A stretch of 64,000 nt of DNA from Gemmatimonas groenlandica (GTDB lineage Bacteria; Gemmatimonadota; Gemmatimonadetes; Gemmatimonadales; Gemmatimonadaceae). The notes below the pieces were generated by a model. That model had not been told where the DNA came from, searched no databases, and worked only from the letters and a program-made list of their open reading frames with translations. The translations under genes and the position numbers were made by a program. Shown in pieces: positions 1-64,000 of the stretch. The stretch's first letter is position 1, and every line of letters begins with the position of its first letter. Location of the stretch: positions 930,001 through 994,000 of the forward strand of contig NZ_CP053085.1 of the NCBI RefSeq assembly GCF_013004105.1, given 5' to 3'.

Positions 1-1
1 G

Positions 2-499
2 CGTGCGCGGCTCGCGCGTGAGGCCACGCGGGCGATCGTGTTCGCGGCGCCCGATCTTGATCGCGACCGCTTCGCAGATTCGGTGGTCGCGAACCTCCAG
101 CCGCTCACCGAACGCCTGGTGCTGTACGTCTCGGGGCACGATCGCATGCTCGCGCTCTCGAGGGTTCGCAGCGGCACACCCCGCGCAGGAGAGCGCCGCG
201 ACGGACCGTTGCGGCGTGGCGCTCTCGAGACGGTCGATGCCACCGAGGGCCTCTCGGCCGAGAATCGTTTTGCTGAGCTCTTCGGCACCCACCACGCGCT
301 GCGCCGCGCGTCGGGCATTCTCTTTGACATGATCTACGTGGTCGGTGCGCGCCGTCCGCCCGAATGCCGCGAGGCGTTCGGAACGGGCACGTGGAGTGCC
401 GAGGCCGGATGGGTGCTCACTCCGATCCGGCCAGACCGCGTGACGGTCGGCACGACCTGTGCTGCTGCGACGAGCATCGACCGCCGGGTCCCTCGATAA
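2..499 (+). CDS. DUF900-type alpha/beta hydrolase, 3' end only
   Basis: This is the last 165 codons of a gene that begins before the window. The open frame runs from base 2 to a TAA at 497-499. The stretch reading VFAAPDLDRDRF, followed by LYVSGHDRMLALSR, RAG and LETVDA, matches the C-terminal half of the DUF900 (PF05990) alpha/beta hydrolases, where an 'APD-D' segment precedes the last core strands and the region leading to the catalytic His. The nucleophile elbow lies upstream and cannot be seen. Proteins of this family are uncharacterised predicted serine hydrolases, often exported. The next gene converges from the other strand only 30 bases away. Family assignment rests on motif memory; the substrate is unknown. 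Confidence 0.6.
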   Translation, partial: RARLAREATRAIVFAAPDLDRDRFADSVVANLQPLTERLVLYVSGHDRMLALSRVRSGTPRAGERRDGPLRRGALETVDATEGLSAENRFAELFGTHHALRRASGILFDMIYVVGARRPPECREAFGTGTWSAEAGWVLTPIRPDRVTVGTTCAAATSIDRRVPR

Positions 500-529
500 G
501 TCGCTCCCCGGATGGTTCGCGGTCCGATG

Positions 530-3500
530 TCACCGTCGTGTCGCGACGTCGATGACTACGTGATGAACGGCGCCGTCATCGACCAACGGAATGGTATTGG
601 TTCTGAATACGGTTCCATCGAGAGTGACGCGTGAACCACGCTGGCGCAGCAGCGCCGGGTTCCGCACGGTGATGTCATACGTCGTGCGACCGAAGCGGTA
701 CTGGATCTGAAACTCCGGCCAGTCGTGCGGCACGCACGGCTCGATGCGCAGGGTATCACCGATCTTGGTGAATCCGAGAATATTCTCGATGCCGACGCGA
801 TAGAGCCAGCTGGCCGATCCGGTGTACCACGTCCATCCTCCGCGGCCAAGTAGCATCGGCGCCGTATATACGTCGGCCGCCACCACGTACGGTTCCACCT
901 TGTACTTCTCGACGCCTTCGGCCGTCGCGCCATGCGTGAGCGGATTGATCATCTGGAACAGTTCGTACGCGCGCTCACCGTCCCCATGCATGGCCGTGGC
1001 CAGTACGGCCCAGAGCGCGGCGTGCGTGTATTGCGCCCCGTTCTCGCGGACTCCCGGGACGTATCCGGCAATGTAGCCCGGATCGTGCGTTCCCTCGGTG
1101 AACGGCGGGGTGAGCAGCATGATCAACCGCGCATCGTCGAGTACGAGCTGCTCGTTGAGCGCTTCCATCGCCATGCGCTGGCGTGCCGTATTGCCCGCAC
1201 CGGAGATCACGCTCCAACTTTGTGCGATCGAGTCGATTCGGCACTCTGAGTTCGCCGACGAGCCCATCGGCGTACCGTCGTCATAGTACGCACGCCGATA
1301 CCAGCCGCCATCCCAGCCGTTCGCTTCGACGGCGAGCACGTAGGCATCTGCCTTCCGCCGCATGTCCTGCGCTTCGCCATGATCGCCGCGCGCTTCGCAG
1401 TGCGTCGCGAACGTGCGCAGTGTCGATACCAGAAACCACGCCAGCCACACACTCTCGCCCTTGCCGTCGGAACCCACGCGGCTCATGCCGTCGTTCCAGT
1501 CGCCGGTGCCGATCAACGGGAGCCCGTGCACGCCGATGGTGCAGGCCCGGCGAAGCGCCCGACGACAATGTTCGTACACGCTCCCGAAGTCTTCGGTTAC
1601 GGTGGGCAAATCATAGATCTCGTGCTCGTGCGGCAGCAATTCACGCATCGACAGGAACGGTACGTATTCATCGAACACGGTCGCGTCGCCGGTAACACGG
1701 ACATACTGATCGACCACGTACGGCAGCCAGACCAGGTCGTCGGAGAATCGTGTGCGCACCCCGCGCCCGCTGTGGGGATGCCACCAGTGTTGCACATCGC
1801 CTTCAAGGAATTGCCGCGACGCCGCACGCAGAATGTGCTCGCGCGCGACACCTGGCTCGGCGTACAGGAACGCCATCACGTCCTGCAGCTGGTCGCGGAA
1901 GCCGTACGCGCCGCTGCTCTGGTACAGCCCCATCCGCGCCCACATACGACACGACAGCGCTTGATAGAGCGACCACTTGTTGATCAGGATATCGAACGAC
2001 GGGTCCGGCGTACGCACCGTGATGGCACGGAGTCGTGTGTCCCACGCATCGACCGTACGCCGGGCGGCGCTTGTCGCACCCGGCACAGACCGGAGTTGAT
2101 CGGCGAGCCGACGCGCCTCGGCCTCCGTACGCGCCGCGCCCAGCACCACCACGATTTCACGGGAAGCGCCCGGCGGCACGACAACGTCGAATTGCAGCGC
2201 TGCACACGGATCGAGAGCGACACCGGTCATCCCGTCCAGTCCGTCCACACGGAGCGCCGCCGGGTCGGCGAGCGAGCCATTGCGCCCGAGAAAGCTGCGC
2301 CGGTTGGCCGAATAGCTGGACACTGGCTCACTGACGGCGAGGAAGGCCGTCCACTCGGCGAACTGCGCATCGAAGGTGTTCTGCGCGAGGATCGCCTGTT
2401 GCTCGGGAGCGAACCGAGTGCGGACCTGGTGCTGCGTGTCCTCACGACGCGAGCCGAGCGTCCATTCCACGAAGGCCGTGACGGAGAGCTGTCGTGTCTC
2501 GGTCGAGGTGTTGGTGATGCGCAAGCGAGAAAGCTTGGCCGCCGCATCATCCGGCATCCCAAGATGTAGCGTGGTGTGAATGCCATCGTGCTCGTGCTCA
2601 AACGTGGACTCGCCAGCCCCGTGTCGGACGAGATAGCGACCGTCATCAATCGGCGCCGGCGTGGCGCTCCATAAGTCTCCCGTGTCCACGTCCTTGAGAT
2701 AGAGGACGTCACTCGTCGGATCGGAGACCGGATCGTTGTGCCACGGCGTCACGCGATAGAAGAACGCATTCTCCGCCCACATGCAGCCGGCGCCGCGTTC
2801 GGTAACGAGGAATCCACCGTGCGGATTGCCGATCACGTTCGACCACGGTGCCGGAGGAAGCTGTTCGTCGTCGACTCGGATGAGATAGTCACCCTCGTCG
2901 TCGAAGCTGCCGATCCCGTTGTCGAATCGCGCGCTCGTCGGCAGTGTCGGCAGGCTATCCGGCTCTGCGCGCGCGCGAAGGATCCGTGGCATCAACGGTT
3001 TGACCAGCGGTCGAAGCGCCGACACCAGTGATGCGATCGCACCCGGGCGATCAACCGGCACGATCCCCATGGTCGAACTGCTTGGCGTGCTGCGCTCGAG
3101 CGTGCGGGTGGCGAGACTCTGCGACGCATTGCGCTGTCGATCGCTGGCCTGGAGGGCCACGCTCTCGAGAATGCGGGTCAGCGAGCGGCCGTCGCAGGTG
3201 AGCTGCACCCGTGACGTGGCCGACAACATGAGGTAGTCGACCGTTGAGAACGCGTCGAGTCGACGCACGAACACGCCGCCGGGCTTATCGATCAGCGCGG
3301 CGTCATTGGTCGAGATGACAGCCTCGGTGATGGCGTCGCGCAGCTCCTGCAGATAGTCATGGCCGGACGCATTGATGATGACGAGATCGACCGTGAGCCC
3401 GCGCCGACTCCAGAACCGGTGGGCGACGAGCAGTTCCCGCAACGTCGGGAGACCGTCCATCGAGTCGATGGTCGCCAGTACGATGGGGCGATCACCGGAG

Positions 3501-6500
3501 ATCCCGTACATCCAAAGTTGCGGCTGCGAGCCGCGGTTGCGTCGGATCTCATCGGGCGGCGGTGCGAGTGACCCATCGCGGAACAGCAACTGAGCGGCGA
3601 CCTCCTGGAACGTCGCGGCGCTGGCCGGTGTGATGCCGAGTTCACGCAATTCGAGCTGGGTCGATGTCCACGCGAAGTCGAGGGCGCGCTGCGCGGCATG
3701 ATCATCGTGGTAGCGTCCCGCCAACTCGAAGGCGGCCTTGCGATTGGAAGCCACCAGTGTGGTAAAGGCCACACTCACAGCGCGCCCGGGCGTCACGCGC
3801 ACGCGGGTGCGCAAGGCAAAGATCGGATCCAGCACTGGTCCGATGGTGCCGCTCAGTGCGCCGTTCGTCTCGAGTGCCGCGGGTTGACGCACGCCACGAC
3901 CACGACCGAGGAATCTCGACCGGTCTGTTTCGCAGCTCACGTCCCCGACGCGATCCGGACCGGCGTCCACGACATGCACGCACCAGAGGGCCGGATCGTC
4001 AGGAGAGCGGGGTCGACGCGTGGCGGTGATGGCGGTACACCACGCATGCCACTCGGTCTCGACGAAGAGATTGGAAAAGGCCGGGTGCGCCCGATCGGCG
4101 TCGGGCGGCGCCATGACGATCTCCCCGTAGCTGGTCAGTTCGATGTCGCGAGGTTCGCTGCCCAGATTGATCAGCGTGACCCGCCGAACCTCGGCGCAAT
4201 CCGCGGCAACGACGGTGATCTCCGTGCGTGTCTCGATATCGCCGTCTACGCGATGCATCGTCACGCGATCGGACGCCAGCCATACCTTACTGTGATGCGT
4301 TGGCGCACACACGGGTTGATGCGACGTGGACCAAGTGCGGCCGCTGTCCACATCCTTCACGTAGCAGTACTGCCCGAGATCGTCGCGTGTGCTGTCGGCG
4401 CGCCATCGCGTAACGGCCAGCGATTCGTAGCGGCTGTATCCGCTGCCGTTGTGGTTCAACATGACCGTGTACGGCAACGCGCCGAGCATGGCCACGCGCG
4501 GCTTCGTACGCGTGGTCGTGTCCACTTCACGAACGACCGGCTGATCGCTCGCGGTGGCGGGACGTTCGACGGGGATCCGCGGCATCTGCGCCTGACGCAG
4601 CAAGAGGCGACGGGGAATTCGCTCGTGCAGCAGCAGTTGCGCCGACTGGACGAGTGGCGCGGCATGAAAGCGGTTCTGCCAGACATCGCTGTCGAGCAGG
4701 TTGGTGAGCGCGACCACGGTCATGCCGACGTGGTGCGCCATGCTCGTGTTCACGATGGTGAAACGCTCGCCGGGAGCCGTTCTGGTGAAATCGAGCGAGT
4801 CGACGAAACCGAACTCGCCGAGCGTGCCGAGCGATTCCAAGCGGCGTAGGTTTTCGAAGGCTCGCGCCGGCTCCACCATGGCTGCGAGCGCGGTGGCGTA
4901 GGGCGCAATGACGAGATCGCGCTCGAGGCCTCGCTTGAGGGCCAGATCCGCAATGCCGAAGGCCCGGTACTGGTAGGTCAGATGCAGATCGCGCACATTG
5001 TAGGCGCTTTCGCTCACGCCCCACGGCACGTTGTGCGTTCGGCCATGCGCCGCGTGACGCTCGACGACGCCGTGATAGGTCTGATCGAGAATCGTAAACG
5101 GCAGCGACCGCATGACCAGCAGCGGCATGAGATACTCGAACATGCTTCCGCTCCACGACACCAGAGCGGTCGCCGACGAGGTGCGATTGAGCGGGCGGGC
5201 GAGCCGGAACCAGTGCTCGACCGGTACGTCATTCTTGGCGATCGCCACGAAGCTCGCCAAACGCGCCTCGGACGCCAGCAGGTCGTAGAAGGATTCGTCG
5301 GCCGTCAGTGACTCGGTGTGGTACCCGATGGTGAAAAGTTTCCGCTTTGCATCGTACAGGAAGCCGAAATCCATGTCCGTCACGTACGCATCGGCCTGCT
5401 CGGCGAGCGCGAGTACGCGCGCCTCGAGCAAAGGCTCGCGCACCGCCAGCTCCAGACACGCCTGCCGCAGTGCGATGAGGTGCCCGGCAATATTCCCGCT
5501 GTCCACGGTGCTGATGTACGCCGGCTCGAGCACACGCAGATCGTGAAGGTCGTACCAGTTGAAGAAGTGGCCCTTGTGACGACGCAGTTGCTGCAACGTG
5601 CCGAACGTTCGTTCCAGTCGCTCGGTCAGGTCGGCCGACGTGATCAGGCTCAGGTCGTGCGCGCTGATCGTGGAGAGTAGTTGCAGGCCGATGTTGGTGG
5701 GCGATGTTCGCATGGCGACCACCGACTCGGGATCGAACTGCACATTGTCGGGAGCCAGCCAATGCGTCGACGCATTGACGAACCGATCGAAAAAGCGCCA
5801 GTGCAATGCCGCGTAGCGGCGGGCTGTCTCTCGGTCGGACGTCGAGAGGGCAGGGCGGGTTTCGACCCGCTGTTGACTGAGATACGCTGCCAGGCGCGGT
5901 GCCATGATCCAGAGTAGCACGATGCCACCCAGCAGTAGCTCAGTCGGCAGGAGCCCAAGCTGCGGTGCACCGAGTGCACGCTGCGCTCCGATACGCTGGT
6001 AGGCGATGGCGGCGGCGATAACGAACGCCGCCAGCACGGACATCCGCATCGCGTACCACGTCTCCTGTCCGACGTCGTCCACACTGCGCTCAACGGTCGA
6101 CGCCGTGCGCCATTCGAGCATGTGCTTGCGGGATACGTACAGTCGGTAGAGCGAGCGGACGATGGCGTCGATCGAGATCAGCGTCTGATGCAACAGGAAC
6201 ACGAGTGCGAGGCCCGCCTGCTGAACCGACACCATGGCATCCTGTCCGACCGCCGCGTAGTACGTGCGCCAGGACTTGTCGCGTGGCGGGCGCACCAGCG
6301 CCAAGGCGAGCGACGTCGCCCAGGGCGCGATGATCGCGCCGATCGCGAGCAGCGTCCAACGAATGACGGAGCCGGGCAGCACCGACCAGGCAGCCAGCAG
6401 GAACGCCAATTGCGCCAGCTCCACCGTGCTGCGACGCATATTGTCCAGCACCTTCCAGCGAGAAAGCAAGGAGAGCCGGTTCCGTTCGGTGCCCTCCGCA

Positions 6501-8941
6501 CTCGGTACGCGTGGCCCAAGCCACGGCATGAGTTGCCAGTCACCGCGGATCCAGCGGTGCTTGCGGCGCGTGAAGGCTACGTAAGACGACGGGTAGTCAT
6601 CGTACACGATGACATCGGTCGCGAGGCCGGCCCGCGCGTAGTTACCTTCGATGAGATCGTGCGACAGCAGCGTGTTCTCAGGAAAGCGACCGTGCGTGGC
6701 GAGCTCGAAGGCGTCGACGTCGTAGATGCCCTTGCCGGTGTAGCTGCCCTCGCCGTACAGATCCTGATACACGTCCGACACGGCAGTCGAATAGGGATCT
6801 ACACCCGGATGTCCCGACGAGACGGCCGCAAAGTGCGAGCGATGAGCACTCGGCAGCGACACACCGACCCGCGGCTGGAGAATGCCGTAGCCGCGCACGA
6901 TCCGGCGAAGCGCGGGATCGTAGACAGCGCGGTTGAGCGGATGCGCCAATGCGCCGATCAGGGACGGAGCGGCATCCGGCGGGAGGACCGTATCGGCGTC
7001 GAGCGTGATGACGTACTTCACTCCACGCAGCGCATCCGGATCACCGATGATGGTGGAGAAGGCGCTCGTCGGTATGATCGTGTGGTCGATCGGCGGGTCG
7101 GTGGTGCGTCCGTCCGCTCGCAGCACCCGATTGAACTCGGCGAGCTTGCCGCGCTTGCGCTCCCAGCCCATCCAAACGCCCTGCTGCGCGTTCCATCGCC
7201 GCGGACGATGCAGCAGATGAAATGGCGTGATCTCGTCGTGCGCATAGCGCGCATTCAACTGTGTCACGCCGTCGATGGCTTGAGTCAGCAGCGCCGCATC
7301 GGTCGGCGCGCTCTCCGTGGCGGCGTCTGTGAAGTCGCTGAGGATCGCGAAGTGCAGATGCGCTTCGCGATTGGCGAGAAACTGTACTTCGATCGTTTCG
7401 AGCGCATCGGCGACGTCCTCGCTGGTGCCGAAGAGCGTCGGGATCACCACCGCGGTTCGGTACTGCGACGGCACGCCGAGGGCGTGCAGGTCGAGCCGCG
7501 GCAGTACGTTCGGCGGCAGCCACGTGGTCACGAGCTGGTTCAGCACCGTCACGGAAATGTCCAACGCCGGCAGAAACGCAAAGAGCAGGATCAGCCAGAA
7601 TGACGCGCGGGCATCAGGTTCAACGAGCGCGACGACAGCGAGGATCGCGAGGATCGTACAGGCGATCAGCCCGCCGACGAACACCACGTTTGGATGCGTG
7701 CGTACGCCCCGCTCGAGTCGTTCGGCCAGCGTTGGCGTATAGCCTGCTGTGCGCTCGAGTTCGCGCACGCCGTCATCCACGAGGAAGTAGCCCACGTGCC
7801 TCTGCCGGACGCCGTCGCCCCGATCCCTGTCGCCGAGCGGGCGATGGCAGAGATCCACTGCCCATTGCGCGACACTGGCCTCACGGTGACCGGTTCGTTT
7901 GGCAATGCGTTCGACCACATGCCTGTACGAGTCGCGTGTGGCGAAGGTCATCTGCGGGTAGAACCCGGATGGGTCGTCGCGCAGCGTCGCCTCCAGAATG
8001 CTTTGATGCTCGACGAAGGTGCGCCAGTCGCGTCGCCCAACATCCCGCAAGCTGGTGATGCCGTTGGCCATCATCAGCTGCGTCAGCGTGAGACGCTGGG
8101 CCGAGAGCGCAACGGCGTTTTCGGGAGCAAGGCCCGCGTCGCGCAGCCACTGTTCGAGCCACGCGAGGGCCGGCGAGGCGCCTTCCGCATGTCGGAGTGT
8201 TTGCAGGAACTGTGAGACGAAGTGCGGTGTGAGCGCGAGCTCCGCGTCGGCAAACTCCCGAAGGGCCGCCCTGAGCTCGGATCCGCCTTTGGTGTTGGCC
8301 TCCAGAATGTGCGCGGCCCACCGCTGCGCGGCCTCGAGCTCATCAAGACGCTGGACGGTTCGCAGGGCCATGCGCCGGATGCTTTCGATCAGGCCGAGTC
8401 GCAGCATCGCCGGCATGGCCCAGAGTTCGCCGATCGCGAGCGGAGTGACACTCTGAAAGGCCTCGACGAACAGGTCTACGTTCTCGAGGTTGATGCGTGC
8501 TTCGCTGTGTGAGATCAGCGAGATCGCGATCTCGTACACGCGCGGATAGCCGGTGAGCGGACCGGCGGCCAGTTCAGGGAGCTCACGGTAGTAGCTCCCG
8601 GGCAGGCTTTCGCGCACCTCGAGCAGATGCTCCTGCACGACGTGATAGTTGTCGAGCAGCCATTCCGCGGCCGGACCGGCATCGACGCCGTCTTCGCCTG
8701 CTCGCAGCAGGCGCCCGTGTGCGTCCGCGAGAATATTGCGGGTATTCGCCAATCGGGCGAGCAGTCGCGCCGGCCGCAGCGCGCGGCGCTGATCGGCGAG
8801 CCGTTGGCCCCGGGCTACGGCCCGGGCGCGAGCGGCCAGATGCTCCGTGCCAAGCAGATCACCATGAATCGGACCGGCGAGCAATTCGTCCGACGCGTCA
8901 ATGCGATCCCGTTCCAACCACGAGATGTTCACGCGAGACAC
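530..8941 (-). CDS. ndvB: Cyclic beta-1,2-glucan synthase (GT84-GH94 giant membrane enzyme)
   Basis: A 2803-residue protein of the NdvB/Cgs family (usual length about 2800-2870), which makes cyclic beta-1,2-glucan from UDP-glucose at the inner membrane. In order: an N-terminal cytoplasmic region; membrane segments near residues 417-470; a GT84 glycosyltransferase domain with a DAD motif near 647 and RRKHRWIRGDWQ near 797; further membrane segments near 845-890 and 965-1015; a glycoamylase-like domain (PF10091 type) near 1200-1430 with PWGVSESAYN; two GH94 N-terminal beta-sandwiches starting near 1490 and 2045; and a GH94 barrel with GTGDWNDGMS, whose second Asp is about residue 2484. Initiation, elongation, cyclisation and length control are known to share this one chain in Brucella and Agrobacterium. 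The start is GTG with another GTG four codons in. No glucan exporter (NdvA) or modifying enzyme lies nearby. Confidence 0.93.
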   Translation of the reverse strand: MSRVNISWLERDRIDASDELLAGPIHGDLLGTEHLAARARAVARGQRLADQRRALRPARLLARLANTRNILADAHGRLLRAGEDGVDAGPAAEWLLDNYHVVQEHLLEVRESLPGSYYRELPELAAGPLTGYPRVYEIAISLISHSEARINLENVDLFVEAFQSVTPLAIGELWAMPAMLRLGLIESIRRMALRTVQRLDELEAAQRWAAHILEANTKGGSELRAALREFADAELALTPHFVSQFLQTLRHAEGASPALAWLEQWLRDAGLAPENAVALSAQRLTLTQLMMANGITSLRDVGRRDWRTFVEHQSILEATLRDDPSGFYPQMTFATRDSYRHVVERIAKRTGHREASVAQWAVDLCHRPLGDRDRGDGVRQRHVGYFLVDDGVRELERTAGYTPTLAERLERGVRTHPNVVFVGGLIACTILAILAVVALVEPDARASFWLILLFAFLPALDISVTVLNQLVTTWLPPNVLPRLDLHALGVPSQYRTAVVIPTLFGTSEDVADALETIEVQFLANREAHLHFAILSDFTDAATESAPTDAALLTQAIDGVTQLNARYAHDEITPFHLLHRPRRWNAQQGVWMGWERKRGKLAEFNRVLRADGRTTDPPIDHTIIPTSAFSTIIGDPDALRGVKYVITLDADTVLPPDAAPSLIGALAHPLNRAVYDPALRRIVRGYGILQPRVGVSLPSAHRSHFAAVSSGHPGVDPYSTAVSDVYQDLYGEGSYTGKGIYDVDAFELATHGRFPENTLLSHDLIEGNYARAGLATDVIVYDDYPSSYVAFTRRKHRWIRGDWQLMPWLGPRVPSAEGTERNRLSLLSRWKVLDNMRRSTVELAQLAFLLAAWSVLPGSVIRWTLLAIGAIIAPWATSLALALVRPPRDKSWRTYYAAVGQDAMVSVQQAGLALVFLLHQTLISIDAIVRSLYRLYVSRKHMLEWRTASTVERSVDDVGQETWYAMRMSVLAAFVIAAAIAYQRIGAQRALGAPQLGLLPTELLLGGIVLLWIMAPRLAAYLSQQRVETRPALSTSDRETARRYAALHWRFFDRFVNASTHWLAPDNVQFDPESVVAMRTSPTNIGLQLLSTISAHDLSLITSADLTERLERTFGTLQQLRRHKGHFFNWYDLHDLRVLEPAYISTVDSGNIAGHLIALRQACLELAVREPLLEARVLALAEQADAYVTDMDFGFLYDAKRKLFTIGYHTESLTADESFYDLLASEARLASFVAIAKNDVPVEHWFRLARPLNRTSSATALVSWSGSMFEYLMPLLVMRSLPFTILDQTYHGVVERHAAHGRTHNVPWGVSESAYNVRDLHLTYQYRAFGIADLALKRGLERDLVIAPYATALAAMVEPARAFENLRRLESLGTLGEFGFVDSLDFTRTAPGERFTIVNTSMAHHVGMTVVALTNLLDSDVWQNRFHAAPLVQSAQLLLHERIPRRLLLRQAQMPRIPVERPATASDQPVVREVDTTTRTKPRVAMLGALPYTVMLNHNGSGYSRYESLAVTRWRADSTRDDLGQYCYVKDVDSGRTWSTSHQPVCAPTHHSKVWLASDRVTMHRVDGDIETRTEITVVAADCAEVRRVTLINLGSEPRDIELTSYGEIVMAPPDADRAHPAFSNLFVETEWHAWCTAITATRRPRSPDDPALWCVHVVDAGPDRVGDVSCETDRSRFLGRGRGVRQPAALETNGALSGTIGPVLDPIFALRTRVRVTPGRAVSVAFTTLVASNRKAAFELAGRYHDDHAAQRALDFAWTSTQLELRELGITPASAATFQEVAAQLLFRDGSLAPPPDEIRRNRGSQPQLWMYGISGDRPIVLATIDSMDGLPTLRELLVAHRFWSRRGLTVDLVIINASGHDYLQELRDAITEAVISTNDAALIDKPGGVFVRRLDAFSTVDYLMLSATSRVQLTCDGRSLTRILESVALQASDRQRNASQSLATRTLERSTPSSSTMGIVPVDRPGAIASLVSALRPLVKPLMPRILRARAEPDSLPTLPTSARFDNGIGSFDDEGDYLIRVDDEQLPPAPWSNVIGNPHGGFLVTERGAGCMWAENAFFYRVTPWHNDPVSDPTSDVLYLKDVDTGDLWSATPAPIDDGRYLVRHGAGESTFEHEHDGIHTTLHLGMPDDAAAKLSRLRITNTSTETRQLSVTAFVEWTLGSRREDTQHQVRTRFAPEQQAILAQNTFDAQFAEWTAFLAVSEPVSSYSANRRSFLGRNGSLADPAALRVDGLDGMTGVALDPCAALQFDVVVPPGASREIVVVLGAARTEAEARRLADQLRSVPGATSAARRTVDAWDTRLRAITVRTPDPSFDILINKWSLYQALSCRMWARMGLYQSSGAYGFRDQLQDVMAFLYAEPGVAREHILRAASRQFLEGDVQHWWHPHSGRGVRTRFSDDLVWLPYVVDQYVRVTGDATVFDEYVPFLSMRELLPHEHEIYDLPTVTEDFGSVYEHCRRALRRACTIGVHGLPLIGTGDWNDGMSRVGSDGKGESVWLAWFLVSTLRTFATHCEARGDHGEAQDMRRKADAYVLAVEANGWDGGWYRRAYYDDGTPMGSSANSECRIDSIAQSWSVISGAGNTARQRMAMEALNEQLVLDDARLIMLLTPPFTEGTHDPGYIAGYVPGVRENGAQYTHAALWAVLATAMHGDGERAYELFQMINPLTHGATAEGVEKYKVEPYVVAADVYTAPMLLGRGGWTWYTGSASWLYRVGIENILGFTKIGDTLRIEPCVPHDWPEFQIQYRFGRTTYDITVRNPALLRQRGSRVTLDGTVFRTNTIPLVDDGAVHHVVIDVATRR

Positions 8942-9296
8942 CTCGCGGCCATCCGATCAGCCCTCGCGCGCTCGGCGCCAGAGAAGTCGAACCAGTGACG
9001 AGGGCAGGGTCGGTGCGAAGAGCGAGTCAACGGGCAGATCCGTGTGCAAAAGGGAGACACGGATCACATATCACTCTCGGATCCGCAACTCCTCTTGTGC
9101 ACAACTCGGGCCCGCCGTACTGCCGAGCGGGGCGATACGGACGCGCACGCATGCGCAGGCACCGACGACGCTTAACTCATCTGTGGTACCGTCGTGAACG
9201 GTTGATGGCGAAAGTCGGTGCAGCCCTGCGGCGTCAGGCTGACCGTCATACCACTGACGCACCGGCTTTTGCGCGCCGCGGCTAGGCGTCCACGGC
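8942..9296. other. 355-bp intergenic region upstream of the glucan synthase
   Basis: Non-coding stretch between two minus-strand genes. It should hold the end of the M14 peptidase transcript and the promoter and leader of the glucan synthase. I see a 9-bp perfect inverted repeat at 9037-9065 and a 7-bp hairpin over the peptidase stop. I see no convincing sigma-70 promoter, known riboswitch or tRNA. Confidence 0.6.
9037..9065 (-). promoter_or_regulatory. 9-bp perfect inverted repeat in the glucan synthase leader
   Basis: GATCCGTGT at 9037-9045 and ACACGGATC at 9057-9065 are exact reverse complements around an 11-base spacer, about 96 bases before the GTG start of the glucan synthase. It could be an operator for a dimeric regulator or an RNA hairpin in the leader; the sequence alone does not decide. 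Confidence 0.4.
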
Positions 9297-9301
9297 CTAG
9301 C
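9281..9301 (-). terminator. Hairpin spanning the stop codon of the M14 peptidase gene
   Basis: GCTAGGC (9281-9287) and GCCTAGC (9295-9301) form a perfect 7-bp stem with a 7-base loop, and the right arm contains the peptidase TAG. The nearest downstream T-run (minus-strand sense) is absent, so as an intrinsic terminator it is weak. Confidence 0.3.
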
Positions 9302-11600
9302 GCAGAATCGCACTCCAGATGAGAGGCCAGGTCGCGTTGGTTTGCGCGCGATACTGCGGGCGGAAACCGTAGAGATAGACATGGCCCGTCCCAACCGCGG
9401 CATCGACCATCGCGGCGCGGCCGTTCAGGCGTGCTCCGCCCAGAAGCCAGCCGGAGAGCAGTGGATCGCCCGCCGATTGATAGCGCAACACGACGCTCGC
9501 TTTGGTTGTGTCGGTTATCGCAAACGTGGGACTGTCCTCGAACCAGACGGCAGGTGTCGGGGCACGGTAGGTCGCTGCGACCGGATGCGCGCGATTCACC
9601 TCGACGGCGAACATCGAGCCCGGTGCGTAGAAGTCGGTGTTGCGCACATTCGCCAGGACATTCGTGACGGGCAGCGCCAGCGCTTCGATGGCATACTCAC
9701 TGGCCTCGTTGAAGGCGAGCAACGCGCCACCTTCCGCCACAAAGGCCTTGAGGGCAGCGGCGCCGGCCTCACCGAGGCCGCCACGCAGGGAATCCGGATA
9801 CGGCGCCGCGAGGCCGCGACGGAGCTGTGCGGCGGGCTGATCCGGCAGCAGAATCGCGTCGAATTTCGCCCGCAGTCCGCCGGCGCGGACATCACGATCG
9901 TGCAGCGTGGTGAACGGAATGCGGTTGGCGTCGAACACCCACCGTGTCCACCCTTCGTCCATCGACGCGCTGTAGCTCTGGTAAATGGCGATGCGCTTGC
10001 CACTCGTGCCACTCAAGCCCGATACGTTGTACGTCGGCTCGGCCACCGGCTTCACGACGGCACCGAGTTGCATCGTCGGTGCTTTCACCGCCTGGATATC
10101 CACGCCGAACAACAGCGGCAGCGTGTGCGCCGTGACGTCGTATGGACGTTTCGGCGGACCCCCCGGGTACTCCTGCAGATTCGGGTAGGCCTGTCGCTCC
10201 AGCAACGCCTTGGCATACGACCCGAATGGTTGTGCGGTCGGCACGAGGTAGCTGCCAGCAGGCTGACTTTCGTGGACCACCACTTGCCCGTGCTGCAGCG
10301 TCCACAGCAGTCGCGTGAGGGCGGCGGGATCGCTCTGTTGTTTCGAAATCACGTACATCGCTGGCACGTCGGTCGTCGTCCACGGATGATCAGCCGCCAG
10401 CGCCCGCTCACCAAGCGTCGCATAGCTCTCGAGCCAAGCGCCGCGGTCGCGCGCCGCCTGCACCAGCAGCGCCCACGTCGCGCTCACCTGATACGACACG
10501 ATGTCGCCGATGCCCCAGCGACCGCCCGGCCACACCGCGGGAAAATTCCACGATGCGACCTTGGCGTCATAACCGCGCCCTGTGCCGAGCTTGTCGAACG
10601 GGAGATCAATCGACGACGCCAGTCGTGCACTCGCCGTTTCCGTGAGAATACGCGCACCGCGGTGATTCAGCGAATACTGGCGCGCCGGTGACCATTGATC
10701 GTACGACGCGTTGGTGGCAATGCCCGTCTTGCCGTCGGCGGTCATGCGCCACGCCATCGCCATGCCCAGCGCGTTGGTGCTCGCGGTGAGAATTGGGTCG
10801 ATGTTTGGCTCGAGCGGATCCATGTACGGCGGAATGAAGATACGGCCCGCGTTGGCGCCTTGCTGGTGCACATCGTTCACGATCTGCGGCGTCCACGGCG
10901 AATACAGCGAGTCCACCGTATAGCGGGTCTCCTTCTGCGTGAAGGCGTACCAGTCGCGGTTGTTGTCGTGTCCCGTGTAGAAGTGGTACAGCGACGGCGG
11001 ATTCGTGCCTTCGGCCGGCGTGTCGAGTGTGCTGCGATACCAGTCACCGACGATATCGACGCCGTCGGGGTTCTGGCTTGGCACCATCATGATGATCGTG
11101 TTGGCGAGAATCGACTTGGCTTCCGGTGTGTCGGCGCGTGCGAGGCGGTCGGCGACCACCAGCGGCGTCAGAAATCCCCCGACTTCGTTGGAGTGAATGC
11201 TCGACGTGATCAGAATGACGTTCTTGCCTTGTGCAATCAGCGATGCTCGCATGGCCGCCGTGCGCAAACGTGGATCCATCAGTTGCTGCTGGATCTTCTG
11301 ATAGCGCGGCAGGTTGGCGAGCGTGGCCGAGTCGCTGATGAAGGCCACGATGAACGGACGTCCCAGCGTGGTCTTGCCCAGCGTACGCACCGAGACATGC
11401 GGGCTGGCCTTATCGACGGCCGCGAAGTAGTCCGTCACTTGCTTCCACGAAGGGAGCTTTCGATCGGCGCCAGGCTCCCACCCGAGAATACTCGCCGGCG
11501 AGGGAATCGCGGGCGTCGCGCGTCGTTGCGCGCCAGCGGTGGTGGCCGACGACACGAGGCAGAGTGCGGCCAACGTACGCGAAACGAAAGCACGGGTCAT
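9297..11600 (-). CDS. Secreted M14-family zinc carboxypeptidase with C-terminal GATase-like domain
   Basis: A 767-residue exported peptidase. Residues 1-25 form a signal peptide ending TTAGAQ. The M14 fold is shown by the zinc site HSNE (H136, E139) and the third ligand H245 in NDVHQQG, the substrate-binding NNR (R215), and the catalytic Glu in ILTETASARL (about E321). The C-terminal third (about 520-767) resembles the glutamine-amidotransferase-like domain often fused to large bacterial M14 proteins, ending in VYLYGFRPQYRAQT, with no obvious catalytic triad of its own. It probably trims peptides in the periplasm or outside the cell. It lies upstream of the glucan synthase on the same strand, but a 355-bp gap argues against tight coupling. 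Confidence 0.88.
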   Translation of the reverse strand: MTRAFVSRTLAALCLVSSATTAGAQRRATPAIPSPASILGWEPGADRKLPSWKQVTDYFAAVDKASPHVSVRTLGKTTLGRPFIVAFISDSATLANLPRYQKIQQQLMDPRLRTAAMRASLIAQGKNVILITSSIHSNEVGGFLTPLVVADRLARADTPEAKSILANTIIMMVPSQNPDGVDIVGDWYRSTLDTPAEGTNPPSLYHFYTGHDNNRDWYAFTQKETRYTVDSLYSPWTPQIVNDVHQQGANAGRIFIPPYMDPLEPNIDPILTASTNALGMAMAWRMTADGKTGIATNASYDQWSPARQYSLNHRGARILTETASARLASSIDLPFDKLGTGRGYDAKVASWNFPAVWPGGRWGIGDIVSYQVSATWALLVQAARDRGAWLESYATLGERALAADHPWTTTDVPAMYVISKQQSDPAALTRLLWTLQHGQVVVHESQPAGSYLVPTAQPFGSYAKALLERQAYPNLQEYPGGPPKRPYDVTAHTLPLLFGVDIQAVKAPTMQLGAVVKPVAEPTYNVSGLSGTSGKRIAIYQSYSASMDEGWTRWVFDANRIPFTTLHDRDVRAGGLRAKFDAILLPDQPAAQLRRGLAAPYPDSLRGGLGEAGAAALKAFVAEGGALLAFNEASEYAIEALALPVTNVLANVRNTDFYAPGSMFAVEVNRAHPVAATYRAPTPAVWFEDSPTFAITDTTKASVVLRYQSAGDPLLSGWLLGGARLNGRAAMVDAAVGTGHVYLYGFRPQYRAQTNATWPLIWSAILR

Positions 11601-11693
11601 CGGAGCACCATTCGGGTTTCGGGTGAGCTGCTCCGAGACAATCTGCGGCGAAAGGTCCCGCTTGGGAAACGACCGCGCGACCGCGAGCCGTCG

Positions 11694-12791
11694 TCAGGCG
11701 ATCAGGTCGGCTGTGACCTCGGCCGGCGTGCGACAGCCGGCGAGCGCAAGGGCGAGGTCGCATTCGTCCTTCAACAACTGCAGCACCTGCTTCGCGCCTG
11801 GCTGGCCGTTCACCGCGAGCCCCCAGAGCACCGGGCGTCCAAGGAGGACGGCCTGGGCACCCATGGCGAGCGCCTTGATCACATCGGTGCCTCGGCGAAT
11901 GCCACCGTCCACGAGCACGGTGCCGCGCCCGCGAAGGGCGTCGGCCACCCCGGGTAACGCGCGGGCGGTGGGGATCGCGGTGTCGAGCTGACGGCCGCCG
12001 TGGTTGGATACGATCACGCCGGCCGCGCCGTGCTCGATGGCCAGCACCGCATCGTCGCCTCGGACGACGCCCTTCACCAGAATAGGGAGCGTCGTAATCG
12101 ACCGCAGCCAGGCGAGGTCGCGCCACGCGATCGACGGATCCCAGTGTCGATCGAAGAACTCCGCCAGCGCCGAGATCTGCGACCCAGTTACATCACGATC
12201 AGCGGCGAGCGTGTCACGCAGCGTTACCCCGAGATTGGGCACCGGCACGTCCGGCGGCAGGTGAAGGCCGTTGAGGAGATCGCGCTCCCGCCTTCCCAGG
12301 AGCGGCGCGTCAACGGCCAGTACGAGTGCCGTGCACCCCGCGCGCTCGGCCCGCCGCACGAGCTCCGCCGTTACGCCGCGATCGCGATAGATGTAGAGCT
12401 GAAACCAGAGGGGACCCGACGTGCCGGCGCGCACGGCCTCGATCGTCCGGTTCGACAGCGTCGAGAGAATCATACCCGCGCCCGTCGCCTCCGCCGCCAT
12501 CGCCGTGGCGACCTCGCCGTCCGCATGCGCGAGCTGCTGGAACGCCATCGGGGCCACGAACACGGGCCAATCGAGGGTGTGCCCAAGGACTTCGGTGCGC
12601 TGTGAGCGCTCGGAGACGTCCCGCAGCACCCGATATCGCAGGGTGATGTCATTCCAGGCCGCGTGTGCCGCGCCCAGCGCCACCTCGTCGTTCGCGCCAC
12701 CGGCGTAGTAGTCGTAGACCATGCGCGGCAGCACGTCGGCGGCAGCGGCCTCAAAATTGTGCAGATTGATCAGTGGCGTCGACGTGGGCAT
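11694..12791 (-). CDS. FMN-dependent alpha-hydroxy-acid oxidase/dehydrogenase (lactate/glycolate type)
   Basis: A 365-residue TIM-barrel flavoenzyme that oxidises L-2-hydroxy acids such as lactate or glycolate to 2-oxo acids. Signatures: NFEAAAADVLPRMVYDYYAGGA at the N-terminus, PMAFQQLAH, the FMN-binding QLYIY, LAVDAP (D161), PILVKG (K240) and the catalytic SNHGGRQLD (H264, R267), followed by DGGIRRGTDVIKALAMGA for phosphate binding. I chose the ATG at 12791, nine codons after the longest start, because the family begins just before the NxxxFE segment. No membrane anchor is visible. The exact substrate, and whether oxygen or the respiratory chain takes the electrons, cannot be told from sequence. 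Confidence 0.9.
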   Translation of the reverse strand: MPTSTPLINLHNFEAAAADVLPRMVYDYYAGGANDEVALGAAHAAWNDITLRYRVLRDVSERSQRTEVLGHTLDWPVFVAPMAFQQLAHADGEVATAMAAEATGAGMILSTLSNRTIEAVRAGTSGPLWFQLYIYRDRGVTAELVRRAERAGCTALVLAVDAPLLGRRERDLLNGLHLPPDVPVPNLGVTLRDTLAADRDVTGSQISALAEFFDRHWDPSIAWRDLAWLRSITTLPILVKGVVRGDDAVLAIEHGAAGVIVSNHGGRQLDTAIPTARALPGVADALRGRGTVLVDGGIRRGTDVIKALAMGAQAVLLGRPVLWGLAVNGQPGAKQVLQLLKDECDLALALAGCRTPAEVTADLIA

Positions 12792-12855
12792 GCTTGAACA
12801 TTGCACCGGTCGAGCCATTGCGCACGCGTCTCTTCATCAGGTCAGTGCCCCGTCC

Positions 12856-13896
12856 ATGATTCACGCCCAGCACGATCCGGCGCTCGTTGTCCGCCTTGTC
12901 CGCCAGCTACCGCTGCACTACGCGGACGGCGCGGACCCCTCCGTTGATCGCCCAGCGCACGTGCGGGCTGGTTCCGGATTGGCGTGGGTTGGCGAGCGGC
13001 TCGCCATCGTGCAGGACGACGCCAACTTCATCGCCTTGGTTGATCCCGCGTCGGGTCATGCGACCGCCGTGGTGCTGCCAGCCGGCGAAAGCGGGGTGCG
13101 CCAGTTCGATACGGGTCGCGGCAACAAGAAGCAGAAGTTCGATCTTGAAGCACTGGTCAGCGTTGATTCCCCCGACGGCCCCTTCTTGCTGGCCATCGGC
13201 TCCGGGTCGTCCAAGCGCCGCGAGCGCATGGTCACGGTGAAGCGCGCTGGTGAAGCCGACGAAGCGCTGTCGCTCATCGCGGCGCCGGGACTTTACGATG
13301 TGCTGCGTCAGGCGACCGATTTCTCGGGGAGTGACATGAACATCGAAGGCGCGGTGTGCATCGGCGATGTGTTACGACTCTTCGGGCGCGGCAACGGGGA
13401 GGCGAGCAAACGCCATCTGCCCCTCGACGCCACCTGTGATCTGCACTGGCCCTCGGTACGGGATTATCTCGACGCGCCGGATAGCGTGGAGCCGCCCATG
13501 CCCCGGCGGTTGCGACAGTATTCCCTCGGCGAGGCCAACGGCGTGCGCCTGAGTTTCACCGACGCCACGGTCGCGTGGGGCGATCGGTCGGCGCAGCCGG
13601 TAGTGCTCTACACGGCCGCCGCCGAAGGCTCACCTGACTCCCGGCGCGACGGCGAGGTGGCCGGTAGCGCCATCGGCTTCCTCGACCCGCGTTGTGAGGG
13701 GACGGTGATGCGCTACGCGTTGTTACGCGACATGCAGGGTGAGCTGCTGCCGCTCAAGGTCGAGGGAATCGCCTGCGGTCGCGCCGACCAGCGCCAGGTC
13801 TTTGTGGTGCTCGATGTCGACAATCCCGACGCACCGTCGATGCTGTGCGAGTTGCGTCTGGAGGGTCCGTGGCCGTCGCTGGATACACCCGGATAG
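12856..13896 (+). CDS. Conserved protein of unknown function, DUF6929-like
   Basis: A 346-residue protein starting at ATG 12856, inside a longer open frame that would overlap the divergent oxidase. It has no signal peptide. The pattern of short repeats (LAWVGERLAIVQDDANFIALVDP, FLLAIGSGSSKRRERM, NIEGAVCIGDVLRLFGRGN, EGIACGRADQRQVFVVLDVDNPD) resembles a beta-propeller of the phytase-like or esterase-like kind and recalls the DUF6929 family. EGxxxG and DxDNPD loops could bind metal. The role is unknown. It is divergent from the oxidase and 64 bp upstream of the deacetylase gene, so it may share that transcript. Confidence 0.6.
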   Translation: MIHAQHDPALVVRLVRQLPLHYADGADPSVDRPAHVRAGSGLAWVGERLAIVQDDANFIALVDPASGHATAVVLPAGESGVRQFDTGRGNKKQKFDLEALVSVDSPDGPFLLAIGSGSSKRRERMVTVKRAGEADEALSLIAAPGLYDVLRQATDFSGSDMNIEGAVCIGDVLRLFGRGNGEASKRHLPLDATCDLHWPSVRDYLDAPDSVEPPMPRRLRQYSLGEANGVRLSFTDATVAWGDRSAQPVVLYTAAAEGSPDSRRDGEVAGSAIGFLDPRCEGTVMRYALLRDMQGELLPLKVEGIACGRADQRQVFVVLDVDNPDAPSMLCELRLEGPWPSLDTPG

Positions 13897-13960
13897 CGCT
13901 CAAGACGATTCGCTGATAGAACAGTGTAGCTCGACCTCCACTCCTCGCCCGCCCCCGACC

Positions 13961-14947
13961 ATGCTTCGATTCCCGCTCGCGCTGCTGTTGGCCTGTTGTC
14001 CCGCCATCCTCCAGGCGCAGGCGCAGCCTGTGCCGATCACGACCGCCAAGCCGGGATGGAAGTGGACCATGGACAGTGTACACACCGTGGTCAACGAAGT
14101 CCGCGCCGGCCGCTCGCTGCAGCCGGCGGCGTGGCCGAATGGGTCGCGCGTCGCGGTGCTGCTCTCGTTCGACGTCGACAACGAGACGATCGCGATCCGC
14201 TACGGTGAGCCCACGGTGGGATCGTTGGCTGAGATGCAGTACGGCGCACGTGTAGGATTGCCGCGCATCATGCGCTTGCTCGACAAGCACGAGATTCCCG
14301 CGTCGTTCTTTATCCCCTCGGTGAGCCTGGCGATTACGCCATCGATGGCCGATCTGATCAAGAAGAGCGGTCGACATGAATTTGCCGTGCATGGTTGGAT
14401 TCACGAGCTGAACATGACGCTCCCCGATTCGGCCGAACGCGCGTTGCTCGCGAAGGCCGTCGCCGAACTCACGGCGCTGACCGGGCAGAAGCCAACCGGC
14501 TACCGCGCACCGAGCTGGAATTTCAGTCCGAATACGTTGGCGATTCTTCGTGACATGGGCTTCCGCTACGAGAGCTCGCTCATGGCCGATGATGCACCCT
14601 ACGAGTTGGTGCAACGCGGGCAACCCACCGGACTCGTGGAGTTGCCGGTGCAATGGATTCTCGACGATGCGCCGCTGTTCGATCCGCGCGGCGAGCGCTA
14701 CATGAATCCGCGCGATGTCGCTCGCGTCTGGATGGACGAGTTCGACAAGGCGTACGAGGAGGGTACGATGTTCGTGCTCACGCTGCATCCCCATGTGTCG
14801 GGGCATCGCTCCCGTATTGTGGCCCTCGAGCTGCTGATCGCGCACATCCAGGCCAAAGGGGCCGGCAAGGTGTGGTGGGCCACGCACGCGGAGGTCGCCG
14901 AGTACGTGCGCAAGGCGTCGAAACTCGGCGAACCGAGGGCCCGATAG
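13961..14947 (+). CDS. Secreted polysaccharide deacetylase (NodB/CE4 fold)
   Basis: A 328-residue exported hydrolase. ATG 13961 gives a signal peptide ending about residue 20-22 (ILQAQA). The NodB domain shows motif 1 SFDVDNE (D71, D73), motif 2 HGWIHE (H144 and H148, the metal His pair), motif 3 YRAPSWNFS and the late LTLHPHVSGH. The spacing and the SFDVDNE form resemble the allantoinase/PuuE-like and peptidoglycan-deacetylase branch rather than chitin deacetylases, so the substrate may be an N-acetylated glycan or a cyclic amide. The TAG stop overlaps the GTG of the PQQ enzyme gene by one base, so the two are almost certainly co-translated. Confidence 0.85.
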   Translation: MLRFPLALLLACCPAILQAQAQPVPITTAKPGWKWTMDSVHTVVNEVRAGRSLQPAAWPNGSRVAVLLSFDVDNETIAIRYGEPTVGSLAEMQYGARVGLPRIMRLLDKHEIPASFFIPSVSLAITPSMADLIKKSGRHEFAVHGWIHELNMTLPDSAERALLAKAVAELTALTGQKPTGYRAPSWNFSPNTLAILRDMGFRYESSLMADDAPYELVQRGQPTGLVELPVQWILDDAPLFDPRGERYMNPRDVARVWMDEFDKAYEEGTMFVLTLHPHVSGHRSRIVALELLIAHIQAKGAGKVWWATHAEVAEYVRKASKLGEPRAR

Positions 14948-16887
14948 TGCGCGCCCTGCTTCGCTCGGCGACGTTGTCGCTCCTCGTCGGTGCCACGCCG
15001 GCGTTCGCGCAGCGCGTGGATTGGGCGAATACCAGTGGAGATCCCGGCGCTATGCGCTATGCGCCTCTGGCGGACATCGACCGCAACAATGTGGGTCGAC
15101 TCAAGCTCGCCTGGCGGTGGAACACCGGCGAGCGCAGCGTGCGAGCCAGCGCGAATCAGAAGGCCGCGCGTCCCGGATTATTTCAGGCGTCACCGATCGT
15201 GCTCGGCGATACCATGTACGTCTCAACGCCGTACGCGGCGGTGGCCGCGCTCGACGCGCGCACCGGTCGCGAGTTGTGGAAGTTCGATCCGGAAATGTGG
15301 CGCACCGGACAGCCGTCGAACGGCACCGGTTTCGTGCACCGTGGCGTGGCCACGTGGGCATCGTCAACGCAGCGACGGATCTTCATCAATGCACGTTGGA
15401 AGTTGATCGCGCTCGATGCCGCCACGGGCAAACCCATCCCGTCGTTCGGCGTAAACGGCGAAGTCGATCTCACGAAAGAGCTTCGTCGCGCCGTGAACCA
15501 GTTGCAGTACACGAACACCTCTCCCCCGGTGGTCTATGGCGACCTGGTGATCGTGGGGAATGGCGTGGGCGATCGCATTCGCTATCGCAACGATCCGCCC
15601 GGCGACGTGCAAGCGTTCGATGTGAACACCGGCAAGCGCGTCTGGAGCTTTCACACGGTGCCCGATTCCGGCGAAGTCGGCTGGGACACCTGGGAAGACG
15701 GCTCGTACAAGTACATGGGGCACACCAACGTGTGGGCACCAATGAGCCTCGACGCGGCGCGTGGATTGTTGTTTCTGCCGGTGTCAACACCCACAAACGA
15801 TTGGTATGGCGGCGATCGCAAGGGCGACAACCTTTTCGCCGAATCCGTCGTCGCGCTGAATGCCAAAACGGGCGCGCGCGTCTGGCACTATCAGATCGTG
15901 CATCACGGACTGTGGGACTACGATCTGCCGGCACCGCCGGTGCTAGCCACTATTACCTGGAACGGTAGGCCGCGCGATGTCGTGGCGGTTCCGTCGAAGA
16001 CTGCATGGATCTACGTGTTCGACCGTGAGACCGGGGCGCCGATCTGGCCGATCGTGGAGCGCCCGGTGCCCAAGAGCGACGTGCCGGGGGAGCGTGCCGC
16101 ACTGACCCAGCCGATGCCGACCAATCCCGCCCCGTTTACCCGCCAAACGGTGAGCGAGAACGATCTCATTGATTTCACGCCGGAGCTCAGGCGTCGCGCG
16201 CTCGAGGTGTTCTCGAAGTATCGCAGCGGTCCGATTTTCACACCGCCCTCGCTCGAAGGCACGATCGTGATGCCGGGCTCGATCGGCGGGGCAGGCTGGG
16301 GCAGCACGTCGTACGATCCCGAATCGCACACGCTGTACGTGAAGGGCACCGACAACCCGGTCGTCTATCGGGTGCAGAAGGGCGTGCCGAATGACACCAT
16401 CGGATTCGAGTATACCGTCGATTTGGTGCGCAGCGGACTTGGCGTAACGGCCGATCCCGACTCGGGAAAAGCTGATCATGCGCCGCCCGAGCAGCTGCCG
16501 TTGATCAAGCCGCCATATGGCACCATGACCGCGATCAACCTCGACACCGGCAAGCGACGCTGGCAGGTGACCCTCGGCGATACACCGGCGATCCGCAATC
16601 ACCCGTTGCTCGAAAACGTGAAGCTGCCTCCGCTCGGGGTGGCCGGAGCCGTGGGCGGTACGGTCACCAAAGGCGGACTGATCTTCGCCACCGGCGGCGG
16701 TTCGGTGCTCTATGCGCTCGACACGCGCGACGGCTCTGTGAAATGGCAGTTCGACCTGCCAGCAGGGCGGGGCTACGCAAACCCCATTTCGTACCGCGCG
16801 GCGAACGGGGTACAGTACATCGTGATCGCCACCGGCGGCGGTGACAACGCCGAACTGATCGCCTTTTCGCTCGACGGCAGGCACTAG
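14947..16887 (+). CDS. Soluble PQQ-dependent dehydrogenase (quinoprotein, eight-bladed propeller)
   Basis: A 646-residue periplasmic quinoprotein. The GTG at 14947 overlaps the previous stop (TAGTG) and gives the signal peptide VRALLRSATLSLLVGATPAF followed by AQ. The mature part begins WANTSGDPGAMRYAPLADI, typical of glucose and alcohol quinoprotein dehydrogenases. Propeller blades carry repeated tryptophan-docking segments (RELWKF, KRVWSFHTV, ARVWHYQIVHHGLWDYDLPA, KRRWQVTLGD, GSVKWQFDLP). HTNVWAPMSLD and VHHGLWDYDLPAPP are PQQ-site hallmarks of the membrane-GDH-like group, but the five-helix N-terminal membrane domain of Gcd is missing. It probably oxidises a sugar or alcohol in the periplasm. 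No pqq biosynthesis gene is in the window. Confidence 0.88.
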   Translation: MRALLRSATLSLLVGATPAFAQRVDWANTSGDPGAMRYAPLADIDRNNVGRLKLAWRWNTGERSVRASANQKAARPGLFQASPIVLGDTMYVSTPYAAVAALDARTGRELWKFDPEMWRTGQPSNGTGFVHRGVATWASSTQRRIFINARWKLIALDAATGKPIPSFGVNGEVDLTKELRRAVNQLQYTNTSPPVVYGDLVIVGNGVGDRIRYRNDPPGDVQAFDVNTGKRVWSFHTVPDSGEVGWDTWEDGSYKYMGHTNVWAPMSLDAARGLLFLPVSTPTNDWYGGDRKGDNLFAESVVALNAKTGARVWHYQIVHHGLWDYDLPAPPVLATITWNGRPRDVVAVPSKTAWIYVFDRETGAPIWPIVERPVPKSDVPGERAALTQPMPTNPAPFTRQTVSENDLIDFTPELRRRALEVFSKYRSGPIFTPPSLEGTIVMPGSIGGAGWGSTSYDPESHTLYVKGTDNPVVYRVQKGVPNDTIGFEYTVDLVRSGLGVTADPDSGKADHAPPEQLPLIKPPYGTMTAINLDTGKRRWQVTLGDTPAIRNHPLLENVKLPPLGVAGAVGGTVTKGGLIFATGGGSVLYALDTRDGSVKWQFDLPAGRGYANPISYRAANGVQYIVIATGGGDNAELIAFSLDGRH

Positions 16888-16926
16888 ATGCCGCTCGTCT
16901 TTTCATGTCCCACTCGTGGAGTTCAC

Positions 16927-18378
16927 ATGCGGCGGTTCTTCGTGCCCGTCATCGGTTTGAGCGCGACGTTCGCTGTGTCGCACGTTGCCTCGGCGCAATC
17001 ACGCGCGCCGATCTTCAACCCGACCGCGCTCACGGCGCAGCAGCAGCTGTCCCGCGAGATCTACAAGGAGCTCGTCGAGATCAATACCGGCGTGGAGACC
17101 GGCAATATCACGACGGCCGCAGTGGCCATGGCCGCGCGCTTCAAAGCGGCGGGCATCGCGGAGGCCGACATCTTTGTGGGTGGACCGCGCCCGGAGAAGC
17201 ACAACGTGGTGGCGCGCATTCGCGGGAAGGGCGGCCCAAATGCGCCGAAGCCGCTGCTCCTGCTCGCGCACATCGATGTCGTGGAGGCACTCAAGGCCGA
17301 TTGGTCGCCCGACCTCGATCCCTTCGTGTTCACGGAGCGCGACGGCTACTACTACGGGCGGGGAACCGCTGACGATAAGGCCATGGCCTCGATCTTCGTC
17401 GCCAACGTCTATCGTATGAAGCGCGAAGGGTTCGTGCCCGATCGCGACATCATCATCGCGCTCACCGCCGATGAGGAAAGTGGTCCGGCCAATGGTGTCG
17501 ATTGGCTGCTGAAGAATCACAAGGAGTTGGTGGATGCCGCGCTCGTCATCAACGAGGGCGGCGGTGGCACGCTGCGCGACGGCAAGCCGTTGTTCAATAG
17601 CGTGCAGGCGACGGAGAAGATCACGACCAACTTCACGCTGCGCGTGACCAACAAGGGCGGCCATTCTTCGGTGCCGCGCGACGACAACGCGATCACGTCG
17701 CTCTCCGACGCGCTGTCGAAAGTCGGCCGGTACAAATTCGCCATTCAGCTCAACGACGTGACACGCGCGTTCTTCACGCAGACGGCTGCGCTGGAAGAAC
17801 CCGCGATGGGCAAGGCCATGAAGGCGCTGGTGGCGAATCCAGCCGACAAGGCGGCCATCGCCGTCGTGACGGCCGATCCCAAGTACAACTCGATGCTGCG
17901 CACGACCTGCGTGGCCACGGAACTGAAGGGTGGTCACGCCACGAATGCGCTGCCGCAGCTCGCCGAGGCGAACGTGAACTGCCGCGTATATCCCACGCAA
18001 ACCGCGCCACAGGTGCAGGCTGAGCTGGCGAAAGCCATTGGCGACACCACGGTACAGGTGATCATCCGGTCGCAGCGGCCGGCCTCACCGCCGTCGGCGC
18101 TGCTGCCGGAGCTGATGCAAAACGTCGCCCGCATTACGAAAGAGCTGTGGGGCGAGATGCCGATCATTCCCACGATGAGCACCGGCGCGACCGATTCGCG
18201 CTTCTTCCGCGCCCTCGGCGTTCCGGCCTTTGGCGTGTCAGGACTCTTCTCCGATCCCACGGTCGACGCACGGGCGCATGGTCGCGACGAACGCATGGGC
18301 ATCAAGAGCTACTACGAAGGGCAGGAGTTCCTCTATCGCCTCACCAAGGCGCTGAGCGCCAACGTGGTCGCGCAGTAA
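16927..18378 (+). CDS. Secreted M20-family metallopeptidase
   Basis: A 483-residue exported di-zinc peptidase. I place the start at ATG 16927 because MRRFFVPVIGLSATFAVSHV leads straight into a signal peptide cleaved after ASAQ; the upstream in-frame ATG at 16888 adds 13 residues without signal features. M20 signatures: LLLAHIDVVEA (H115, D117), GRGTADDKA (D149 bridging), ADEESG (E183 general base, E184 metal) and a late His in RAHGRDER. The dimerisation insert GGHSSVPRDDNA is also present. It follows the PQQ enzyme by 39 bp and is probably in the same operon. It likely releases amino acids from di- or tripeptides or acyl-amino acids in the periplasm. Confidence 0.88.
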   Translation: MRRFFVPVIGLSATFAVSHVASAQSRAPIFNPTALTAQQQLSREIYKELVEINTGVETGNITTAAVAMAARFKAAGIAEADIFVGGPRPEKHNVVARIRGKGGPNAPKPLLLLAHIDVVEALKADWSPDLDPFVFTERDGYYYGRGTADDKAMASIFVANVYRMKREGFVPDRDIIIALTADEESGPANGVDWLLKNHKELVDAALVINEGGGGTLRDGKPLFNSVQATEKITTNFTLRVTNKGGHSSVPRDDNAITSLSDALSKVGRYKFAIQLNDVTRAFFTQTAALEEPAMGKAMKALVANPADKAAIAVVTADPKYNSMLRTTCVATELKGGHATNALPQLAEANVNCRVYPTQTAPQVQAELAKAIGDTTVQVIIRSQRPASPPSALLPELMQNVARITKELWGEMPIIPTMSTGATDSRFFRALGVPAFGVSGLFSDPTVDARAHGRDERMGIKSYYEGQEFLYRLTKALSANVVAQ

Positions 18379-18389
18379 ATGCGACGCGC

Positions 18390-18740
18390 ATGATCCGTCT
18401 CGACGCCTTGAGCGCTCGCTTTCGGGCGGACACCGGACTTGGGGGCGGCGGCGCGGCCTTGGCGCTCGCGCGTGGGCTCGAGCGCATCGGATGGAGATCG
18501 GTGCGTGAGCCGACGCCCGAAGTCCTCGCCAGCTACCTGGTGATGCTCCTCGACGCCTGCGTGCATGAGCATCGCGATCTGGGGGCGCTCACGCACGGCA
18601 TCGCGGCCGTCTTTCGCGATGCTGGGCCAAACCTCGACGGCGGACTACCGCCAATCGAGGCGTATCTACCGGCCGCGGAAGAGCTGCTGCAACATTACGT
18701 GAACAACGACATGTCCGAACGCCAAACGCCGATCCCGTAA
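18390..18740 (+). CDS. Small hypothetical protein, 116 aa
   Basis: Not recognised. It starts 11 bp after the peptidase stop (ATG 18390) and is the last gene of the plus-strand run. It appears soluble and helical, with no signal peptide and no cysteine-rich motif except one Cys in LLDACVHEHRD. An alternative ATG at 18379 is out of frame. Its C-terminal codons form the left arm of the terminator hairpin. Coupling to the peptidase gene suggests co-expression only; no function can be inferred. Confidence 0.6.
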   Translation: MIRLDALSARFRADTGLGGGGAALALARGLERIGWRSVREPTPEVLASYLVMLLDACVHEHRDLGALTHGIAAVFRDAGPNLDGGLPPIEAYLPAAEELLQHYVNNDMSERQTPIP

Positions 18741-18752
18741 GGGATCGGCGTT
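18725..18752. terminator. Bidirectional hairpin terminator with a stop codon in its loop
   Basis: AACGCCGATCCC (18725-18736) and GGGATCGGCGTT (18741-18752) pair perfectly over 12 bp. The loop is GTAA, whose TAA is the stop of the 116-aa gene. It lies between convergent genes (stops at 18740 and 18776). The T-tracts are short, so termination strength is uncertain. Confidence 0.7.
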
Positions 18753-18775
18753 GGTACATCAGGGGCGAGTCGCGA

Positions 18776-20149
18776 TCAGAAGGCGGTGACCGCCTCGATC
18801 ACGAATCCTTTGAACCGGCCACCGTTGCGAATGTCCGACTTCGCAAAGCCCGTGTAGCGCTGGTCGACCAGCTCGCCCTTGAGCTCGAGGCTCTGCGTAA
18901 TGAACCAGCCCGCCGCGATGTTGCTGCGCGACACGGTGATCGCCTTGTTCAGACCACCGAGATCGCCTTCCACCTGATTCCACCGGCCACCGACATACAC
19001 CTTTTCGCCCGGCAGGAAGCGATAGACCGCTTCGGCCATGTACTGCTTCACTTCGCGTTCCGGTGTGTTGTCCGGCGCTGAGCGGCCCTTCGCCCCCTCG
19101 TACATGCCGAAGAGCTCGAGGCCATGAAACTTCACGAACGGGTTGATCATGTACGAGTTGCTCTTGTCGCTAAAGCCGGGGTTGATCGCACCTGATGTGA
19201 AGTTTGCGGACTCGGTCGCCTTGTCGTTCTCGAGCACGTAGTAGTAGCGTGAGCCTGCGCGGTCGCCGGCATACAGCGTGTTGCTGATCGCGCTCTTCTG
19301 CGTACGCACCGAGCCAGTGAGTCGAACGCGGAGATCGCTGTTGAGCTGACGGTCGAAGCCAAGCTTCGCCATGTACGCCGGCGCACGGTCGGCCGGGCGG
19401 GCGATGTTGCCGCGTATCTCGCCGTTGGTCATCGCGACGACACCCATCAGGCCTTTATGCCGGAGCTGTGCTTCGACGCCGACTTCGGTCGTGAACGCTT
19501 CCATGATCGCGTTACCGACGAACGGGTTGTACAGGGCCTGGCCGTTGTCCGAGCGACGGAAGTGGAAGTCGCCGTAGTTCACTTCGAAGTGACCGATTTT
19601 GAGCGTCGCGTACTTCATCAGCGTGTTGAGCGCCTTGATGTCGAGCGGCGAGTCGTCGATCTGGATGAAGCCGTCCTTCACCCATGTTTCGTTGTGGTGA
19701 CGCGCCGACAGGTACGATGTGAGCTGCACACGGATGCCCTTCGCCAGCTGTGCATGCATGAACAGATTAGCCGTGGCGTTGTTGAAGCCGTTGCCGATGG
19801 TCATCAAGCGATTCTTGTTCGCATTCGCCACGCTCCCCGCGTTGCCCGGCGATGGATTCACCGCCGCCACAAAGACGGAATCGGCGGTGTTCTCGTGCGT
19901 GATACCCTGGAATTGCTGCGTGAACGCCGCGCCCCAGGCCAGCTTGAAGCCTGTGTAGGCGACGCCCGCTTCCTTCGGCGCTTCGAACACGTTGATACCC
20001 CGCGCATCTTGGGCGCGCAGGTACTGGATGGTGACCGGCTGCTGCGTCGGCGTCTTCGAGCTGTCGGTGTTCACCGCCGGCTGAGCGCCGAGGGGTGCAA
20101 TCGCCATGCCGAGTAGCGAGAGTGCCAGCAGAACTTGAGTCCTTTTCAT
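18776..20149 (-). CDS. Outer-membrane porin-like beta-barrel
   Basis: A 457-residue exported protein. ATG 20149 gives a clean signal peptide (MKRTQVLLALSLLGMAIAPL, GAQ). The rest alternates polar and aromatic residues as in a large barrel (KYATLKIGHFEVNYGDFHFRRSDNG, YMAEAVYRFLPGEKVYVGGRWNQVEG, GWFITQSLELKGELVDQRY) and ends in the aromatic residue Phe (FVIEAVTAF), the outer-membrane assembly signal. It resembles phosphate-selective or carbohydrate porin-like proteins common in Bacteroidota and Gemmatimonadota, but I cannot name a substrate. It lies 42 bp downstream of the YceI gene on the same strand, probably one operon. Confidence 0.75.
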   Translation of the reverse strand: MKRTQVLLALSLLGMAIAPLGAQPAVNTDSSKTPTQQPVTIQYLRAQDARGINVFEAPKEAGVAYTGFKLAWGAAFTQQFQGITHENTADSVFVAAVNPSPGNAGSVANANKNRLMTIGNGFNNATANLFMHAQLAKGIRVQLTSYLSARHHNETWVKDGFIQIDDSPLDIKALNTLMKYATLKIGHFEVNYGDFHFRRSDNGQALYNPFVGNAIMEAFTTEVGVEAQLRHKGLMGVVAMTNGEIRGNIARPADRAPAYMAKLGFDRQLNSDLRVRLTGSVRTQKSAISNTLYAGDRAGSRYYYVLENDKATESANFTSGAINPGFSDKSNSYMINPFVKFHGLELFGMYEGAKGRSAPDNTPEREVKQYMAEAVYRFLPGEKVYVGGRWNQVEGDLGGLNKAITVSRSNIAAGWFITQSLELKGELVDQRYTGFAKSDIRNGGRFKGFVIEAVTAF

Positions 20150-20191
20150 ATAGTTGTCTCGGGAGGGGAGCAATGTTGGCCGGATTACCGG

Positions 20192-20782
20192 TCAGTGTTG
20201 AAGCAGGAGGTCGAATTGCACGGTCACGACGTTGCCGACTTTGATCGTGCCCATCATCAGCTTCGGCGGCTTGACGCCCCATTCGGTCATGTTGAGCGGC
20301 AACTTGCCCGTCACGCGCAGCGCACCGTCAGCCCGTACGAACTGCACTGGCACCGCGACCTGATGCGATTGGCCGTTCATGGTCAACGAGCCCTGTACAG
20401 TCCCGCCCTGTGGCGTGCCCTTGCTGAGGTCGTAGCCCGACAGATTGAACGTGATGTCGGGATGCTTCGCGGCCACGAGCGCCTTGCGCATGTGCTCGTT
20501 CATCGTGCCGTTCTTGCACTCGAGTTTCTCCACGGGGAACTCGACTTCAAGCGTTCCGGCGACCTTGCGACCGTTCAGGACCGCGTCCGCGACGCCGGAC
20601 TCGGCGTCGATCTTCGACTCGATCTTGTCGGCCGTACAGGTCCAGGAGCGGAGAGTCGAGGTACCGTCGAACCACAGGCGACTGCCCGGAGCGAGCGTGA
20701 TCCGCTCCATCGGGCTGGCGGTGGCGGCAGTGAGCAGCAGGACTGCCGAGGCGATCGTAAGATGCGAAATGCGCACGCGCAT
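20192..20782 (-). CDS. YceI-family periplasmic lipid-binding protein
   Basis: A 196-residue exported protein with the YceI/lipocalin-like fold: signal peptide to about residue 24, then LWFDGTSTLRSWTC, the central VPVEKLECKN-like segment with GTMNEHMRKAL, KHPDITFNLSGYDL, and VQGSLTMNGQSHQVAVPV. YceI domains bind polyprenyl chains or amphiphiles. A good Shine-Dalgarno (AGGAGA) lies 8 bases before the ATG. Three cysteines are present. It is followed by the porin gene 42 bp on, suggesting delivery or surface handling of the same hydrophobic ligand. Domain assignment is firm; the ligand is unknown. Confidence 0.87.
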   Translation of the reverse strand: MRVRISHLTIASAVLLLTAATASPMERITLAPGSRLWFDGTSTLRSWTCTADKIESKIDAESGVADAVLNGRKVAGTLEVEFPVEKLECKNGTMNEHMRKALVAAKHPDITFNLSGYDLSKGTPQGGTVQGSLTMNGQSHQVAVPVQFVRADGALRVTGKLPLNMTEWGVKPPKLMMGTIKVGNVVTVQFDLLLQH

Positions 20783-20875
20783 GGTGGCTTCTCCTGTATG
20801 ATGAAGGCACAGCGCCGAACGGCACGCTGATACTTGTATGTTCGGCCCGTGTAGTGTGCCCCACGGTCAGGGCGA

Positions 20876-20915
20876 TCCGGATTGTTTGTGGTGATCCGGC
20901 ACGACTTCGGTCGTG
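20876..20915. other. Two adjacent hairpins between the DUF3108 and YceI genes
   Basis: CCGGAT/ATCCGG (20876-20898, 11-base loop) abuts CACGAC-TTCG-GTCGTG (20900-20915, 6-bp stem with a TTCG tetraloop). They lie just after the DUF3108 stop on the minus strand and could end that transcript, but no T-run follows. Confidence 0.4.
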
Positions 20916-20922
20916 AGAACCC

Positions 20923-21804
20923 CTACAGCGCGCAGCTGGCGGGCGCGTGTTCGGCCACGGTGGCCGTCGAGCTAACGTTCGTGAGCGTCAGCGTAGTGGT
21001 GCCGATGATCGGCATCTTGCTCGTAATCCGCACCGGCATGTGACAGCCGGCCATATCGAGATTGATGCGGATAACACCCGCGCCCTGAAATCGCTTCGGG
21101 TCGCGCACATGCATGTCAAGTACGCGCGTTCGGAAGAGTCCAGCCGGCGTGTCGACCATTTCTTCTCCACGGACGTACACGACCGTCGGATTGCGTGCTT
21201 CGTCGAAGTGACGCGAGAACGTGAACGTGCCCTCGTGATCGAGCGGGAGGCCGCGCAGGAAGTACATGAATGAGAGTTCGTCCAGGGGCAGCGTCGTGGC
21301 GAGGGATTGCGATGCGCCGTTGTTGCGCGTCCATGTGCCGGCGGAAGCATCGATCTCGACCGTCTCTTGGTCACGCGAAAGCGGATGCCGTTCGGTCTTC
21401 TCGAAGCGCGTGGTCGCGAACGTCGTGGGATCGATCCACGAGGTGGTCCGGTCGATGGCCTTGATGGGCCCGCGTTGAGCCTGCATCACGAACACCAGTC
21501 GCCAAGTGAGCGTCGCGCGCTCCATGACCGGACCCTCGACGCGCATCTGTCCCTGTCCGACGTTGCCGGCTCTGGACACGTTCACCCGATAGTCCAGCAC
21601 CTCGCCCATGCCGAAGGCCGGCCGACTCGGCGCGCTCAGTGTGGCCGCGAGCGCCGGTGCGATCCCGGGTGCAGACACAGGAGGTGCACTGTGGGCGGCT
21701 TGCGCCGTCAGTTCCCCCGGACTCGTTGCGGCAAGCACGAAGAGCAGCGCGGCCGCGACCGGCACGGGCGAAGAACGGCGACGTTCGAACGAGGCGACTT
21801 GCAT
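20923..21804 (-). CDS. DUF3108 periplasmic protein
   Basis: A 293-residue exported protein. ATG 21804 (MQVASFERRRSSPVPV) gives a signal peptide ending near ELTAQA. After a Pro/Ala-rich linker the mature part has the DUF3108 pattern: FGMGEVLDYRVNVSRAGNVGQGQM, ATLTWRLVFVMQA, SWIDPTTFATTRFEKTERHP, LDELSFMYFLRGLPL, VRGEEMVDTPAGLFRTRVLDMHV and a final MPVRITSKMPIIGTTTLTLTNV. DUF3108 proteins are lipocalin-like periplasmic beta-barrels of unknown role. A longer start at 21879 is open but would put 25 residues before the signal peptide. It is followed by the YceI gene after 140 bp with two hairpins between, so co-transcription is uncertain. Confidence 0.78.
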   Translation of the reverse strand: MQVASFERRRSSPVPVAAALLFVLAATSPGELTAQAAHSAPPVSAPGIAPALAATLSAPSRPAFGMGEVLDYRVNVSRAGNVGQGQMRVEGPVMERATLTWRLVFVMQAQRGPIKAIDRTTSWIDPTTFATTRFEKTERHPLSRDQETVEIDASAGTWTRNNGASQSLATTLPLDELSFMYFLRGLPLDHEGTFTFSRHFDEARNPTVVYVRGEEMVDTPAGLFRTRVLDMHVRDPKRFQGAGVIRINLDMAGCHMPVRITSKMPIIGTTTLTLTNVSSTATVAEHAPASCAL

Positions 21805-21897
21805 TGCATGGAATGCTCGGCGCTCTCTGTATTGAGGATCAGCGGGAACTTCCCCCGATTTCGTCGGGGTTCCCACCACACGGACTGGTGTTTTCCG

Positions 21898-22650
21898 CTA
21901 CGTCTCTCGCTCGACCATCGTCGTGCTCTCCGAAACGATCTCCGATGCTGCGGCCGAGATCGAGGCCATCTGTGTCGCACGCTGGGTAAACCATCGCGGA
22001 AGCACAATCGCGTTTCTCGCGAACGCCATCAGTCCGCCGGCGGCGATTGCCATCGGTCCAAACCATGCGGCCGACGGATCAAAGCCGGTCTTGACGGCTA
22101 CGAGGCCCGTGAGCGACAGACCGAGCACGGAGAACACGGTGCCCAGCAGGTTGAACATGCCGGCATCGCTCTTCGTAGTCGACAGGCGTAACTGATGTCC
22201 GCCCTGCGCCGTGGGCTCGAGACTCGCCCGCAGGCGACCGTTGCCCCATTCGCGAAGAGAACCCGCTCCGCGCAGCACGCCGCTCGTGCCAAACGTGCGA
22301 CGAAAAAGCACCACCATGCGCTCCCATTCGACGTCGGTGACTTGACGATCGAACACCACGGTGCGCGCCACACCGACGGGAAGGCCCATCAGTGACTGAC
22401 GCTCGGGCGGGAGATGATCGCCGCGCACAATGGCGCCGGCGGCTCGTGCCACGGCAGCTTTGGAGATCCCCGCCTCTTCGCCGATCGACTGGAGTTCGGC
22501 TAAGGTCATGCCGTGCGCTGTTCCCGGATTCGATGGCCCGCTCAGACTCTTCGGCTCAGCCGGGCCGTCATCGGCGTCGAGCTGACTCGCGTGCTCGAGA
22601 ATCTTGGAGATTTCTTGCTCATCGAAGCGACGTGGTCCATTCGATTCCAT
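21898..22650 (-). CDS. Two-TM membrane protein with N-terminal helical regulatory-like region
   Basis: A 250-residue protein not assignable to a named family. The N-terminus (PRRFDEQEISKILEHASQLD and TLAELQSIGEEAGISKAAVARAAGAI) resembles the short helical modules found at the start of many Gemmatimonadota membrane proteins. The middle (VEWERMVVLFRRTFGTSG) is basic, and two hydrophobic helices follow near residues 170-215 (LLGTVFSVLGLSLTGLVAVKTG, WFGPMAIAAGGLMAFARNA). A cytoplasmic sensing head with a hairpin membrane anchor is a reasonable reading. The start could be MPSS at 22662 or MES at 22650; I took the latter. It is 93 bp upstream of the DUF3108 start and may be co-transcribed. Confidence 0.6.
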   Translation of the reverse strand: MESNGPRRFDEQEISKILEHASQLDADDGPAEPKSLSGPSNPGTAHGMTLAELQSIGEEAGISKAAVARAAGAIVRGDHLPPERQSLMGLPVGVARTVVFDRQVTDVEWERMVVLFRRTFGTSGVLRGAGSLREWGNGRLRASLEPTAQGGHQLRLSTTKSDAGMFNLLGTVFSVLGLSLTGLVAVKTGFDPSAAWFGPMAIAAGGLMAFARNAIVLPRWFTQRATQMASISAAASEIVSESTTMVERET

Positions 22651-22701
22651 GGATGAAGGCAAGCGTCTGACGGTCGTCGCCGCAAGCGGTCACGCCGGAA
22701 G

Positions 22702-22992
22702 TCAGTGAAACCCGCACATCAGACACGCGTCGGCGAATTCATCGGTGTGCGCGATCGCGAGAGGCACCGCAGCGCGGGAAGTATTGCTCGGCGGTCGTAG
22801 TGAGTAGGCAGGCTGCGCCGGGTAGGTCGCCACCACAAAATCCTCCGCGCGGAGCCCGAAAATCATGTCGACCCCAACAATCGGCAGCTTCACCATTGTG
22901 AGCAATTGCTGCACGGCCGTCAGGTCATCCGTTGTTCCGCTGCGCAAAGCGGTCGGCCCGCTACCGTCGTCGACACTCAGCGAGACACTCAT
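22702..22992 (-). CDS. Small hypothetical protein, 96 aa
   Basis: Not recognised. It starts at ATG 22992, where ATG overlaps a TGA of the frame before it (GCATGAG). The chain has a hydrophobic centre (TAVQQLLTMVKLPIVGVDMIFGLRAEDFVVATY) and a C-terminal CLMCGFH. It is compatible with a small soluble fold, but coding status rests on length, the AT-rich promoter-like region upstream and position in a gap. The stop is TGA at 22702. Confidence 0.42.
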   Translation of the reverse strand: MSVSLSVDDGSGPTALRSGTTDDLTAVQQLLTMVKLPIVGVDMIFGLRAEDFVVATYPAQPAYSLRPPSNTSRAAVPLAIAHTDEFADACLMCGFH

Positions 22993-23165
22993 GCGTCGGT
23001 ACCCGGCTTCTGCGCGCGGACGAACGCCGCCATGAACTTGCCGTCGATCTCGTCGAGATTCGCATTCACGTCGACGCCACTTTCTGCCAGAAACTGGCCT
23101 GGTCTCGTCGGACAGCGCGTGGAAGATGCTGGCGGAGCGGGATAAATCGAGCCGCAGGGCGCTCA

Positions 23166-23199
23166 GATACGTAATATATCAGTAAAAGTTGATACGTAA
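23166..23199. promoter_or_regulatory. Paired GATACGTAA boxes in an AT-rich patch
   Basis: GATACGTAA occurs at 23166-23174 and 23191-23199, 25 bp apart, each centred on the palindrome TACGTA, in a patch far more AT-rich than its surroundings. Reading leftward, TTTACG and TATATT are spaced 16 bp and could be a promoter for the 96-aa gene. The patch also precedes the BaxI_1-type gene by about 75 bp, so it may be a divergent control region. Confidence 0.4.
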
Positions 23200-23273
23200 A
23201 GGGCGGCCAGACTGAGCACTGTGGGGTATCTTGTACGTGTACGCTGATTCACCTCTCTCGACGACGAACGACT

Positions 23274-24023
23274 ATGCGCACTACGAATCCCGTTTTGTCC
23301 CGCCTAGCCGACGCGGCACGTGCCACCGCCGCCGGTTCGCGCTCGGGTTCCATGACCACCGCCGGTGTCGCGGGTAAGGCCGCGATTCTGCTGGCGGTCG
23401 TGCTCTTTTCGGCCGCCGTGACCTGGCAGCAGTTTGCCACCGGCAACCTCGACCTGCTCATGCCGGCCATGCTTTTGGGTGGAATCGGCGGGTTCATTGT
23501 CGGCATGATCGCCAGCTTCAAGCCGCAGACGGCGCCGTGGAGCGCGCCGATCTACGCGTCGCTGCAGGGCATCTTTCTGGGCGCGGTCTCAGCGCTATAT
23601 AACCTGCGCTTTGCCGGACTGCCGCAGCAGGCGGTGCTTCTCACGTTTGGTGTGGCCGCGTCGGTGTTCCTGCTGTACCGCTTCAACATCCTGCGCGCCA
23701 CGGAAGGATTCAAGCGCATGATGCTTGCCGCCATGATCGGTATCGGCCTGTTCTATCTTGGCTCGATGCTGCTCTCGTTCTTCGGTGTCTCGATCGGCTA
23801 CTTCACATCGTCGGGTCCGCTCGCGATCGGCATTAATCTCGCGGTCGCCGGTATCGCGGCGCTCAATCTCGTGCTCGACTTCGACCGCATCGAACAGGGT
23901 GTGCAGTCAGGCGCTCCAAAGCAGCTCGAGTGGTTCGCGGCGTTCGGACTCATGGTCACGCTGATCTGGTTGTATCTCGAGCTTCTGCGCCTGCTGTCGC
24001 GCTTACAGGGCCGCCGCAACTAG
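23274..24023 (+). CDS. Bax inhibitor-1/YccA-type seven-helix membrane protein
   Basis: A 249-residue integral inner-membrane protein with seven hydrophobic segments after an Arg-rich N-terminus (MRTTNPVLSRLADAAR). The order (LLAVVLFSAAVTW, MPAMLLGGIGGFIVGMIASF, YASLQGIFLGAVSALYNLRF, VLLTFGVAASVFLLY, MLAAMIGIGLFYLGSML, INLAVAGIAALNLVLDFDRIEQGVQ, GLMVTLIWLYLELLRLLSRLQGR) and the NPVLSR start match the BaxI_1 (PF12811) group of the TMBIM superfamily. The conserved acidic pair in LDFDRIE fits the pH-sensing di-aspartyl site known in bacterial YetJ, a calcium leak protein. The role here is inferred from the family. Confidence 0.85.
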   Translation: MRTTNPVLSRLADAARATAAGSRSGSMTTAGVAGKAAILLAVVLFSAAVTWQQFATGNLDLLMPAMLLGGIGGFIVGMIASFKPQTAPWSAPIYASLQGIFLGAVSALYNLRFAGLPQQAVLLTFGVAASVFLLYRFNILRATEGFKRMMLAAMIGIGLFYLGSMLLSFFGVSIGYFTSSGPLAIGINLAVAGIAALNLVLDFDRIEQGVQSGAPKQLEWFAAFGLMVTLIWLYLELLRLLSRLQGRRN

Positions 24024-24050
24024 TTCGCAGCTTCTAAGCGCTGGAACGCG

Positions 24051-24088
24051 AAAAGCCCCGGTCGAGCAACGCTCGACCGGGGCTTTTT
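24051..24088. terminator. Strong bidirectional intrinsic terminator
   Basis: AAAAGCCCCGGTCGAGC (24051-24067) pairs perfectly with GCTCGACCGGGGCTTTT (24071-24087) across a 3-base loop. A-run on one side and T-run on the other serve both convergent genes (stops at 24023 and 24107). Confidence 0.95.
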
Positions 24089-24106
24089 ACTATCGCGCCT
24101 AGCGTG

Positions 24107-26602
24107 CTACTGCAGGCGGAACAGGTAGCTGAGCTTCATGAAGAACTGATCGCGCGTACGCTGCAGGCGCTCCGGTCCGGCCGGACGATTGGCCGCCAGC
24201 GCGTCGCCGTAGCCGAGATACACGACAGTACCCGGTGACGGCAGATACGACAGCAGGACGTCTATACGGGCGCGGGTGCGTTCAAACGCCGCCGCCCGCG
24301 TGAGTGTGCCATTGGCGCCGCGCAGATAGATCGGCGCATTCGTGCGCGTGTCGTCCCGCAGGGAATCTTGCGTGACCACGGCGTGCTCGCCGATCACACG
24401 CACGAAGAACTGCCGCGTGACCTGGTACTCTGCCCGCAGCCGTGGGGTGTTGCGCGTGAGTACCCGCGTCCCGTCGCTGCGACGATCGAACGAATCGAAA
24501 TTCCAAGTCGCGGCCAGTCGCAGCTGTTCGGTGGGGCGCAGCGTGAGCGTGTTCTGCACGCTCAGGATGCGCGCCGAACTCCACTCCTGGAAGTTTTCGT
24601 CGTAGCCGATCACCGCGAAGCCGTTGTAGCTGAAGTGGCGAAACTCCGGCGTGCCGACCGAGAAGACCCAGTCGCGGTTGCCGATCTTTGGCGCACCGCT
24701 GTAACCCACCGTATCCACGCGTCCGCCGCCAGTCGGTTGCAGCAGTACGTAGTTGCCATAGAGTGACGGGTCGTATCCGAAGACTTCGAGGAGCAGCTGG
24801 GTGCCCAGCTGCCAGCCGCCGCGCAGCCGTGCGTTGGCGCGCAGATGCAGCTGCCGATCCTGCGATCCATCACCGTTCACGAAGCGGTCGTACTGATAGC
24901 GGCCCAGCATGAACAACTCGGGGCTGAACAGCTCGAGCAACGCTTTCGGCTTGCCGTAGAAATTCCAGCGATGGGTGGCCGAGATGTTCGCAATGCCCGG
25001 GCGTGCGATGAAGCCGGATTGTGCGTCGAAGTCGGGGCTGATGCCATTCATGGCGTAGCGGGCCACGAAGCGGCGGCCGTTGCGTGACGCACTCACATCG
25101 AACAGCGGCGCGCTCAGCGTGCCACTGTCGCTGCTCGTGAAGCTGTTCGCGACTTGCCCCTGCAGATTGTAGATGCCGCGAACCAGCCGCCCGTCGACGC
25201 CGAGCACGCGGTTCCATCGCTGCCCGTCGACCTTGTCGGTGTAGGCCACACCCACGCGGCTCTGTGCGCCGAGGTCGCGCTGCAGTCGCAGAATGTTGTA
25301 CAACGGCGAATGCTGCTGGTCGAATGACGCGTCCTGATTGTCCACCGCCGAGAGTAGGCCGATATCGAAACCGCCGTACTTGCCCGTGAGCTTGCTGGCC
25401 ACCACTGGCTGCGCGATGCGACGCGTGTAGATCAGGCGATTCGGCGTCGTGAACTGCTCCTGACTCTCCAGAAAGAAGGGGCGTCGCTCCGGAAAGAACA
25501 CCGCTACGCGCGGATCATACGAGAATTGCGTGGCATCGGCTTCCACCTGCGAGAAGTCGGGATTCGCCGTACCGGCCACGGTGAGATTGCTCGTGACGCC
25601 CCACCGGACGCTGCCGCCGAGCTCGGGCCGACCACCGTTGTAGTCCCACGCGGCGCTGCTCGTATTGCGCGTCCCGACGGTACTCGACGTGATGGTCGGA
25701 ATCACATCCACCGTGAGTCCGCGGCGCAAATCCCGCAGGCCCGCCAGCACACCCGACTGCGCGAGAAAGCTCGAGGCGCCGCGAAGCGCCGGCGTCCACG
25801 TCTCCTCGTGTCCCGACGTCTGCACCGTGCGCGCTACATTCAGTTGCCAGCGCTGTTCGTCGCCGGCGCGGTACCGCAAGCTCTTGAACGGAATCGACAG
25901 CTCCACTTGATAGCCGAAGTCCGTGAGCTGCCCCTTCGACTTCCACACGTAGTCCGGCGCGAGGTCGGAGCTTTCGCGGGCTTTGGCGGTGGTGGCGTTG
26001 AAGCCGCCGCCAACGCTGGCGCCGGTCTCCGTCAAGACGCCGTCGCTCTGAATCCCGAACGGATTCACCGCGAAGACCATTGCCTGGCGGCTGTCGCTGT
26101 ACGTGCCGAGGAACAGCTGCACGTTGTCGTCGGCCGAAATCTTGTCGCGATCGGCGAGTGTGGCCCGGACGCTGCCCGGGGCGGCGAAGGCGCGGATGCC
26201 GACGTGCAGTTCCGTTGCAGAGTACCACACCAGGACTTCGGTGCTGTCCTGCGCGGCAATACCATCGGCCGGAAAGAACTGCGAGAACCCCGTCAGCAGG
26301 GCCGCATCAGCCCACGCCGGTTCATCTAACCGGCCGTCAACGACCACGGCCGCGTCGCGACGTGGTGTCGTCACGGTGAGCTGTCCGCGGCGTCCATGGA
26401 AAACGGCGCCGGCGTGACGCGAACCACCGGCTGCGCTGTTCGTCGTTGTGGACGCGCTGGCGACCGGCGGTCCGGAAGTCGGCCGTGTCGGGGCAGGCAC
26501 CGTGGAGGCCGGCGGCACCGGCTGTACGACCTGCAGCAGTACAGCGAATAAGTATGACGTGGGCACGTTGAGCAGTGCGAAATCGGTGGCGAGTGGACCC
26601 AT
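24107..26602 (-). CDS. DUF5916 outer-membrane protein with N-terminal CBM9-like domain
   Basis: An 831-residue envelope protein. Residues 1-70 hold a hydrophobic start (YLFAVLLQVV) and a Pro/Ser/Thr linker. A CBM9-like sugar-binding sandwich follows (VVVDGRLDEPAWADAALLTGFSQFFPADG, EVLVWYSATELHVGIRAF, NVQLFLGTYSD, FGYQVELSIPFKSLRYR). The remainder is the DUF5916 beta-barrel region with VRWGVTSNLTVAGTANPDFSQVEAD, FFPERRPFFLESQEQF and a carboxy end KLSYLFRLQ. The family is widespread in Bacteroidota and Gemmatimonadota and probably acts in glycan or peptide handling at the outer membrane. It is divergent from the SusC gene across a 235-bp control region, which suggests shared regulation. Confidence 0.82.
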   Translation of the reverse strand: MGPLATDFALLNVPTSYLFAVLLQVVQPVPPASTVPAPTRPTSGPPVASASTTTNSAAGGSRHAGAVFHGRRGQLTVTTPRRDAAVVVDGRLDEPAWADAALLTGFSQFFPADGIAAQDSTEVLVWYSATELHVGIRAFAAPGSVRATLADRDKISADDNVQLFLGTYSDSRQAMVFAVNPFGIQSDGVLTETGASVGGGFNATTAKARESSDLAPDYVWKSKGQLTDFGYQVELSIPFKSLRYRAGDEQRWQLNVARTVQTSGHEETWTPALRGASSFLAQSGVLAGLRDLRRGLTVDVIPTITSSTVGTRNTSSAAWDYNGGRPELGGSVRWGVTSNLTVAGTANPDFSQVEADATQFSYDPRVAVFFPERRPFFLESQEQFTTPNRLIYTRRIAQPVVASKLTGKYGGFDIGLLSAVDNQDASFDQQHSPLYNILRLQRDLGAQSRVGVAYTDKVDGQRWNRVLGVDGRLVRGIYNLQGQVANSFTSSDSGTLSAPLFDVSASRNGRRFVARYAMNGISPDFDAQSGFIARPGIANISATHRWNFYGKPKALLELFSPELFMLGRYQYDRFVNGDGSQDRQLHLRANARLRGGWQLGTQLLLEVFGYDPSLYGNYVLLQPTGGGRVDTVGYSGAPKIGNRDWVFSVGTPEFRHFSYNGFAVIGYDENFQEWSSARILSVQNTLTLRPTEQLRLAATWNFDSFDRRSDGTRVLTRNTPRLRAEYQVTRQFFVRVIGEHAVVTQDSLRDDTRTNAPIYLRGANGTLTRAAAFERTRARIDVLLSYLPSPGTVVYLGYGDALAANRPAGPERLQRTRDQFFMKLSYLFRLQ

Positions 26603-26692
26603 GAGTCCGAACTCATCGGTCGTGGTTGTCGATTAGGAAACGTAGTACGCGTTCAACCCGCTGGGTGAAGTCGCCTTCAGATCAGGTTGGTT

Positions 26693-26706
26693 CGCATAGT
26701 TATGCG
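26693..26706. promoter_or_regulatory. 14-bp palindrome between DUF5916 and SusC genes
   Basis: CGCATAGTTATGCG is a perfect palindrome except for its two central bases. It sits 131 bp before the SusC start and 91 bp before the divergent start, a plausible shared operator or promoter-proximal site. Confidence 0.35.
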
Positions 26707-26837
26707 CTGAGATGTATGCTTTACGCGTTGATCAGCCGTTCGCGTTTGGTTCGACAACCGTAGGTCCACGACCGTTGCTTGCCCCGCAGCGGTCGGCTGG
26801 CGCTCCAGTTCCTTCCCACTTTCGAGGAGACCCGCTC

Positions 26838-29800
26838 ATGCAACACCCTTGGCGTGCCCTGCTGCTACTCGCAGGCACGATCGCGGTCGCCGTTCCCCAA
26901 GCCCGCGCGCAAAGCGGGCCGGGAACGCTATCCGTCCGTGTGACTGACGCTGCGAGCCAGCGTCCGGTCGAAGCAGCGCGTGTATTCCTCGTCGGCACCA
27001 CTTTCGCTGGCGCAACCGGGGTCGATGGCCGCTTGACGTTGCGCGGCATTCCCGCCGCTGAGTACACGGTGCGCGTACTCCGTGTCGGCTACACCGAACA
27101 GACGAAGCGTGTACCGATCGCGGCCGGTCAGACGGCCAACATCGAGTTCACCATGGCCACCGCCGCGATCAATCTCGCCGCCGTGGTCACGACGGCCACG
27201 GGCGAAACCCGCCGCGTGGAAACCGGTAATGCCACGGCCAACATCGACGCCAGCAAGGTGCTGCAGTCGGCGCCGGTGTCGAACCTCAGTGACCTGCTGA
27301 ATTCGCGGGCCCCAGGTGTGACCGTCACCAGCGGCTCGCAGACGGGCACCGGCTCGCGTATCCGCGTGCGCGGTTCGAACTCCGTCAGCTTGTCCAACGA
27401 GCCGATCTGGATCATCGATGGCATTCGCATGACGAGCACCAACGCTGACTTCAATACCGCAACTGGTAGCGGTGGCACTACCGGCGGCAACAATGCCAGC
27501 CGCGTCGGCGACCTCAACCCGGAAGAGATCGAGAGCATCGAAATCGTGAAGGGCCCGTCGGCCGCCACGCTGTATGGCACGGATGCCGCCAACGGCGTGA
27601 TCTTGGTCACGACCAAGAAGGGTCGTGCCGGCGCCGCCCGCTGGAACGTGTACGGCGAGGGCGGAGCACTCACCGACCGGAACTACTACCCGGACGCATA
27701 CAGCCTGTTCGCCAAGAGCGGAACGTCGACCACGTCGTCGCGCACCAACGGCTGCAGCTTGCAGTCGCTCGGCACCGGCGTCTGCACCGCCGACTCGACC
27801 GTGTCGCTCAATATCTTCAACGAAAAGGACCTCACGCCGATCGGCACGGGCGTCCGTCGTCAGATGGGTGCGCAGGTGTCGGGTGGCACGGAAGCCGTTC
27901 GCTACTTCTTCTCGGCTGAAGACGAGAAGGAAACGGGCGTGCTCTCGCTCCCCCAGTTCGAACGTGATCGCTTCGACTCTGCCGGCCTGGTGCTTCGCCC
28001 GTGGACGAGCCATCCGAACGTGATGGCGCGCAAGTCGCTCCGCATGAATCTGAACTCGGCGATCAACCCGAAGCTGGACCTCGCTGTCGCAACCAACTTC
28101 ATCAACATCGCGCAGCGCTACTCGCTCGAATCGAACGCCACCGCCGGTCTCGGCTCGCATCTCTTCGGTGGTCCGGGCACACGCAGCAACGGCACCGTTT
28201 CTGGTCTCGGCACGCCGCTCAATGGCTATCGTGCCTGGACGCCCGGATACATGTGGCAGGAAAAGACCAACCAGGACGTGAATCGCTTTCTGTGGTCGGC
28301 GAACGCCAACTGGCGTCCGCTCAGCTGGCTGGTCAATCGCGCCACGGTCGGCAATGACTACACCGCCCGCAGCGATGAAAATCTGCTGCTCAACGGCGAG
28401 GGGCCGCCGCTCACCGCCACCACGCGACTCGGTGCCCGCGGTATCAATCGGGTCAATACCAACAACCTCACGGTTGATCTCGGCTCCACCGCCTCGTACT
28501 CGCTATCCAACTTTGCGCTCAAGACCACGGTTGGCGCGCAGTACATCGGCTTCCGCACCGCAGGTGCCTCCACGGGATCGACCCAGCTGGCGCCGGGCTC
28601 ACAAATCGTCGGCTCGGGCGCGATCGCTTCGGTCAGCGAGGCAACCACGACCCAAAAAACGTTCGGCGTGTTCATTGAACAGGCGCTGAATGTAGGCGAT
28701 CGCCTGTTCCTCACCGCCGCCGTGCGCAGCGACCAGAACTCGGCGTTCGGCACGAAGTTCAAGAGCATTCTGTATCCGAAGGCCTCCGCTTCGTACTTGA
28801 TTTCGCAGGAAGACTGGTGGAAGGCGCCGTCGTTCGTGAACACCGTGCGTTTGCGCTACGCCTACGGACAGTCGGGCGTACAGCCGGGTCCGAACGATGC
28901 CAATCGGTTCTTCACGGCCTCCAACACAAACATCAATAGCACCGATCAGCCGGCCGTCATTCAATCTGCCCTTGGCAACGACAACCTGAAGCCGGAACGC
29001 TCGGCCGAGCAGGAAACCGGCTTTGAAGTGGGCATGTTCAACTCGCGGCTTAACCTCGACGCGACGTACTACAGCAAGATCACGAAGGACGCGCTGATCA
29101 GCGCCGTGCTGCCGCCTTCGTATGGCATCGTGACTTCCCAGCTGCGTAACCTCGGCTCCGTGAAAAATGCCGGCGTTGAAGTGGCGATCAATGCGCAGCT
29201 GCTGCAGGGTGACAAGCTCGGGTGGGATATCAACCTGTCTGGTTCCGCCAACGACAATAAGGTCGTGTCGCTCGGCGACAACCCACCGCAGGTCGGTACC
29301 ACGTCCCGCATCGTGGCCGGCTACCCGATCTCAGGTTTGTGGGCCCGCCCGATCACCAGCTACGAAGACAAGAACGGCGATGGTTTGCTCACCTACTGGG
29401 CCGACAACGCCAAGAATGAAGTCTTTGTGGGCGACTCCGCGATCTTCCGCGGATACGCGGCGCCGCGCTACTCGGTCACGCTCGGCTCGGGGTGGGACTT
29501 CTTCACCCGCAAGCTCCGCGTCAGCACCTTGTGGGACTACCGTGGTGGCAACAAGTGGTACAACAACACCGAACGCATTCGCTGCACGCGTCCGAACTGC
29601 TCCGGCCGTCTCAACACCAGCGCTGAACTGATCGACCAGGCCACGAACATCGCGGCCAACGAGCATCCCGCGCGTACGCTCGACGGCTACTTCCAGCCGG
29701 GTGCCTTCGTCCGCCTGCGCGAACTTTCGGTGCAGTACACGATGTCGCCGGAGCTCGCCTCCAAGCTCACGCGGGCCAAGTCACTGTCGGTGGTCTTCAC

Positions 29801-29948
29801 CGGTCGTAACCTGTTCCTCAGCACCAAGTACCGTGGCACGGATCCGGAGTCGGGCTTCAACACGACCTCGGGTACCGAAGCACCGAACGAGTTCCAAACG
29901 GTCGGTCCGCCTAGCTACTTCATTTTCCGCGTCAACGTCGGCTACTAG
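26838..29948 (+). CDS. SusC/RagA-family TonB-linked outer-membrane transporter
   Basis: A 1036-residue TonB-dependent transporter. I place the start at ATG 26838, 7 bases after GAGGAGA and directly before a signal peptide (MQHPWRALLLLAGTIAVAV, PQARAQ). Next is a carboxypeptidase-regulatory-like domain (GTLSVRVTDAASQRPVEAARVFLVGTTFAG to YTEQTKRVPI). The plug then carries SusC-type motifs NLSDLLNSRAPGVTV, SRIRVRGSNSVSLSNEPIWIIDG and SIEIVKGPSAATLYGTDAANGVI. The barrel ends in YFIFRVNVGY, with an aromatic last residue. A frame-open start 42 codons upstream has no signal features. SusC pairs with the SusD lipoprotein encoded 11 bp downstream. The cargo is an oligosaccharide or peptide that cannot be named. 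Confidence 0.95.
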   Translation: MQHPWRALLLLAGTIAVAVPQARAQSGPGTLSVRVTDAASQRPVEAARVFLVGTTFAGATGVDGRLTLRGIPAAEYTVRVLRVGYTEQTKRVPIAAGQTANIEFTMATAAINLAAVVTTATGETRRVETGNATANIDASKVLQSAPVSNLSDLLNSRAPGVTVTSGSQTGTGSRIRVRGSNSVSLSNEPIWIIDGIRMTSTNADFNTATGSGGTTGGNNASRVGDLNPEEIESIEIVKGPSAATLYGTDAANGVILVTTKKGRAGAARWNVYGEGGALTDRNYYPDAYSLFAKSGTSTTSSRTNGCSLQSLGTGVCTADSTVSLNIFNEKDLTPIGTGVRRQMGAQVSGGTEAVRYFFSAEDEKETGVLSLPQFERDRFDSAGLVLRPWTSHPNVMARKSLRMNLNSAINPKLDLAVATNFINIAQRYSLESNATAGLGSHLFGGPGTRSNGTVSGLGTPLNGYRAWTPGYMWQEKTNQDVNRFLWSANANWRPLSWLVNRATVGNDYTARSDENLLLNGEGPPLTATTRLGARGINRVNTNNLTVDLGSTASYSLSNFALKTTVGAQYIGFRTAGASTGSTQLAPGSQIVGSGAIASVSEATTTQKTFGVFIEQALNVGDRLFLTAAVRSDQNSAFGTKFKSILYPKASASYLISQEDWWKAPSFVNTVRLRYAYGQSGVQPGPNDANRFFTASNTNINSTDQPAVIQSALGNDNLKPERSAEQETGFEVGMFNSRLNLDATYYSKITKDALISAVLPPSYGIVTSQLRNLGSVKNAGVEVAINAQLLQGDKLGWDINLSGSANDNKVVSLGDNPPQVGTTSRIVAGYPISGLWARPITSYEDKNGDGLLTYWADNAKNEVFVGDSAIFRGYAAPRYSVTLGSGWDFFTRKLRVSTLWDYRGGNKWYNNTERIRCTRPNCSGRLNTSAELIDQATNIAANEHPARTLDGYFQPGAFVRLRELSVQYTMSPELASKLTRAKSLSVVFTGRNLFLSTKYRGTDPESGFNTTSGTEAPNEFQTVGPPSYFIFRVNVGY

Positions 29949-29959
29949 GAGAACCGCCC

Positions 29960-31354
29960 ATGACTAAGAACAACTCCAAGGGCCGGTCCACCATGCCGCG
30001 ACGCCTGGGTACCGGATTCACTCTCGCGCTGGCCATGTCGGTCACCGCGTGTCAGGAAGCGAATAATCAGTTCCTCCAGGTCACTGACCCGGACATCATC
30101 CTGCCGTCAGAGGCCACCACGCCGCAAGCGGCCGTGGCGATTGCGAACGGTGCGATCGCGACGTTTCGGTCGGTGACGGGCGCTGACGAAAGCACGTGGC
30201 TGTTTGGTGGATTGCTGGCGGACGAGTGGTCGACCAGTTCAACGTTCATCCAAAACGACGAGACCGACCAGCGGCAGATTCAGGAGTTCAACTCCTCGAT
30301 TACCGGCATGTTGCGTCGACTGTATCGCGTGCGCACCCGCTCGGATCAGGCGATCACTGCACTCGTCGCGTTGCGTCCGGATGCGCGGGCGTTGATCGCG
30401 GAGATGTATCTGGCGCGCGGCTTTGCCGAGATGCAGTTGGCTTCCGATTTCTGCAACGGGACGCCGATCGGCAACGGCAACGCGTTGCCGCCGGAAGACG
30501 GTGTACCCAAGTCGAACCAAGAGCTGTTCGCCATCGCCGCTGCATCGCTCGATTCGGGACTGACGTTCGCGAACGGCACCGATGCCCAGAGCGTACTGAT
30601 GAACCGGTCACTGCGCGTCGCGCGGGCCCGTGTGGCCCTCGCCCGTGGGGACTTTGCCGGTGCAGGTACGCTGGTCGCGGGCGTGCCCACGGCCTTTGCG
30701 TATCAGCACACGTTCTCGGCGAACGCTGGCACCAACACGATCTGGGGGCAGGGACTCAGCTCCCGCCGCTACAGCGTGGGCGACAGCGTCGAAGGCAACG
30801 CGCGCACGATTCTGGTGCGCAACGCGATCCCGTTCGCGTCAGCCCGCGACAATCGCCTACCGGTGGTCACACCGACTTCGGGTTCAGTAAACGGTCAGGA
30901 CGGTCTGACCTACACGCGCACGACCACGATGTGGGGCCAGTTCTCGGCCGTCGACGTGGCCAACGGCGTCGATGCGCGCCTGATCGAAGCCGAGGCGGCA
31001 CTCAAGGCTGGCAACGTGACGTCGTGGCTCGCCATTCACAACGCGCTTCGCGCAGCGCCGCCGAAGCTCGGAGAGATCCAGCCCGCCGCCATGACGGCGC
31101 TGGTCGATCCGGGTACGGAAGCCAGCCGTGTCTCGCTGCATTTCCGGGAGAAGGCCTTCTGGACGTTCAGCCGTGGCCAGCGTCTCGGCGACATGCGTCG
31201 CCTGATCCGTCAGTATGGGCGGACGGTCGACAACACGTTCCCGCAAGGCGTGCACTACAAGGGCGGCAACTACGGTGGGGATGTGAATCTCCCCGTGGTC
31301 ACCGACGAGCGGAACAACCCGAACTTCAAGGGTTGCACCGATCGGCTCCCCTGA
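29960..31354 (+). CDS. SusD/RagB-family nutrient-binding lipoprotein
   Basis: A 464-residue surface lipoprotein that acts as the lid of the SusC barrel. The signal peptide ends in a lipobox (SVTAC, C31). The helical TPR-like body includes TDPDIILPSEATTPQAAVAIANGAIA, ALIAEMYLARGFAEMQLASDFCNGTP, RVARARVALARGDFAGA and LIEAEAALKAGN, and the C-terminal SusD signature appears as LHFREKAFWTFSRGQRLGDMRRLIRQYG. It begins 11 bp after the SusC stop with GGAGAA before the ATG. The length is at the short end for the family, which is usual for this lineage. The stop is the TGA at 31352-31354, whose last base starts a 21-bp inverted repeat. Confidence 0.93.
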   Translation: MTKNNSKGRSTMPRRLGTGFTLALAMSVTACQEANNQFLQVTDPDIILPSEATTPQAAVAIANGAIATFRSVTGADESTWLFGGLLADEWSTSSTFIQNDETDQRQIQEFNSSITGMLRRLYRVRTRSDQAITALVALRPDARALIAEMYLARGFAEMQLASDFCNGTPIGNGNALPPEDGVPKSNQELFAIAAASLDSGLTFANGTDAQSVLMNRSLRVARARVALARGDFAGAGTLVAGVPTAFAYQHTFSANAGTNTIWGQGLSSRRYSVGDSVEGNARTILVRNAIPFASARDNRLPVVTPTSGSVNGQDGLTYTRTTTMWGQFSAVDVANGVDARLIEAEAALKAGNVTSWLAIHNALRAAPPKLGEIQPAAMTALVDPGTEASRVSLHFREKAFWTFSRGQRLGDMRRLIRQYGRTVDNTFPQGVHYKGGNYGGDVNLPVVTDERNNPNFKGCTDRLP

Positions 31355-31494
31355 TAACGGCGGAGTAGGGAGTACGGAGTATGGGGTAGGGAGTCGCTAG
31401 TGCTTCCTGCCGGCAAAGCGGGCCCCGAACGGTGGATTGTTCGGGGCCCTTCTTTTTCTCCTAACGCCGTACTTACTCCCTACTCCGCCGTTAT
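31354..31494. repeat. 21-bp perfect inverted repeat flanking a terminator
   Basis: The 21 bases at 31354-31374 (starting ATAACGGCGGAGTAGGG) are the exact reverse complement of 31474-31494. Between them lies the SusD terminator and a run of degenerate GGGAGTA/GGAGTA units (31365-31394). The left arm begins at the last base of the SusD stop codon; the right arm ends 5 bp before the metalloprotease stop. Origin unknown; it could be a non-autonomous mobile repeat, an extended bidirectional terminator or a repeat family of this genome. Confidence 0.85.
31420..31457 (+). terminator. Intrinsic terminator of the SusCD operon
   Basis: GGGCCCCGAAC (31420-31430) and GTTCGGGGCCC (31439-31449) form an 11-bp stem with an 8-base loop, followed by TTCTTTTT. 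Confidence 0.9.
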
Positions 31495-31499
31495 GTGGA

Positions 31500-34034
31500 C
31501 TACTTCGGCTCGAGAATCGCGGTCACACGGTCGGCGATGTCGCTCCAGTGGGCGCGATTCGTCGTGCCGGCCGACGCGAGCGCGGCGGCGCGTGCTTCAC
31601 GCTGGATTTCGCGCAGCTGCAAGCGGGCCATGGCAGGCAAGTCACTCTGCGCCACGGCTGGTGCCGAGACAAACGGAACGAAGCGCGCGGCCGCGCCTCC
31701 ACCGCCACCGCCGCCCGGCAGTCCACCGGTCGGCGCCACCGGCGGCGTGATCAAGGCCTCCAGCCGCTGCACGTACACGCGCTGCAGCTGACGACGGCCG
31801 GCGTCGGGCGCATTGCCACTGAACACCGTACGCTTGAGATCCGCCATGTACTCGGCCAGCGGATAGGCGTTCACGACATCGTACTTCTCCGATTCCGCCA
31901 AGCGGCCGAGGCGCGCGGGCGTGAGCAGCGACGTGAGCACGCCGGCCTGACGTGTCGATACCACGTTACTCGGGCCGATCCGCTGCGCTATGCCCGGCGG
32001 CGACAGCCACGCCGGCGTGGCGAAGACGTTCGAAGAGAGGAACGCCAGCGCCGCCTGCTGCCGTGCCTTGGGCACCACGCGATAGACTGCGCCGCTTTGC
32101 TCGGAGGTCTTGAGGTCCACTTCAACACCGCCGACCATCGTAGCCACATGGTTCATGTTGCCGAACCAGCGTGACACGGTCTCCTCGTACAGCTCGCGGA
32201 GCTCGGTGTAGTCCTCACCTGGCGTCGACGTCCATGCCACCAGATTCGGAATCACGCGCTTGTAGTTCATCGTCGAGAACGTCGACGCCTTGATCGGGTC
32301 GTCGCCCAGATCCTCGGTCTGATTACGCGGGTCGCCGGCCGCGAGCTGCTGCGACGCGAAACGATACGGGAACACGCCGGTTTGCTGCGTGAGCCAGCGG
32401 TGCAGCGTGGCGCGCTCGGCTTCGGCCGTCGGCGCGGCGATCACGCGATACCCCCAGTTGATGGCGAAATCGTCGAACGGTCCGACGCGACGGATGAAGT
32501 CCTTCGGCTGCAAGCCGTCACCCGGCTGCGCGATGTAGTTCTGTCGTGCGTAGTCCATAATCGTCGCGCTTACACCATACACGCGCGTGAACGACGGGCT
32601 GCGCAGCGAATCCACCGGGAACGACGCCGAGGCGATCATGTTGTGCTGGAGCCCAAGCGCGTGGCCGATTTCGTGCGTGATCACCTGACGCATCGTCTCG
32701 CCCATCAGCTCTTCCGGAATGTCGAGTGTCCGCGCCGATGGATTGGCCGCACCGGTTTCCATCATCAGCCAGTTGCGGTACGAGCGCATGTGGTTGTGAT
32801 ACCACGTGATTTCGCTGTTGATGATCTCGCCGGAACGCGGATCATGGGTATGCGGGCCCGTGGCATTGCGTGTGAGACTCGCGGCCCAGCGCACGATGGA
32901 ATAGCGCGCGTCGTCGAGATCGAAATCCGGATCTTCCGTTCGCGTGGGCGCGTCCTTGGCGAGAATGGCGTTCTTGAATCCGGCCTTCTCGAACACCTTC
33001 TGCCAGTTCTCGACGCCCTCGCGCACGTAGCGCTTCCAGCGCGTCGGCGTGGCTGGGTCGAGGTAATACACGATGGGTTTGATCGGTTCGACCAGTTCGC
33101 CGCGGGCATATGCTGCCGGATCCTTTGGCTCCAAGCGCCAGCGCGTGATGAACTCCTGACTCTCGGCCTTCTGCACATCGAGGCCGTAGTTCACGCGGTC
33201 CACCGAGAAATAGCCCACGCGGGCGTCGGCGTAGCGCGGGCGCATCGGCGTCTTCGGCAAAAGCACGAATGACTGCCGCGTCTCCATGGTCACCGTGCCT
33301 CCGTCGGCATCGCTCGGCGGCGTGGCGGCATCGAACGTTTGCACCTGTCGGACTTCGATGTTGATCGGGAAGCCGCGCATGCTGCTGATATAGCTGCGCG
33401 CCGCGTCGTAGCGCCGTACGCCGTAGGTGCGACGCGCGTTGGCGTCGAGACCCGACGTGGCGGGATTGTCGTTCGCGAAGAAGTCGGTCACATCGATCAC
33501 ATACGCCGCGCTGTCGCGTCCGAAGGCGGCAATCGGGAACGCGCCGATGATCGCCGGATAGTTGTTCTGCGCCACGCTGCGTGCGATCGGCAGCGAGTCG
33601 TCGGCCACGGCGCCCGTGCTCACACTCTTCAGCAGCACGCGGTCGTTGACCCGCTCCCAGCGGATCAGTCGTTCGTTGAGTGAGCTGCCCGCGCTCTGGA
33701 ATCCGCCGGCACCCGCCGGCACGCCAGCCACACGGGTAACCATGAGGAAGTCTCGCCCCACCAGCGAGTCGGGGACCTCGAAGAAGTAGCGGTCGTCGAC
33801 ACGGTGGACGGTGATGCCGCCACGTTCGGTGTGCGCGCGCGCCGGAATCACCTGCGCATACGGACGCGGGCCACGCCGGGCGCCAGCTCCGGCGGCCCCG
33901 GCGGCTCCCTCGGCGGGAGGCTGTGCAATACCGCCGGCGGGCGGCGTCTGTTGTGCCTGGGCCAGCGGCGCCGAGACGATGCTCGCCGTGGCGGACAAGA
34001 GCACGCCGGCGAGTAGTTCACGAGAGAAATGCAT
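31500..34034 (-). CDS. Secreted zinc metalloprotease with DUF5118/DUF5117 domains
   Basis: An 844-residue exported metallopeptidase. ATG 34034 opens a signal peptide (MHFSRELLAGVLLSATASIV, SAPLAQAQ); the longer start at 34088 adds 18 non-signal residues. After a Pro/Gly/Ala linker come a DUF5118-like segment, the DUF5117 region (YFFEVPDSLVGRDFLMVTRVAGVPAG to KSVSTGAVADDSLPIARSV) and the zinc-peptidase domain with THEIGHALGLQHNM (H454, E455, H458, H464). A late Gly-rich segment precedes the C-terminus. The family is common in Bacteroidota and Gemmatimonadota and is thought to degrade protein at or outside the outer membrane. It is convergent with SusCD across the terminator region and divergent from the TPR-methyltransferase gene. 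Confidence 0.9.
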   Translation of the reverse strand: MHFSRELLAGVLLSATASIVSAPLAQAQQTPPAGGIAQPPAEGAAGAAGAGARRGPRPYAQVIPARAHTERGGITVHRVDDRYFFEVPDSLVGRDFLMVTRVAGVPAGAGGFQSAGSSLNERLIRWERVNDRVLLKSVSTGAVADDSLPIARSVAQNNYPAIIGAFPIAAFGRDSAAYVIDVTDFFANDNPATSGLDANARRTYGVRRYDAARSYISSMRGFPINIEVRQVQTFDAATPPSDADGGTVTMETRQSFVLLPKTPMRPRYADARVGYFSVDRVNYGLDVQKAESQEFITRWRLEPKDPAAYARGELVEPIKPIVYYLDPATPTRWKRYVREGVENWQKVFEKAGFKNAILAKDAPTRTEDPDFDLDDARYSIVRWAASLTRNATGPHTHDPRSGEIINSEITWYHNHMRSYRNWLMMETGAANPSARTLDIPEELMGETMRQVITHEIGHALGLQHNMIASASFPVDSLRSPSFTRVYGVSATIMDYARQNYIAQPGDGLQPKDFIRRVGPFDDFAINWGYRVIAAPTAEAERATLHRWLTQQTGVFPYRFASQQLAAGDPRNQTEDLGDDPIKASTFSTMNYKRVIPNLVAWTSTPGEDYTELRELYEETVSRWFGNMNHVATMVGGVEVDLKTSEQSGAVYRVVPKARQQAALAFLSSNVFATPAWLSPPGIAQRIGPSNVVSTRQAGVLTSLLTPARLGRLAESEKYDVVNAYPLAEYMADLKRTVFSGNAPDAGRRQLQRVYVQRLEALITPPVAPTGGLPGGGGGGGAAARFVPFVSAPAVAQSDLPAMARLQLREIQREARAAALASAGTTNRAHWSDIADRVTAILEPK

Positions 34035-34193
34035 GAGGATCCGGTACGGGAGACAGGTCGGGCCAAACACGCCCGGCAATAGTGCCACTCGCTATACGCA
34101 CCGGCAACGCTGCGTGATGGATCGAAATCGGCAGCGGCGAGGTTGCCGATAAGAGCGTGCGCCGAACGCCATGCGTCCTGTACATTCGGCAGC

Positions 34194-36170
34194 ATGTCTA
34201 CCTCGTCGATGGACGTCCTGCAGCGCGCGCTGATCGCGCATCAAGCCGGGCTACTGGCCGAGGCGGAGCAGGGATATCGCACGGTGCTTGCGCGGGACGC
34301 GAAGCACGCCGATGCGGCGTATCTCCTCGGTCTCGCGGTGCATCAACAAGGACGGTCGTCTGACGCCGTTCCGCTGCTGCGGCGGGCCGTCGCGCTCGCC
34401 GACCACCGTGCCGACTTCCACAATTCGCTCGGCGACGCGTGGCGTGCCCTCGGTCAGCTGCCGGAGGCCATCGCGTCGTTCCGCGCGGCGATCGCGCGGC
34501 GCACGCCCTACGTGGACGCCCACCTCAATCTGGCCACCGCCCTGCAGCAGGGCGGGCGAATCGAGGAGGCGCTCATCATGCTCTTCGAGGCCGTCGCGGC
34601 GTATCCCCAGGAAGGCTTACTGCGCGGACGCCTCGCGGTGCTGCTGCAAGGCGTCAGCCTGGGGTCGGGCAATCCACTCGTGCGGTCCGTCCTGCTCACG
34701 CTGTGTCGCGACGAATCAATATCAGCGCAGACGCTCTCCGGTGCGATGCTGGGAATAGTGAAAGGCACGCCGGCATACGAAACGATCACGGCATCGTTGC
34801 GGCGAAGAGAAGATGTGCTGAGCGTCGCATCGCAGGCGGTGGAGGAGCTTGCCCACGATGAACTCCTCCTCGCCGCGTTGCCTCGCCTAGTGGTGACCGA
34901 TGCGGACATGGAGTGGCTCCTCACAAGACTTCGGAAAGCGCTGTTGATGGCTCCGGCCAATGCTACGTCGGGCTTCGCCCGGTTCATTGGTGCGCTCGCC
35001 TCGCAGGCATTCAATACCGAGTACTGCTGGGCCGTCGATGCCGAAGAGCGGGTCGCGCTGGACGAACTACGACGCGGTGTGGACGAGGCCTGGCGCGCTG
35101 GAGAAAGCAGGAACGACTGCGAGTGGGCGATCGTGCGCGCCGCCATGTACGACACGTTACGGCAGTTCCCGGCCTGGCGCACCTTCGACGACAGCGCAAC
35201 CGGTACGTGGTCAGACGAGATGGCCAGCCTCGTGCGCGAACAGGTGGTGGAGTATCACGCCGAGCGGGCAATCGCCGACGCGCTGCCCGCGCTGACGTCG
35301 ATCTCGGAAGGCGTGTCGACGCTCGTCCGTGCGATGTACGAGGAGAACCCGTACCCGCGCTGGGTCACACTGCAGCAGCCCGCGGTCACGTCAATCCCCG
35401 CGTTCGTACGCGCGTTGCGTCCCACCGAATCGGCGGTACCGAAAACACCGCGCATTCTGGTGGCTGGCGGCGGGAGCGGCCAGCAGCCGGTACAGATGGC
35501 GCTCGCATTTCCTGATGCCGTCGTGTCGTCGATCGATCTGAGTCGATCCAGCCTCGCGTATGCCGCTCGCATGGCGGCGCGACATGGCGTGACGAATGTG
35601 CAGTGGGCACACGGCGATATCCTCGCCGTCGACGAATCGATCGGATCCTTCGCGATCGTATCCTGCTCCGGAGTGTTGCATCATCTTGCCGAGCCACTCG
35701 ACGGCTGGCGCCGGTTGATCCGTGTACTTGAACCGCACGGCGTCATGAAGATCGGCCTGTACTCGAGGGCGGCGCGCCGACAGATCGATGCCGCGCGGGA
35801 GCTGGTGCAGCAGGGCGGATTCGCCGCTACGGACGAGGGCATTCGCGCCAGCCGACAGGCCATCCTCGCGTTGCCGTCCGTACATCCGGCGCGTGGCGTG
35901 CTGGCGTTCATCGACTTCTTCTCGATGAGCGGGTGCCGAGATCTGCTCATGCACGTGCAGGAGCGGAGCTATACGGTGTCAGACATCGCGCGCGATCTTG
36001 ATACGCTCGAGCTGCGCTTCCTTGGCTTTCAGGTCTCATCAGCGGTACAGGCACGCTTCCGTGCCGAGCATCCTGCGCAGTGGCTCGAACTGTCTGCTTG
36101 GGAGGCGTTCGAGGCCGCGCACCCGGACACCTTCGCGGCCATGTATCAGTTTTGGTGCTGTCCGCGGTGA
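34194..36170 (+). CDS. TPR-domain SAM-dependent methyltransferase fusion
   Basis: A 658-residue cytosolic protein. I place the start at ATG 34194 (MSTSSMDVLQRALIAHQAG). Residues about 5-140 hold TPR repeats (LLAEAEQGYRTVLARDAKHADAAYLLGLAVHQQGR, ADFHNSLGDAWRALGQLPEAIASFRAAI, VDAHLNLATALQQGGRIEEAL). A long helical middle region follows, including YEENPYPRW. A class I methyltransferase sits near 415-540, with motif I ILVAGGGSGQQP, an acidic strand-2 end SSIDLS, a motif IV-like VSCSGVLHHLAEPLDGWRRL and GVMKIGLYS. This architecture is known from bacterial TPR-methyltransferases, some linked to glycan or protein modification, but the substrate here is unknown. No glycosyltransferase is nearby. Confidence 0.82.
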   Translation: MSTSSMDVLQRALIAHQAGLLAEAEQGYRTVLARDAKHADAAYLLGLAVHQQGRSSDAVPLLRRAVALADHRADFHNSLGDAWRALGQLPEAIASFRAAIARRTPYVDAHLNLATALQQGGRIEEALIMLFEAVAAYPQEGLLRGRLAVLLQGVSLGSGNPLVRSVLLTLCRDESISAQTLSGAMLGIVKGTPAYETITASLRRREDVLSVASQAVEELAHDELLLAALPRLVVTDADMEWLLTRLRKALLMAPANATSGFARFIGALASQAFNTEYCWAVDAEERVALDELRRGVDEAWRAGESRNDCEWAIVRAAMYDTLRQFPAWRTFDDSATGTWSDEMASLVREQVVEYHAERAIADALPALTSISEGVSTLVRAMYEENPYPRWVTLQQPAVTSIPAFVRALRPTESAVPKTPRILVAGGGSGQQPVQMALAFPDAVVSSIDLSRSSLAYAARMAARHGVTNVQWAHGDILAVDESIGSFAIVSCSGVLHHLAEPLDGWRRLIRVLEPHGVMKIGLYSRAARRQIDAARELVQQGGFAATDEGIRASRQAILALPSVHPARGVLAFIDFFSMSGCRDLLMHVQERSYTVSDIARDLDTLELRFLGFQVSSAVQARFRAEHPAQWLELSAWEAFEAAHPDTFAAMYQFWCCPR

Positions 36171-36212
36171 GCGCGCATATTACGCGCATGCCAGCACGTC
36201 CGGCGCACGATC

Positions 36213-36737
36213 ATGGCGTCCCTGACGCTCGTTCGCGCAGTCGACCATGTTACATGGATGCTGCAATCTCTTCCAAGTTTGCTCGCCTGGATCCTCGGAA
36301 CCAGTGTCGCGGCCATCGGTGGTGCCGTCACCGCCAAGTCGGCGAACGAGTTCTACGGGATTCTGCAGAAGCCGTGGTGGGCCCCGCCGGGATGGCTCTT
36401 CGGCCCGGCCTGGACTCTCTTGTACATCCTGATGGGAACCGCCGCGTGGCGCGTGTGGCGTTTGGCTGGGTTCGACGGAGCCACGGTCGAGTTATCGTTC
36501 TATGCGGTTCAACTCGTGCTCAACATGGCGTGGAGCTACTTCTTCTTCGTCCGACGGACCGGACTCGGCGCCACCATTGAAGTGGTGAGCCTGTGGATTC
36601 TCATCGCCATTACGCTCGTGCTATTTTGGCGTCGCGATACGCTCGCAGGGGTGCTCTTTGTGCCGTATCTCACGTGGGTCACGTTTGCCACGACGCTCAC
36701 CGTGGTCGTGTGGCGTCGCAATCCGACGCTGCTGTAG
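36213..36737 (+). CDS. tspO: TspO/MBR family membrane protein
   Basis: A 174-residue five-helix membrane protein. TspO signatures are all present: KPWWAPPGWLFGPAWTLLYILMG in the TM1-TM2 region, VQLVLNMAWSYFFF (the N-x-x-W-S-x-x-FF motif of TM3), and PYLTWVTFATTLTVVVWRRN at the end, equivalent to PY-WV-ATxLN. The family binds porphyrins and cholesterol-like ligands and affects tetrapyrrole and stress physiology in bacteria. It lies 42 bp after the methyltransferase gene, but no tetrapyrrole gene is nearby. N-terminal residues 1-20 are variable, and a later start is possible. Confidence 0.93.
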   Translation: MASLTLVRAVDHVTWMLQSLPSLLAWILGTSVAAIGGAVTAKSANEFYGILQKPWWAPPGWLFGPAWTLLYILMGTAAWRVWRLAGFDGATVELSFYAVQLVLNMAWSYFFFVRRTGLGATIEVVSLWILIAITLVLFWRRDTLAGVLFVPYLTWVTFATTLTVVVWRRNPTLL

Positions 36738-36845
36738 CGGACGGGTCGGTAATACGGACGGGCTCGCTGAGTAGCGCCGCGCATTTCGTGCGGAATATCA
36801 CGTCGACGCTCAGCTGAGGAATGGAAGTTGCGCTAACAGGAGGAC

Positions 36846-37649
36846 ATGTCCTATGGCCTCGTGTTCGGCGCGCTGCTCGCCGTGTTGTGCTTCATTGCAT
36901 TCATCGGCGGACTCGTGTGGTGGGTCCGCCGACCGATCTCGGGCCGTCGGCACTCGAGTGGTGCACTGCCACTCTTTGGGCACGACCGCGCTGTGGTCTA
37001 TGCACGGGCCGAAGACGACGACGATGAGGTCGAACGCGCGCAATTGATCATGGCGCGTGCCCCCCACTGGTCGGCGGCGACCAACGGTGCCGCTGCCACG
37101 GCGTCGTCGGCAGCTGGTAATGGTGTTGCTCATCACGCCGATCGGGTCCCGTCGCGCAGCGCGCGAACCGCGTCCCCGAACCGGTCAGCACCTGCCTCGC
37201 GCACCGAATACGCGCCGCTACCCGACGTGTCGATGCCCGACGTGTCGATGCCCGCTGCGACCGAGTTCGACGGCCGGTCCATCCGCTACAGCGTTCCAAC
37301 CGATAGCACGCTCCAGTTTCTCCCCGGGCGCCTCGAGGTCATTAGTGGCCCCGATGTCGGGCGCGAGATCCGCTTCGTGCGCACTCCCGGTCGTGACGCC
37401 ATCGAGGTGACATTCGGGCGGAACGAAGGGCCGCCGTATCGACACGTGCAACTGCACGATGCCACTGTGAGCCGGGCCCACGCTCGCATGCGCTACCGTG
37501 ATGGACAGTGGTTGCTGTCCAATCTCTCCGCCACCAATCCCGTGCTGCGCAACGGTCTCGTACTCGACGGCGACGGCGACGTCGACCTTGCACTTGCCGA
37601 GGGCGACCGGATTGAGATGGGCGAGGTGGTCTTCCGGTTTCACGTCTGA
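36846..37649 (+). CDS. Membrane-anchored FHA-domain protein
   Basis: A 267-residue protein with an N-terminal transmembrane helix (residues 3-27, MSYGLVFGALLAVLCFIAFI), an acidic patch EDDDDEVE, a low-complexity Ala/Ser/Arg linker, and a C-terminal FHA domain (about 170-267). FHA landmarks are VTFGRNEGPPYRH, VSRAHARMRYRDGQW and SNLSATNPVLRNG, the phosphothreonine-binding loops. An exact 15-bp tandem duplication (37221-37250) doubles the peptide PDVSM in the linker. AGGAGG lies only 2 bases from the ATG, an unusually short spacing. The TGA overlaps the kinase ATG (TGATG), so it is translationally coupled and probably docks on the phosphorylated kinase or its targets. Confidence 0.9.
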   Translation: MSYGLVFGALLAVLCFIAFIGGLVWWVRRPISGRRHSSGALPLFGHDRAVVYARAEDDDDEVERAQLIMARAPHWSAATNGAAATASSAAGNGVAHHADRVPSRSARTASPNRSAPASRTEYAPLPDVSMPDVSMPAATEFDGRSIRYSVPTDSTLQFLPGRLEVISGPDVGREIRFVRTPGRDAIEVTFGRNEGPPYRHVQLHDATVSRAHARMRYRDGQWLLSNLSATNPVLRNGLVLDGDGDVDLALAEGDRIEMGEVVFRFHV

Positions 37650-40300
37650 TGGTGGACGATCGCGGCGAAGCGGCGGTCGTCGCCGATCTCGATGAGGAGT
37701 ACGAGATTCTCGCCGAGTTGGGACGCGGCGGTAGTGCGGTCGTGTATCGCGCCCGGGATCGCGCGCTCGGCCGCGATGTGGCCATCAAAGTGGTACGTGG
37801 GCGACCCGATGGACTCGACGCCGAGCTGATCGCGCGATTGGGCCGCGAGGCGCGAATGGTCGCACAGTTGCAGCATCCGCAGATCGTGTCGGTGCATGCG
37901 GTGAAGCGGCTGCCGGATGGACTCGCCTTGATCATGCAGTGGGTACCGGGGCGTACCCTCAAGCAGACGATTCTCGAGGAAGGGCCGCTTGCGCCCGCGC
38001 GTGCAGAAGCGTTGCTGCGCGACATTGCCTCGGCGCTCGCGTACGCGCACGCGCATGGCGTGATCCATCGCGATGTGAAGCCGGAGAATATCTTTCTCGA
38101 TGCCGTGAGCGGGCGGGCGCTGCTGAGTGACTTCGGCATTGCGTTCTCGCGCGAGTTCGACTCACGACTCACGATGACGGGCACCGCGATCGGCACGCCA
38201 ACGTACATGGCGCCCGAGCAAATCGATGGAGCGGCGGCCGACGCGCGCTCCGATGTGTACAGCCTCGGACTGGTCGCCTGGGAAATGCTGACCGGACATC
38301 GTCCGTGGGAAGGCGATTCGCTGTACAACGTCATGTATCGGCAGAAGAACGAAGCGTTGCGTCCGATCGATGACGTGCGCTCCGACGTGCCGGAGCGGCT
38401 GCAGTATCTCATCGAACGGGCCCTGCAGAAGCGTCCGGGAGCGCGCTGGGCGGGCGCGGATGGTCTGCTGGCCCAGCTCCAAGGGAGTGTGCTTCCCCCG
38501 GATTGGGTGCACTGGCGGGTCGCGCATCAGCGCCGACAGGAAGTGCGCGCCGCGGAACGCGAAGCGCGTCGACGTGCGCCGCACGATGGAGCCGCTGCCG
38601 CTCACGGCGCGGCGCCCGTTGGTCTCTTCGCCGCGGCGCTGCAGACGATCCGCTTTCGGCGACCGGAGTCGGGCGCGGAGCCTTTCACCCCGACATCCAA
38701 CAGCGAGCGCTCCATCGCGCTGGTCGAGAGTTCCGCACTCGCGGCACCCGCTGTGATCAACACGGGCGCGGCCAACACCAACAGTGGCGCGAACGTCGCA
38801 AACGACGATCAGCCTACGTGGATGCAAGGCGGGAATGACGAGGTGGATATCGTGTCGCCGTCGCGCGGACGTCGTTGGGTGGCGCTCGGCGTTGCCGTGG
38901 TTGCGCTGCTGGCGTTGATCGGCGCGTGGCGCGTGCTCGGCACGCCCGCCGAGATCGGCCGGTCCGACAGCGCGTCCATCTCCACGCTCTCCGACGTTGC
39001 CGCTCGGGAGTTGCCAGTCGGACTGCCGATCGCACCACCCGTCGGCGACTCCTCCAGCGACTCCTCCAGCGACAGTCTTTCTGCCACGCTCGATGTCGCG
39101 CCGGATGATAGTGTGTCGAACGCTGTCGTGCCGCCGCCCGCGCCGACCAACGTGTTGCCACGCGCACGACCGATTGAGCCGACGCTTCCGGGGCCCGTGC
39201 TCGCCGGTGCCCCGCCGGTTGCTCCCGTGCCTGTTGAGCCTTCGCTGCGAGCGACGTCCGATCCCGGCATTGTCGCCGCCGGTGGCCGTCATTCATGCGT
39301 GGTGCACGACGCGCGACTCACCTGTTGGGGTGCGAATGACGATGGGCAGTTGGGCAGCGGCGGTTTCGACGACGCGTCGTTTCCCGGCTCGGTTCGTGGC
39401 GAGTTCCAGTTTACACAAGTCTCTTCCGGTCTCTCGCATACCTGCGCGTTGGCGCGTGAAGGTGACGTGTATTGTTGGGGCAGTGATGCCTTTGGACAGT
39501 TGGGAGATGCCACGCGCACCTCGCGCAGTGCACCCGTTCGCGTTGCGTCGAATCTGCTGTTCATGGCGATTCGTGCAGGTCGTGATCACAGCTGTGCGCT
39601 GACCACTGACGGCGTCGTGGTCTGCTGGGGCAGCAATGCGCGTGGACAGCTCGGCGACGGCACCACGATCGCGCGCGCCACGCCGACGGCGGCCGCCACG
39701 TCGTTGCGATTCATCGCGGCGACGGCAGGATGGCAACACAGTTGTGGTCTCACGCGCGATGGCGCTGCGATCTGCTGGGGCGACAACGCGAGCGGGCAGT
39801 TGGGTGACGGCACCGTTGTGTCCCGGGCAACACCCTTGCCGGTAACGAGCGCCATGCGATTCACCAGCATCGCCGCCGGCAGCAATCAAACGTGCGCGAT
39901 CTCCACCCTAGGCTCGCTCTGGTGTTGGGGACGCGACGGCGCGGGCAGCTCGCCTGGAACGCCACGCACGGAGCCAACCCGCGTCGCGTCAGCGGCCGCC
40001 TTCACATCAGTGGTCGCCGGTACGGTGCATGTCTGCGCGCGATCGACGTCGGGAGAGGCCTGGTGCATGGGCCGCAATGGATACGGACAACTCGGCGATG
40101 GCACAACCGTCGATCGAAACGTCCCCGTCAAAGTGCTCGCACCGTTGCCGTTCACGTCGCTCAGCGCCAACGGGGCGCATACCTGCGGCGTGCTCACGAG
40201 CGGTGAAACGATGTGCTGGGGATACAACATCGACGGACAACTCGGCGATGGCACCCGAAACAATCAGCCGCGGCCGGTCCGCGTAGGAACTCCGCGATGA
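37649..40300 (+). CDS. Transmembrane Ser/Thr protein kinase with extracytoplasmic RCC1 propeller
   Basis: An 883-residue receptor-type kinase. The cytoplasmic kinase domain (about 18-280) has the Gly loop GRGGSAVVYRA, K47 in VAIKVV, a helix-C Glu (E67), HRDVKPEN (D142), DFGIA (161-165) and APEQ (188-191), so it should be active. A basic/Ala linker leads to one TM helix near 407-428 (WVALGVAVVALLALIGAW). Outside lie a Ser/Pro linker with a duplicated SSSD unit and seven RCC1 repeats from about residue 538 to the end. Each repeat carries two cysteines in the pattern H-S/T-C-x(8-9)-C-W-G, fourteen in all, as expected for disulfides in the periplasm. The gene overlaps the FHA gene (TGATG) and the next gene (ATGA). 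The ligand of the propeller is unknown. Confidence 0.92.
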   Translation: MVDDRGEAAVVADLDEEYEILAELGRGGSAVVYRARDRALGRDVAIKVVRGRPDGLDAELIARLGREARMVAQLQHPQIVSVHAVKRLPDGLALIMQWVPGRTLKQTILEEGPLAPARAEALLRDIASALAYAHAHGVIHRDVKPENIFLDAVSGRALLSDFGIAFSREFDSRLTMTGTAIGTPTYMAPEQIDGAAADARSDVYSLGLVAWEMLTGHRPWEGDSLYNVMYRQKNEALRPIDDVRSDVPERLQYLIERALQKRPGARWAGADGLLAQLQGSVLPPDWVHWRVAHQRRQEVRAAEREARRRAPHDGAAAAHGAAPVGLFAAALQTIRFRRPESGAEPFTPTSNSERSIALVESSALAAPAVINTGAANTNSGANVANDDQPTWMQGGNDEVDIVSPSRGRRWVALGVAVVALLALIGAWRVLGTPAEIGRSDSASISTLSDVAARELPVGLPIAPPVGDSSSDSSSDSLSATLDVAPDDSVSNAVVPPPAPTNVLPRARPIEPTLPGPVLAGAPPVAPVPVEPSLRATSDPGIVAAGGRHSCVVHDARLTCWGANDDGQLGSGGFDDASFPGSVRGEFQFTQVSSGLSHTCALAREGDVYCWGSDAFGQLGDATRTSRSAPVRVASNLLFMAIRAGRDHSCALTTDGVVVCWGSNARGQLGDGTTIARATPTAAATSLRFIAATAGWQHSCGLTRDGAAICWGDNASGQLGDGTVVSRATPLPVTSAMRFTSIAAGSNQTCAISTLGSLWCWGRDGAGSSPGTPRTEPTRVASAAAFTSVVAGTVHVCARSTSGEAWCMGRNGYGQLGDGTTVDRNVPVKVLAPLPFTSLSANGAHTCGVLTSGETMCWGYNIDGQLGDGTRNNQPRPVRVGTPR

Positions 40301-43300
40301 TCGTGCAACACTGCAATACTGCTCGTCCACACTCGATGCGACGACACATGCCGCGTGCCCTACACGACGTGCATCACTTGCTTCGTGCGCTGCTGGTCAC
40401 AGCCATGTGCGTGACCGTGGTGGCCTGCGGCGGCGAATCGTCCACGAAACCGGCCTCGGGGTCGATCAGTTCGATCACGCTCTCGCCACAAACCCTTACG
40501 CTTGGTGTGGGCAGCAGTGTCGCGCTCGATGTCGCGTTGTTGGACGCCGAGGGTCAGCCCACGAGCCCGCGCACCATCTTTTGGTCCAGCAGCGATGTGA
40601 CGATCGCGCGGGTGTCGGCCTCGGGATTGGTCACGGCGCTGGCGCCGGGTGCAGCGCAGATATCTGCGACCGCAGAGGGGAAGAGCGCGGTGGCGAATGT
40701 CGCGGTCGCTCCCACCGCGGTGACCAGTGTTCAGCTCTCAAGCGTTGAGCTACGGCTCACCACCGGCCAGCGCGTGCAGCTTTCCGCCAGCGCCCGCGAC
40801 GCGTCGGGCGCGGCCTTGAGTGGACGCGTGGTCACCTGGACCGTTGGTGACGCCAGCATCGCGGTGGTGGATAGCACCGGCGCCGTCACGGCGCTCGCGC
40901 CCGGAGGCACGACCGTGACGGCCACCAGCGAAGGGCGGACAGCCACCGCGGCGGTCTTCGTGACGTCGGTACCGGTCGCCACCGTTGCGCTCACGCCATC
41001 CAGTACCTCGATCGTGGAAGGGCAAACCACGCAGTTGCGCGCGGAAACGCGCTCTTCGTCCGGCGCTGTGCTGTCTGGACGCACGATTACGTGGGCGTCG
41101 TCGAACGCGTCGGTCGCCAGTGTGTCGTCGTCCGGCCTGGTGACGGGCGTCTCCACGGGGACGACCATCATCACCGCCTCGAGTGAGGGCCGTTCAGGCA
41201 GCGCGTCGGTCACGATCACCGCGCGCCCAGTAAATGCGATTGTCGTGTCGCCGTCGCAGCTGTCGCTGATTGCCGGCCAGATGGTAGCGCTGACGGTGCA
41301 GGTCACCGACGCACAGGGCAACCTGTTGAGCGGACGACCAGTGACTTATCGCTCCGAGAGCGTCGGGGTTGCGTCGGTGTCGACGGGTGGTACCGTGACC
41401 GCCGTCGCACCAGGCACCACGTCGATTACTGTGACGAGCGAGGGGCGCAGTGCGAGCGTGAGCGTCGTGGTCTCGGCGGTTCCTATCGCCAGCATTCGCG
41501 TGTCGCCCAGTCTGGCGACGCTGACGGTCGGCGAAGACACCGCGCTGATCGCCACGCCACTGGACGCGTCGGGCGCTGCACTCGCGGGTCGCGCCATCGC
41601 GTGGAGTAGCGGATCACCGAGCGTGGCAACGGTCTCGACGACGGGTGTCGTCACCGCCGTCGGCGTCGGCAGCGTGATCATTCTCGCCCAAGCGGAGGGC
41701 CGAACCGGCTCGGCAACCATCACCGTAAACGCACCGCCCATTGCTTCGGTCACGGTTGCTCCGTCGACGGTTTCCGTTGATGTGGGAGGCACCGTCGATC
41801 TCGCCGCCACGGTACGAGACGCGACGGGAGCCACCGTATTTGGTCGCGCTGTGCTCTGGAGTTCGAGCGCGCCGTCGGTGGCGACGGTGTCGAGCACGGG
41901 AAGGGTGACCGCCGTGTCGGCTGGCGTAAGCACCATCACGGGCACGGTCGACGGCAAGTCGGGCACGGCACAGATCACGGTATCGCCCACGCCGATCGGC
42001 ACGGTGACGGTCGCGCCCACCAGTAGTACGTTGGCGATTGGCGGCACTGTGGATTTCGTCGCGACCGTACGCGATGTGAATGGCGTGGTGGTCACGGGGC
42101 GGACGATTACGTGGACGTCGAGCGCGACAGCCGTGGCGACGGTGTCGAGCACGGGACGCGTGACCGCGGCGTCGGCCGGCACGAGCACCATCACCGCGAC
42201 GGTCGACGGCAAGTCGGGCACGGCACAGATCACGGTGACGCCGACGCCGGTCGGCACAGTGACCGTCGCACCGACCAGCAGCTCACTGGCGATTGGCGGC
42301 ACCGTCGATCTCGTCGCCACGGTTCGCGATGTGAACGGCGCCGTCGTGGCCGGGCGGAGCATTACGTGGACGTCGAGCGCGACAGCCGTGGCGACGGTGT
42401 CGAGCACGGGACGTGTGACCGCCGCGTCGGCCGGCACGAGCACCATCACCGCGACGGTCGACGGCAAGTCGGGCACGGCACAGATCACGGTGACGCCGAC
42501 GCCGGTCGGCACAGTGACCGTCGCACCGACCAGCAGCTCACTGGCGATTGGCGGCACCGTCGATCTCGTCGCCACGGTTCGCGATGTGAACGGCGCTGTC
42601 GTGGCCGGGCGGAGCATTACGTGGACGTCGAGCGCGACAACCGTGGCGACGGTGTCGAGCACGGGACGTGTGACCGCCGCGTCGGCCGGCACGAGCACCA
42701 TCACCGCGACGGTCGACGGCAGGTCGGGCACGGCACAGATCACGGTGACGCCGACGCCGGTCGGCACAGTGACCGTCGCAGCGACCAGTAGTACGTTGGC
42801 GATTGGCGGCACCGCGGATCTCGTCGCGACCGTACGCGATGTGAATGGCGTGGTGGTCACGGGGCGGACGATTACGTGGACGTCGAGCGCGACAGCCGTG
42901 GCGACGGTGTCGAGCACGGGACGTGTGACCGCCGCGTCGGCCGGCACGAGCACCATCACCGCGACGGTCGACGGCAGGTCGGGCACGGCACAGATCACGG
43001 TGACGCCTACGCCGATCGGCACGGTGACCGTGGCACCCGCCAGCAGCACGCTCGATGTCGGTGGCACCGTCGATCTCGTCGCCACGGTTCGTGATGTGAA
43101 TGGCGCGGTGGTCACGGGACGTACTATCACCTGGAGTTCGAGTGCCGTCGCGGTCGCCGCGGTATCGAGCGCCGGACGTGTCACTGCGCTCCTGCCGGGG
43201 ACGGCTACCGTCACCGCCTCGGTGGATGGCAAGTCGGGAACGGCCCAAGTCGTCGTCTCCACTCCGGTTGTGCAAACGGTTGGGCGAGTGACGGTGAGTC

Positions 43301-43554
43301 CGTCGTCGGCGACGATCAAATCGACGGGGCCGTCGAATCGTACGGTGCAACTCGATGCGGTCGTCTACGCCGATAGCGCGAGTGGAGGCAGCGTCCTGAC
43401 GAATGCGCTCGTCGTCTGGAGCAGCAGCGCGCCCCTGATTGCCTCGGTGAGTCCCACGGGGGTGGTCACCGCGCTTTCCGAGGGCACGGCAACCATCACT
43501 GCCACCAGTGGCCCCAAGGGCGGTACCTCCGCGATCACGGTGGTGAGGCGATGA
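40297..43554 (+). CDS. Lipoprotein of twelve tandem Big_2 (bacterial Ig-like) domains
   Basis: A 1085-residue exported protein if read from the ATG at 40297 that overlaps the kinase stop (ATGA); ATG 40336 or 40348 are alternatives closer to the signal peptide. The lipobox is VTVVAC, followed by GGESSTKP. I count twelve Ig-like units of about 80-85 residues with the Big_2 pattern (xxVxVxPxxxxLxVGxTVxLxATVRDxxG...GRxITWxSSxxxVATVSSxGxVTAxxxGxxxITAxxDGxxGTAxITV). Units 7-11 are near-identical DNA repeats. No cell-wall anchor, protease or adhesin tip is seen. It probably forms a rod on the outer membrane or in the periplasm, and co-translation with the kinase suggests it is the partner or target of the extracytoplasmic propeller. 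Confidence 0.88.
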   Translation: MIVQHCNTARPHSMRRHMPRALHDVHHLLRALLVTAMCVTVVACGGESSTKPASGSISSITLSPQTLTLGVGSSVALDVALLDAEGQPTSPRTIFWSSSDVTIARVSASGLVTALAPGAAQISATAEGKSAVANVAVAPTAVTSVQLSSVELRLTTGQRVQLSASARDASGAALSGRVVTWTVGDASIAVVDSTGAVTALAPGGTTVTATSEGRTATAAVFVTSVPVATVALTPSSTSIVEGQTTQLRAETRSSSGAVLSGRTITWASSNASVASVSSSGLVTGVSTGTTIITASSEGRSGSASVTITARPVNAIVVSPSQLSLIAGQMVALTVQVTDAQGNLLSGRPVTYRSESVGVASVSTGGTVTAVAPGTTSITVTSEGRSASVSVVVSAVPIASIRVSPSLATLTVGEDTALIATPLDASGAALAGRAIAWSSGSPSVATVSTTGVVTAVGVGSVIILAQAEGRTGSATITVNAPPIASVTVAPSTVSVDVGGTVDLAATVRDATGATVFGRAVLWSSSAPSVATVSSTGRVTAVSAGVSTITGTVDGKSGTAQITVSPTPIGTVTVAPTSSTLAIGGTVDFVATVRDVNGVVVTGRTITWTSSATAVATVSSTGRVTAASAGTSTITATVDGKSGTAQITVTPTPVGTVTVAPTSSSLAIGGTVDLVATVRDVNGAVVAGRSITWTSSATAVATVSSTGRVTAASAGTSTITATVDGKSGTAQITVTPTPVGTVTVAPTSSSLAIGGTVDLVATVRDVNGAVVAGRSITWTSSATTVATVSSTGRVTAASAGTSTITATVDGRSGTAQITVTPTPVGTVTVAATSSTLAIGGTADLVATVRDVNGVVVTGRTITWTSSATAVATVSSTGRVTAASAGTSTITATVDGRSGTAQITVTPTPIGTVTVAPASSTLDVGGTVDLVATVRDVNGAVVTGRTITWSSSAVAVAAVSSAGRVTALLPGTATVTASVDGKSGTAQVVVSTPVVQTVGRVTVSPSSATIKSTGPSNRTVQLDAVVYADSASGGSVLTNALVVWSSSAPLIASVSPTGVVTALSEGTATITATSGPKGGTSAITVVRR
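41991..43265 (+). repeat. Five 255-bp in-frame tandem repeats
   Basis: Unit starts at 41991, 42246, 42501, 42756 and 43011 are exactly 255 bp (85 codons) apart, one Big_2 domain each. By eye, units 42246-42500 and 42501-42755 differ at three positions (C/T, G/A, A/G). The outer units have diverged more. Confidence 0.93.
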
Positions 43555-44612
43555 GCGCGCCACACGTGCGACCGTTGCTGACCCTGATACTGATCGCTGG
43601 GTGCATCGCACAGCCGGTTCGTGCTCAGCCGATTACCCTCTCGCTCAAACGCACGTTCGCCGCAAACGAGGTTGCAGGGTGCCAACCGACGGTGAGTGCG
43701 ATCGGCGCGTTGCCACGCGACGCGGCGGAAGCGCGACGCGTGTTCGCGTCGGGACAGGAGCTGGCGTTGCAGGGCGATCCGAAAGGGGCCGGGGTCGCCT
43801 TCGCGCGTGCGTCCGCGCTCGATCCCACCGACGATCGCATCGCGTACGCCTTTGCGCGCGCGCTGGAGGAAGCCAACGACAGCACGTCGGCGCTGCGTGA
43901 GTATTGTCGGGCCCTTCGCCTCTCGCCCGCCGGCCGTGACGCGGCCGACGTTCGCGCCCGCGTCGCGAAACTGACGCCGCGTGCATCGGCCGATGCACTC
44001 TTCCGCGCGCGTGAGCGCTTCGGGATGGGCGTGGTAGCCTTCGATGCGCGTCGCAACGAGGAGGCTCGCCGCGCGTTCGACGACGCCGCCCGTGCCATTC
44101 CTACGGAGGCCGACGCTCTATTCAATCGCTCGATCGCCGAGCTTCAACTCGGTGACCGGTCGGCCGCGCGTCGTGATTTGACCGCATATCTCGCGCGCCG
44201 TCCCGATGCCATGGATCGGGCCTTGGTACAACGGTCCATCGACGCACTCGGCCGACCGCAGCATTCTGCCGGTGCTGCCTTCACCAGCGGGCTCATTCCA
44301 GGAATGGGACAGTTCTACACACGCCGTCCGGCGCAGGGCCTCGCGGTGCTCGCGCTGGTGGGCGGGGCCGCCTACGCTTCATTGCACACGGCCAACCGCA
44401 ACGTGACGGTGCCGTATGTCGATCCCAACGGCGTACCTGCGCCCTACATCACGCTCGTGAAGGAGCGCCCGTACCGGACGGCGGCGCTGGCGACCGCGGC
44501 AGGGATCACGCTCGCTGCTGCCCTCGAAGCCGCCTGGTTTGCCAAGCGCGGGCCCGCGCAGTTCATCATCGCCCCAGGCGGCAAAGGAGCCGGTCTCGCG
44601 GTTCGATTCTAA
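43551..44612 (+). CDS. TPR-repeat protein with C-terminal membrane segments
   Basis: A 353-residue protein whose ATG overlaps the Big_2 gene stop (ATGA). The signal peptide is MSAPHVRPLLTLILIAGCIA, QPVRAQ; the Cys in AGC could alternatively be lipidated. TPR-like helices follow (ARRVFASGQELALQGDPKGAGVAFARASALDPTDDRIAYAFARALEEAND, FGMGVVAFDARRNEEARRAFDDAARAIPTEADALFNRSIAELQLGD). After residue 235 come SAGAAFTSGLIPGMGQFYTRRP, a stretch like the membrane motif of DUF5683-type proteins, and two hydrophobic segments (GLAVLALVGGAAYASLH, AALATAAGITLAAALEAAWF). It completes the FHA-kinase-Big_2 operon and may assemble the surface part. Confidence 0.8.
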   Translation: MSAPHVRPLLTLILIAGCIAQPVRAQPITLSLKRTFAANEVAGCQPTVSAIGALPRDAAEARRVFASGQELALQGDPKGAGVAFARASALDPTDDRIAYAFARALEEANDSTSALREYCRALRLSPAGRDAADVRARVAKLTPRASADALFRARERFGMGVVAFDARRNEEARRAFDDAARAIPTEADALFNRSIAELQLGDRSAARRDLTAYLARRPDAMDRALVQRSIDALGRPQHSAGAAFTSGLIPGMGQFYTRRPAQGLAVLALVGGAAYASLHTANRNVTVPYVDPNGVPAPYITLVKERPYRTAALATAAGITLAAALEAAWFAKRGPAQFIIAPGGKGAGLAVRF

Positions 44613-44889
44613 GGCGCCCGAAAGGTCTAGCAAGCATCCACTTGCACCGTGCATCAGCCCGTTCGCGAAGGCTGACCACGGCCGGTGAACGCTGAGTCTG
44701 AAGATTCCCGCTCCGCTTGCTCGCCGTCACGTAGCGCGGATGGGTTTGGTCTCCAATCCTTGTGCGACGGTTACGGACACGACTCCCAACCGTCACTAGG
44801 ATGGCCGCGCATCGCTCGTTGCGAAATCCCGGTGACGCACGGCATCGCGTTCTTCACAGTAGGGTTTGCTTCTTCGGCCGCTCGATCCC

Positions 44890-45564
44890 ATGGCCTATCT
44901 TCGCTGCACCGCATGTGGTTCTAAAGCGTTGGTCGCTGCCTCGCAGTGTCCGCGCTGTGCTCACCCGTTCAACCTGCTGAGTTCACGCGGTGACCGGGTG
45001 AAGCTGTCGCGTTGTCGTGGCTGTGGGATCATGCATCGCTTCGACGCCACCTGCCACTGGTGCGGCGTGCTCCCCAAGGCGTCGTGGCAGTCACCCGCGG
45101 TATGGCGATCGGCTGCAGCCGTACTCCTCTCGGTCACGGTGGCCGGCGCCGCGTGGCGCTATGGATCACCGTTGCGAGCCGACCTCCTGCAGCGGCTGAA
45201 CGCCGAATCGGTGGCGGTGAATCAAGTGGCGACCAGCGCGCGCGCGTCGGGCGCGCCGACCGCTGTGGCCGACGTCGCGAGCGCGGCAACCGTCGCGACG
45301 ATGGCGCTGCCGGACAGCCTGGCGCTGGCGACGCCGAGTACGATCGACAGCATCACGTGGACGCCGGCCGTGGCACGCACTTGGGTGAACGTCCGAAACG
45401 ACGCGAGCCGTGGCGGCGAAGTGGTGGGTGTCATCAAACCTGCATCCCGCGCCATGCTCGGCACCGATCGCGCCGGCTGGCGTCAGGTGCGTTCCCCCGA
45501 CGTGAACGGCTGGGTCGATCCGCGTCTCTTCGCGCCGGATTCACTGCGCAGTCGCGGAGAATGA
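44890..45564 (+). CDS. Zinc-ribbon membrane protein with C-terminal SH3-like domain
   Basis: A 224-residue protein starting at ATG 44890. The N-terminus has two treble-clef-like zinc ribbons: CTACGSKALVAASQCPRC, then CRGCGIMHRFDATCHWCG. One TM helix follows (about 75-92, SAAAVLLSVTVAGAAWRYG). Outside the membrane, after an Ala/Val/Thr linker, is a bacterial SH3-like domain (RTWVNVRNDASRGGEVVGVIKPASRAMLGTDRAGWRQVRSPDVNGWVDPRLF). SH3_3 domains of this kind often bind cell-wall peptides. It overlaps the pseudopilin gene (ATGA) and follows the kinase operon after a 277-bp gap that holds no gene and only a weak 7-bp hairpin (44766-44794). Confidence 0.8.
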   Translation: MAYLRCTACGSKALVAASQCPRCAHPFNLLSSRGDRVKLSRCRGCGIMHRFDATCHWCGVLPKASWQSPAVWRSAAAVLLSVTVAGAAWRYGSPLRADLLQRLNAESVAVNQVATSARASGAPTAVADVASAATVATMALPDSLALATPSTIDSITWTPAVARTWVNVRNDASRGGEVVGVIKPASRAMLGTDRAGWRQVRSPDVNGWVDPRLFAPDSLRSRGE

Positions 45565-45992
45565 CCGCGATCTCCTCCCGGCGCGCCTTTACGCTGATCG
45601 AAGTGCTGGTGGTGATCGTCGTGATCGCCGTACTCGCCACCTTCGTGGCCCCAAGTCTCTTCCGCAATGTGAACGACGCCCGTGTGGCGACGGCCAAGGC
45701 GCAGATTGAGAGCTTCGGCACCGCGCTCGACGCCTATCGTCTCGACAACGGCCGTTATCCGACCACCACGCAGGGGCTCGCGGCGTTGTGGCAGAAGCCG
45801 GTCATTGATCCGCCGAGTGGATGGACCGAACCGTATCTGCGGAAGCCCGTCCCTGACGATCCGTGGGGGCGTCCGTACCTGTACGTGGCGCCCGGTAAAG
45901 TGAATCCCGGCAGCTACGACCTGCTGACGTACGGCGCCGACGGTCAGCCGGGCGGTGAAGGCGACAAGGCCGACGTGACCAGCTGGAAGTAG
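45561..45992 (+). CDS. gspG: Type II secretion major pseudopilin GspG-like
   Basis: A 143-residue type IV pilin-like protein. The prepilin signal is MTAISSRRA then FTLIEVLVVIVVIAVLATFVAP, with the +5 Glu present but Ala instead of the usual Gly at -1. The rest matches GspG: NDARVATAKAQIESFGTALDAYRLDNGRYPTTTQGLAALWQKP, then YLRKPVPDDPWGRPYLYVAPGK and YDLLTYGADGQPGGEGDKADVTSW, the calcium-binding C-terminal loop. Length is typical. It overlaps the zinc-ribbon gene by ATGA, yet no other T2SS gene is in the window, so the rest of the machine must be encoded elsewhere, or this is an orphan pseudopilin. Confidence 0.92.
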   Translation: MTAISSRRAFTLIEVLVVIVVIAVLATFVAPSLFRNVNDARVATAKAQIESFGTALDAYRLDNGRYPTTTQGLAALWQKPVIDPPSGWTEPYLRKPVPDDPWGRPYLYVAPGKVNPGSYDLLTYGADGQPGGEGDKADVTSWK

Positions 45993-45995
45993 CTG

Positions 45996-46931
45996 GTGGC
46001 CTGGCGCACACGCTTCGCGCCGGCACCGACCGGGTACCTGCATCTCGGGCATGTCGTCAACGCGCTCCACGTGTGGGGCCTGGCGCGCGCCTTCGGTGGC
46101 GAGGTGCTGCTGCGCATCGAAGATCACGATCGCACACGCTGCCGTGACGAATACGAAGACGCGCTGCTCGATGATCTCGACTGGCTCGGCTTCGCCCCTG
46201 ACATCGGCAGCACCGACAGCTTTCGCGCGGCCCGGCACGATCGCGCGCACGCGCCGCGTCATACCCAGCGTCAGTCGGATAATGACGCACGCTATGCGGC
46301 AGCGCTGGCCGCACTCACCGCGTGCGGACTCACCTATACATGTACGTGCACGAGACGCGACATCGCGCGTCATGCGCCGCGGGCGCCGGGCGAAGAGCCG
46401 CGCTATCCAGGCACGTGCCGTGACGCGCATCATGCCGACTCGGAATCGCTGGCGAGACGGGCACGTATGGCCGACGGCGATGTGCCGTTCGACGATGGGC
46501 GTCTTGGCCCGGTGCAGCAGTCGCCGGCGGCGCAGTGCGGCGACGTGCTCGTGCGTGATCGGCACGGCCAGTGGACCTATCAGTTCGCGGTGGTCGTCGA
46601 CGACATGGCGCACGATATCGATGTCGTGATTCGCGGCGAAGATCTGCTCGCCAGCACGGGCCGGCAGCTGCGTCTCGCGGCGATGCTCGAACGCCAGCGG
46701 CCCCTGTCGTGGTGGCACCATCCGCTGCTCGTGCATCCCGACGGCAGTAAGCTCAGCAAGGCGAATCACGACACGTCGATTCGTGAGCGCCGCGCCGCCG
46801 GCGCACACGCGGCGGGACTGCTTGGAGAGGCGGCGTTCCTCTCGGGATTGTTGCCGGCAGCACGTGATCTCTCGATCGACGAACTGCCGGCGTTGTTTCA
46901 ATCGGGTGTGAACGCGTTCAGCGTGTCGTGA
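45996..46931 (+). CDS. gluQ: Glutamyl-Q tRNA(Asp) synthetase
   Basis: A 311-residue truncated glutamyl-tRNA synthetase paralogue, which attaches Glu to queuosine at the wobble base of tRNA(Asp). The start is GTG at 45996, 3 bp after the gspG stop, and gives RTRFAPAPTGYLHLGH (HIGH-type motif, residues 13-19). The Glu-binding RIEDHDRTR and the zinc cluster CTCTRR...YPGTC are present, and the KMSKS equivalent is GSKLSKAN. The C-terminal anticodon-binding domain of GluRS is absent, as in all GluQ proteins. The 3' end overlaps the convergent peptidase gene by 14 bp. Confidence 0.92.
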   Translation: MAWRTRFAPAPTGYLHLGHVVNALHVWGLARAFGGEVLLRIEDHDRTRCRDEYEDALLDDLDWLGFAPDIGSTDSFRAARHDRAHAPRHTQRQSDNDARYAAALAALTACGLTYTCTCTRRDIARHAPRAPGEEPRYPGTCRDAHHADSESLARRARMADGDVPFDDGRLGPVQQSPAAQCGDVLVRDRHGQWTYQFAVVVDDMAHDIDVVIRGEDLLASTGRQLRLAAMLERQRPLSWWHHPLLVHPDGSKLSKANHDTSIRERRAAGAHAAGLLGEAAFLSGLLPAARDLSIDELPALFQSGVNAFSVS

Positions 46932-48246
46932 GCAGGCCGATCACGACCAGCAGAATCCACTGCGGTCCCTTGTAGCCATCGGCGCGGTCGTCGTACGACT
47001 CGTCGAGCGAGTGCGCGCCGCGTCCCACGCCACCGCCATCGAGCGTCACGGCAGCGACACCCTTGGAAATCGGGATGTTCGCGTCGGTGCTCGAGATCGT
47101 GAGCGGCGCATACACGTTCATCGTGCGTGCCGCCGCCAGTGACGTGCGGACGATGAACGTGCTGTCCGCCGTCGTGCCCGCGGGACGAAGGCCGGTCGTG
47201 TCGATCACCAGCGACAGCGGTACCGTCGACTTCGGCCAGCGTGCCTTTTCTTCGGCCAGCGCCTGACGCAACGCGACCTGCAATCGAGCGTCGATGTCGG
47301 CCAACGCCGCCGCCGATTCACTGCGCAGGTCGATGTCCATCACGCCGTCGGCAGAAATGGAATTCACCGACGTGCCGCCGGACACGAGACCGACGTTGAA
47401 CGTGACCTTCGGGTTCGTCGACGCCTCGAGCTCGGCGATTTTTGCGATGGCGCGCCCCATGGCATGAATGGGATTGGGCATGCCGAACGCGCCGTAGCTG
47501 TGCCCGCCCGGGCCCTTATACGTCACGCGATAGCGATTGCTGCCCACGGCACCGTTCGTGATGCCGAATCCGGTGCCGTCGATCGAGATGAACATGTCGA
47601 TCGAATCCTTGAGCGGACCGCTGAAGAGCGCGCGCACGCCGCGAAGATTGCCCGGACCCTCTTCACCCATCGTGCCGACGATCAGCAGTCGGCCGTTGAA
47701 CGGGATCTTGTTCGCGATGATCTGTCGTGTCGTGGCCAGCACGGCAGCCAGGCCGCGGCAGTCGTCGCCGATGCCGGGCGCGGTGAGCTTCGTGCCTTCG
47801 CGCTTCACCTTCACGTTCGTGCCTTCGGGAAACACCGTATCCAGGTGACCGCTCAACACCAGCGTCGGTCCCGGGCCCGTGCCCTTGATCTCGCCGATCA
47901 CATTGCCTTCACGGTCGATGCGAAGCTTCTGCACGCCGAGCGCCGCGAGCTTGTCCTTGAACGCCGCCGCGCGCGCGGCCTCTTTGAATGGCGGCGCCGG
48001 AATCTCGCAAAGCGCGGCCTGCTCGGTCAGCGTCCACTCGTTCTCGCTTTGCAGCGCGGCCATAGCCTTGGCGACCGCGGGCTGTTTGGCGAGGCGATCA
48101 AGCGCGGCCTCGGTGGGTGTGGCCTTGGCGGCGACCTTGGGCTGCTGCGCGTGGCCAATGGCCGGCGACGTCAGCGAGAGTGTGAAAAACGACAACAGCG
48201 CCGGGATCATGGTGCCGGCGCTGCGAGGCGAAACAAGAGGGGACAT
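46918..48246 (-). CDS. Secreted M20/M28-like metallopeptidase (acetylornithine-deacetylase family)
   Basis: A 442-residue exported di-zinc peptidase, the second M20-type enzyme in the window and not closely alike to the first. Motifs: LVLSGHLDTVFPEG (metal His and Asp), PGIGDDCRGLAAVL, VGTMGEEGPGNLRG (catalytic Glu pair) and the dimer-domain GGHSYGAFGMPNP. A signal peptide follows either start, ATG 48246 (MSPLVSPRSAGTMIPALL, chosen for its basic residue) or ATG 48210. It lies 4 bp after the first Rieske gene, so it is likely the last gene of that operon. The C-terminus ends in a hydrophobic IGLLTTR. The peptidase substrate is unknown. Confidence 0.85.
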   Translation of the reverse strand: MSPLVSPRSAGTMIPALLSFFTLSLTSPAIGHAQQPKVAAKATPTEAALDRLAKQPAVAKAMAALQSENEWTLTEQAALCEIPAPPFKEAARAAAFKDKLAALGVQKLRIDREGNVIGEIKGTGPGPTLVLSGHLDTVFPEGTNVKVKREGTKLTAPGIGDDCRGLAAVLATTRQIIANKIPFNGRLLIVGTMGEEGPGNLRGVRALFSGPLKDSIDMFISIDGTGFGITNGAVGSNRYRVTYKGPGGHSYGAFGMPNPIHAMGRAIAKIAELEASTNPKVTFNVGLVSGGTSVNSISADGVMDIDLRSESAAALADIDARLQVALRQALAEEKARWPKSTVPLSLVIDTTGLRPAGTTADSTFIVRTSLAAARTMNVYAPLTISSTDANIPISKGVAAVTLDGGGVGRGAHSLDESYDDRADGYKGPQWILLVVIGLLTTR

Positions 48247-48250
48247 GACG

Positions 48251-48697
48251 TCAGGAGCTAATCGTGATCGTACCGGCGGTGGCGTTCGAAGCGACGGTGA
48301 ATTCGAACAGACCGTTGGTTCGCTGGCCACCGGTCCACGCGCCGCTCGCATTGAACGTGGCGCCATGGTTCGGGCAGCGGAAGCCCGTCCCACTGATCGC
48401 CACGGTGGTGCCCTGATGAGGGCAAATCAATGAAAACGCGCGGTACTGCGTCGTGGAGGCGCGAACCACGGCGATCGGGGTTCCGGCTCCGCTGATCACC
48501 GCGATCCCGCCCACGGTGCCAAGGGTCGCGTAGTTGGCCAGGGTAACCGTGGCGTTCACGTTGGACGGCCCGGTGGCACTTCCGCCAATGCCGTCGCCGC
48601 AGGCGGCCAGCACGGCGGTGATGGCCAGCGCGGAACTCGTGGCCAGAAACTCCCGCCGATTCACGCCGGCGCCTGGGCAATTCGTACAGTCGGACAT
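48251..48697 (-). CDS. Tat-exported Rieske [2Fe-2S] lipoprotein
   Basis: A 148-residue periplasmic iron-sulfur protein. The N-terminus has a CTNC pair, then a twin-arginine signal NRREFLATSSALAITAVLAAC that ends in a lipobox (C33), so it should be a Tat-exported lipoprotein. The Rieske ligands are CPHQG (C92, H94) and CPNHGATF (C108, H111), the normal spacing of 13-17 residues. The cluster-protecting disulfide Cys pair of cytochrome bc1 Rieske proteins is missing, as in ferredoxin-type or arsenite-oxidase-type small subunits. ATG 48697 was chosen for the Tat signal. No bc1 or oxidase catalytic gene is adjacent. Confidence 0.85.
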   Translation of the reverse strand: MSDCTNCPGAGVNRREFLATSSALAITAVLAACGDGIGGSATGPSNVNATVTLANYATLGTVGGIAVISGAGTPIAVVRASTTQYRAFSLICPHQGTTVAISGTGFRCPNHGATFNASGAWTGGQRTNGLFEFTVASNATAGTITISS

Positions 48698-48735
48698 GAC
48701 GACTCCGTGTAGAGTAGAGATCTGGCCGCAGTGGC

Positions 48736-49224
48736 TCAGACTTTCACCAAGGCTGCTGCCCACTTCGCGGGGTCGACGTCGCTTTCGAACGCGACATCGG
48801 GATCCACGATGATCTGCGCGCTCTCACGCGAGATCTGCAGGCGGTCCATGTTCCGCGTCGCGCGGCCACTGACAAACGTCCCGTTGGGCAGGTACTTCGA
48901 CTTGTGGCGCGGGCACTGAAAGCCCGCGTTCTTCGGCATCGTTTTGAGGGCCGTATTCTGGTGCGGGCACGAGAGCGCGAAGGCAAACACCTCGCCGTTG
49001 GTGCGGCAGAGGATCACTTCGTTCGCGCTGTCGATCGACACGCCGTCGGCGGCCGGCAGCGCGTAGCGCACACTGCCGCCGGGTGCGCGCGGGGCAAGTG
49101 CCGCGATGGCGTTCACCGGCCCCAGCGCCGAGAGGGCCGCGATCGAGGCCGCGCCCGTGAGCGCGGTGCGCAGGAACTCGCGGCGCCCCGAACACCCGGA
49201 GCAGGACGAGTCGAAATCAGTCAT
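48736..49224 (-). CDS. Tat-exported Rieske [2Fe-2S] protein
   Basis: A 162-residue protein, second of the Rieske pair. ATG 49224 gives CSGC followed by GRREFLRTALTGAASIAALS, a twin-arginine signal. The ligands are CPHQN (C86, H88) and CPRHKSKY (C104, H107). Unlike the first Rieske it has no lipobox and is probably soluble or signal-anchored. The second motif has Lys where the usual loop has Gly, which may alter the cluster potential. The gap to the first Rieske is 38 bp, so the two are likely co-transcribed. Cys-x2-Cys ahead of the twin-arginine in both proteins is a shared oddity. Confidence 0.85.
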   Translation of the reverse strand: MTDFDSSCSGCSGRREFLRTALTGAASIAALSALGPVNAIAALAPRAPGGSVRYALPAADGVSIDSANEVILCRTNGEVFAFALSCPHQNTALKTMPKNAGFQCPRHKSKYLPNGTFVSGRATRNMDRLQISRESAQIIVDPDVAFESDVDPAKWAAALVKV

Positions 49225-49259
49225 ACGAAAATGATCCGTGGCAAAATGGACAGGAGATC

Positions 49260-49790
49260 TCAGATATCGGAGAGCACGACGCCAAGGAGGACGACGCAGA
49301 ACCACGAGACGAGACTGATCGTGGCCGATCGTTTGAGCACGGCCCACGGAAGGTGCGGGCTCGGCCACTGCGTGGTCTTGTCGATCACGACGCCCGCATC
49401 GGTCGCCGCGGTGAGCACGCGCGATTCCGTACGTCGCATGTAGGCCCCGTTCGCGATCAACACGGTGAACGCAGCCATCTTAGCCCAGAACACCTTCGAG
49501 ACCGCGAAGGTCCCGATGTCGGAGGCCGCCAGCGCGATGCCGCTCAGCACCATCATCGCGATCGAACCGATCACGATGGCATGGGTGGTACGCAGATCCT
49601 CGGCCGCCGCCTGATATGCCTCACGCGTGCCCGGAGTCGCCAGCAGCACGCGACGATCCGCCGCGATCGCAATGCCGCCGCCGGCAAACAGCGCCAGCAC
49701 GTGCACCGCAAGAATCGTGGTGGGAATCCACGCGCTGTCGGCATAGAGCTCCGACCAGGGGAGGAGCAGGGTGGTCAGCGTCTCGAGCAT
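49260..49790 (-). CDS. Four-helix membrane protein, possible cytochrome b-like
   Basis: A 176-residue integral membrane protein of no recognised family. Four hydrophobic helices are visible (IPTTILAVHVLALFAGGGIAI, IGSIAMMVLSGIALAA, FWAKMAAFTVLIANGAY, ATISLVSWFCVVLLGVVLS). His residues in helix 1 (AVHVL) and at the start of helix 2 (TTHAIVIGS) are placed where paired heme ligands could sit. It lies 35 bp upstream of the second Rieske gene on the same strand. A role as membrane electron acceptor or donor for the Rieske proteins is an inference from context only. Confidence 0.6.
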   Translation of the reverse strand: MLETLTTLLLPWSELYADSAWIPTTILAVHVLALFAGGGIAIAADRRVLLATPGTREAYQAAAEDLRTTHAIVIGSIAMMVLSGIALAASDIGTFAVSKVFWAKMAAFTVLIANGAYMRRTESRVLTAATDAGVVIDKTTQWPSPHLPWAVLKRSATISLVSWFCVVLLGVVLSDI

Positions 49791-49815
49791 CAGGATAACG
49801 TGGGCAGAGGGTGGG

Positions 49816-50430
49816 TCAGTTGCCGATCAGCATGATGAGCCAACTCACGGTCGAGACACCCATCGAGCCGAGCGCCACGTTCCGGTGCTTGCGGCGTGCG
49901 TCCAAGTCTTGTTCGGCGTCGTCGGCGAGCTTCGTCCCGGCATAGGCAAATCCGCCGCTGGCGGCGGTGAAGAGCACGCTATGGATAATGCGACGGGTGC
50001 GGCCGTTGGGATCCTTTCTGCCTTCCCAGAGGTTCCATCCTCCGGTGACCGTATTGGCGCCGAACAGGATAGCGCTTCCCGTGGCGGCTGGCGCGTGCAT
50101 GTTGCGCGCCCACGACGGGGCGTCCGTACCTTTCTCCAGCAGCTGGTCGCCGGAAAAGTACGACGCCGCAAACAACGGAATCATTCCCCAACTCAGAATT
50201 TTGTGGATCCGCAGTCGCGTCGCGTAGCCATCGCTGTACGCGACCGCCTTCCGGCGCACGCGTGGCACGGTATCCGCAGAAGCCATGGTCAGGCCGACCG
50301 GCTGCATCACGACGGCCGCACGTGGCTGGTGCAGGGAATCCGACGGAAGCGGTAGAGCAAGCGGTCCTGGCGTCACGGCGGTCTGCCATGCCATGAGAAA
50401 GCCAACCGCGACGTCGGTGATCGGGATCAT
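49816..50430 (-). CDS. Small multi-helix membrane protein of unknown function
   Basis: A 204-residue protein, first gene of the Rieske operon. A hydrophobic start, then a Pro-rich stretch, then four membrane segments: LRIHKILSWGMIPLFAASYFSG, AATGSAILFGANTVTGGWNLW, RIIHSVLFTAASGGFAYAGTKL and HRNVALGSMGVSTVSWLIMLIG. Each of three segments begins near a His (IHK, IHS, KHRN), with one more His in NMHAPAA, which would suit a heme b. No family is recognised. Its stop is 26 bp before the next gene, so the two membrane proteins are probably translated together. Confidence 0.6.
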   Translation of the reverse strand: MIPITDVAVGFLMAWQTAVTPGPLALPLPSDSLHQPRAAVVMQPVGLTMASADTVPRVRRKAVAYSDGYATRLRIHKILSWGMIPLFAASYFSGDQLLEKGTDAPSWARNMHAPAATGSAILFGANTVTGGWNLWEGRKDPNGRTRRIIHSVLFTAASGGFAYAGTKLADDAEQDLDARRKHRNVALGSMGVSTVSWLIMLIGN

Positions 50431-50628
50431 GCAGGCGCTCCAATGGATGACGGGATACCCTCGTGCTTCGAATCTATCCCGGCGTGATGAACGGTTGATG
50501 AACTGTGAACACCCGGGATAGCACGTTCCCCATTTCCTTCACGCCGTTTGGTGCGACATCACACCAGACGATCCGCGGGGATGAGCCGCGAGGCAGGGAG
50601 AAGGCCTCGGATTACATTCTGTAGACGC

Positions 50629-52872
50629 ATGCGCCGCCCTAAAGTATTCCCGACCTCCTCGCTTTCCTTCGTAATTCTCGCTCTCGCCGCGGCCGTCTGG
50701 CCGCTGCGGGCGAGCGCGCAGCGCATGACCCGATGTGACGCCACGCAGCGCGTACGCTCCGTGAAGTTTGCGGGCAGCCCGCGCTTCGACGCGATCACGC
50801 TCGCAGCCAGCATCGTCACACACGAGCCAGGGCTCAAGACACGCTGGTTCCGGATCGGTGATGCGCCGTGCCTCGACTCGCTCGAGCTCCGTCGCGACGC
50901 GCTGCGGCTGGCGGTCATGCACCGTCAGGTTGGCTGGTTTCAGGCGTCGGTCATCCCCACGATCGATCGTCGCCCCGATGGCGTGCGACTGCTGTTCGCG
51001 ATCAACCCGGGGCCTGAAGCCGTTCTCGACACCGTGCTGATCCAGGGACTGCCGGAGCCAGACGCCGGGAGGCGCGGCTTCGACACCCCATTGCGTGCGC
51101 TGGAGAACAAGCGTTTCGACCGCACTCGCGTCGACACCACCATCGATCGTGTGCTCGCGCGGCTTCAAGACGCGGGCTACGCGCGCGCCGCACGCCCCCA
51201 GAGCAGCGTCTCAATCGATTCTGCCGCCGCACTCGCGACGCTCACGCTGGTCTTTTCCCCGGGGCGCGTCGTGTCGATCGGTCGGGTACAGATCGACGTA
51301 CAGCCGCTGCGCGACGGCAGCCCGCGCATCGATTCGGCCGATGTCGCACGACTGGTGTCGATTCGTTCGGGCGATCGCTATCGGGCCAGCGCCATCCTCG
51401 ACGCGCAGCGCGATCTCTATCGCTCGGAGGCGTTCCGACTGGTCCTGATCGATACGCTCACTCCGCTCGCCGCCGGCCGTGATAGCGTACTCGATCTGCG
51501 CGTCGCCGTGGCCGAGGCCAGGACCCGCGCCGCCCGCGTCGGACTCGGTTGGGCCACGCAGGACTGCATCCGTATGCAAGGACGCATCACCGATCGCGGC
51601 TTCCTCGGCGTCGGTCGACGGGTGGAACTCTCCGCGCGCGCCTCCAAGATCGGTGTGGGGGCGCCGGCGGATTTCGCGCCGGCACTCTGTTCCGGCGCGT
51701 TGCGCATCGATCCGTTCAGTGAGAAGCTGAACTACTACGTCGGCTCCACGCTGTCGAACACGCGCCTCTTCGGCTGGCCCGTCCAGCCCCTGCTCACCGT
51801 GTACAGTGAGCGGCGCGGTGAGCCGTTCGCGTATCTGCGTGAAACGAGCGTCGGTGCGCTGGTCGAACTCTCGCGTCAGTTCACCACGCGCACGGCCGGC
51901 ACCGCCGGCTTTCAGTACGAGAACGGCAAGACGATCACCGACCCCGCCGTCTCCTGCGCGCGCTTCGGACAGTGCCGCCCGGAAGATTTTGCGCTGTCGC
52001 TCTTCGGGCGCAGCGTGGGGATCGTCAGCACGAGCGCCTCACACGATCGGACCAACGACCCGGTCAATCCCTCGCGCGGTTGGCGCGTGCGCGGCGATGT
52101 ACGCGCTGGTCAAACCTACTCGCAACTCGTCAAAGCGCTCACCTTCTATCGCGGCACGGGTGAAGCCTCCACGTACTTCCGCTTCGCCGGCGGCGTGATC
52201 GGGACGCGGATCCAGATGTCGCGCGCCTTCGCGCCTGGCGCCGAGTTGGTCGATGGGTCACCGCTCATCCCGCAGCAGGAGCGCATCTTCGCGGGCGGAC
52301 AGAATTCGGTGCGCGGCTACCAGCAGAATCTGCTCGGTCCACTGGTGTACGTGGTCTCGGGAGCGAACGTGATCGACACCGTGGGCGCGAATGGCGAGCG
52401 GGTGGTCGTCGTGAAAGACGGCGCCCGCTATGATCGCGCCGTGCCCCGCGGCGGTACGGCGATGGTCGTCGCCAATCTCGAGTGGCGTCGCGGCTTCCGC
52501 TTCATTGCCGAACAGCTGCAGTTCGCGGCCTTCGTCGATGCCGGCAATGTCTGGGAGACGCAGTCCGAGGGTTTCCGGTGGGGCAACCTGCGCGCCACGC
52601 CCGGTCTCGGTCTTCGCATCGTGACGCCGCTGGGCCCCTTCCGCGTAGACGTCGGCTATCAGCCGTACGAGCCACGCGCGGGGCGCGCGTTGTTCTTCAC
52701 GTCGGGCGATAACAAGGGAACGACGGGCGAGATCCTCTGTGCGAGCCCGCGTGATATCAGCGATTCCCGCGCGATTGACATTTTCGACTGTCCGAGTACG
52801 TATCGTCCGCCCACTGGCCGCGGCGTGCTGTCGCGCCTGACGTTCCACTTCGGCCTCGGACAGGCGTTCTGA
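50629..52872 (+). CDS. tamA: TamA/BamA-family outer-membrane assembly factor
   Basis: A 747-residue Omp85-superfamily protein. I place the start at ATG 50629 (MRRPKVFPTSSLSFVILALA) with signal cleavage after RASAQ. POTRA-like units cover about 25-290 (VRSVKFAGSPRFDAITLAASI, VLDTVLIQGLPEP, VSIGRVQIDVQPL, IRSGDRYRASAILDAQRDLYRSEAFRLVLID). The barrel (about 300-747) carries the conserved GGQNSVRGYQQN (VRGY), FAAFVDAGNVW, TPGLGLRIVTPLGPFRVDVGY and a terminal FHFGLGQAF. Its TGA overlaps the start of the TamB gene (TGATG), so the pair is coupled. TamA works with inner-membrane TamB to move proteins and probably lipids to the outer membrane. A true BamA would carry five POTRAs and be larger. Confidence 0.88.
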   Translation: MRRPKVFPTSSLSFVILALAAAVWPLRASAQRMTRCDATQRVRSVKFAGSPRFDAITLAASIVTHEPGLKTRWFRIGDAPCLDSLELRRDALRLAVMHRQVGWFQASVIPTIDRRPDGVRLLFAINPGPEAVLDTVLIQGLPEPDAGRRGFDTPLRALENKRFDRTRVDTTIDRVLARLQDAGYARAARPQSSVSIDSAAALATLTLVFSPGRVVSIGRVQIDVQPLRDGSPRIDSADVARLVSIRSGDRYRASAILDAQRDLYRSEAFRLVLIDTLTPLAAGRDSVLDLRVAVAEARTRAARVGLGWATQDCIRMQGRITDRGFLGVGRRVELSARASKIGVGAPADFAPALCSGALRIDPFSEKLNYYVGSTLSNTRLFGWPVQPLLTVYSERRGEPFAYLRETSVGALVELSRQFTTRTAGTAGFQYENGKTITDPAVSCARFGQCRPEDFALSLFGRSVGIVSTSASHDRTNDPVNPSRGWRVRGDVRAGQTYSQLVKALTFYRGTGEASTYFRFAGGVIGTRIQMSRAFAPGAELVDGSPLIPQQERIFAGGQNSVRGYQQNLLGPLVYVVSGANVIDTVGANGERVVVVKDGARYDRAVPRGGTAMVVANLEWRRGFRFIAEQLQFAAFVDAGNVWETQSEGFRWGNLRATPGLGLRIVTPLGPFRVDVGYQPYEPRAGRALFFTSGDNKGTTGEILCASPRDISDSRAIDIFDCPSTYRPPTGRGVLSRLTFHFGLGQAF

Positions 52873-55800
52873 TGGCGGCGTCTGACTTCAACGACGCGAC
52901 CGAGAAGGCGCCGTCCATGTCGTCGCGCCAGCGGCGCTTCTGGTGGGCGGCCGGCATGCTGCTCGGCACGATCGGCGGATTGGGGATCACCTACTTCGTC
53001 GCGGTGAATACCGAAAGCGGCCGTCGGTGGCTGCTCAGCACGATGATCTCGAGCGTCAATGGACTGTTCGGCGGACGCGGAACGCTGCGCGTGGGCATCC
53101 TGCGATCGATCAGCCCCACGCATATCGTCGCCGACAACGTGTCTCTGGTCGATACCGCCGGTGTGCCCGTGGTAACCGCGCAGCATCTGGAAGGCACGAT
53201 CGCGGTCACCGACCTGCTCGACAAGGCGATTCACATTCAGAGCTTGGCAGTGCGCGGCCTCCGTCTCGATCTCAAGCGCGACGAGAAGGGGCCGTGGAAT
53301 ATTGCGTACATCATTTCGGGTGACACCGTCAAGAAGACGCCGCGCGCCACCCCCGGCTTCGGCGACGACATCCGCGTGGACTCCTTGATCGTCGATGGCG
53401 GGCGCATCGCCACGATTTCACCGTGGGCACCGCATCCGGTCTTCACGGGCGCGGCGCGCGACAGCGTCATCGCCGTCAAAGACAGCCTGCACGATATCGT
53501 GCGCACGGCCAAGGGGACGTACTTCGAGCGTCGGCTCGTGGTGCTCGAACGGGTGCGCGCGCGCGATGCGATCATCGTCGATGTGGAGAAGCGACCAGCG
53601 TCGATGCGGATCGATACCCTGAGCGGCGTCATTTCCGATCCACCGATTCGCATCGCGCAGGCCGCCGGCGGCATTCGCTGGACCGGCGATTCACTGCAGC
53701 TCAACTTGGGCGATGTGCGATTGCCGGCATCGACCGGCAGCGCCATCGGTACCATCGATTGGCATAATCCGGGTCCGCTTCGCTACGACGTGGTCATCAA
53801 GACCACGGCAGCTCTCACGGACCTCCAGTGGATCTGGGACGTGCTGCCCTCGGACGGACGGGGATCGGCGACGGTGCGCATGCGCACGCTGCCGAATCCC
53901 GACGATGTGGAGTTCGCGTTATCCGCGCTGGATGTGAAGAGTGGCATGTCGCGTATCACCGGCGGCATCGACATCGTGCTGAAGCCGGCGCAAATGCTGC
54001 TGCAGCGGGTTGACCTCGCCTTCGTGCCGTTGCAGAGCGATCTGCTGCGTCGCATCAGCTACGAGGCACTGCCACCGGAGATTCGCGGCACGTTCACGGG
54101 TAAGCTCGTGGCACGCGATGGCGGGCCGCTCACGGCCTTCAAGATGGATCTGCTGGACGCGCGATTCGCCGACGCGCTCGTGCCGGGCGGTGCCGTCTCC
54201 AGCGCGATCGTCCGCGGCACGGTGGCGATCGGGGAACGTCCACGCGCATGGGGAATGACGCTCGATGAGGCGCGGGTGGATTTGCGGTCGATTCGTGCAC
54301 TGTCGCCGGCGCTCATTCCTGAGATGCCCGCCATCGATGGTGTGCTCACTGCGCGTGGGGTGATTCGCTCGGCCGACCTCGACGCGGTCGATCTCACCAA
54401 CGTCGGACTTACGTGGACCGACGCGGTGGGGAACGTCTCGACCCTGCGTGGTGATCTTCGTGCGCGATACGGCGGCGCCAATGCGAAGGCGCCATTGGTG
54501 AATGCCGCACTGCAGCTCGATCCGCTCTCGATGCGTGCGCTGGCGCGCATCGACACGACGCTGCCCCTTCGCGGCGCGATCTCCGGGCGGGTCACGCTCG
54601 ACGGCCGCACCGATGCGATGCGCTGGACGGCGGCACTTCGCGCGTCCGACGGCACCGGAGCGGTGGCCGCCAACGGCACGAATGCGGACGGGAGCGCGGT
54701 GAGCATGCAAGGCACGGCCGCGCTCACACCCTCCACCTGGGAGCTCACTGCCAACGGTGCGCTCAATCAATTCGATCTGCGCGCCTGGATGGGCCGTGCT
54801 GCCGTGCCTTCCACCGCGATCGACGGTACGGTCGCCCTGTCGGCTCGAGGACCGCGCACGGCGGGTGGTGCGCCCGCCACCGACAGCCTGAGTCTCTCAC
54901 GGATCTCGGGCAGTGTGGTGGCCGACTGGAGGCAGACCGCGGCCGATGATCGCCCCGCGTTCGATCTGCTCGGCAGCGTATCGCTCGGGGCCGAGCGTCT
55001 GATGGTCGATTCTGCCACGGCCCATATCGGTGGCGTCACGTTCGACGCGCGCGGCGCCTTGGCGCGCGATTCGATGCAGGCGGATACGCTCACGCTGTCG
55101 GCGCGCGCCGACTCGTTGGGCGCCGTGCGCGCGCAGCTGGGTCGGCTCGCCGCCATGATGCAGTCCGTCGATAGCAGCACCGCCACGTCGCTGCGCAAAC
55201 TCGCCGCCGATACGCTCGAAGGTGACCTCTCCCTCTCCGGTTACCTCTTCGGCAGCTTGACGGATGCCGGCGCCACCGCTGCGATCGGCGCGCGCGCCAT
55301 GCAGGTCGGCGCGATCCGCGTCGGACGTGTCTTCGGTTCTGCCAAAGCCGATCACGTATTCACACGGCCCGCGTTCGAAGGCGCCGCCACCGCGGACGAT
55401 ATCGACGGTCTCGGCGCCATTCGTTTGCAGACCGTCGGATTTCGCGTCGCACAGGCGAACGCGGACAGCGGCCTGCTGGTCCTCGATGTCAGCTCGCAGA
55501 CCGAGGCGCATCTACTGGCGCGCGGGGTGTACACGCGATCGCCGTCGCAATTCGCCGTCGCCCTCGATTCGCTCCGTCTGTCGTATGCTGATGTCGTGTG
55601 GCGCAGCGCGAAGCCGATTACGCTCCAGCAGGACTCGTCCGGTTTTCGCCTCTTCCCGCTCGAGCTACGCTCGAACTCGACCGGCGTGCTCACCGCTGCC
55701 GCGGATGTGCCGAAGAATAGCAACATCTCCGGCTCGGTCCGACTCGAGCAGTTCCCGGTTGGTGAGATTGCCGCGCTTCTCGCGGGCACGCCTACGTTCG

Positions 55801-57512
55801 CGGGGACACTGAGCGGAACGGCGGAGCTCTCCGGTACGCGTCCACTGCCGCTGCTGTCGTGGACCCTGCGCGGCGACTCGCTCGGGATCCAGGGTTTCCG
55901 CCTCCCCTCGATCAATTCCACCGGTCGCTACGCCGACCGCTCGCTCCTGGCCTCCGCCGTCCTCGCCGATTCGCTCGGCGGAGCATTGCGCGCCGAAGCT
56001 CGGGTGCCCATCGATCTCGCCATCGCCTCGGTCGAGAAACGCCTGCTGTCGGATCAAGTCGATGCCAAGATCACGGCGGACTCGTTGCGCTTGGATGGAC
56101 TCCCGCTCACGGTCGACGGCGTGCAACGGCTGCGCGGGAGGGTGACAGGGCAGCTCGCACTGAGCGGCAACATGGATCGCCCGGTGGCGCGCGGCGTCAT
56201 GACGGCTGATGGCGTCGGCGCGTTCTTTCGCGATCTCAATATCGAGCCCGCCGACGGACGTATCGTGCTGCGTGCGGCCGAAGACTCGCTGATTCTCGAG
56301 ACGCTGCGTATCCGGAGCGGCGGCACGCTCGACACCATTGGCGCGTCCGGCACACTGCGTTTTCGTGCTGGCGAACCGTCCACCGTGGCGCTGAAAGTGT
56401 CGGCCAACAACGTCATCCTCTCGCGGCAACGCGATGGTACCGACCTCGATGTCAGTGGCAACCTGACGCTGGTCGGACCGCTCAAGCGTCCGACACTCAG
56501 CGGCGCGATCTTCGTACCGCGCGCCAACCTCGTGTTCGATCCGCTCGGCGCCCGAAACGCGCTCGATCTTTCCTCCGAAGCCGCGCGCGAGTTGCTCGGC
56601 GCGGAAGAAGTGCCCGTTGCAGAAACGGCTGCGCAGTCGCTGGCCGCCCTTGGAACCTTCCTGAACGTCGAGAACGCTCGCGTCGACCTTGGTAACGAGG
56701 TCTGGGTGCAAACGCCGGAGTCTCGCGTGAAGGTCTCCGGCGGTCTCTCGATCGCCATGAGCGGCGATCGACTCGCGCTCGAAGGCGAGCTGAATGCGAA
56801 CCGTGGGCAGTACCGACTCGATCTCGGCGTGGTGAGTCGCAGTTTCACGGTGGATTCGGGGCGCGTCCGCTTTTTCGGCAGCAGCGCCATCGCACCGACG
56901 CTCGACATCAGCGCGACGAACACGGTGCGCGTCTCTGGTGGCAGTGCGATCCCCGTACGCGTCCACATTGGCGGAACCTACGACGTACCGGTGCTCACGC
57001 TCTCGAGCTCCGACCCGCTGTACGCCAGCGCGCCGGAATCGGAGATTATCTCGCTCTTGATCTTCGGCGCGCCGACCTTTGCGCTCGACGGCGCCGGCCA
57101 GAGCACGGTGCGGGCCGTCACCGGCGTTCTCTTGCCCTCGGTCGGCGGCGTGGTTGAAGGCGCGCTGCAGAAATTCTTCCCCGGCCTCAACACGATTCAG
57201 GTGGGCACCGCGGGCGGTCAGTCGCAGCAGGACCTTTCCGCTTTGTCGCTGATCGACAATCTCAGCATCAGCGCCGGTAAACAGATCGGTGAGCGCACCT
57301 TTCTGCGTGCGAACACGGGGGTCTGCCGTGGCGGTGCCGCGTCCACGCGCTCCTCGCTCTGGATCGGGCTCTCCGCTGAGTACCGCATCACGCGCAACCT
57401 CTCCGGTCAGGTCGGTATGGATCCCGGTTCCGCACCGTGCACGCAGCTCGGCACGAACGGCTTCCCACGGCTGCAGTTCGGTTTCGACCTGTTCCGCGAG
57501 TGGATCTTCTAG
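52872..57512 (+). CDS. tamB: TamB/DUF490 inter-membrane translocation protein
   Basis: A 1546-residue AsmA-like bridging protein. Residues 1-48 are a basic stretch and one TM helix (FWWAAGMLLGTIGGLGITYFV), followed by a long beta-rich repeat region that should form a hydrophobic groove. The C-terminal DUF490 (about 1200-1546) is recognisable from EGELNANRGQYRLDLG, TLDISATNTVRV, SEIISLLIFGAPTFALDG, GVVEGALQKFFPGLNTIQVG and ISAGKQIGERTFLRANTG, ending FGFDLFREWIF with an aromatic end. It is longer than E. coli TamB (about 1260). It overlaps tamA by TGATG. The 237 bp that follow contain no gene. Confidence 0.92.
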   Translation: MAASDFNDATEKAPSMSSRQRRFWWAAGMLLGTIGGLGITYFVAVNTESGRRWLLSTMISSVNGLFGGRGTLRVGILRSISPTHIVADNVSLVDTAGVPVVTAQHLEGTIAVTDLLDKAIHIQSLAVRGLRLDLKRDEKGPWNIAYIISGDTVKKTPRATPGFGDDIRVDSLIVDGGRIATISPWAPHPVFTGAARDSVIAVKDSLHDIVRTAKGTYFERRLVVLERVRARDAIIVDVEKRPASMRIDTLSGVISDPPIRIAQAAGGIRWTGDSLQLNLGDVRLPASTGSAIGTIDWHNPGPLRYDVVIKTTAALTDLQWIWDVLPSDGRGSATVRMRTLPNPDDVEFALSALDVKSGMSRITGGIDIVLKPAQMLLQRVDLAFVPLQSDLLRRISYEALPPEIRGTFTGKLVARDGGPLTAFKMDLLDARFADALVPGGAVSSAIVRGTVAIGERPRAWGMTLDEARVDLRSIRALSPALIPEMPAIDGVLTARGVIRSADLDAVDLTNVGLTWTDAVGNVSTLRGDLRARYGGANAKAPLVNAALQLDPLSMRALARIDTTLPLRGAISGRVTLDGRTDAMRWTAALRASDGTGAVAANGTNADGSAVSMQGTAALTPSTWELTANGALNQFDLRAWMGRAAVPSTAIDGTVALSARGPRTAGGAPATDSLSLSRISGSVVADWRQTAADDRPAFDLLGSVSLGAERLMVDSATAHIGGVTFDARGALARDSMQADTLTLSARADSLGAVRAQLGRLAAMMQSVDSSTATSLRKLAADTLEGDLSLSGYLFGSLTDAGATAAIGARAMQVGAIRVGRVFGSAKADHVFTRPAFEGAATADDIDGLGAIRLQTVGFRVAQANADSGLLVLDVSSQTEAHLLARGVYTRSPSQFAVALDSLRLSYADVVWRSAKPITLQQDSSGFRLFPLELRSNSTGVLTAAADVPKNSNISGSVRLEQFPVGEIAALLAGTPTFAGTLSGTAELSGTRPLPLLSWTLRGDSLGIQGFRLPSINSTGRYADRSLLASAVLADSLGGALRAEARVPIDLAIASVEKRLLSDQVDAKITADSLRLDGLPLTVDGVQRLRGRVTGQLALSGNMDRPVARGVMTADGVGAFFRDLNIEPADGRIVLRAAEDSLILETLRIRSGGTLDTIGASGTLRFRAGEPSTVALKVSANNVILSRQRDGTDLDVSGNLTLVGPLKRPTLSGAIFVPRANLVFDPLGARNALDLSSEAARELLGAEEVPVAETAAQSLAALGTFLNVENARVDLGNEVWVQTPESRVKVSGGLSIAMSGDRLALEGELNANRGQYRLDLGVVSRSFTVDSGRVRFFGSSAIAPTLDISATNTVRVSGGSAIPVRVHIGGTYDVPVLTLSSSDPLYASAPESEIISLLIFGAPTFALDGAGQSTVRAVTGVLLPSVGGVVEGALQKFFPGLNTIQVGTAGGQSQQDLSALSLIDNLSISAGKQIGERTFLRANTGVCRGGAASTRSSLWIGLSAEYRITRNLSGQVGMDPGSAPCTQLGTNGFPRLQFGFDLFREWIF

Positions 57513-57749
57513 TCTCTCGCGTTTTACGGGAGAGTTTGCATTGTGGGGCAGCGGTCTGGCGACGGCGCGACGCCGCGTCATCGGCGTGCGTCGTCGGATT
57601 GCTTGCACTAGTTGTGTAATCTATTGCGGTATAGCGACTTGCAATGGATCGGCTCGCCTTGGGTTTGTTGTGATATGGGACACGAATCTGGCATCATGAT
57701 TGCCTGTTCATGACGACGTCCAGCTTCACGTCCTCTTTCGCAAGGCCCA

Positions 57750-58478
57750 ATGACTATCCGACGTCGTACCGCTCCGCTGCTGGTCTCATTCCTGTTTGCT
57801 GCTTCCTTGGCTGTGCCGGCATCGCTCGTCGCACAGGCTCCCGTCCTCGGTACCGTTGATTTCAATGGAGACCTGTCGAGCAACGGCACCGTCGGCGGCT
57901 ACGCCGTGTCGCCGTACCAGGGCACGCTCACGGGATTCAATGCGCAATTCGGCGTGGGCGGGGTGACGCCGCTCGACAACGCCATCATCTGGTGCGTCGA
58001 CTTCCGAAATTGGGCCAACTCGAGTGCCGACAGCTACTTCTCGACGGCCTTCACGAGCAACAGCGGCGGCATTATCGGGAACGGTGATTTCTCGAAGACG
58101 CGTCGCAACAGCCAGGCCGATTACATGAAGGCCGCCTGGCTGATCGAGCAGTACGACGCCACCGCGGCAATCTCCGGTGCGGGTCTGTTCAACGCCGAAA
58201 ACATTCAGGGCACGATCTGGAACATGTTCGGCGGCACGTTCGACGGCAGCGGTGATTTCTATACGCTCACGCTGCCGACCACCATGACGCTGACGCGAAA
58301 CTGGTTCGTGCTCTCCGACGACAACGTGAACGGCGAAGCGTCGAGCCAGGAATACCTCACGTACACGACGGCGTCGCCGTCCACCACCTCCGTGGTCCCG
58401 GAGCCGTCGACGTATGCGCTCATGGGGGCCGGCTTGCTGGCTTTGGGTGTCGTCGCGCGCCGTCGCAAGCGCAGCTGA
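57750..58478 (+). CDS. PEP-CTERM sorted exported protein
   Basis: A 242-residue secreted protein. The signal peptide is MTIRRRTAPLLVSFLFAASL, AVPASLVAQ. The mature body includes VDFNGDLSSNGTVGGYAVSPYQGTLTGFNAQFG, WCVDFRNW and LFNAENIQGTIWNMFGGTF. The C-terminus is a textbook PEP-CTERM signal: VVPEPSTYALMGAGLLALGV followed by VARRRKRS, the PEP motif, hydrophobic helix and basic tail processed by exosortase. Substrates of this system go to the envelope or extracellular matrix, usually with exopolysaccharide genes. No exosortase (epsH/xrtA) is in the window. The molecular role of the mature protein is unknown. Confidence 0.9.
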   Translation: MTIRRRTAPLLVSFLFAASLAVPASLVAQAPVLGTVDFNGDLSSNGTVGGYAVSPYQGTLTGFNAQFGVGGVTPLDNAIIWCVDFRNWANSSADSYFSTAFTSNSGGIIGNGDFSKTRRNSQADYMKAAWLIEQYDATAAISGAGLFNAENIQGTIWNMFGGTFDGSGDFYTLTLPTTMTLTRNWFVLSDDNVNGEASSQEYLTYTTASPSTTSVVPEPSTYALMGAGLLALGVVARRRKRS

Positions 58479-58542
58479 GTCGAAGCACCGCAACGGTTGC
58501 GATAGTCGTCGGACGACGCCACGTAGCAACGGACATAGCGCA

Positions 58543-58573
58543 TCTCCCGTCGGGTTATCGAACCGACGGGGGA
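58543..58573. terminator. Hairpin between convergent PEP-CTERM and ABC1 genes
   Basis: An inverted repeat of 13 bp with one bulged base and one G-T pair (58543-58556 with 58561-58573, loop ATCG). The minus-strand ABC1 stop (TAA) lies inside the stem-loop. No long T-run follows, so it is a plausible but unproven terminator. Confidence 0.55.
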
Positions 58574-60018
58574 TTGTCGCGTTGAAGACGGCGCCAGGCG
58601 CGTCCTATAACGGCAGAGGCACCGCCGGCCAGGGCGCCGAGCGTCGCGGCGATGGTGATGATCGGCTCGCGTGTCCCGTTGTCGCCGAGGAGTACCGCCA
58701 ACAATTCGCGACGGAGCTTCAGCACCACGGGTGACGCGACTTTGATGCTGTTGAAGTTGCGATCGTATCGCGACCCCACGCCCTCGATCAGCGCTGCCGT
58801 TCGCGCGAAGTACACCAACTCGCCGGGCAGCACGATCGGCCAGTTGAACAGCTCGCGCATGACGCGGTCGGCGATGGCGCGGGCGCGATCTTCCATCGCG
58901 CCGTCCTGATAGGCGATATCGAGGAGTACCCGAACCAATTCGCGCATCGTTTCGCGCTCGGTGCCCGGCGCGACCATCCCGAGGGCGAAGAAGCCATCCG
59001 TGGTGGCGTCGGGATCGCGGCGAATGGCTGCGATGATCGTGTCGAAGAGCGCCTTGCGCACCGGCACGCCCACGTCGATCACCATGCCGAAATCGAGCAG
59101 CACGATGCGTCCCTGCGCGTCGACCAACAGGTTACCGGGATGTGGATCGGCGTGAAACACGCCGTCGCGCAGCATCATCCGCGCATAGCTCTCGATCAGC
59201 GTCTCTACGAGGGCGGTGGGTGACACCAGCCCTCGCGCGATCTGCGCATCCAGCGCATCGATGCGCGTGCCCTCCATGAACTCGAGCACGAGCACGTCGC
59301 GTCGAGTGAGCGCTGTTTCCACCCGCGGAATACGCAGGCGAGGCTCATCCGAAAAGCGCTCGCGCATGCGCATGCACTGCATCGCTTCGCGTTCGAAGTC
59401 CATCTCCTCGCGTACGTGCAGATCGAACTCGTCGAGCACCACGCGAAAGCCGAGCACATGGTGGTGTGGAAAGCGCGCATAGACGGCGTTCACGATCGCC
59501 CGCGCCAAGCGGACGTCGCGCACGACGACCGCTTCCACGTTGGGGCGGAGCACCTTCACCACGACATCGCGCCCCTGATAGCGCGCGCGGTGCACCTGTC
59601 CCAGCGAACCGGCCGCTAGCGGCTCCGGGTCGAGATGGTCGACGATGCGGTCGGGATCGGCCTGCCACGCGTGCTGCAGCGCCGCACGGATCTGCGTCCA
59701 CGGTACCGGCGGTACGCGATCGGTCAATGTGCCGAGGGCGGCGAGATACGGCTCCGGCACGAGGTCGGCTCGAGTCGCAAAAATCTGCGCGAGTTTGACG
59801 AACGCCGGACCGAGCACTGCAATCTCGTGCACCATACGGCGGGCGCGGCGTTCGTGGAACGCCGGCGTGCGAGCCACGGGTCCTCCCCAACGAACCCAGC
59901 GGCGACGGTCGCGAAAAAACGACACGACGAGCGGCACCAATCGCCAGAGAATGACGACCAGCCGCGGCAGGTCACGCCACGGCATGCGCCATCGTGTTAC
60001 GGATGATCTGGTCGGCAT
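58555..60018 (-). CDS. ABC1/UbiB-family atypical kinase-like ATPase
   Basis: A 487-residue UbiB-fold protein. Motifs: GPAFVKLAQIFATRADLVP (residues 70-88, equivalent to KxGQ but with Ala77 for Gly), LAAGSLGQVH (134-143, equivalent to the Ala-rich loop but with Gly137 for the third Ala), VVVKVLRP (Lys155), FHADPHPGN (288-296) and LLDFGMV (307-313). N-terminal and C-terminal hydrophobic segments (VVILWRLVPLVVSFF; IITIAATLGALAGGASAVIG) suggest membrane association. Relatives support quinone biosynthesis or lipid homeostasis through ATP hydrolysis. The gene overlaps the SDR gene by 47 bp from ATG 60018, or by 14 bp from ATG 59985. No other ubiquinone or menaquinone gene is nearby. Confidence 0.88.
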   Translation of the reverse strand: MPTRSSVTRWRMPWRDLPRLVVILWRLVPLVVSFFRDRRRWVRWGGPVARTPAFHERRARRMVHEIAVLGPAFVKLAQIFATRADLVPEPYLAALGTLTDRVPPVPWTQIRAALQHAWQADPDRIVDHLDPEPLAAGSLGQVHRARYQGRDVVVKVLRPNVEAVVVRDVRLARAIVNAVYARFPHHHVLGFRVVLDEFDLHVREEMDFEREAMQCMRMRERFSDEPRLRIPRVETALTRRDVLVLEFMEGTRIDALDAQIARGLVSPTALVETLIESYARMMLRDGVFHADPHPGNLLVDAQGRIVLLDFGMVIDVGVPVRKALFDTIIAAIRRDPDATTDGFFALGMVAPGTERETMRELVRVLLDIAYQDGAMEDRARAIADRVMRELFNWPIVLPGELVYFARTAALIEGVGSRYDRNFNSIKVASPVVLKLRRELLAVLLGDNGTREPIITIAATLGALAGGASAVIGRAWRRLQRDNPPSVR

Positions 60019-60916
60019 CGAGCCCGGTCAGGCGCGACGTCGTCGTCCAGAGCTGCTCGGCGCGGGCGTCGTCGCGCGCGGTGCGAGAGGGACTCACACG
60101 GCGTCGCTTCACCCAATAGTCGCCCGACCCCTCAAGTGCCTCCGGCGCCGAGGAAAGCCACACCAGCGTGTCGGCCCCCTGAGACGGCGTGACTGATACC
60201 ACGTCCATGACACGGCGGAGTAGGCGCCCCATCCGCCCGTTGTTTGTGGCAAACCGGGTGCTGACGACGCCGGGATGCAGCGCGTGCGTCACGACGCGTG
60301 AGGGATCGCAACGCCGTGCAAGCGCGCGTGTGAACCAGATGTTGTAGAGCTTTGAATTGGCATACTGCTTCCATCCGCCGAAGCGGCGCTCCAACTGCAG
60401 ATCGTCGAGCGACGGATTCGCGTTCTCGTGCGCTCGACTGGACACGCTCAAGACGCGCGCTGGCGCGCCGGGTCGCGACGCCGCCACCAAGGGCGCCAGG
60501 AGCCTCAGCGTCAGGGTGAAGTAGCTCAGGTGGTTCAGCGCAAAGGTTCGCTCGAAGCCGTCGGGTGTCACCTCCCGATCCAGAAACATGGCGCCGGCAT
60601 TGTTGGCCAGGACGTCAATGCGGGGCAAGCGGGCCAGCAAACGGTCGGCCACGTCGTGGACCGCCTCCTGACGCGACAGGTCGGCGATTTCCCAGGTGAT
60701 CGCTCGCTGGTCACCGGCAGTGCCGGACACCGCGCCAACCTCGCTCATGATCGAACGCGCCGCGGCTGCCGTTTTTGCCTCGTTGCGCCCGATCATCACC
60801 ACCGATGCGCCGGCGGCCACATACGCGCGCACGGCCGCTTTGCCGATGCCATCGCTGGCGCCGGTCACGACGACGGTCTTGCCCGCGAATTCGCTCGGAC
60901 TCGATAGGTTCGGCAT
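59972..60916 (-). CDS. Short-chain dehydrogenase/reductase (retinol-dehydrogenase-like)
   Basis: A 314-residue NAD(P)-dependent oxidoreductase starting at ATG 60916 (MPNLSSPSEFAGKTVVVTG). SDR landmarks: TGASDGIGKA (TGxxxGxG), IGRNE, DLS, LANNAGAM (NNAG), SVSSRAHEN with catalytic Ser, YANSK (Tyr and Lys) and HPGVVSTRF. The C-terminal region SGDYWVKRRRVSPSRTARDD is seen in the WW-domain oxidoreductase/retinol dehydrogenase-like group. The substrate is unknown. A longer open frame starts at 60991 but adds 25 residues before the cofactor strand. It overlaps the ABC1 gene and is probably the first of the pair. Confidence 0.88.
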   Translation of the reverse strand: MPNLSSPSEFAGKTVVVTGASDGIGKAAVRAYVAAGASVVMIGRNEAKTAAAARSIMSEVGAVSGTAGDQRAITWEIADLSRQEAVHDVADRLLARLPRIDVLANNAGAMFLDREVTPDGFERTFALNHLSYFTLTLRLLAPLVAASRPGAPARVLSVSSRAHENANPSLDDLQLERRFGGWKQYANSKLYNIWFTRALARRCDPSRVVTHALHPGVVSTRFATNNGRMGRLLRRVMDVVSVTPSQGADTLVWLSSAPEALEGSGDYWVKRRRVSPSRTARDDARAEQLWTTTSRLTGLDADQIIRNTMAHAVA

Positions 60917-61065
60917 GGGTTCGTTGAGGGTAATGCTGCGCGCCGGCAGGTCGTACCCCGTCAACGACGCAAGAACGTCGTCGGTTCGCACGAATTGGCG
61001 AATCGACGACGCGAGACCCTGCGAGAACCCATCAACTGGACGATCAGCGCTCGACCACCGTCCGC

Positions 61066-61755
61066 TCAGTTCGCGATAGCAGCGATCGCGATCGGGCCGA
61101 GTGTGCCCGCCGTTGCCGTTGCGGTCTGCTGTCCGGCCTGAGGGCCGAGGGTCCAGCGTACCGTGACCTCACCGAGCGCGTTGGTGACCGCCGACTGGGG
61201 CGAAATGCTGCCGCCGCCGCTCGTGATGGAGAGACCGACCGTTTGGCCGGGAATCGGGACGTTGAATCCGCCCGTTACCCGCAACACGATCTGGACGGTC
61301 AGCGCGGCACTCGCCTTGCCGGTCTGATTGTTGCCCTGCGCAATCACCAGATCGCTTGGCAGGATGCCGTTGGCGCTCAACGTTACCGGATCCAGACCGG
61401 GGGCTGTACCGGTCATGGTCTGAACCTGCGCGCCTGGGCCAAGGGTCCAGCGCGCCTTCACTTCGCCGTTGGCGTCGCTGACGACCGTGCCCGGATCGAC
61501 CGAGCCGCCGCCCGCGAGCACATTAAAGCTCACCGGGATCTTTCCCATGGGGGCGCCATCGGTGCCGATGACCCGCAGCACGACGGGCGTGGGAAGCAAG
61601 GTCCCCGCGGCAGCCGTCTGCAGGTGTCCCTGCACGATCGTCAGCTGCGCCGCAGCCGGTGCCTCCACGGTCTTCGTGCAACCGGGGAACGCCAGGAGCG
61701 TCGGGACGGCCGTAAACAGTACGGCAAGCAGATATGTGGGTCGGGCGGAACGCAT
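61066..61755 (-). CDS. Lipoprotein with two Big_1-like Ig domains
   Basis: A 229-residue exported lipoprotein: signal MRSARPTYLLAVLFTAVPTL with lipobox AFPGC, then two Ig-like repeats of about 95 residues. Each reads xxxQGxxQTxxAxxxLxxPxVLRVxGxxxxPxxxxPVxFxxxxGGGSxxPxxxxxxxxGEVxxRWTLGPxxxxQxxTAxxxxxxPxxxxAxA; FNVLAGGGSVDPG and LSITSGGGSISPQ are the matching cores. The family (Big_1/invasin-like) is abundant in Gemmatimonadota lipoproteins, with unknown roles. It is separate from the Big_2 protein at 40297, whose domains are of another subtype. The intergenic region to the SDR is 149 bp. Confidence 0.8.
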   Translation of the reverse strand: MRSARPTYLLAVLFTAVPTLLAFPGCTKTVEAPAAAQLTIVQGHLQTAAAGTLLPTPVVLRVIGTDGAPMGKIPVSFNVLAGGGSVDPGTVVSDANGEVKARWTLGPGAQVQTMTGTAPGLDPVTLSANGILPSDLVIAQGNNQTGKASAALTVQIVLRVTGGFNVPIPGQTVGLSITSGGGSISPQSAVTNALGEVTVRWTLGPQAGQQTATATAGTLGPIAIAAIAN

Positions 61756-61882
61756 GGTCTCGTCGGTCGGGGTACTCCTCTCCGGCTACCAGTATCGGCC
61801 GGTCGTCCCACCGAGTTGAGCACGACTTTTTCCGTGGCGCGGTCGAGCGCCGGACCCTCCCGTCACCTAGATTGGTGATCCC

Positions 61883-62932
61883 ATGACCGTCACTCCCCTG
61901 CACGCTCCACGACCGCTTCGGTCGACCGACTCCGAGTTGCCAGACGGGGTCCGCTGGCCCACCGGACTGGGTCCTGATATCCCGCCCGCGCGCAATCCGG
62001 GCACGGCGCTCGACCTCGCGCTCGTTCGGGCGACGAAGGTCAATCGCAGCGCCGTCGAACGCCGCGTCGCCTCGCTGGGTGGCCGGCGCACGGTCAAGAA
62101 GGAGTGGCAGGCCGCCTGGCTGTTGCGCGCCATCACCTGCATGGACCTGACCACGCTCGCTGGCGATGACACGCCCGGCAATGTGCAGCGGCTCTGCGCG
62201 AAGGCGCGCCATCCGTTGCGTGGCGATATCGTTGATGCGCTCGGTGTGCGCGACCTCGGACTGACGGTCGGTGCGGTCTGCGTGTATCACCAATACGTCG
62301 CCACCGCCGCTGAGGCCCTGAAAGGCTCGGGCGTCCCCGTGGCAGCCGTCTCCACGGGCTTTCCGGCCGGCCTCTCGCCGTTCGAACAGCGACTCGCCGA
62401 GATCCATGCGTCGGTGGCGGCCGGGGCGACGGAAATCGACATCGTTATAACACGCGCCCACGTGCTGACCGGCAATTGGCAGGCGCTCTACGACGAAGTG
62501 CGCGCCTTCCGCGACGCCTGTGGTGAAGCGCACCTGAAGACGATTCTCGGCGTCGGTGAACTTGCCACGCTCACCAACGTCGCCCGGGCTAGTCAGGTCG
62601 CGATGATGGCCGGCTCCGACTTCATCAAGACCAGCACCGGCAAGGAAACCAGCAACGCCACGCTGCCTGTTGGGCTGGTAATGACACGCATGATCCGCGA
62701 CTTCGGATCGCGTACTGGCTTTGAGGTAGGGTTCAAGCCCGCCGGCGGTATCCGTACGGCGAAGCAGGCGCTGGACTGGCTGATCCTCATGAAGGAGGAA
62801 CTCGGTGATCGCTGGCTGCGACCGCATCTGTTTCGCTTCGGTGCGAGCGGCCTGCTCACCGACGTCGAGCGACAGCTCGAGCATTTCGTGACGGGCCGCT
62901 ACGCTGCGGCTTATCGCCAACCCATGGTGTGA
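61883..62932 (+). CDS. deoC: Deoxyribose-phosphate aldolase
   Basis: A 349-residue class I aldolase that splits 2-deoxy-D-ribose 5-phosphate into glyceraldehyde 3-phosphate and acetaldehyde. Active-site landmarks: ATEIDIVI (Asp186, the E. coli Asp102 equivalent), DFIKTSTGK (Lys249, Schiff base) and VGFKPAGGIRT (second Lys). The N-terminal extension of about 80 residues and the TCMDLTTLAGDDTPGN core opening fit the longer DeoC2 group. It starts at ATG 61883 after a divergent 127-bp gap, and is followed 5 bp after its stop by the aldehyde dehydrogenase gene, which could oxidise the acetaldehyde. Confidence 0.94.
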   Translation: MTVTPLHAPRPLRSTDSELPDGVRWPTGLGPDIPPARNPGTALDLALVRATKVNRSAVERRVASLGGRRTVKKEWQAAWLLRAITCMDLTTLAGDDTPGNVQRLCAKARHPLRGDIVDALGVRDLGLTVGAVCVYHQYVATAAEALKGSGVPVAAVSTGFPAGLSPFEQRLAEIHASVAAGATEIDIVITRAHVLTGNWQALYDEVRAFRDACGEAHLKTILGVGELATLTNVARASQVAMMAGSDFIKTSTGKETSNATLPVGLVMTRMIRDFGSRTGFEVGFKPAGGIRTAKQALDWLILMKEELGDRWLRPHLFRFGASGLLTDVERQLEHFVTGRYAAAYRQPMV

Positions 62933-62937
62933 TCCGC

Positions 62938-64000
62938 ATGGCTACCACAACGACACCGACGGGCGGCACCGTCCGCGAGATCTTCGATGCGATGAGCTAC
63001 GGTCCTGCGCCTGAAGGCGACGCGATCGTGCGAGCGTGGCTGGCGGGTCACAGCAACCGCTTTGGACACTACATCGGCGGGGCCTTCACCCACCCGGTTG
63101 CGGACCAGTCGTTCGAAGTACACGACCCGTCCACCGGCGCCCTCCTCGCCCACGTCGCGCAAGGGAGTGCGCAGGATGTCGATGCCGCCGTGGCGGCCGC
63201 GCGTGCGGCGTTGCCGGCGTGGCAGGCGCTCGACGACCACGCCCGCGCCCGGTGGATGTATGCCATCGCCCGCGGTATTCAGAAGCATGCGCGGCACTTC
63301 GCGGTGCTGGAGTCGATCGACAACGGGAAGCCGATTCGCGAAACGCGTGACATCGACATCCCGCTCGTCGCGCGGCACTTCTCCTACCACGCCGGTTGGG
63401 CGCAATTGCTGTCCGCGGAGTTCCCCGGCCAGCACGCGTACGGCGTCGTGGGACAGGTGATCCCTTGGAATTTCCCGCTGCTGATGCTGGCGTGGAAAGT
63501 CGCGCCGGCGCTCGCGGCGGGAAACACCGTCGTGCTCAAACCCGCCGAGTTCACGCCGCTCACCGCGTTGCGCTTCGCGGAGCTGATGCAGGAAATCGGC
63601 TTGCCTCCGGGCGTTTTCAATCTGGTCACTGGTGACGGCCGTACCGGTGCGGCGATTGTCGATCATCCCGATGTCGACAAGATCGCCTTCACGGGCAGCA
63701 CCGAGGTCGGTCGCGCCATTCGCGTGGCCACGGCCGGCTCCGGCAAGGGCCTTTCCCTTGAATTGGGTGGGAAGAGCCCGTTCGTCGTGTTTGAAGACGC
63801 CGACCTGGATAGTGTCGTCGAAGGGGTGGTCGATGCGATCTGGTTCAATCAGGGCCAGGTGTGCTGCGCCGGATCGCGCCTGCTCGTGCAGGAGGGCGTG
63901 GCCGATCAGCTCATCGCGAAGCTGCGCGATCGTATGGAACGCCTCCGAATCGGATCGCCGCTCGACAAGACCGTCGACATGGGCGCGATCGTCGCCCCCG
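62938..64000 (+). CDS. Aldehyde dehydrogenase family protein, 3' end outside window
   Basis: The first 354 codons of an NAD(P)-dependent aldehyde dehydrogenase, cut by the window end. It begins at ATG 62938, 5 bp after the deoC stop. Landmarks: VIPWNFPLLMLAWKVAPALAAGNTVVLKPAEFTPL (Asn and Lys of the catalytic and cofactor region), FTGSTEVGRAI, LELGGKSPFVVFEDADLD (general-base Glu275) and NQGQVCCAGSRL (nucleophile Cys309). Substrate range cannot be fixed from sequence; the deoC pairing suggests acetaldehyde from deoxyribose breakdown, making acetate, or acetyl-CoA if a CoA-acylating type. Confidence 0.9.
   Translation, partial: MATTTTPTGGTVREIFDAMSYGPAPEGDAIVRAWLAGHSNRFGHYIGGAFTHPVADQSFEVHDPSTGALLAHVAQGSAQDVDAAVAAARAALPAWQALDDHARARWMYAIARGIQKHARHFAVLESIDNGKPIRETRDIDIPLVARHFSYHAGWAQLLSAEFPGQHAYGVVGQVIPWNFPLLMLAWKVAPALAAGNTVVLKPAEFTPLTALRFAELMQEIGLPPGVFNLVTGDGRTGAAIVDHPDVDKIAFTGSTEVGRAIRVATAGSGKGLSLELGGKSPFVVFEDADLDSVVEGVVDAIWFNQGQVCCAGSRLLVQEGVADQLIAKLRDRMERLRIGSPLDKTVDMGAIVAP

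Follow-up and report, generated by a model that had tools for sequence, protein, structure and literature searches.

A perfect inverted repeat between convergent genes of Gemmatimonas groenlandica as a probable site of a REP-like, heptad-phased family of 3'-end palindromes

What kind of element is an inverted repeat with exact 21-bp arms that fills the 145-bp gap between two convergent genes of Gemmatimonas groenlandica and encloses a predicted terminator? The locus lies in a stretch of 64,000 nucleotides that was analysed as a whole (the window; C1:930001-994000 of the 5.18-Mb single-contig genome), and a first-pass annotation of that stretch had called a chance pair of perfect 21-mers implausible and the pair itself a deliberate or mobile structure. 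Direct reading of the letters gave the same exact arms (Table 1), and the left arm indeed opens with the last base of the TGA stop codon of the left gene. That gene matched no Pfam family at 0.001, and it carries the SusD name solely because it sits behind a TonB-dependent receptor gene. The right arm begins about 6 bp past the stop of the right gene. In each arm the head TAACGGC comes first and degenerate GGRGTAN heptamers follow; the GGGAGTA-like units that had been described as continuing on the left side were recovered by TRF as 4.7 copies of GGAGTAG with 80% matches (31362-31394). When the window was searched for GGAGTANGGAGTA with up to two mismatches, all five matches fell within the inverted-repeat feature, and none of 100 shuffles reached five matches. 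A tandem array of another kind, 5.4 copies of a 255-bp unit with 88% matches, was seen at 41863-43244 of the window and probably represents repeated protein domains.

Table 1. Features of the inverted-repeat locus and its flanking genes (positions are those of the window)
Feature	Position	Strand	Detail
TonB-dependent receptor	26712-29948		upstream of the 'SusD' gene
Left gene ('SusD'), 464 aa	29960-31354	+	ORF; stop TGA at 31352-31354
Left perfect arm, ATAACGGCGGAGTAGGGAGTA	31354-31374	+	21 bp, read directly
Left head, TAACGGC	31355-31361	+	immediately 3' of the stop codon of the left gene
Left array, GGAGTAG GGAGTAC GGAGTAT GGGGTAG GGAGTCG	31362-31396	+	end at 31396 set by eye
Terminator-like hairpin and T-rich tail	31420-31459	+	stem 31420-31449, then TTCTTTTTCT
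Right perfect arm	31474-31494	-	21 bp, exact reverse complement of the left arm
Make-up of the right arm	31474-31493	-	two heptamers (31474-31486) and head TAACGGC (31487-31493)
Convergent right gene, met-zincin type peptidase (DUF5118/DUF5117/DUF4953)	31500-34088	-	ORF and Pfam

A terminator search between the arms returned one candidate, against a shuffle mean of 0.4. The inner hairpin, a G+C-rich stem followed by the T-run of TTCTTTTTCT, is by its sequence a predicted intrinsic terminator, as the first reading had it. Folding of the RNA of 31345-31505 yielded -93.7 kcal/mol (z -8.05), a value that none of 200 shuffles equalled. A search of 31200-31650 against Rfam produced three hits, all sub-threshold (the best was ctRNA_pGA1, E 0.00029, with 30.6 bits where the cut-off is 45); they were regarded as hairpin look-alikes. 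Orthologous stretches of the SusD locus were readable in 9 of 11 cases, the two unreadable ones both being from G042, and the stem core of the terminator was present in all nine. The arms vary among these orthologues in the number and spelling of their units, and both copies from G017 have degenerate arms; in G020 and G044 a short left array comes first and the right gene follows at a distance of 1.6 kb. The present arms seem to be younger than the terminator.

The arms belong to a family that is dispersed through the genome. Elsewhere in it, 22 listed matches to the arms show 80-95% identity over about 28-44 bases; among these matches only the arms recur and the terminator does not, so that the conserved interior by which a MITE is recognised was not found. 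Across the whole genome, GGAGTANGGAGTA with one mismatch had 111 matches, compared with 6 for a reversed control. The first-pass annotation had held that a 21-mer unique in the genome would speak against a repeat family; a pattern search able to list all exact copies of the 20-mer gave these two arms and no others, yet the degenerate family is dispersed. A scripted search around the pattern places listed, the window included, in which a cluster was defined by arrays of at least three units, identified at least 33 clusters of the GGRGTAN family, 8 of which carry such arrays on both strands. According to a crude gene caller (n=33), 11 clusters lie between ++ genes, 10 between +- genes and 8 between -- genes, with 3 inside a called gene and 1 at an edge; by the same crude calls none lies in a gap between divergent genes. 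No GGAGTAN array was found under a strict rule in 400 kb of evenly spaced chunks of the same genome, in keeping with about 33 sites per 5.18 Mb. We read the feature as a REP-like, non-autonomous palindrome of gene 3' ends. The genome also holds several other families of long intergenic palindromes, some rich in AGGAGGCAGG or in GCGAAGG (L259, L270, L271, L273, L274, L276).

The position of the arrays relative to genes was followed in 171 arrays from 111 of 123 stretches in nine genomes, 42 of them from G. groenlandica. The heads of these 171 arrays have the consensus TAACNGC-GAAGTA; a shorter head, AAAA[GA]CAGTAA, was seen at other junction sides, where by eye it adjoins a start codon in some cases. 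For 104 of the 171 heads, the end of a coding frame lies at exactly -10, -7, 0 or +4 relative to the first unit; this holds for 18 of 3420 positions drawn at random from these stretches and for 0 of 171 array tails. The loci of the relatives were fetched with a pattern that contains the TAA head, which inflates the -7 class there, so the 21 of 42 arrays of G. groenlandica with a gene stop at one of the four offsets are the sole unbiased figure. When any gene stop within -45 to +9 was counted, the values were 125/171 for heads, 57/171 for tails, as expected from the shortness of the gaps, and 210/3420 for random positions. The stop offsets cover all three frames (the TAA of the head, TGA or TAA variants of the first unit, and GTAA or GTAG); a gene thus either retains its original stop at the head, or enters the element and stops there. 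The heads are anchored at gene 3' ends. Palindromes of all kinds were found in 54 of 419 gaps: 26/61 convergent, 14/128 and 11/124 tandem, and 3/106 divergent. Annotators should note that repeats set some C-termini and many of the gaps in the genus.

Whether the arms of a single locus match one another specially was assessed in the 74 of 118 loci in which both arms were readable at a laxer threshold. Identity at the variable base was 0.308 for arms of one locus and 0.317 after shuffling between loci, and at motif positions 0.816 and 0.825, respectively; exact matches of at least 20 bases joined the arms in 3 of 74 loci (2.2% between loci), and those of at least 13 bases in 15 of 74 (29% between loci), no excess in either case. 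In the identity test and the exact-match test alike, the right arm of the window was too short for detection and an off-register piece stood in for it. Identical 20-nt heads (the head plus two units) were shared by 110 of 14471 pairs of heads taken from different loci, a count that covers orthologous loci in different species, and by 2 of 850 pairs within G. groenlandica. Covariation of the arms, considered as proof of a selected hairpin, was not seen in the 74 loci, which therefore give no sign of selection for exact pairing at the level of the locus; the inverted repeats result from two family members in facing orientation. The perfect match in the window falls inside the family range and needs no special structure; one arm may have been copied onto the other recently, but no such event is needed to explain it. 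In unrelated DNA, chance would come nowhere near such a match, but between two members of the GGRGTAN family it could. The data do not support taking the pair of 21-mers by itself as a sign of deliberate structure, the arms being alike no more within than between loci.

Empty sites, which the first-pass annotation had proposed to look for in relatives, do exist as short element-free gaps at junctions where other relatives carry an element. Six element sites of G015 were checked in G. groenlandica: three are short element-free gaps (17 bp, 23 bp and, from a stop to the next ATG, 10 bp), and the other three carry another palindrome, of GAGTTNN-like heptamers. At one junction an element is present in G011, G014, G015 and G045, and a 9-bp gap takes its place in G. 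groenlandica, G042 and G044. Comparison by eye of filled and empty junctions revealed no constant borders, and no target-site duplication could be defined. In a tree of 29 genomes built from flank sequences, with rooting on G008/G019 assumed, the carriers of GGAGTA arrays with heads form one clade (support 1.000) and G014 and G042 are sisters (0.983); several inner nodes are weak (0.26-0.54). Close relatives therefore differ in whether an element is present, which may reflect gains or losses. A three-unit match with two mismatches was obtained in 14 of 41 genomes (25 of the genus and 16 of the order), and more than 20 matches were counted in each of G000, G011, G014, G015, G017, G019 and G024. 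Among these, G019 stands outside the GGAGTA clade and carries long pure arrays without a head; at G019:C396:8149-8224, for instance, GGAGTAG is repeated in tandem at least 10 times without the TAACNGC head.

Four junctions were followed across the genus, picked because a GGAGTA element is present there in G. groenlandica or G015; at each of them, genomes with non-adjacent flanks drop out. The 79 readable genome-sites comprise 20 with a GGAGTA element, 32 with another, imperfect palindrome, 20 gaps shorter than 60 bp and 7 without a clear palindrome, counts in which G014 is left out at L149 for want of a right flank, though it carries an element, and G044 at L142 falls in the last class by threshold, though by eye it shows a heptad array. 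Four of the 32 other palindromes belong to members of the GGAGTA clade. These 32 had been chosen by self-complementarity and not by period; their identity at lag 7 was 0.413, compared with 0.259 in shuffles (z 23.6, a value that overstates independence since the genomes behind it are related), and lag 14 (z 14.3) and lag 20 (z 11.5) came next, with z of at most 8.6 at the remaining lags. By eye, the other dialects include GGGTTNN with a AACTGATCAGTT centre, GAGTTNN and TCAGTTN. In some of them it is the C-rich arm that comes after the left gene, and G-richness of the sense strand is therefore not common to all.

The 7-base phase shows in palindromes only: a genome-wide lag-7 signal in all intergenic gaps was considered and discarded, being weak and never the top lag in 10 groups. 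Nor is the step of 7 universal in the genus, since palindromes in 20-kb chunks have a period of 15 in G021, 8 in G041, 14 and 7 in others, and 7 in G. groenlandica. The intergenic palindromes of G021 are very long and made of 15-base repeats (GGGAGCTGGA..., at L280 and L285; lag-15 identity 0.556, n=4). A separate observation concerns L229 (C1 at about 3012493-3012600 of G. groenlandica) and its orthologs L230-L252, in which a conserved block, GCACCACGACGCCCC...GGGACGTCGGGCTTC..., follows a palindrome; this type of block stands behind an acyltransferase-like gene in most congeners and looks like a structured RNA. Searches of L229, L058 and L148 against Rfam at the gathering score returned nothing.

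We reason that the feature in the window probably belongs, as a single site, to extragenic repeats that are heptad-phased, form palindromes, have a dialect specific to the clade, and sit at gene 3' ends in the manner of REP elements. The unit is a head at the stop codon of a gene, followed by about five degenerate GGRGTAN heptamers that point off the gene; where genes converge, both sides can carry a unit and a long imperfect inverted repeat results, and in the window two such arrays bracket a terminator that looks older. The arrays may have spread as small non-autonomous elements, or via recombination between copies, and may be tolerated solely at gene ends, with the head providing a stop codon to the gene that reads in. 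If transcribed, they would form stable hairpins at RNA 3' ends that could act as REP elements do, as a barrier at the 3' end, as insulation against convergent readthrough, or by slowing terminating ribosomes. The arrays are seen to be dispersed, anchored at stop codons, present or absent among relatives and matched at shared junctions by other heptad palindromes; they probably act as RNA hairpins or as boundaries around terminators. The standard mobiliser of REP elements does not explain them, because the RAYT Y1 transposase (PF01797) was not found in the G. groenlandica genome (99.3% complete); nor was it found in G011, G015, G017, G020, G042 or G044, and the element carriers G014, G024 and G045 have one match each (8 of 30 genomes overall). 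A transposase that has since disappeared, or one of another type, may be the mover. Tentatively, and with more doubt than belief, we raise a wider idea, prompted by heptad-phased palindromes that are spelled differently in different lineages at shared junctions: a genus-wide process would convert the copies within a genome to one or a few prevailing dialects and keep their position, palindromic form and 7-base phase; if true, such rewriting would amount to a concertedly evolving punctuation of gene ends whose 7-base step is set by a trans-acting factor, for which a recombinase, a nuclease or a polymerase property would be candidates.

Presence and absence in close relatives, avoidance of divergent gaps and arms without covariation are also what would be expected if the palindromes were neutral or selfish miniature elements, functionless insertions that survive where they are harmless, between gene 3' ends; we regard this as unlikely, given that neither fixed terminal repeats nor duplicated target bases could be defined, that the unit number is variable, and that palindromes stand at the same junctions in many species. 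Replication slippage, in which arrays grow in place as the polymerase slips on weak hairpins, with no insertion or function, would account for the different unit numbers and spellings of orthologous copies, and heptamers are described as the most frequent class of long repeat in many bacteria, for which an explanation by polymerase contact has been proposed (cited in PMC4679880). Independent local events, however, are not expected to produce a dispersed shared head and one dialect within a genome, and slippage on its own appears quite improbable. The CsrA-binding core is ANGGA, and GUA-N-GGA would offer one such core every 7 nt; the arrays could accordingly be imagined to bind an RNA-binding protein such as CsrA in the 3' UTR, and CsrA (PF02599) is encoded in 27 of 30 genomes of the genus, G. 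groenlandica included. Yet GGA is by eye not kept in other dialects (GAGTTNN, NAACTGA) whose genomes nonetheless have CsrA, which makes this the least credible of the accounts, and very improbable.

The reading as REP-like, heptad-phased 3'-end palindromes can be set beside three described systems; in the open-licence literature we found no report of a GGRGTAN-type repeat in Gemmatimonas, of a stop-anchored head, or of heptad palindromes that replace each other at orthologous junctions. The closest described kind are the GGGAATC heptamer repeats of Xanthomonas, reported together with GGGGA(C/T)T repeats of Nostoc in a study focused on quadruplex formation (Rehm et al. 2015, PMC4692102). Shared with these repeats are G-rich degenerate heptamers scattered over the genome and mostly intergenic, a location near stop codons on the sense strand, convergent pairs that make inverted repeats (70 and 75 in Xanthomonas), and relatives that share the position and vary in length and sequence (PMC4692102). 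As far as that account goes, Gemmatimonas differs in its heptamer, in a defined head at the stop codon, and in junctions that can bear another heptad palindrome in a related species; with a unit of GGRGTAN and not GGGAATC, the repeat works like the Xanthomonas kind but is not of that family. REP and BIME sequences and palindromes tagged with GTAG are likewise extragenic and near gene 3' ends; GTAG ends of REPs are described as often giving flanking genes the stop codon TAG, and ribosome stalling has been reported for REPs that lie within 15 nt of a stop (PMC3733652, PMC12306157). As described there, however, REPs are palindromes of 20-40 bp tied to RAYT transposases, whereas the Gemmatimonas elements are heptad arrays in a genome with no RAYT match. 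The TAACTGA repeats of Beggiatoaceae, cyanobacteria and Bacteroidetes (MacGregor 2015, PMC4679880) resemble them as intergenic heptamers with stops in all three frames that sometimes overlap stop codons, and the NAACTGA-like dialect of the congener G041 is nearly the same word; those repeats are described as mostly direct and just upstream of start codons, with one inverted case in the main genome. Heptamer repeats near gene ends have so far been described species by species. With one genus in which the same junction may be empty, carry one dialect, or carry another, the origin of such repeats by insertion, slippage or rewriting becomes directly testable, and so does their effect on the gene that they abut.
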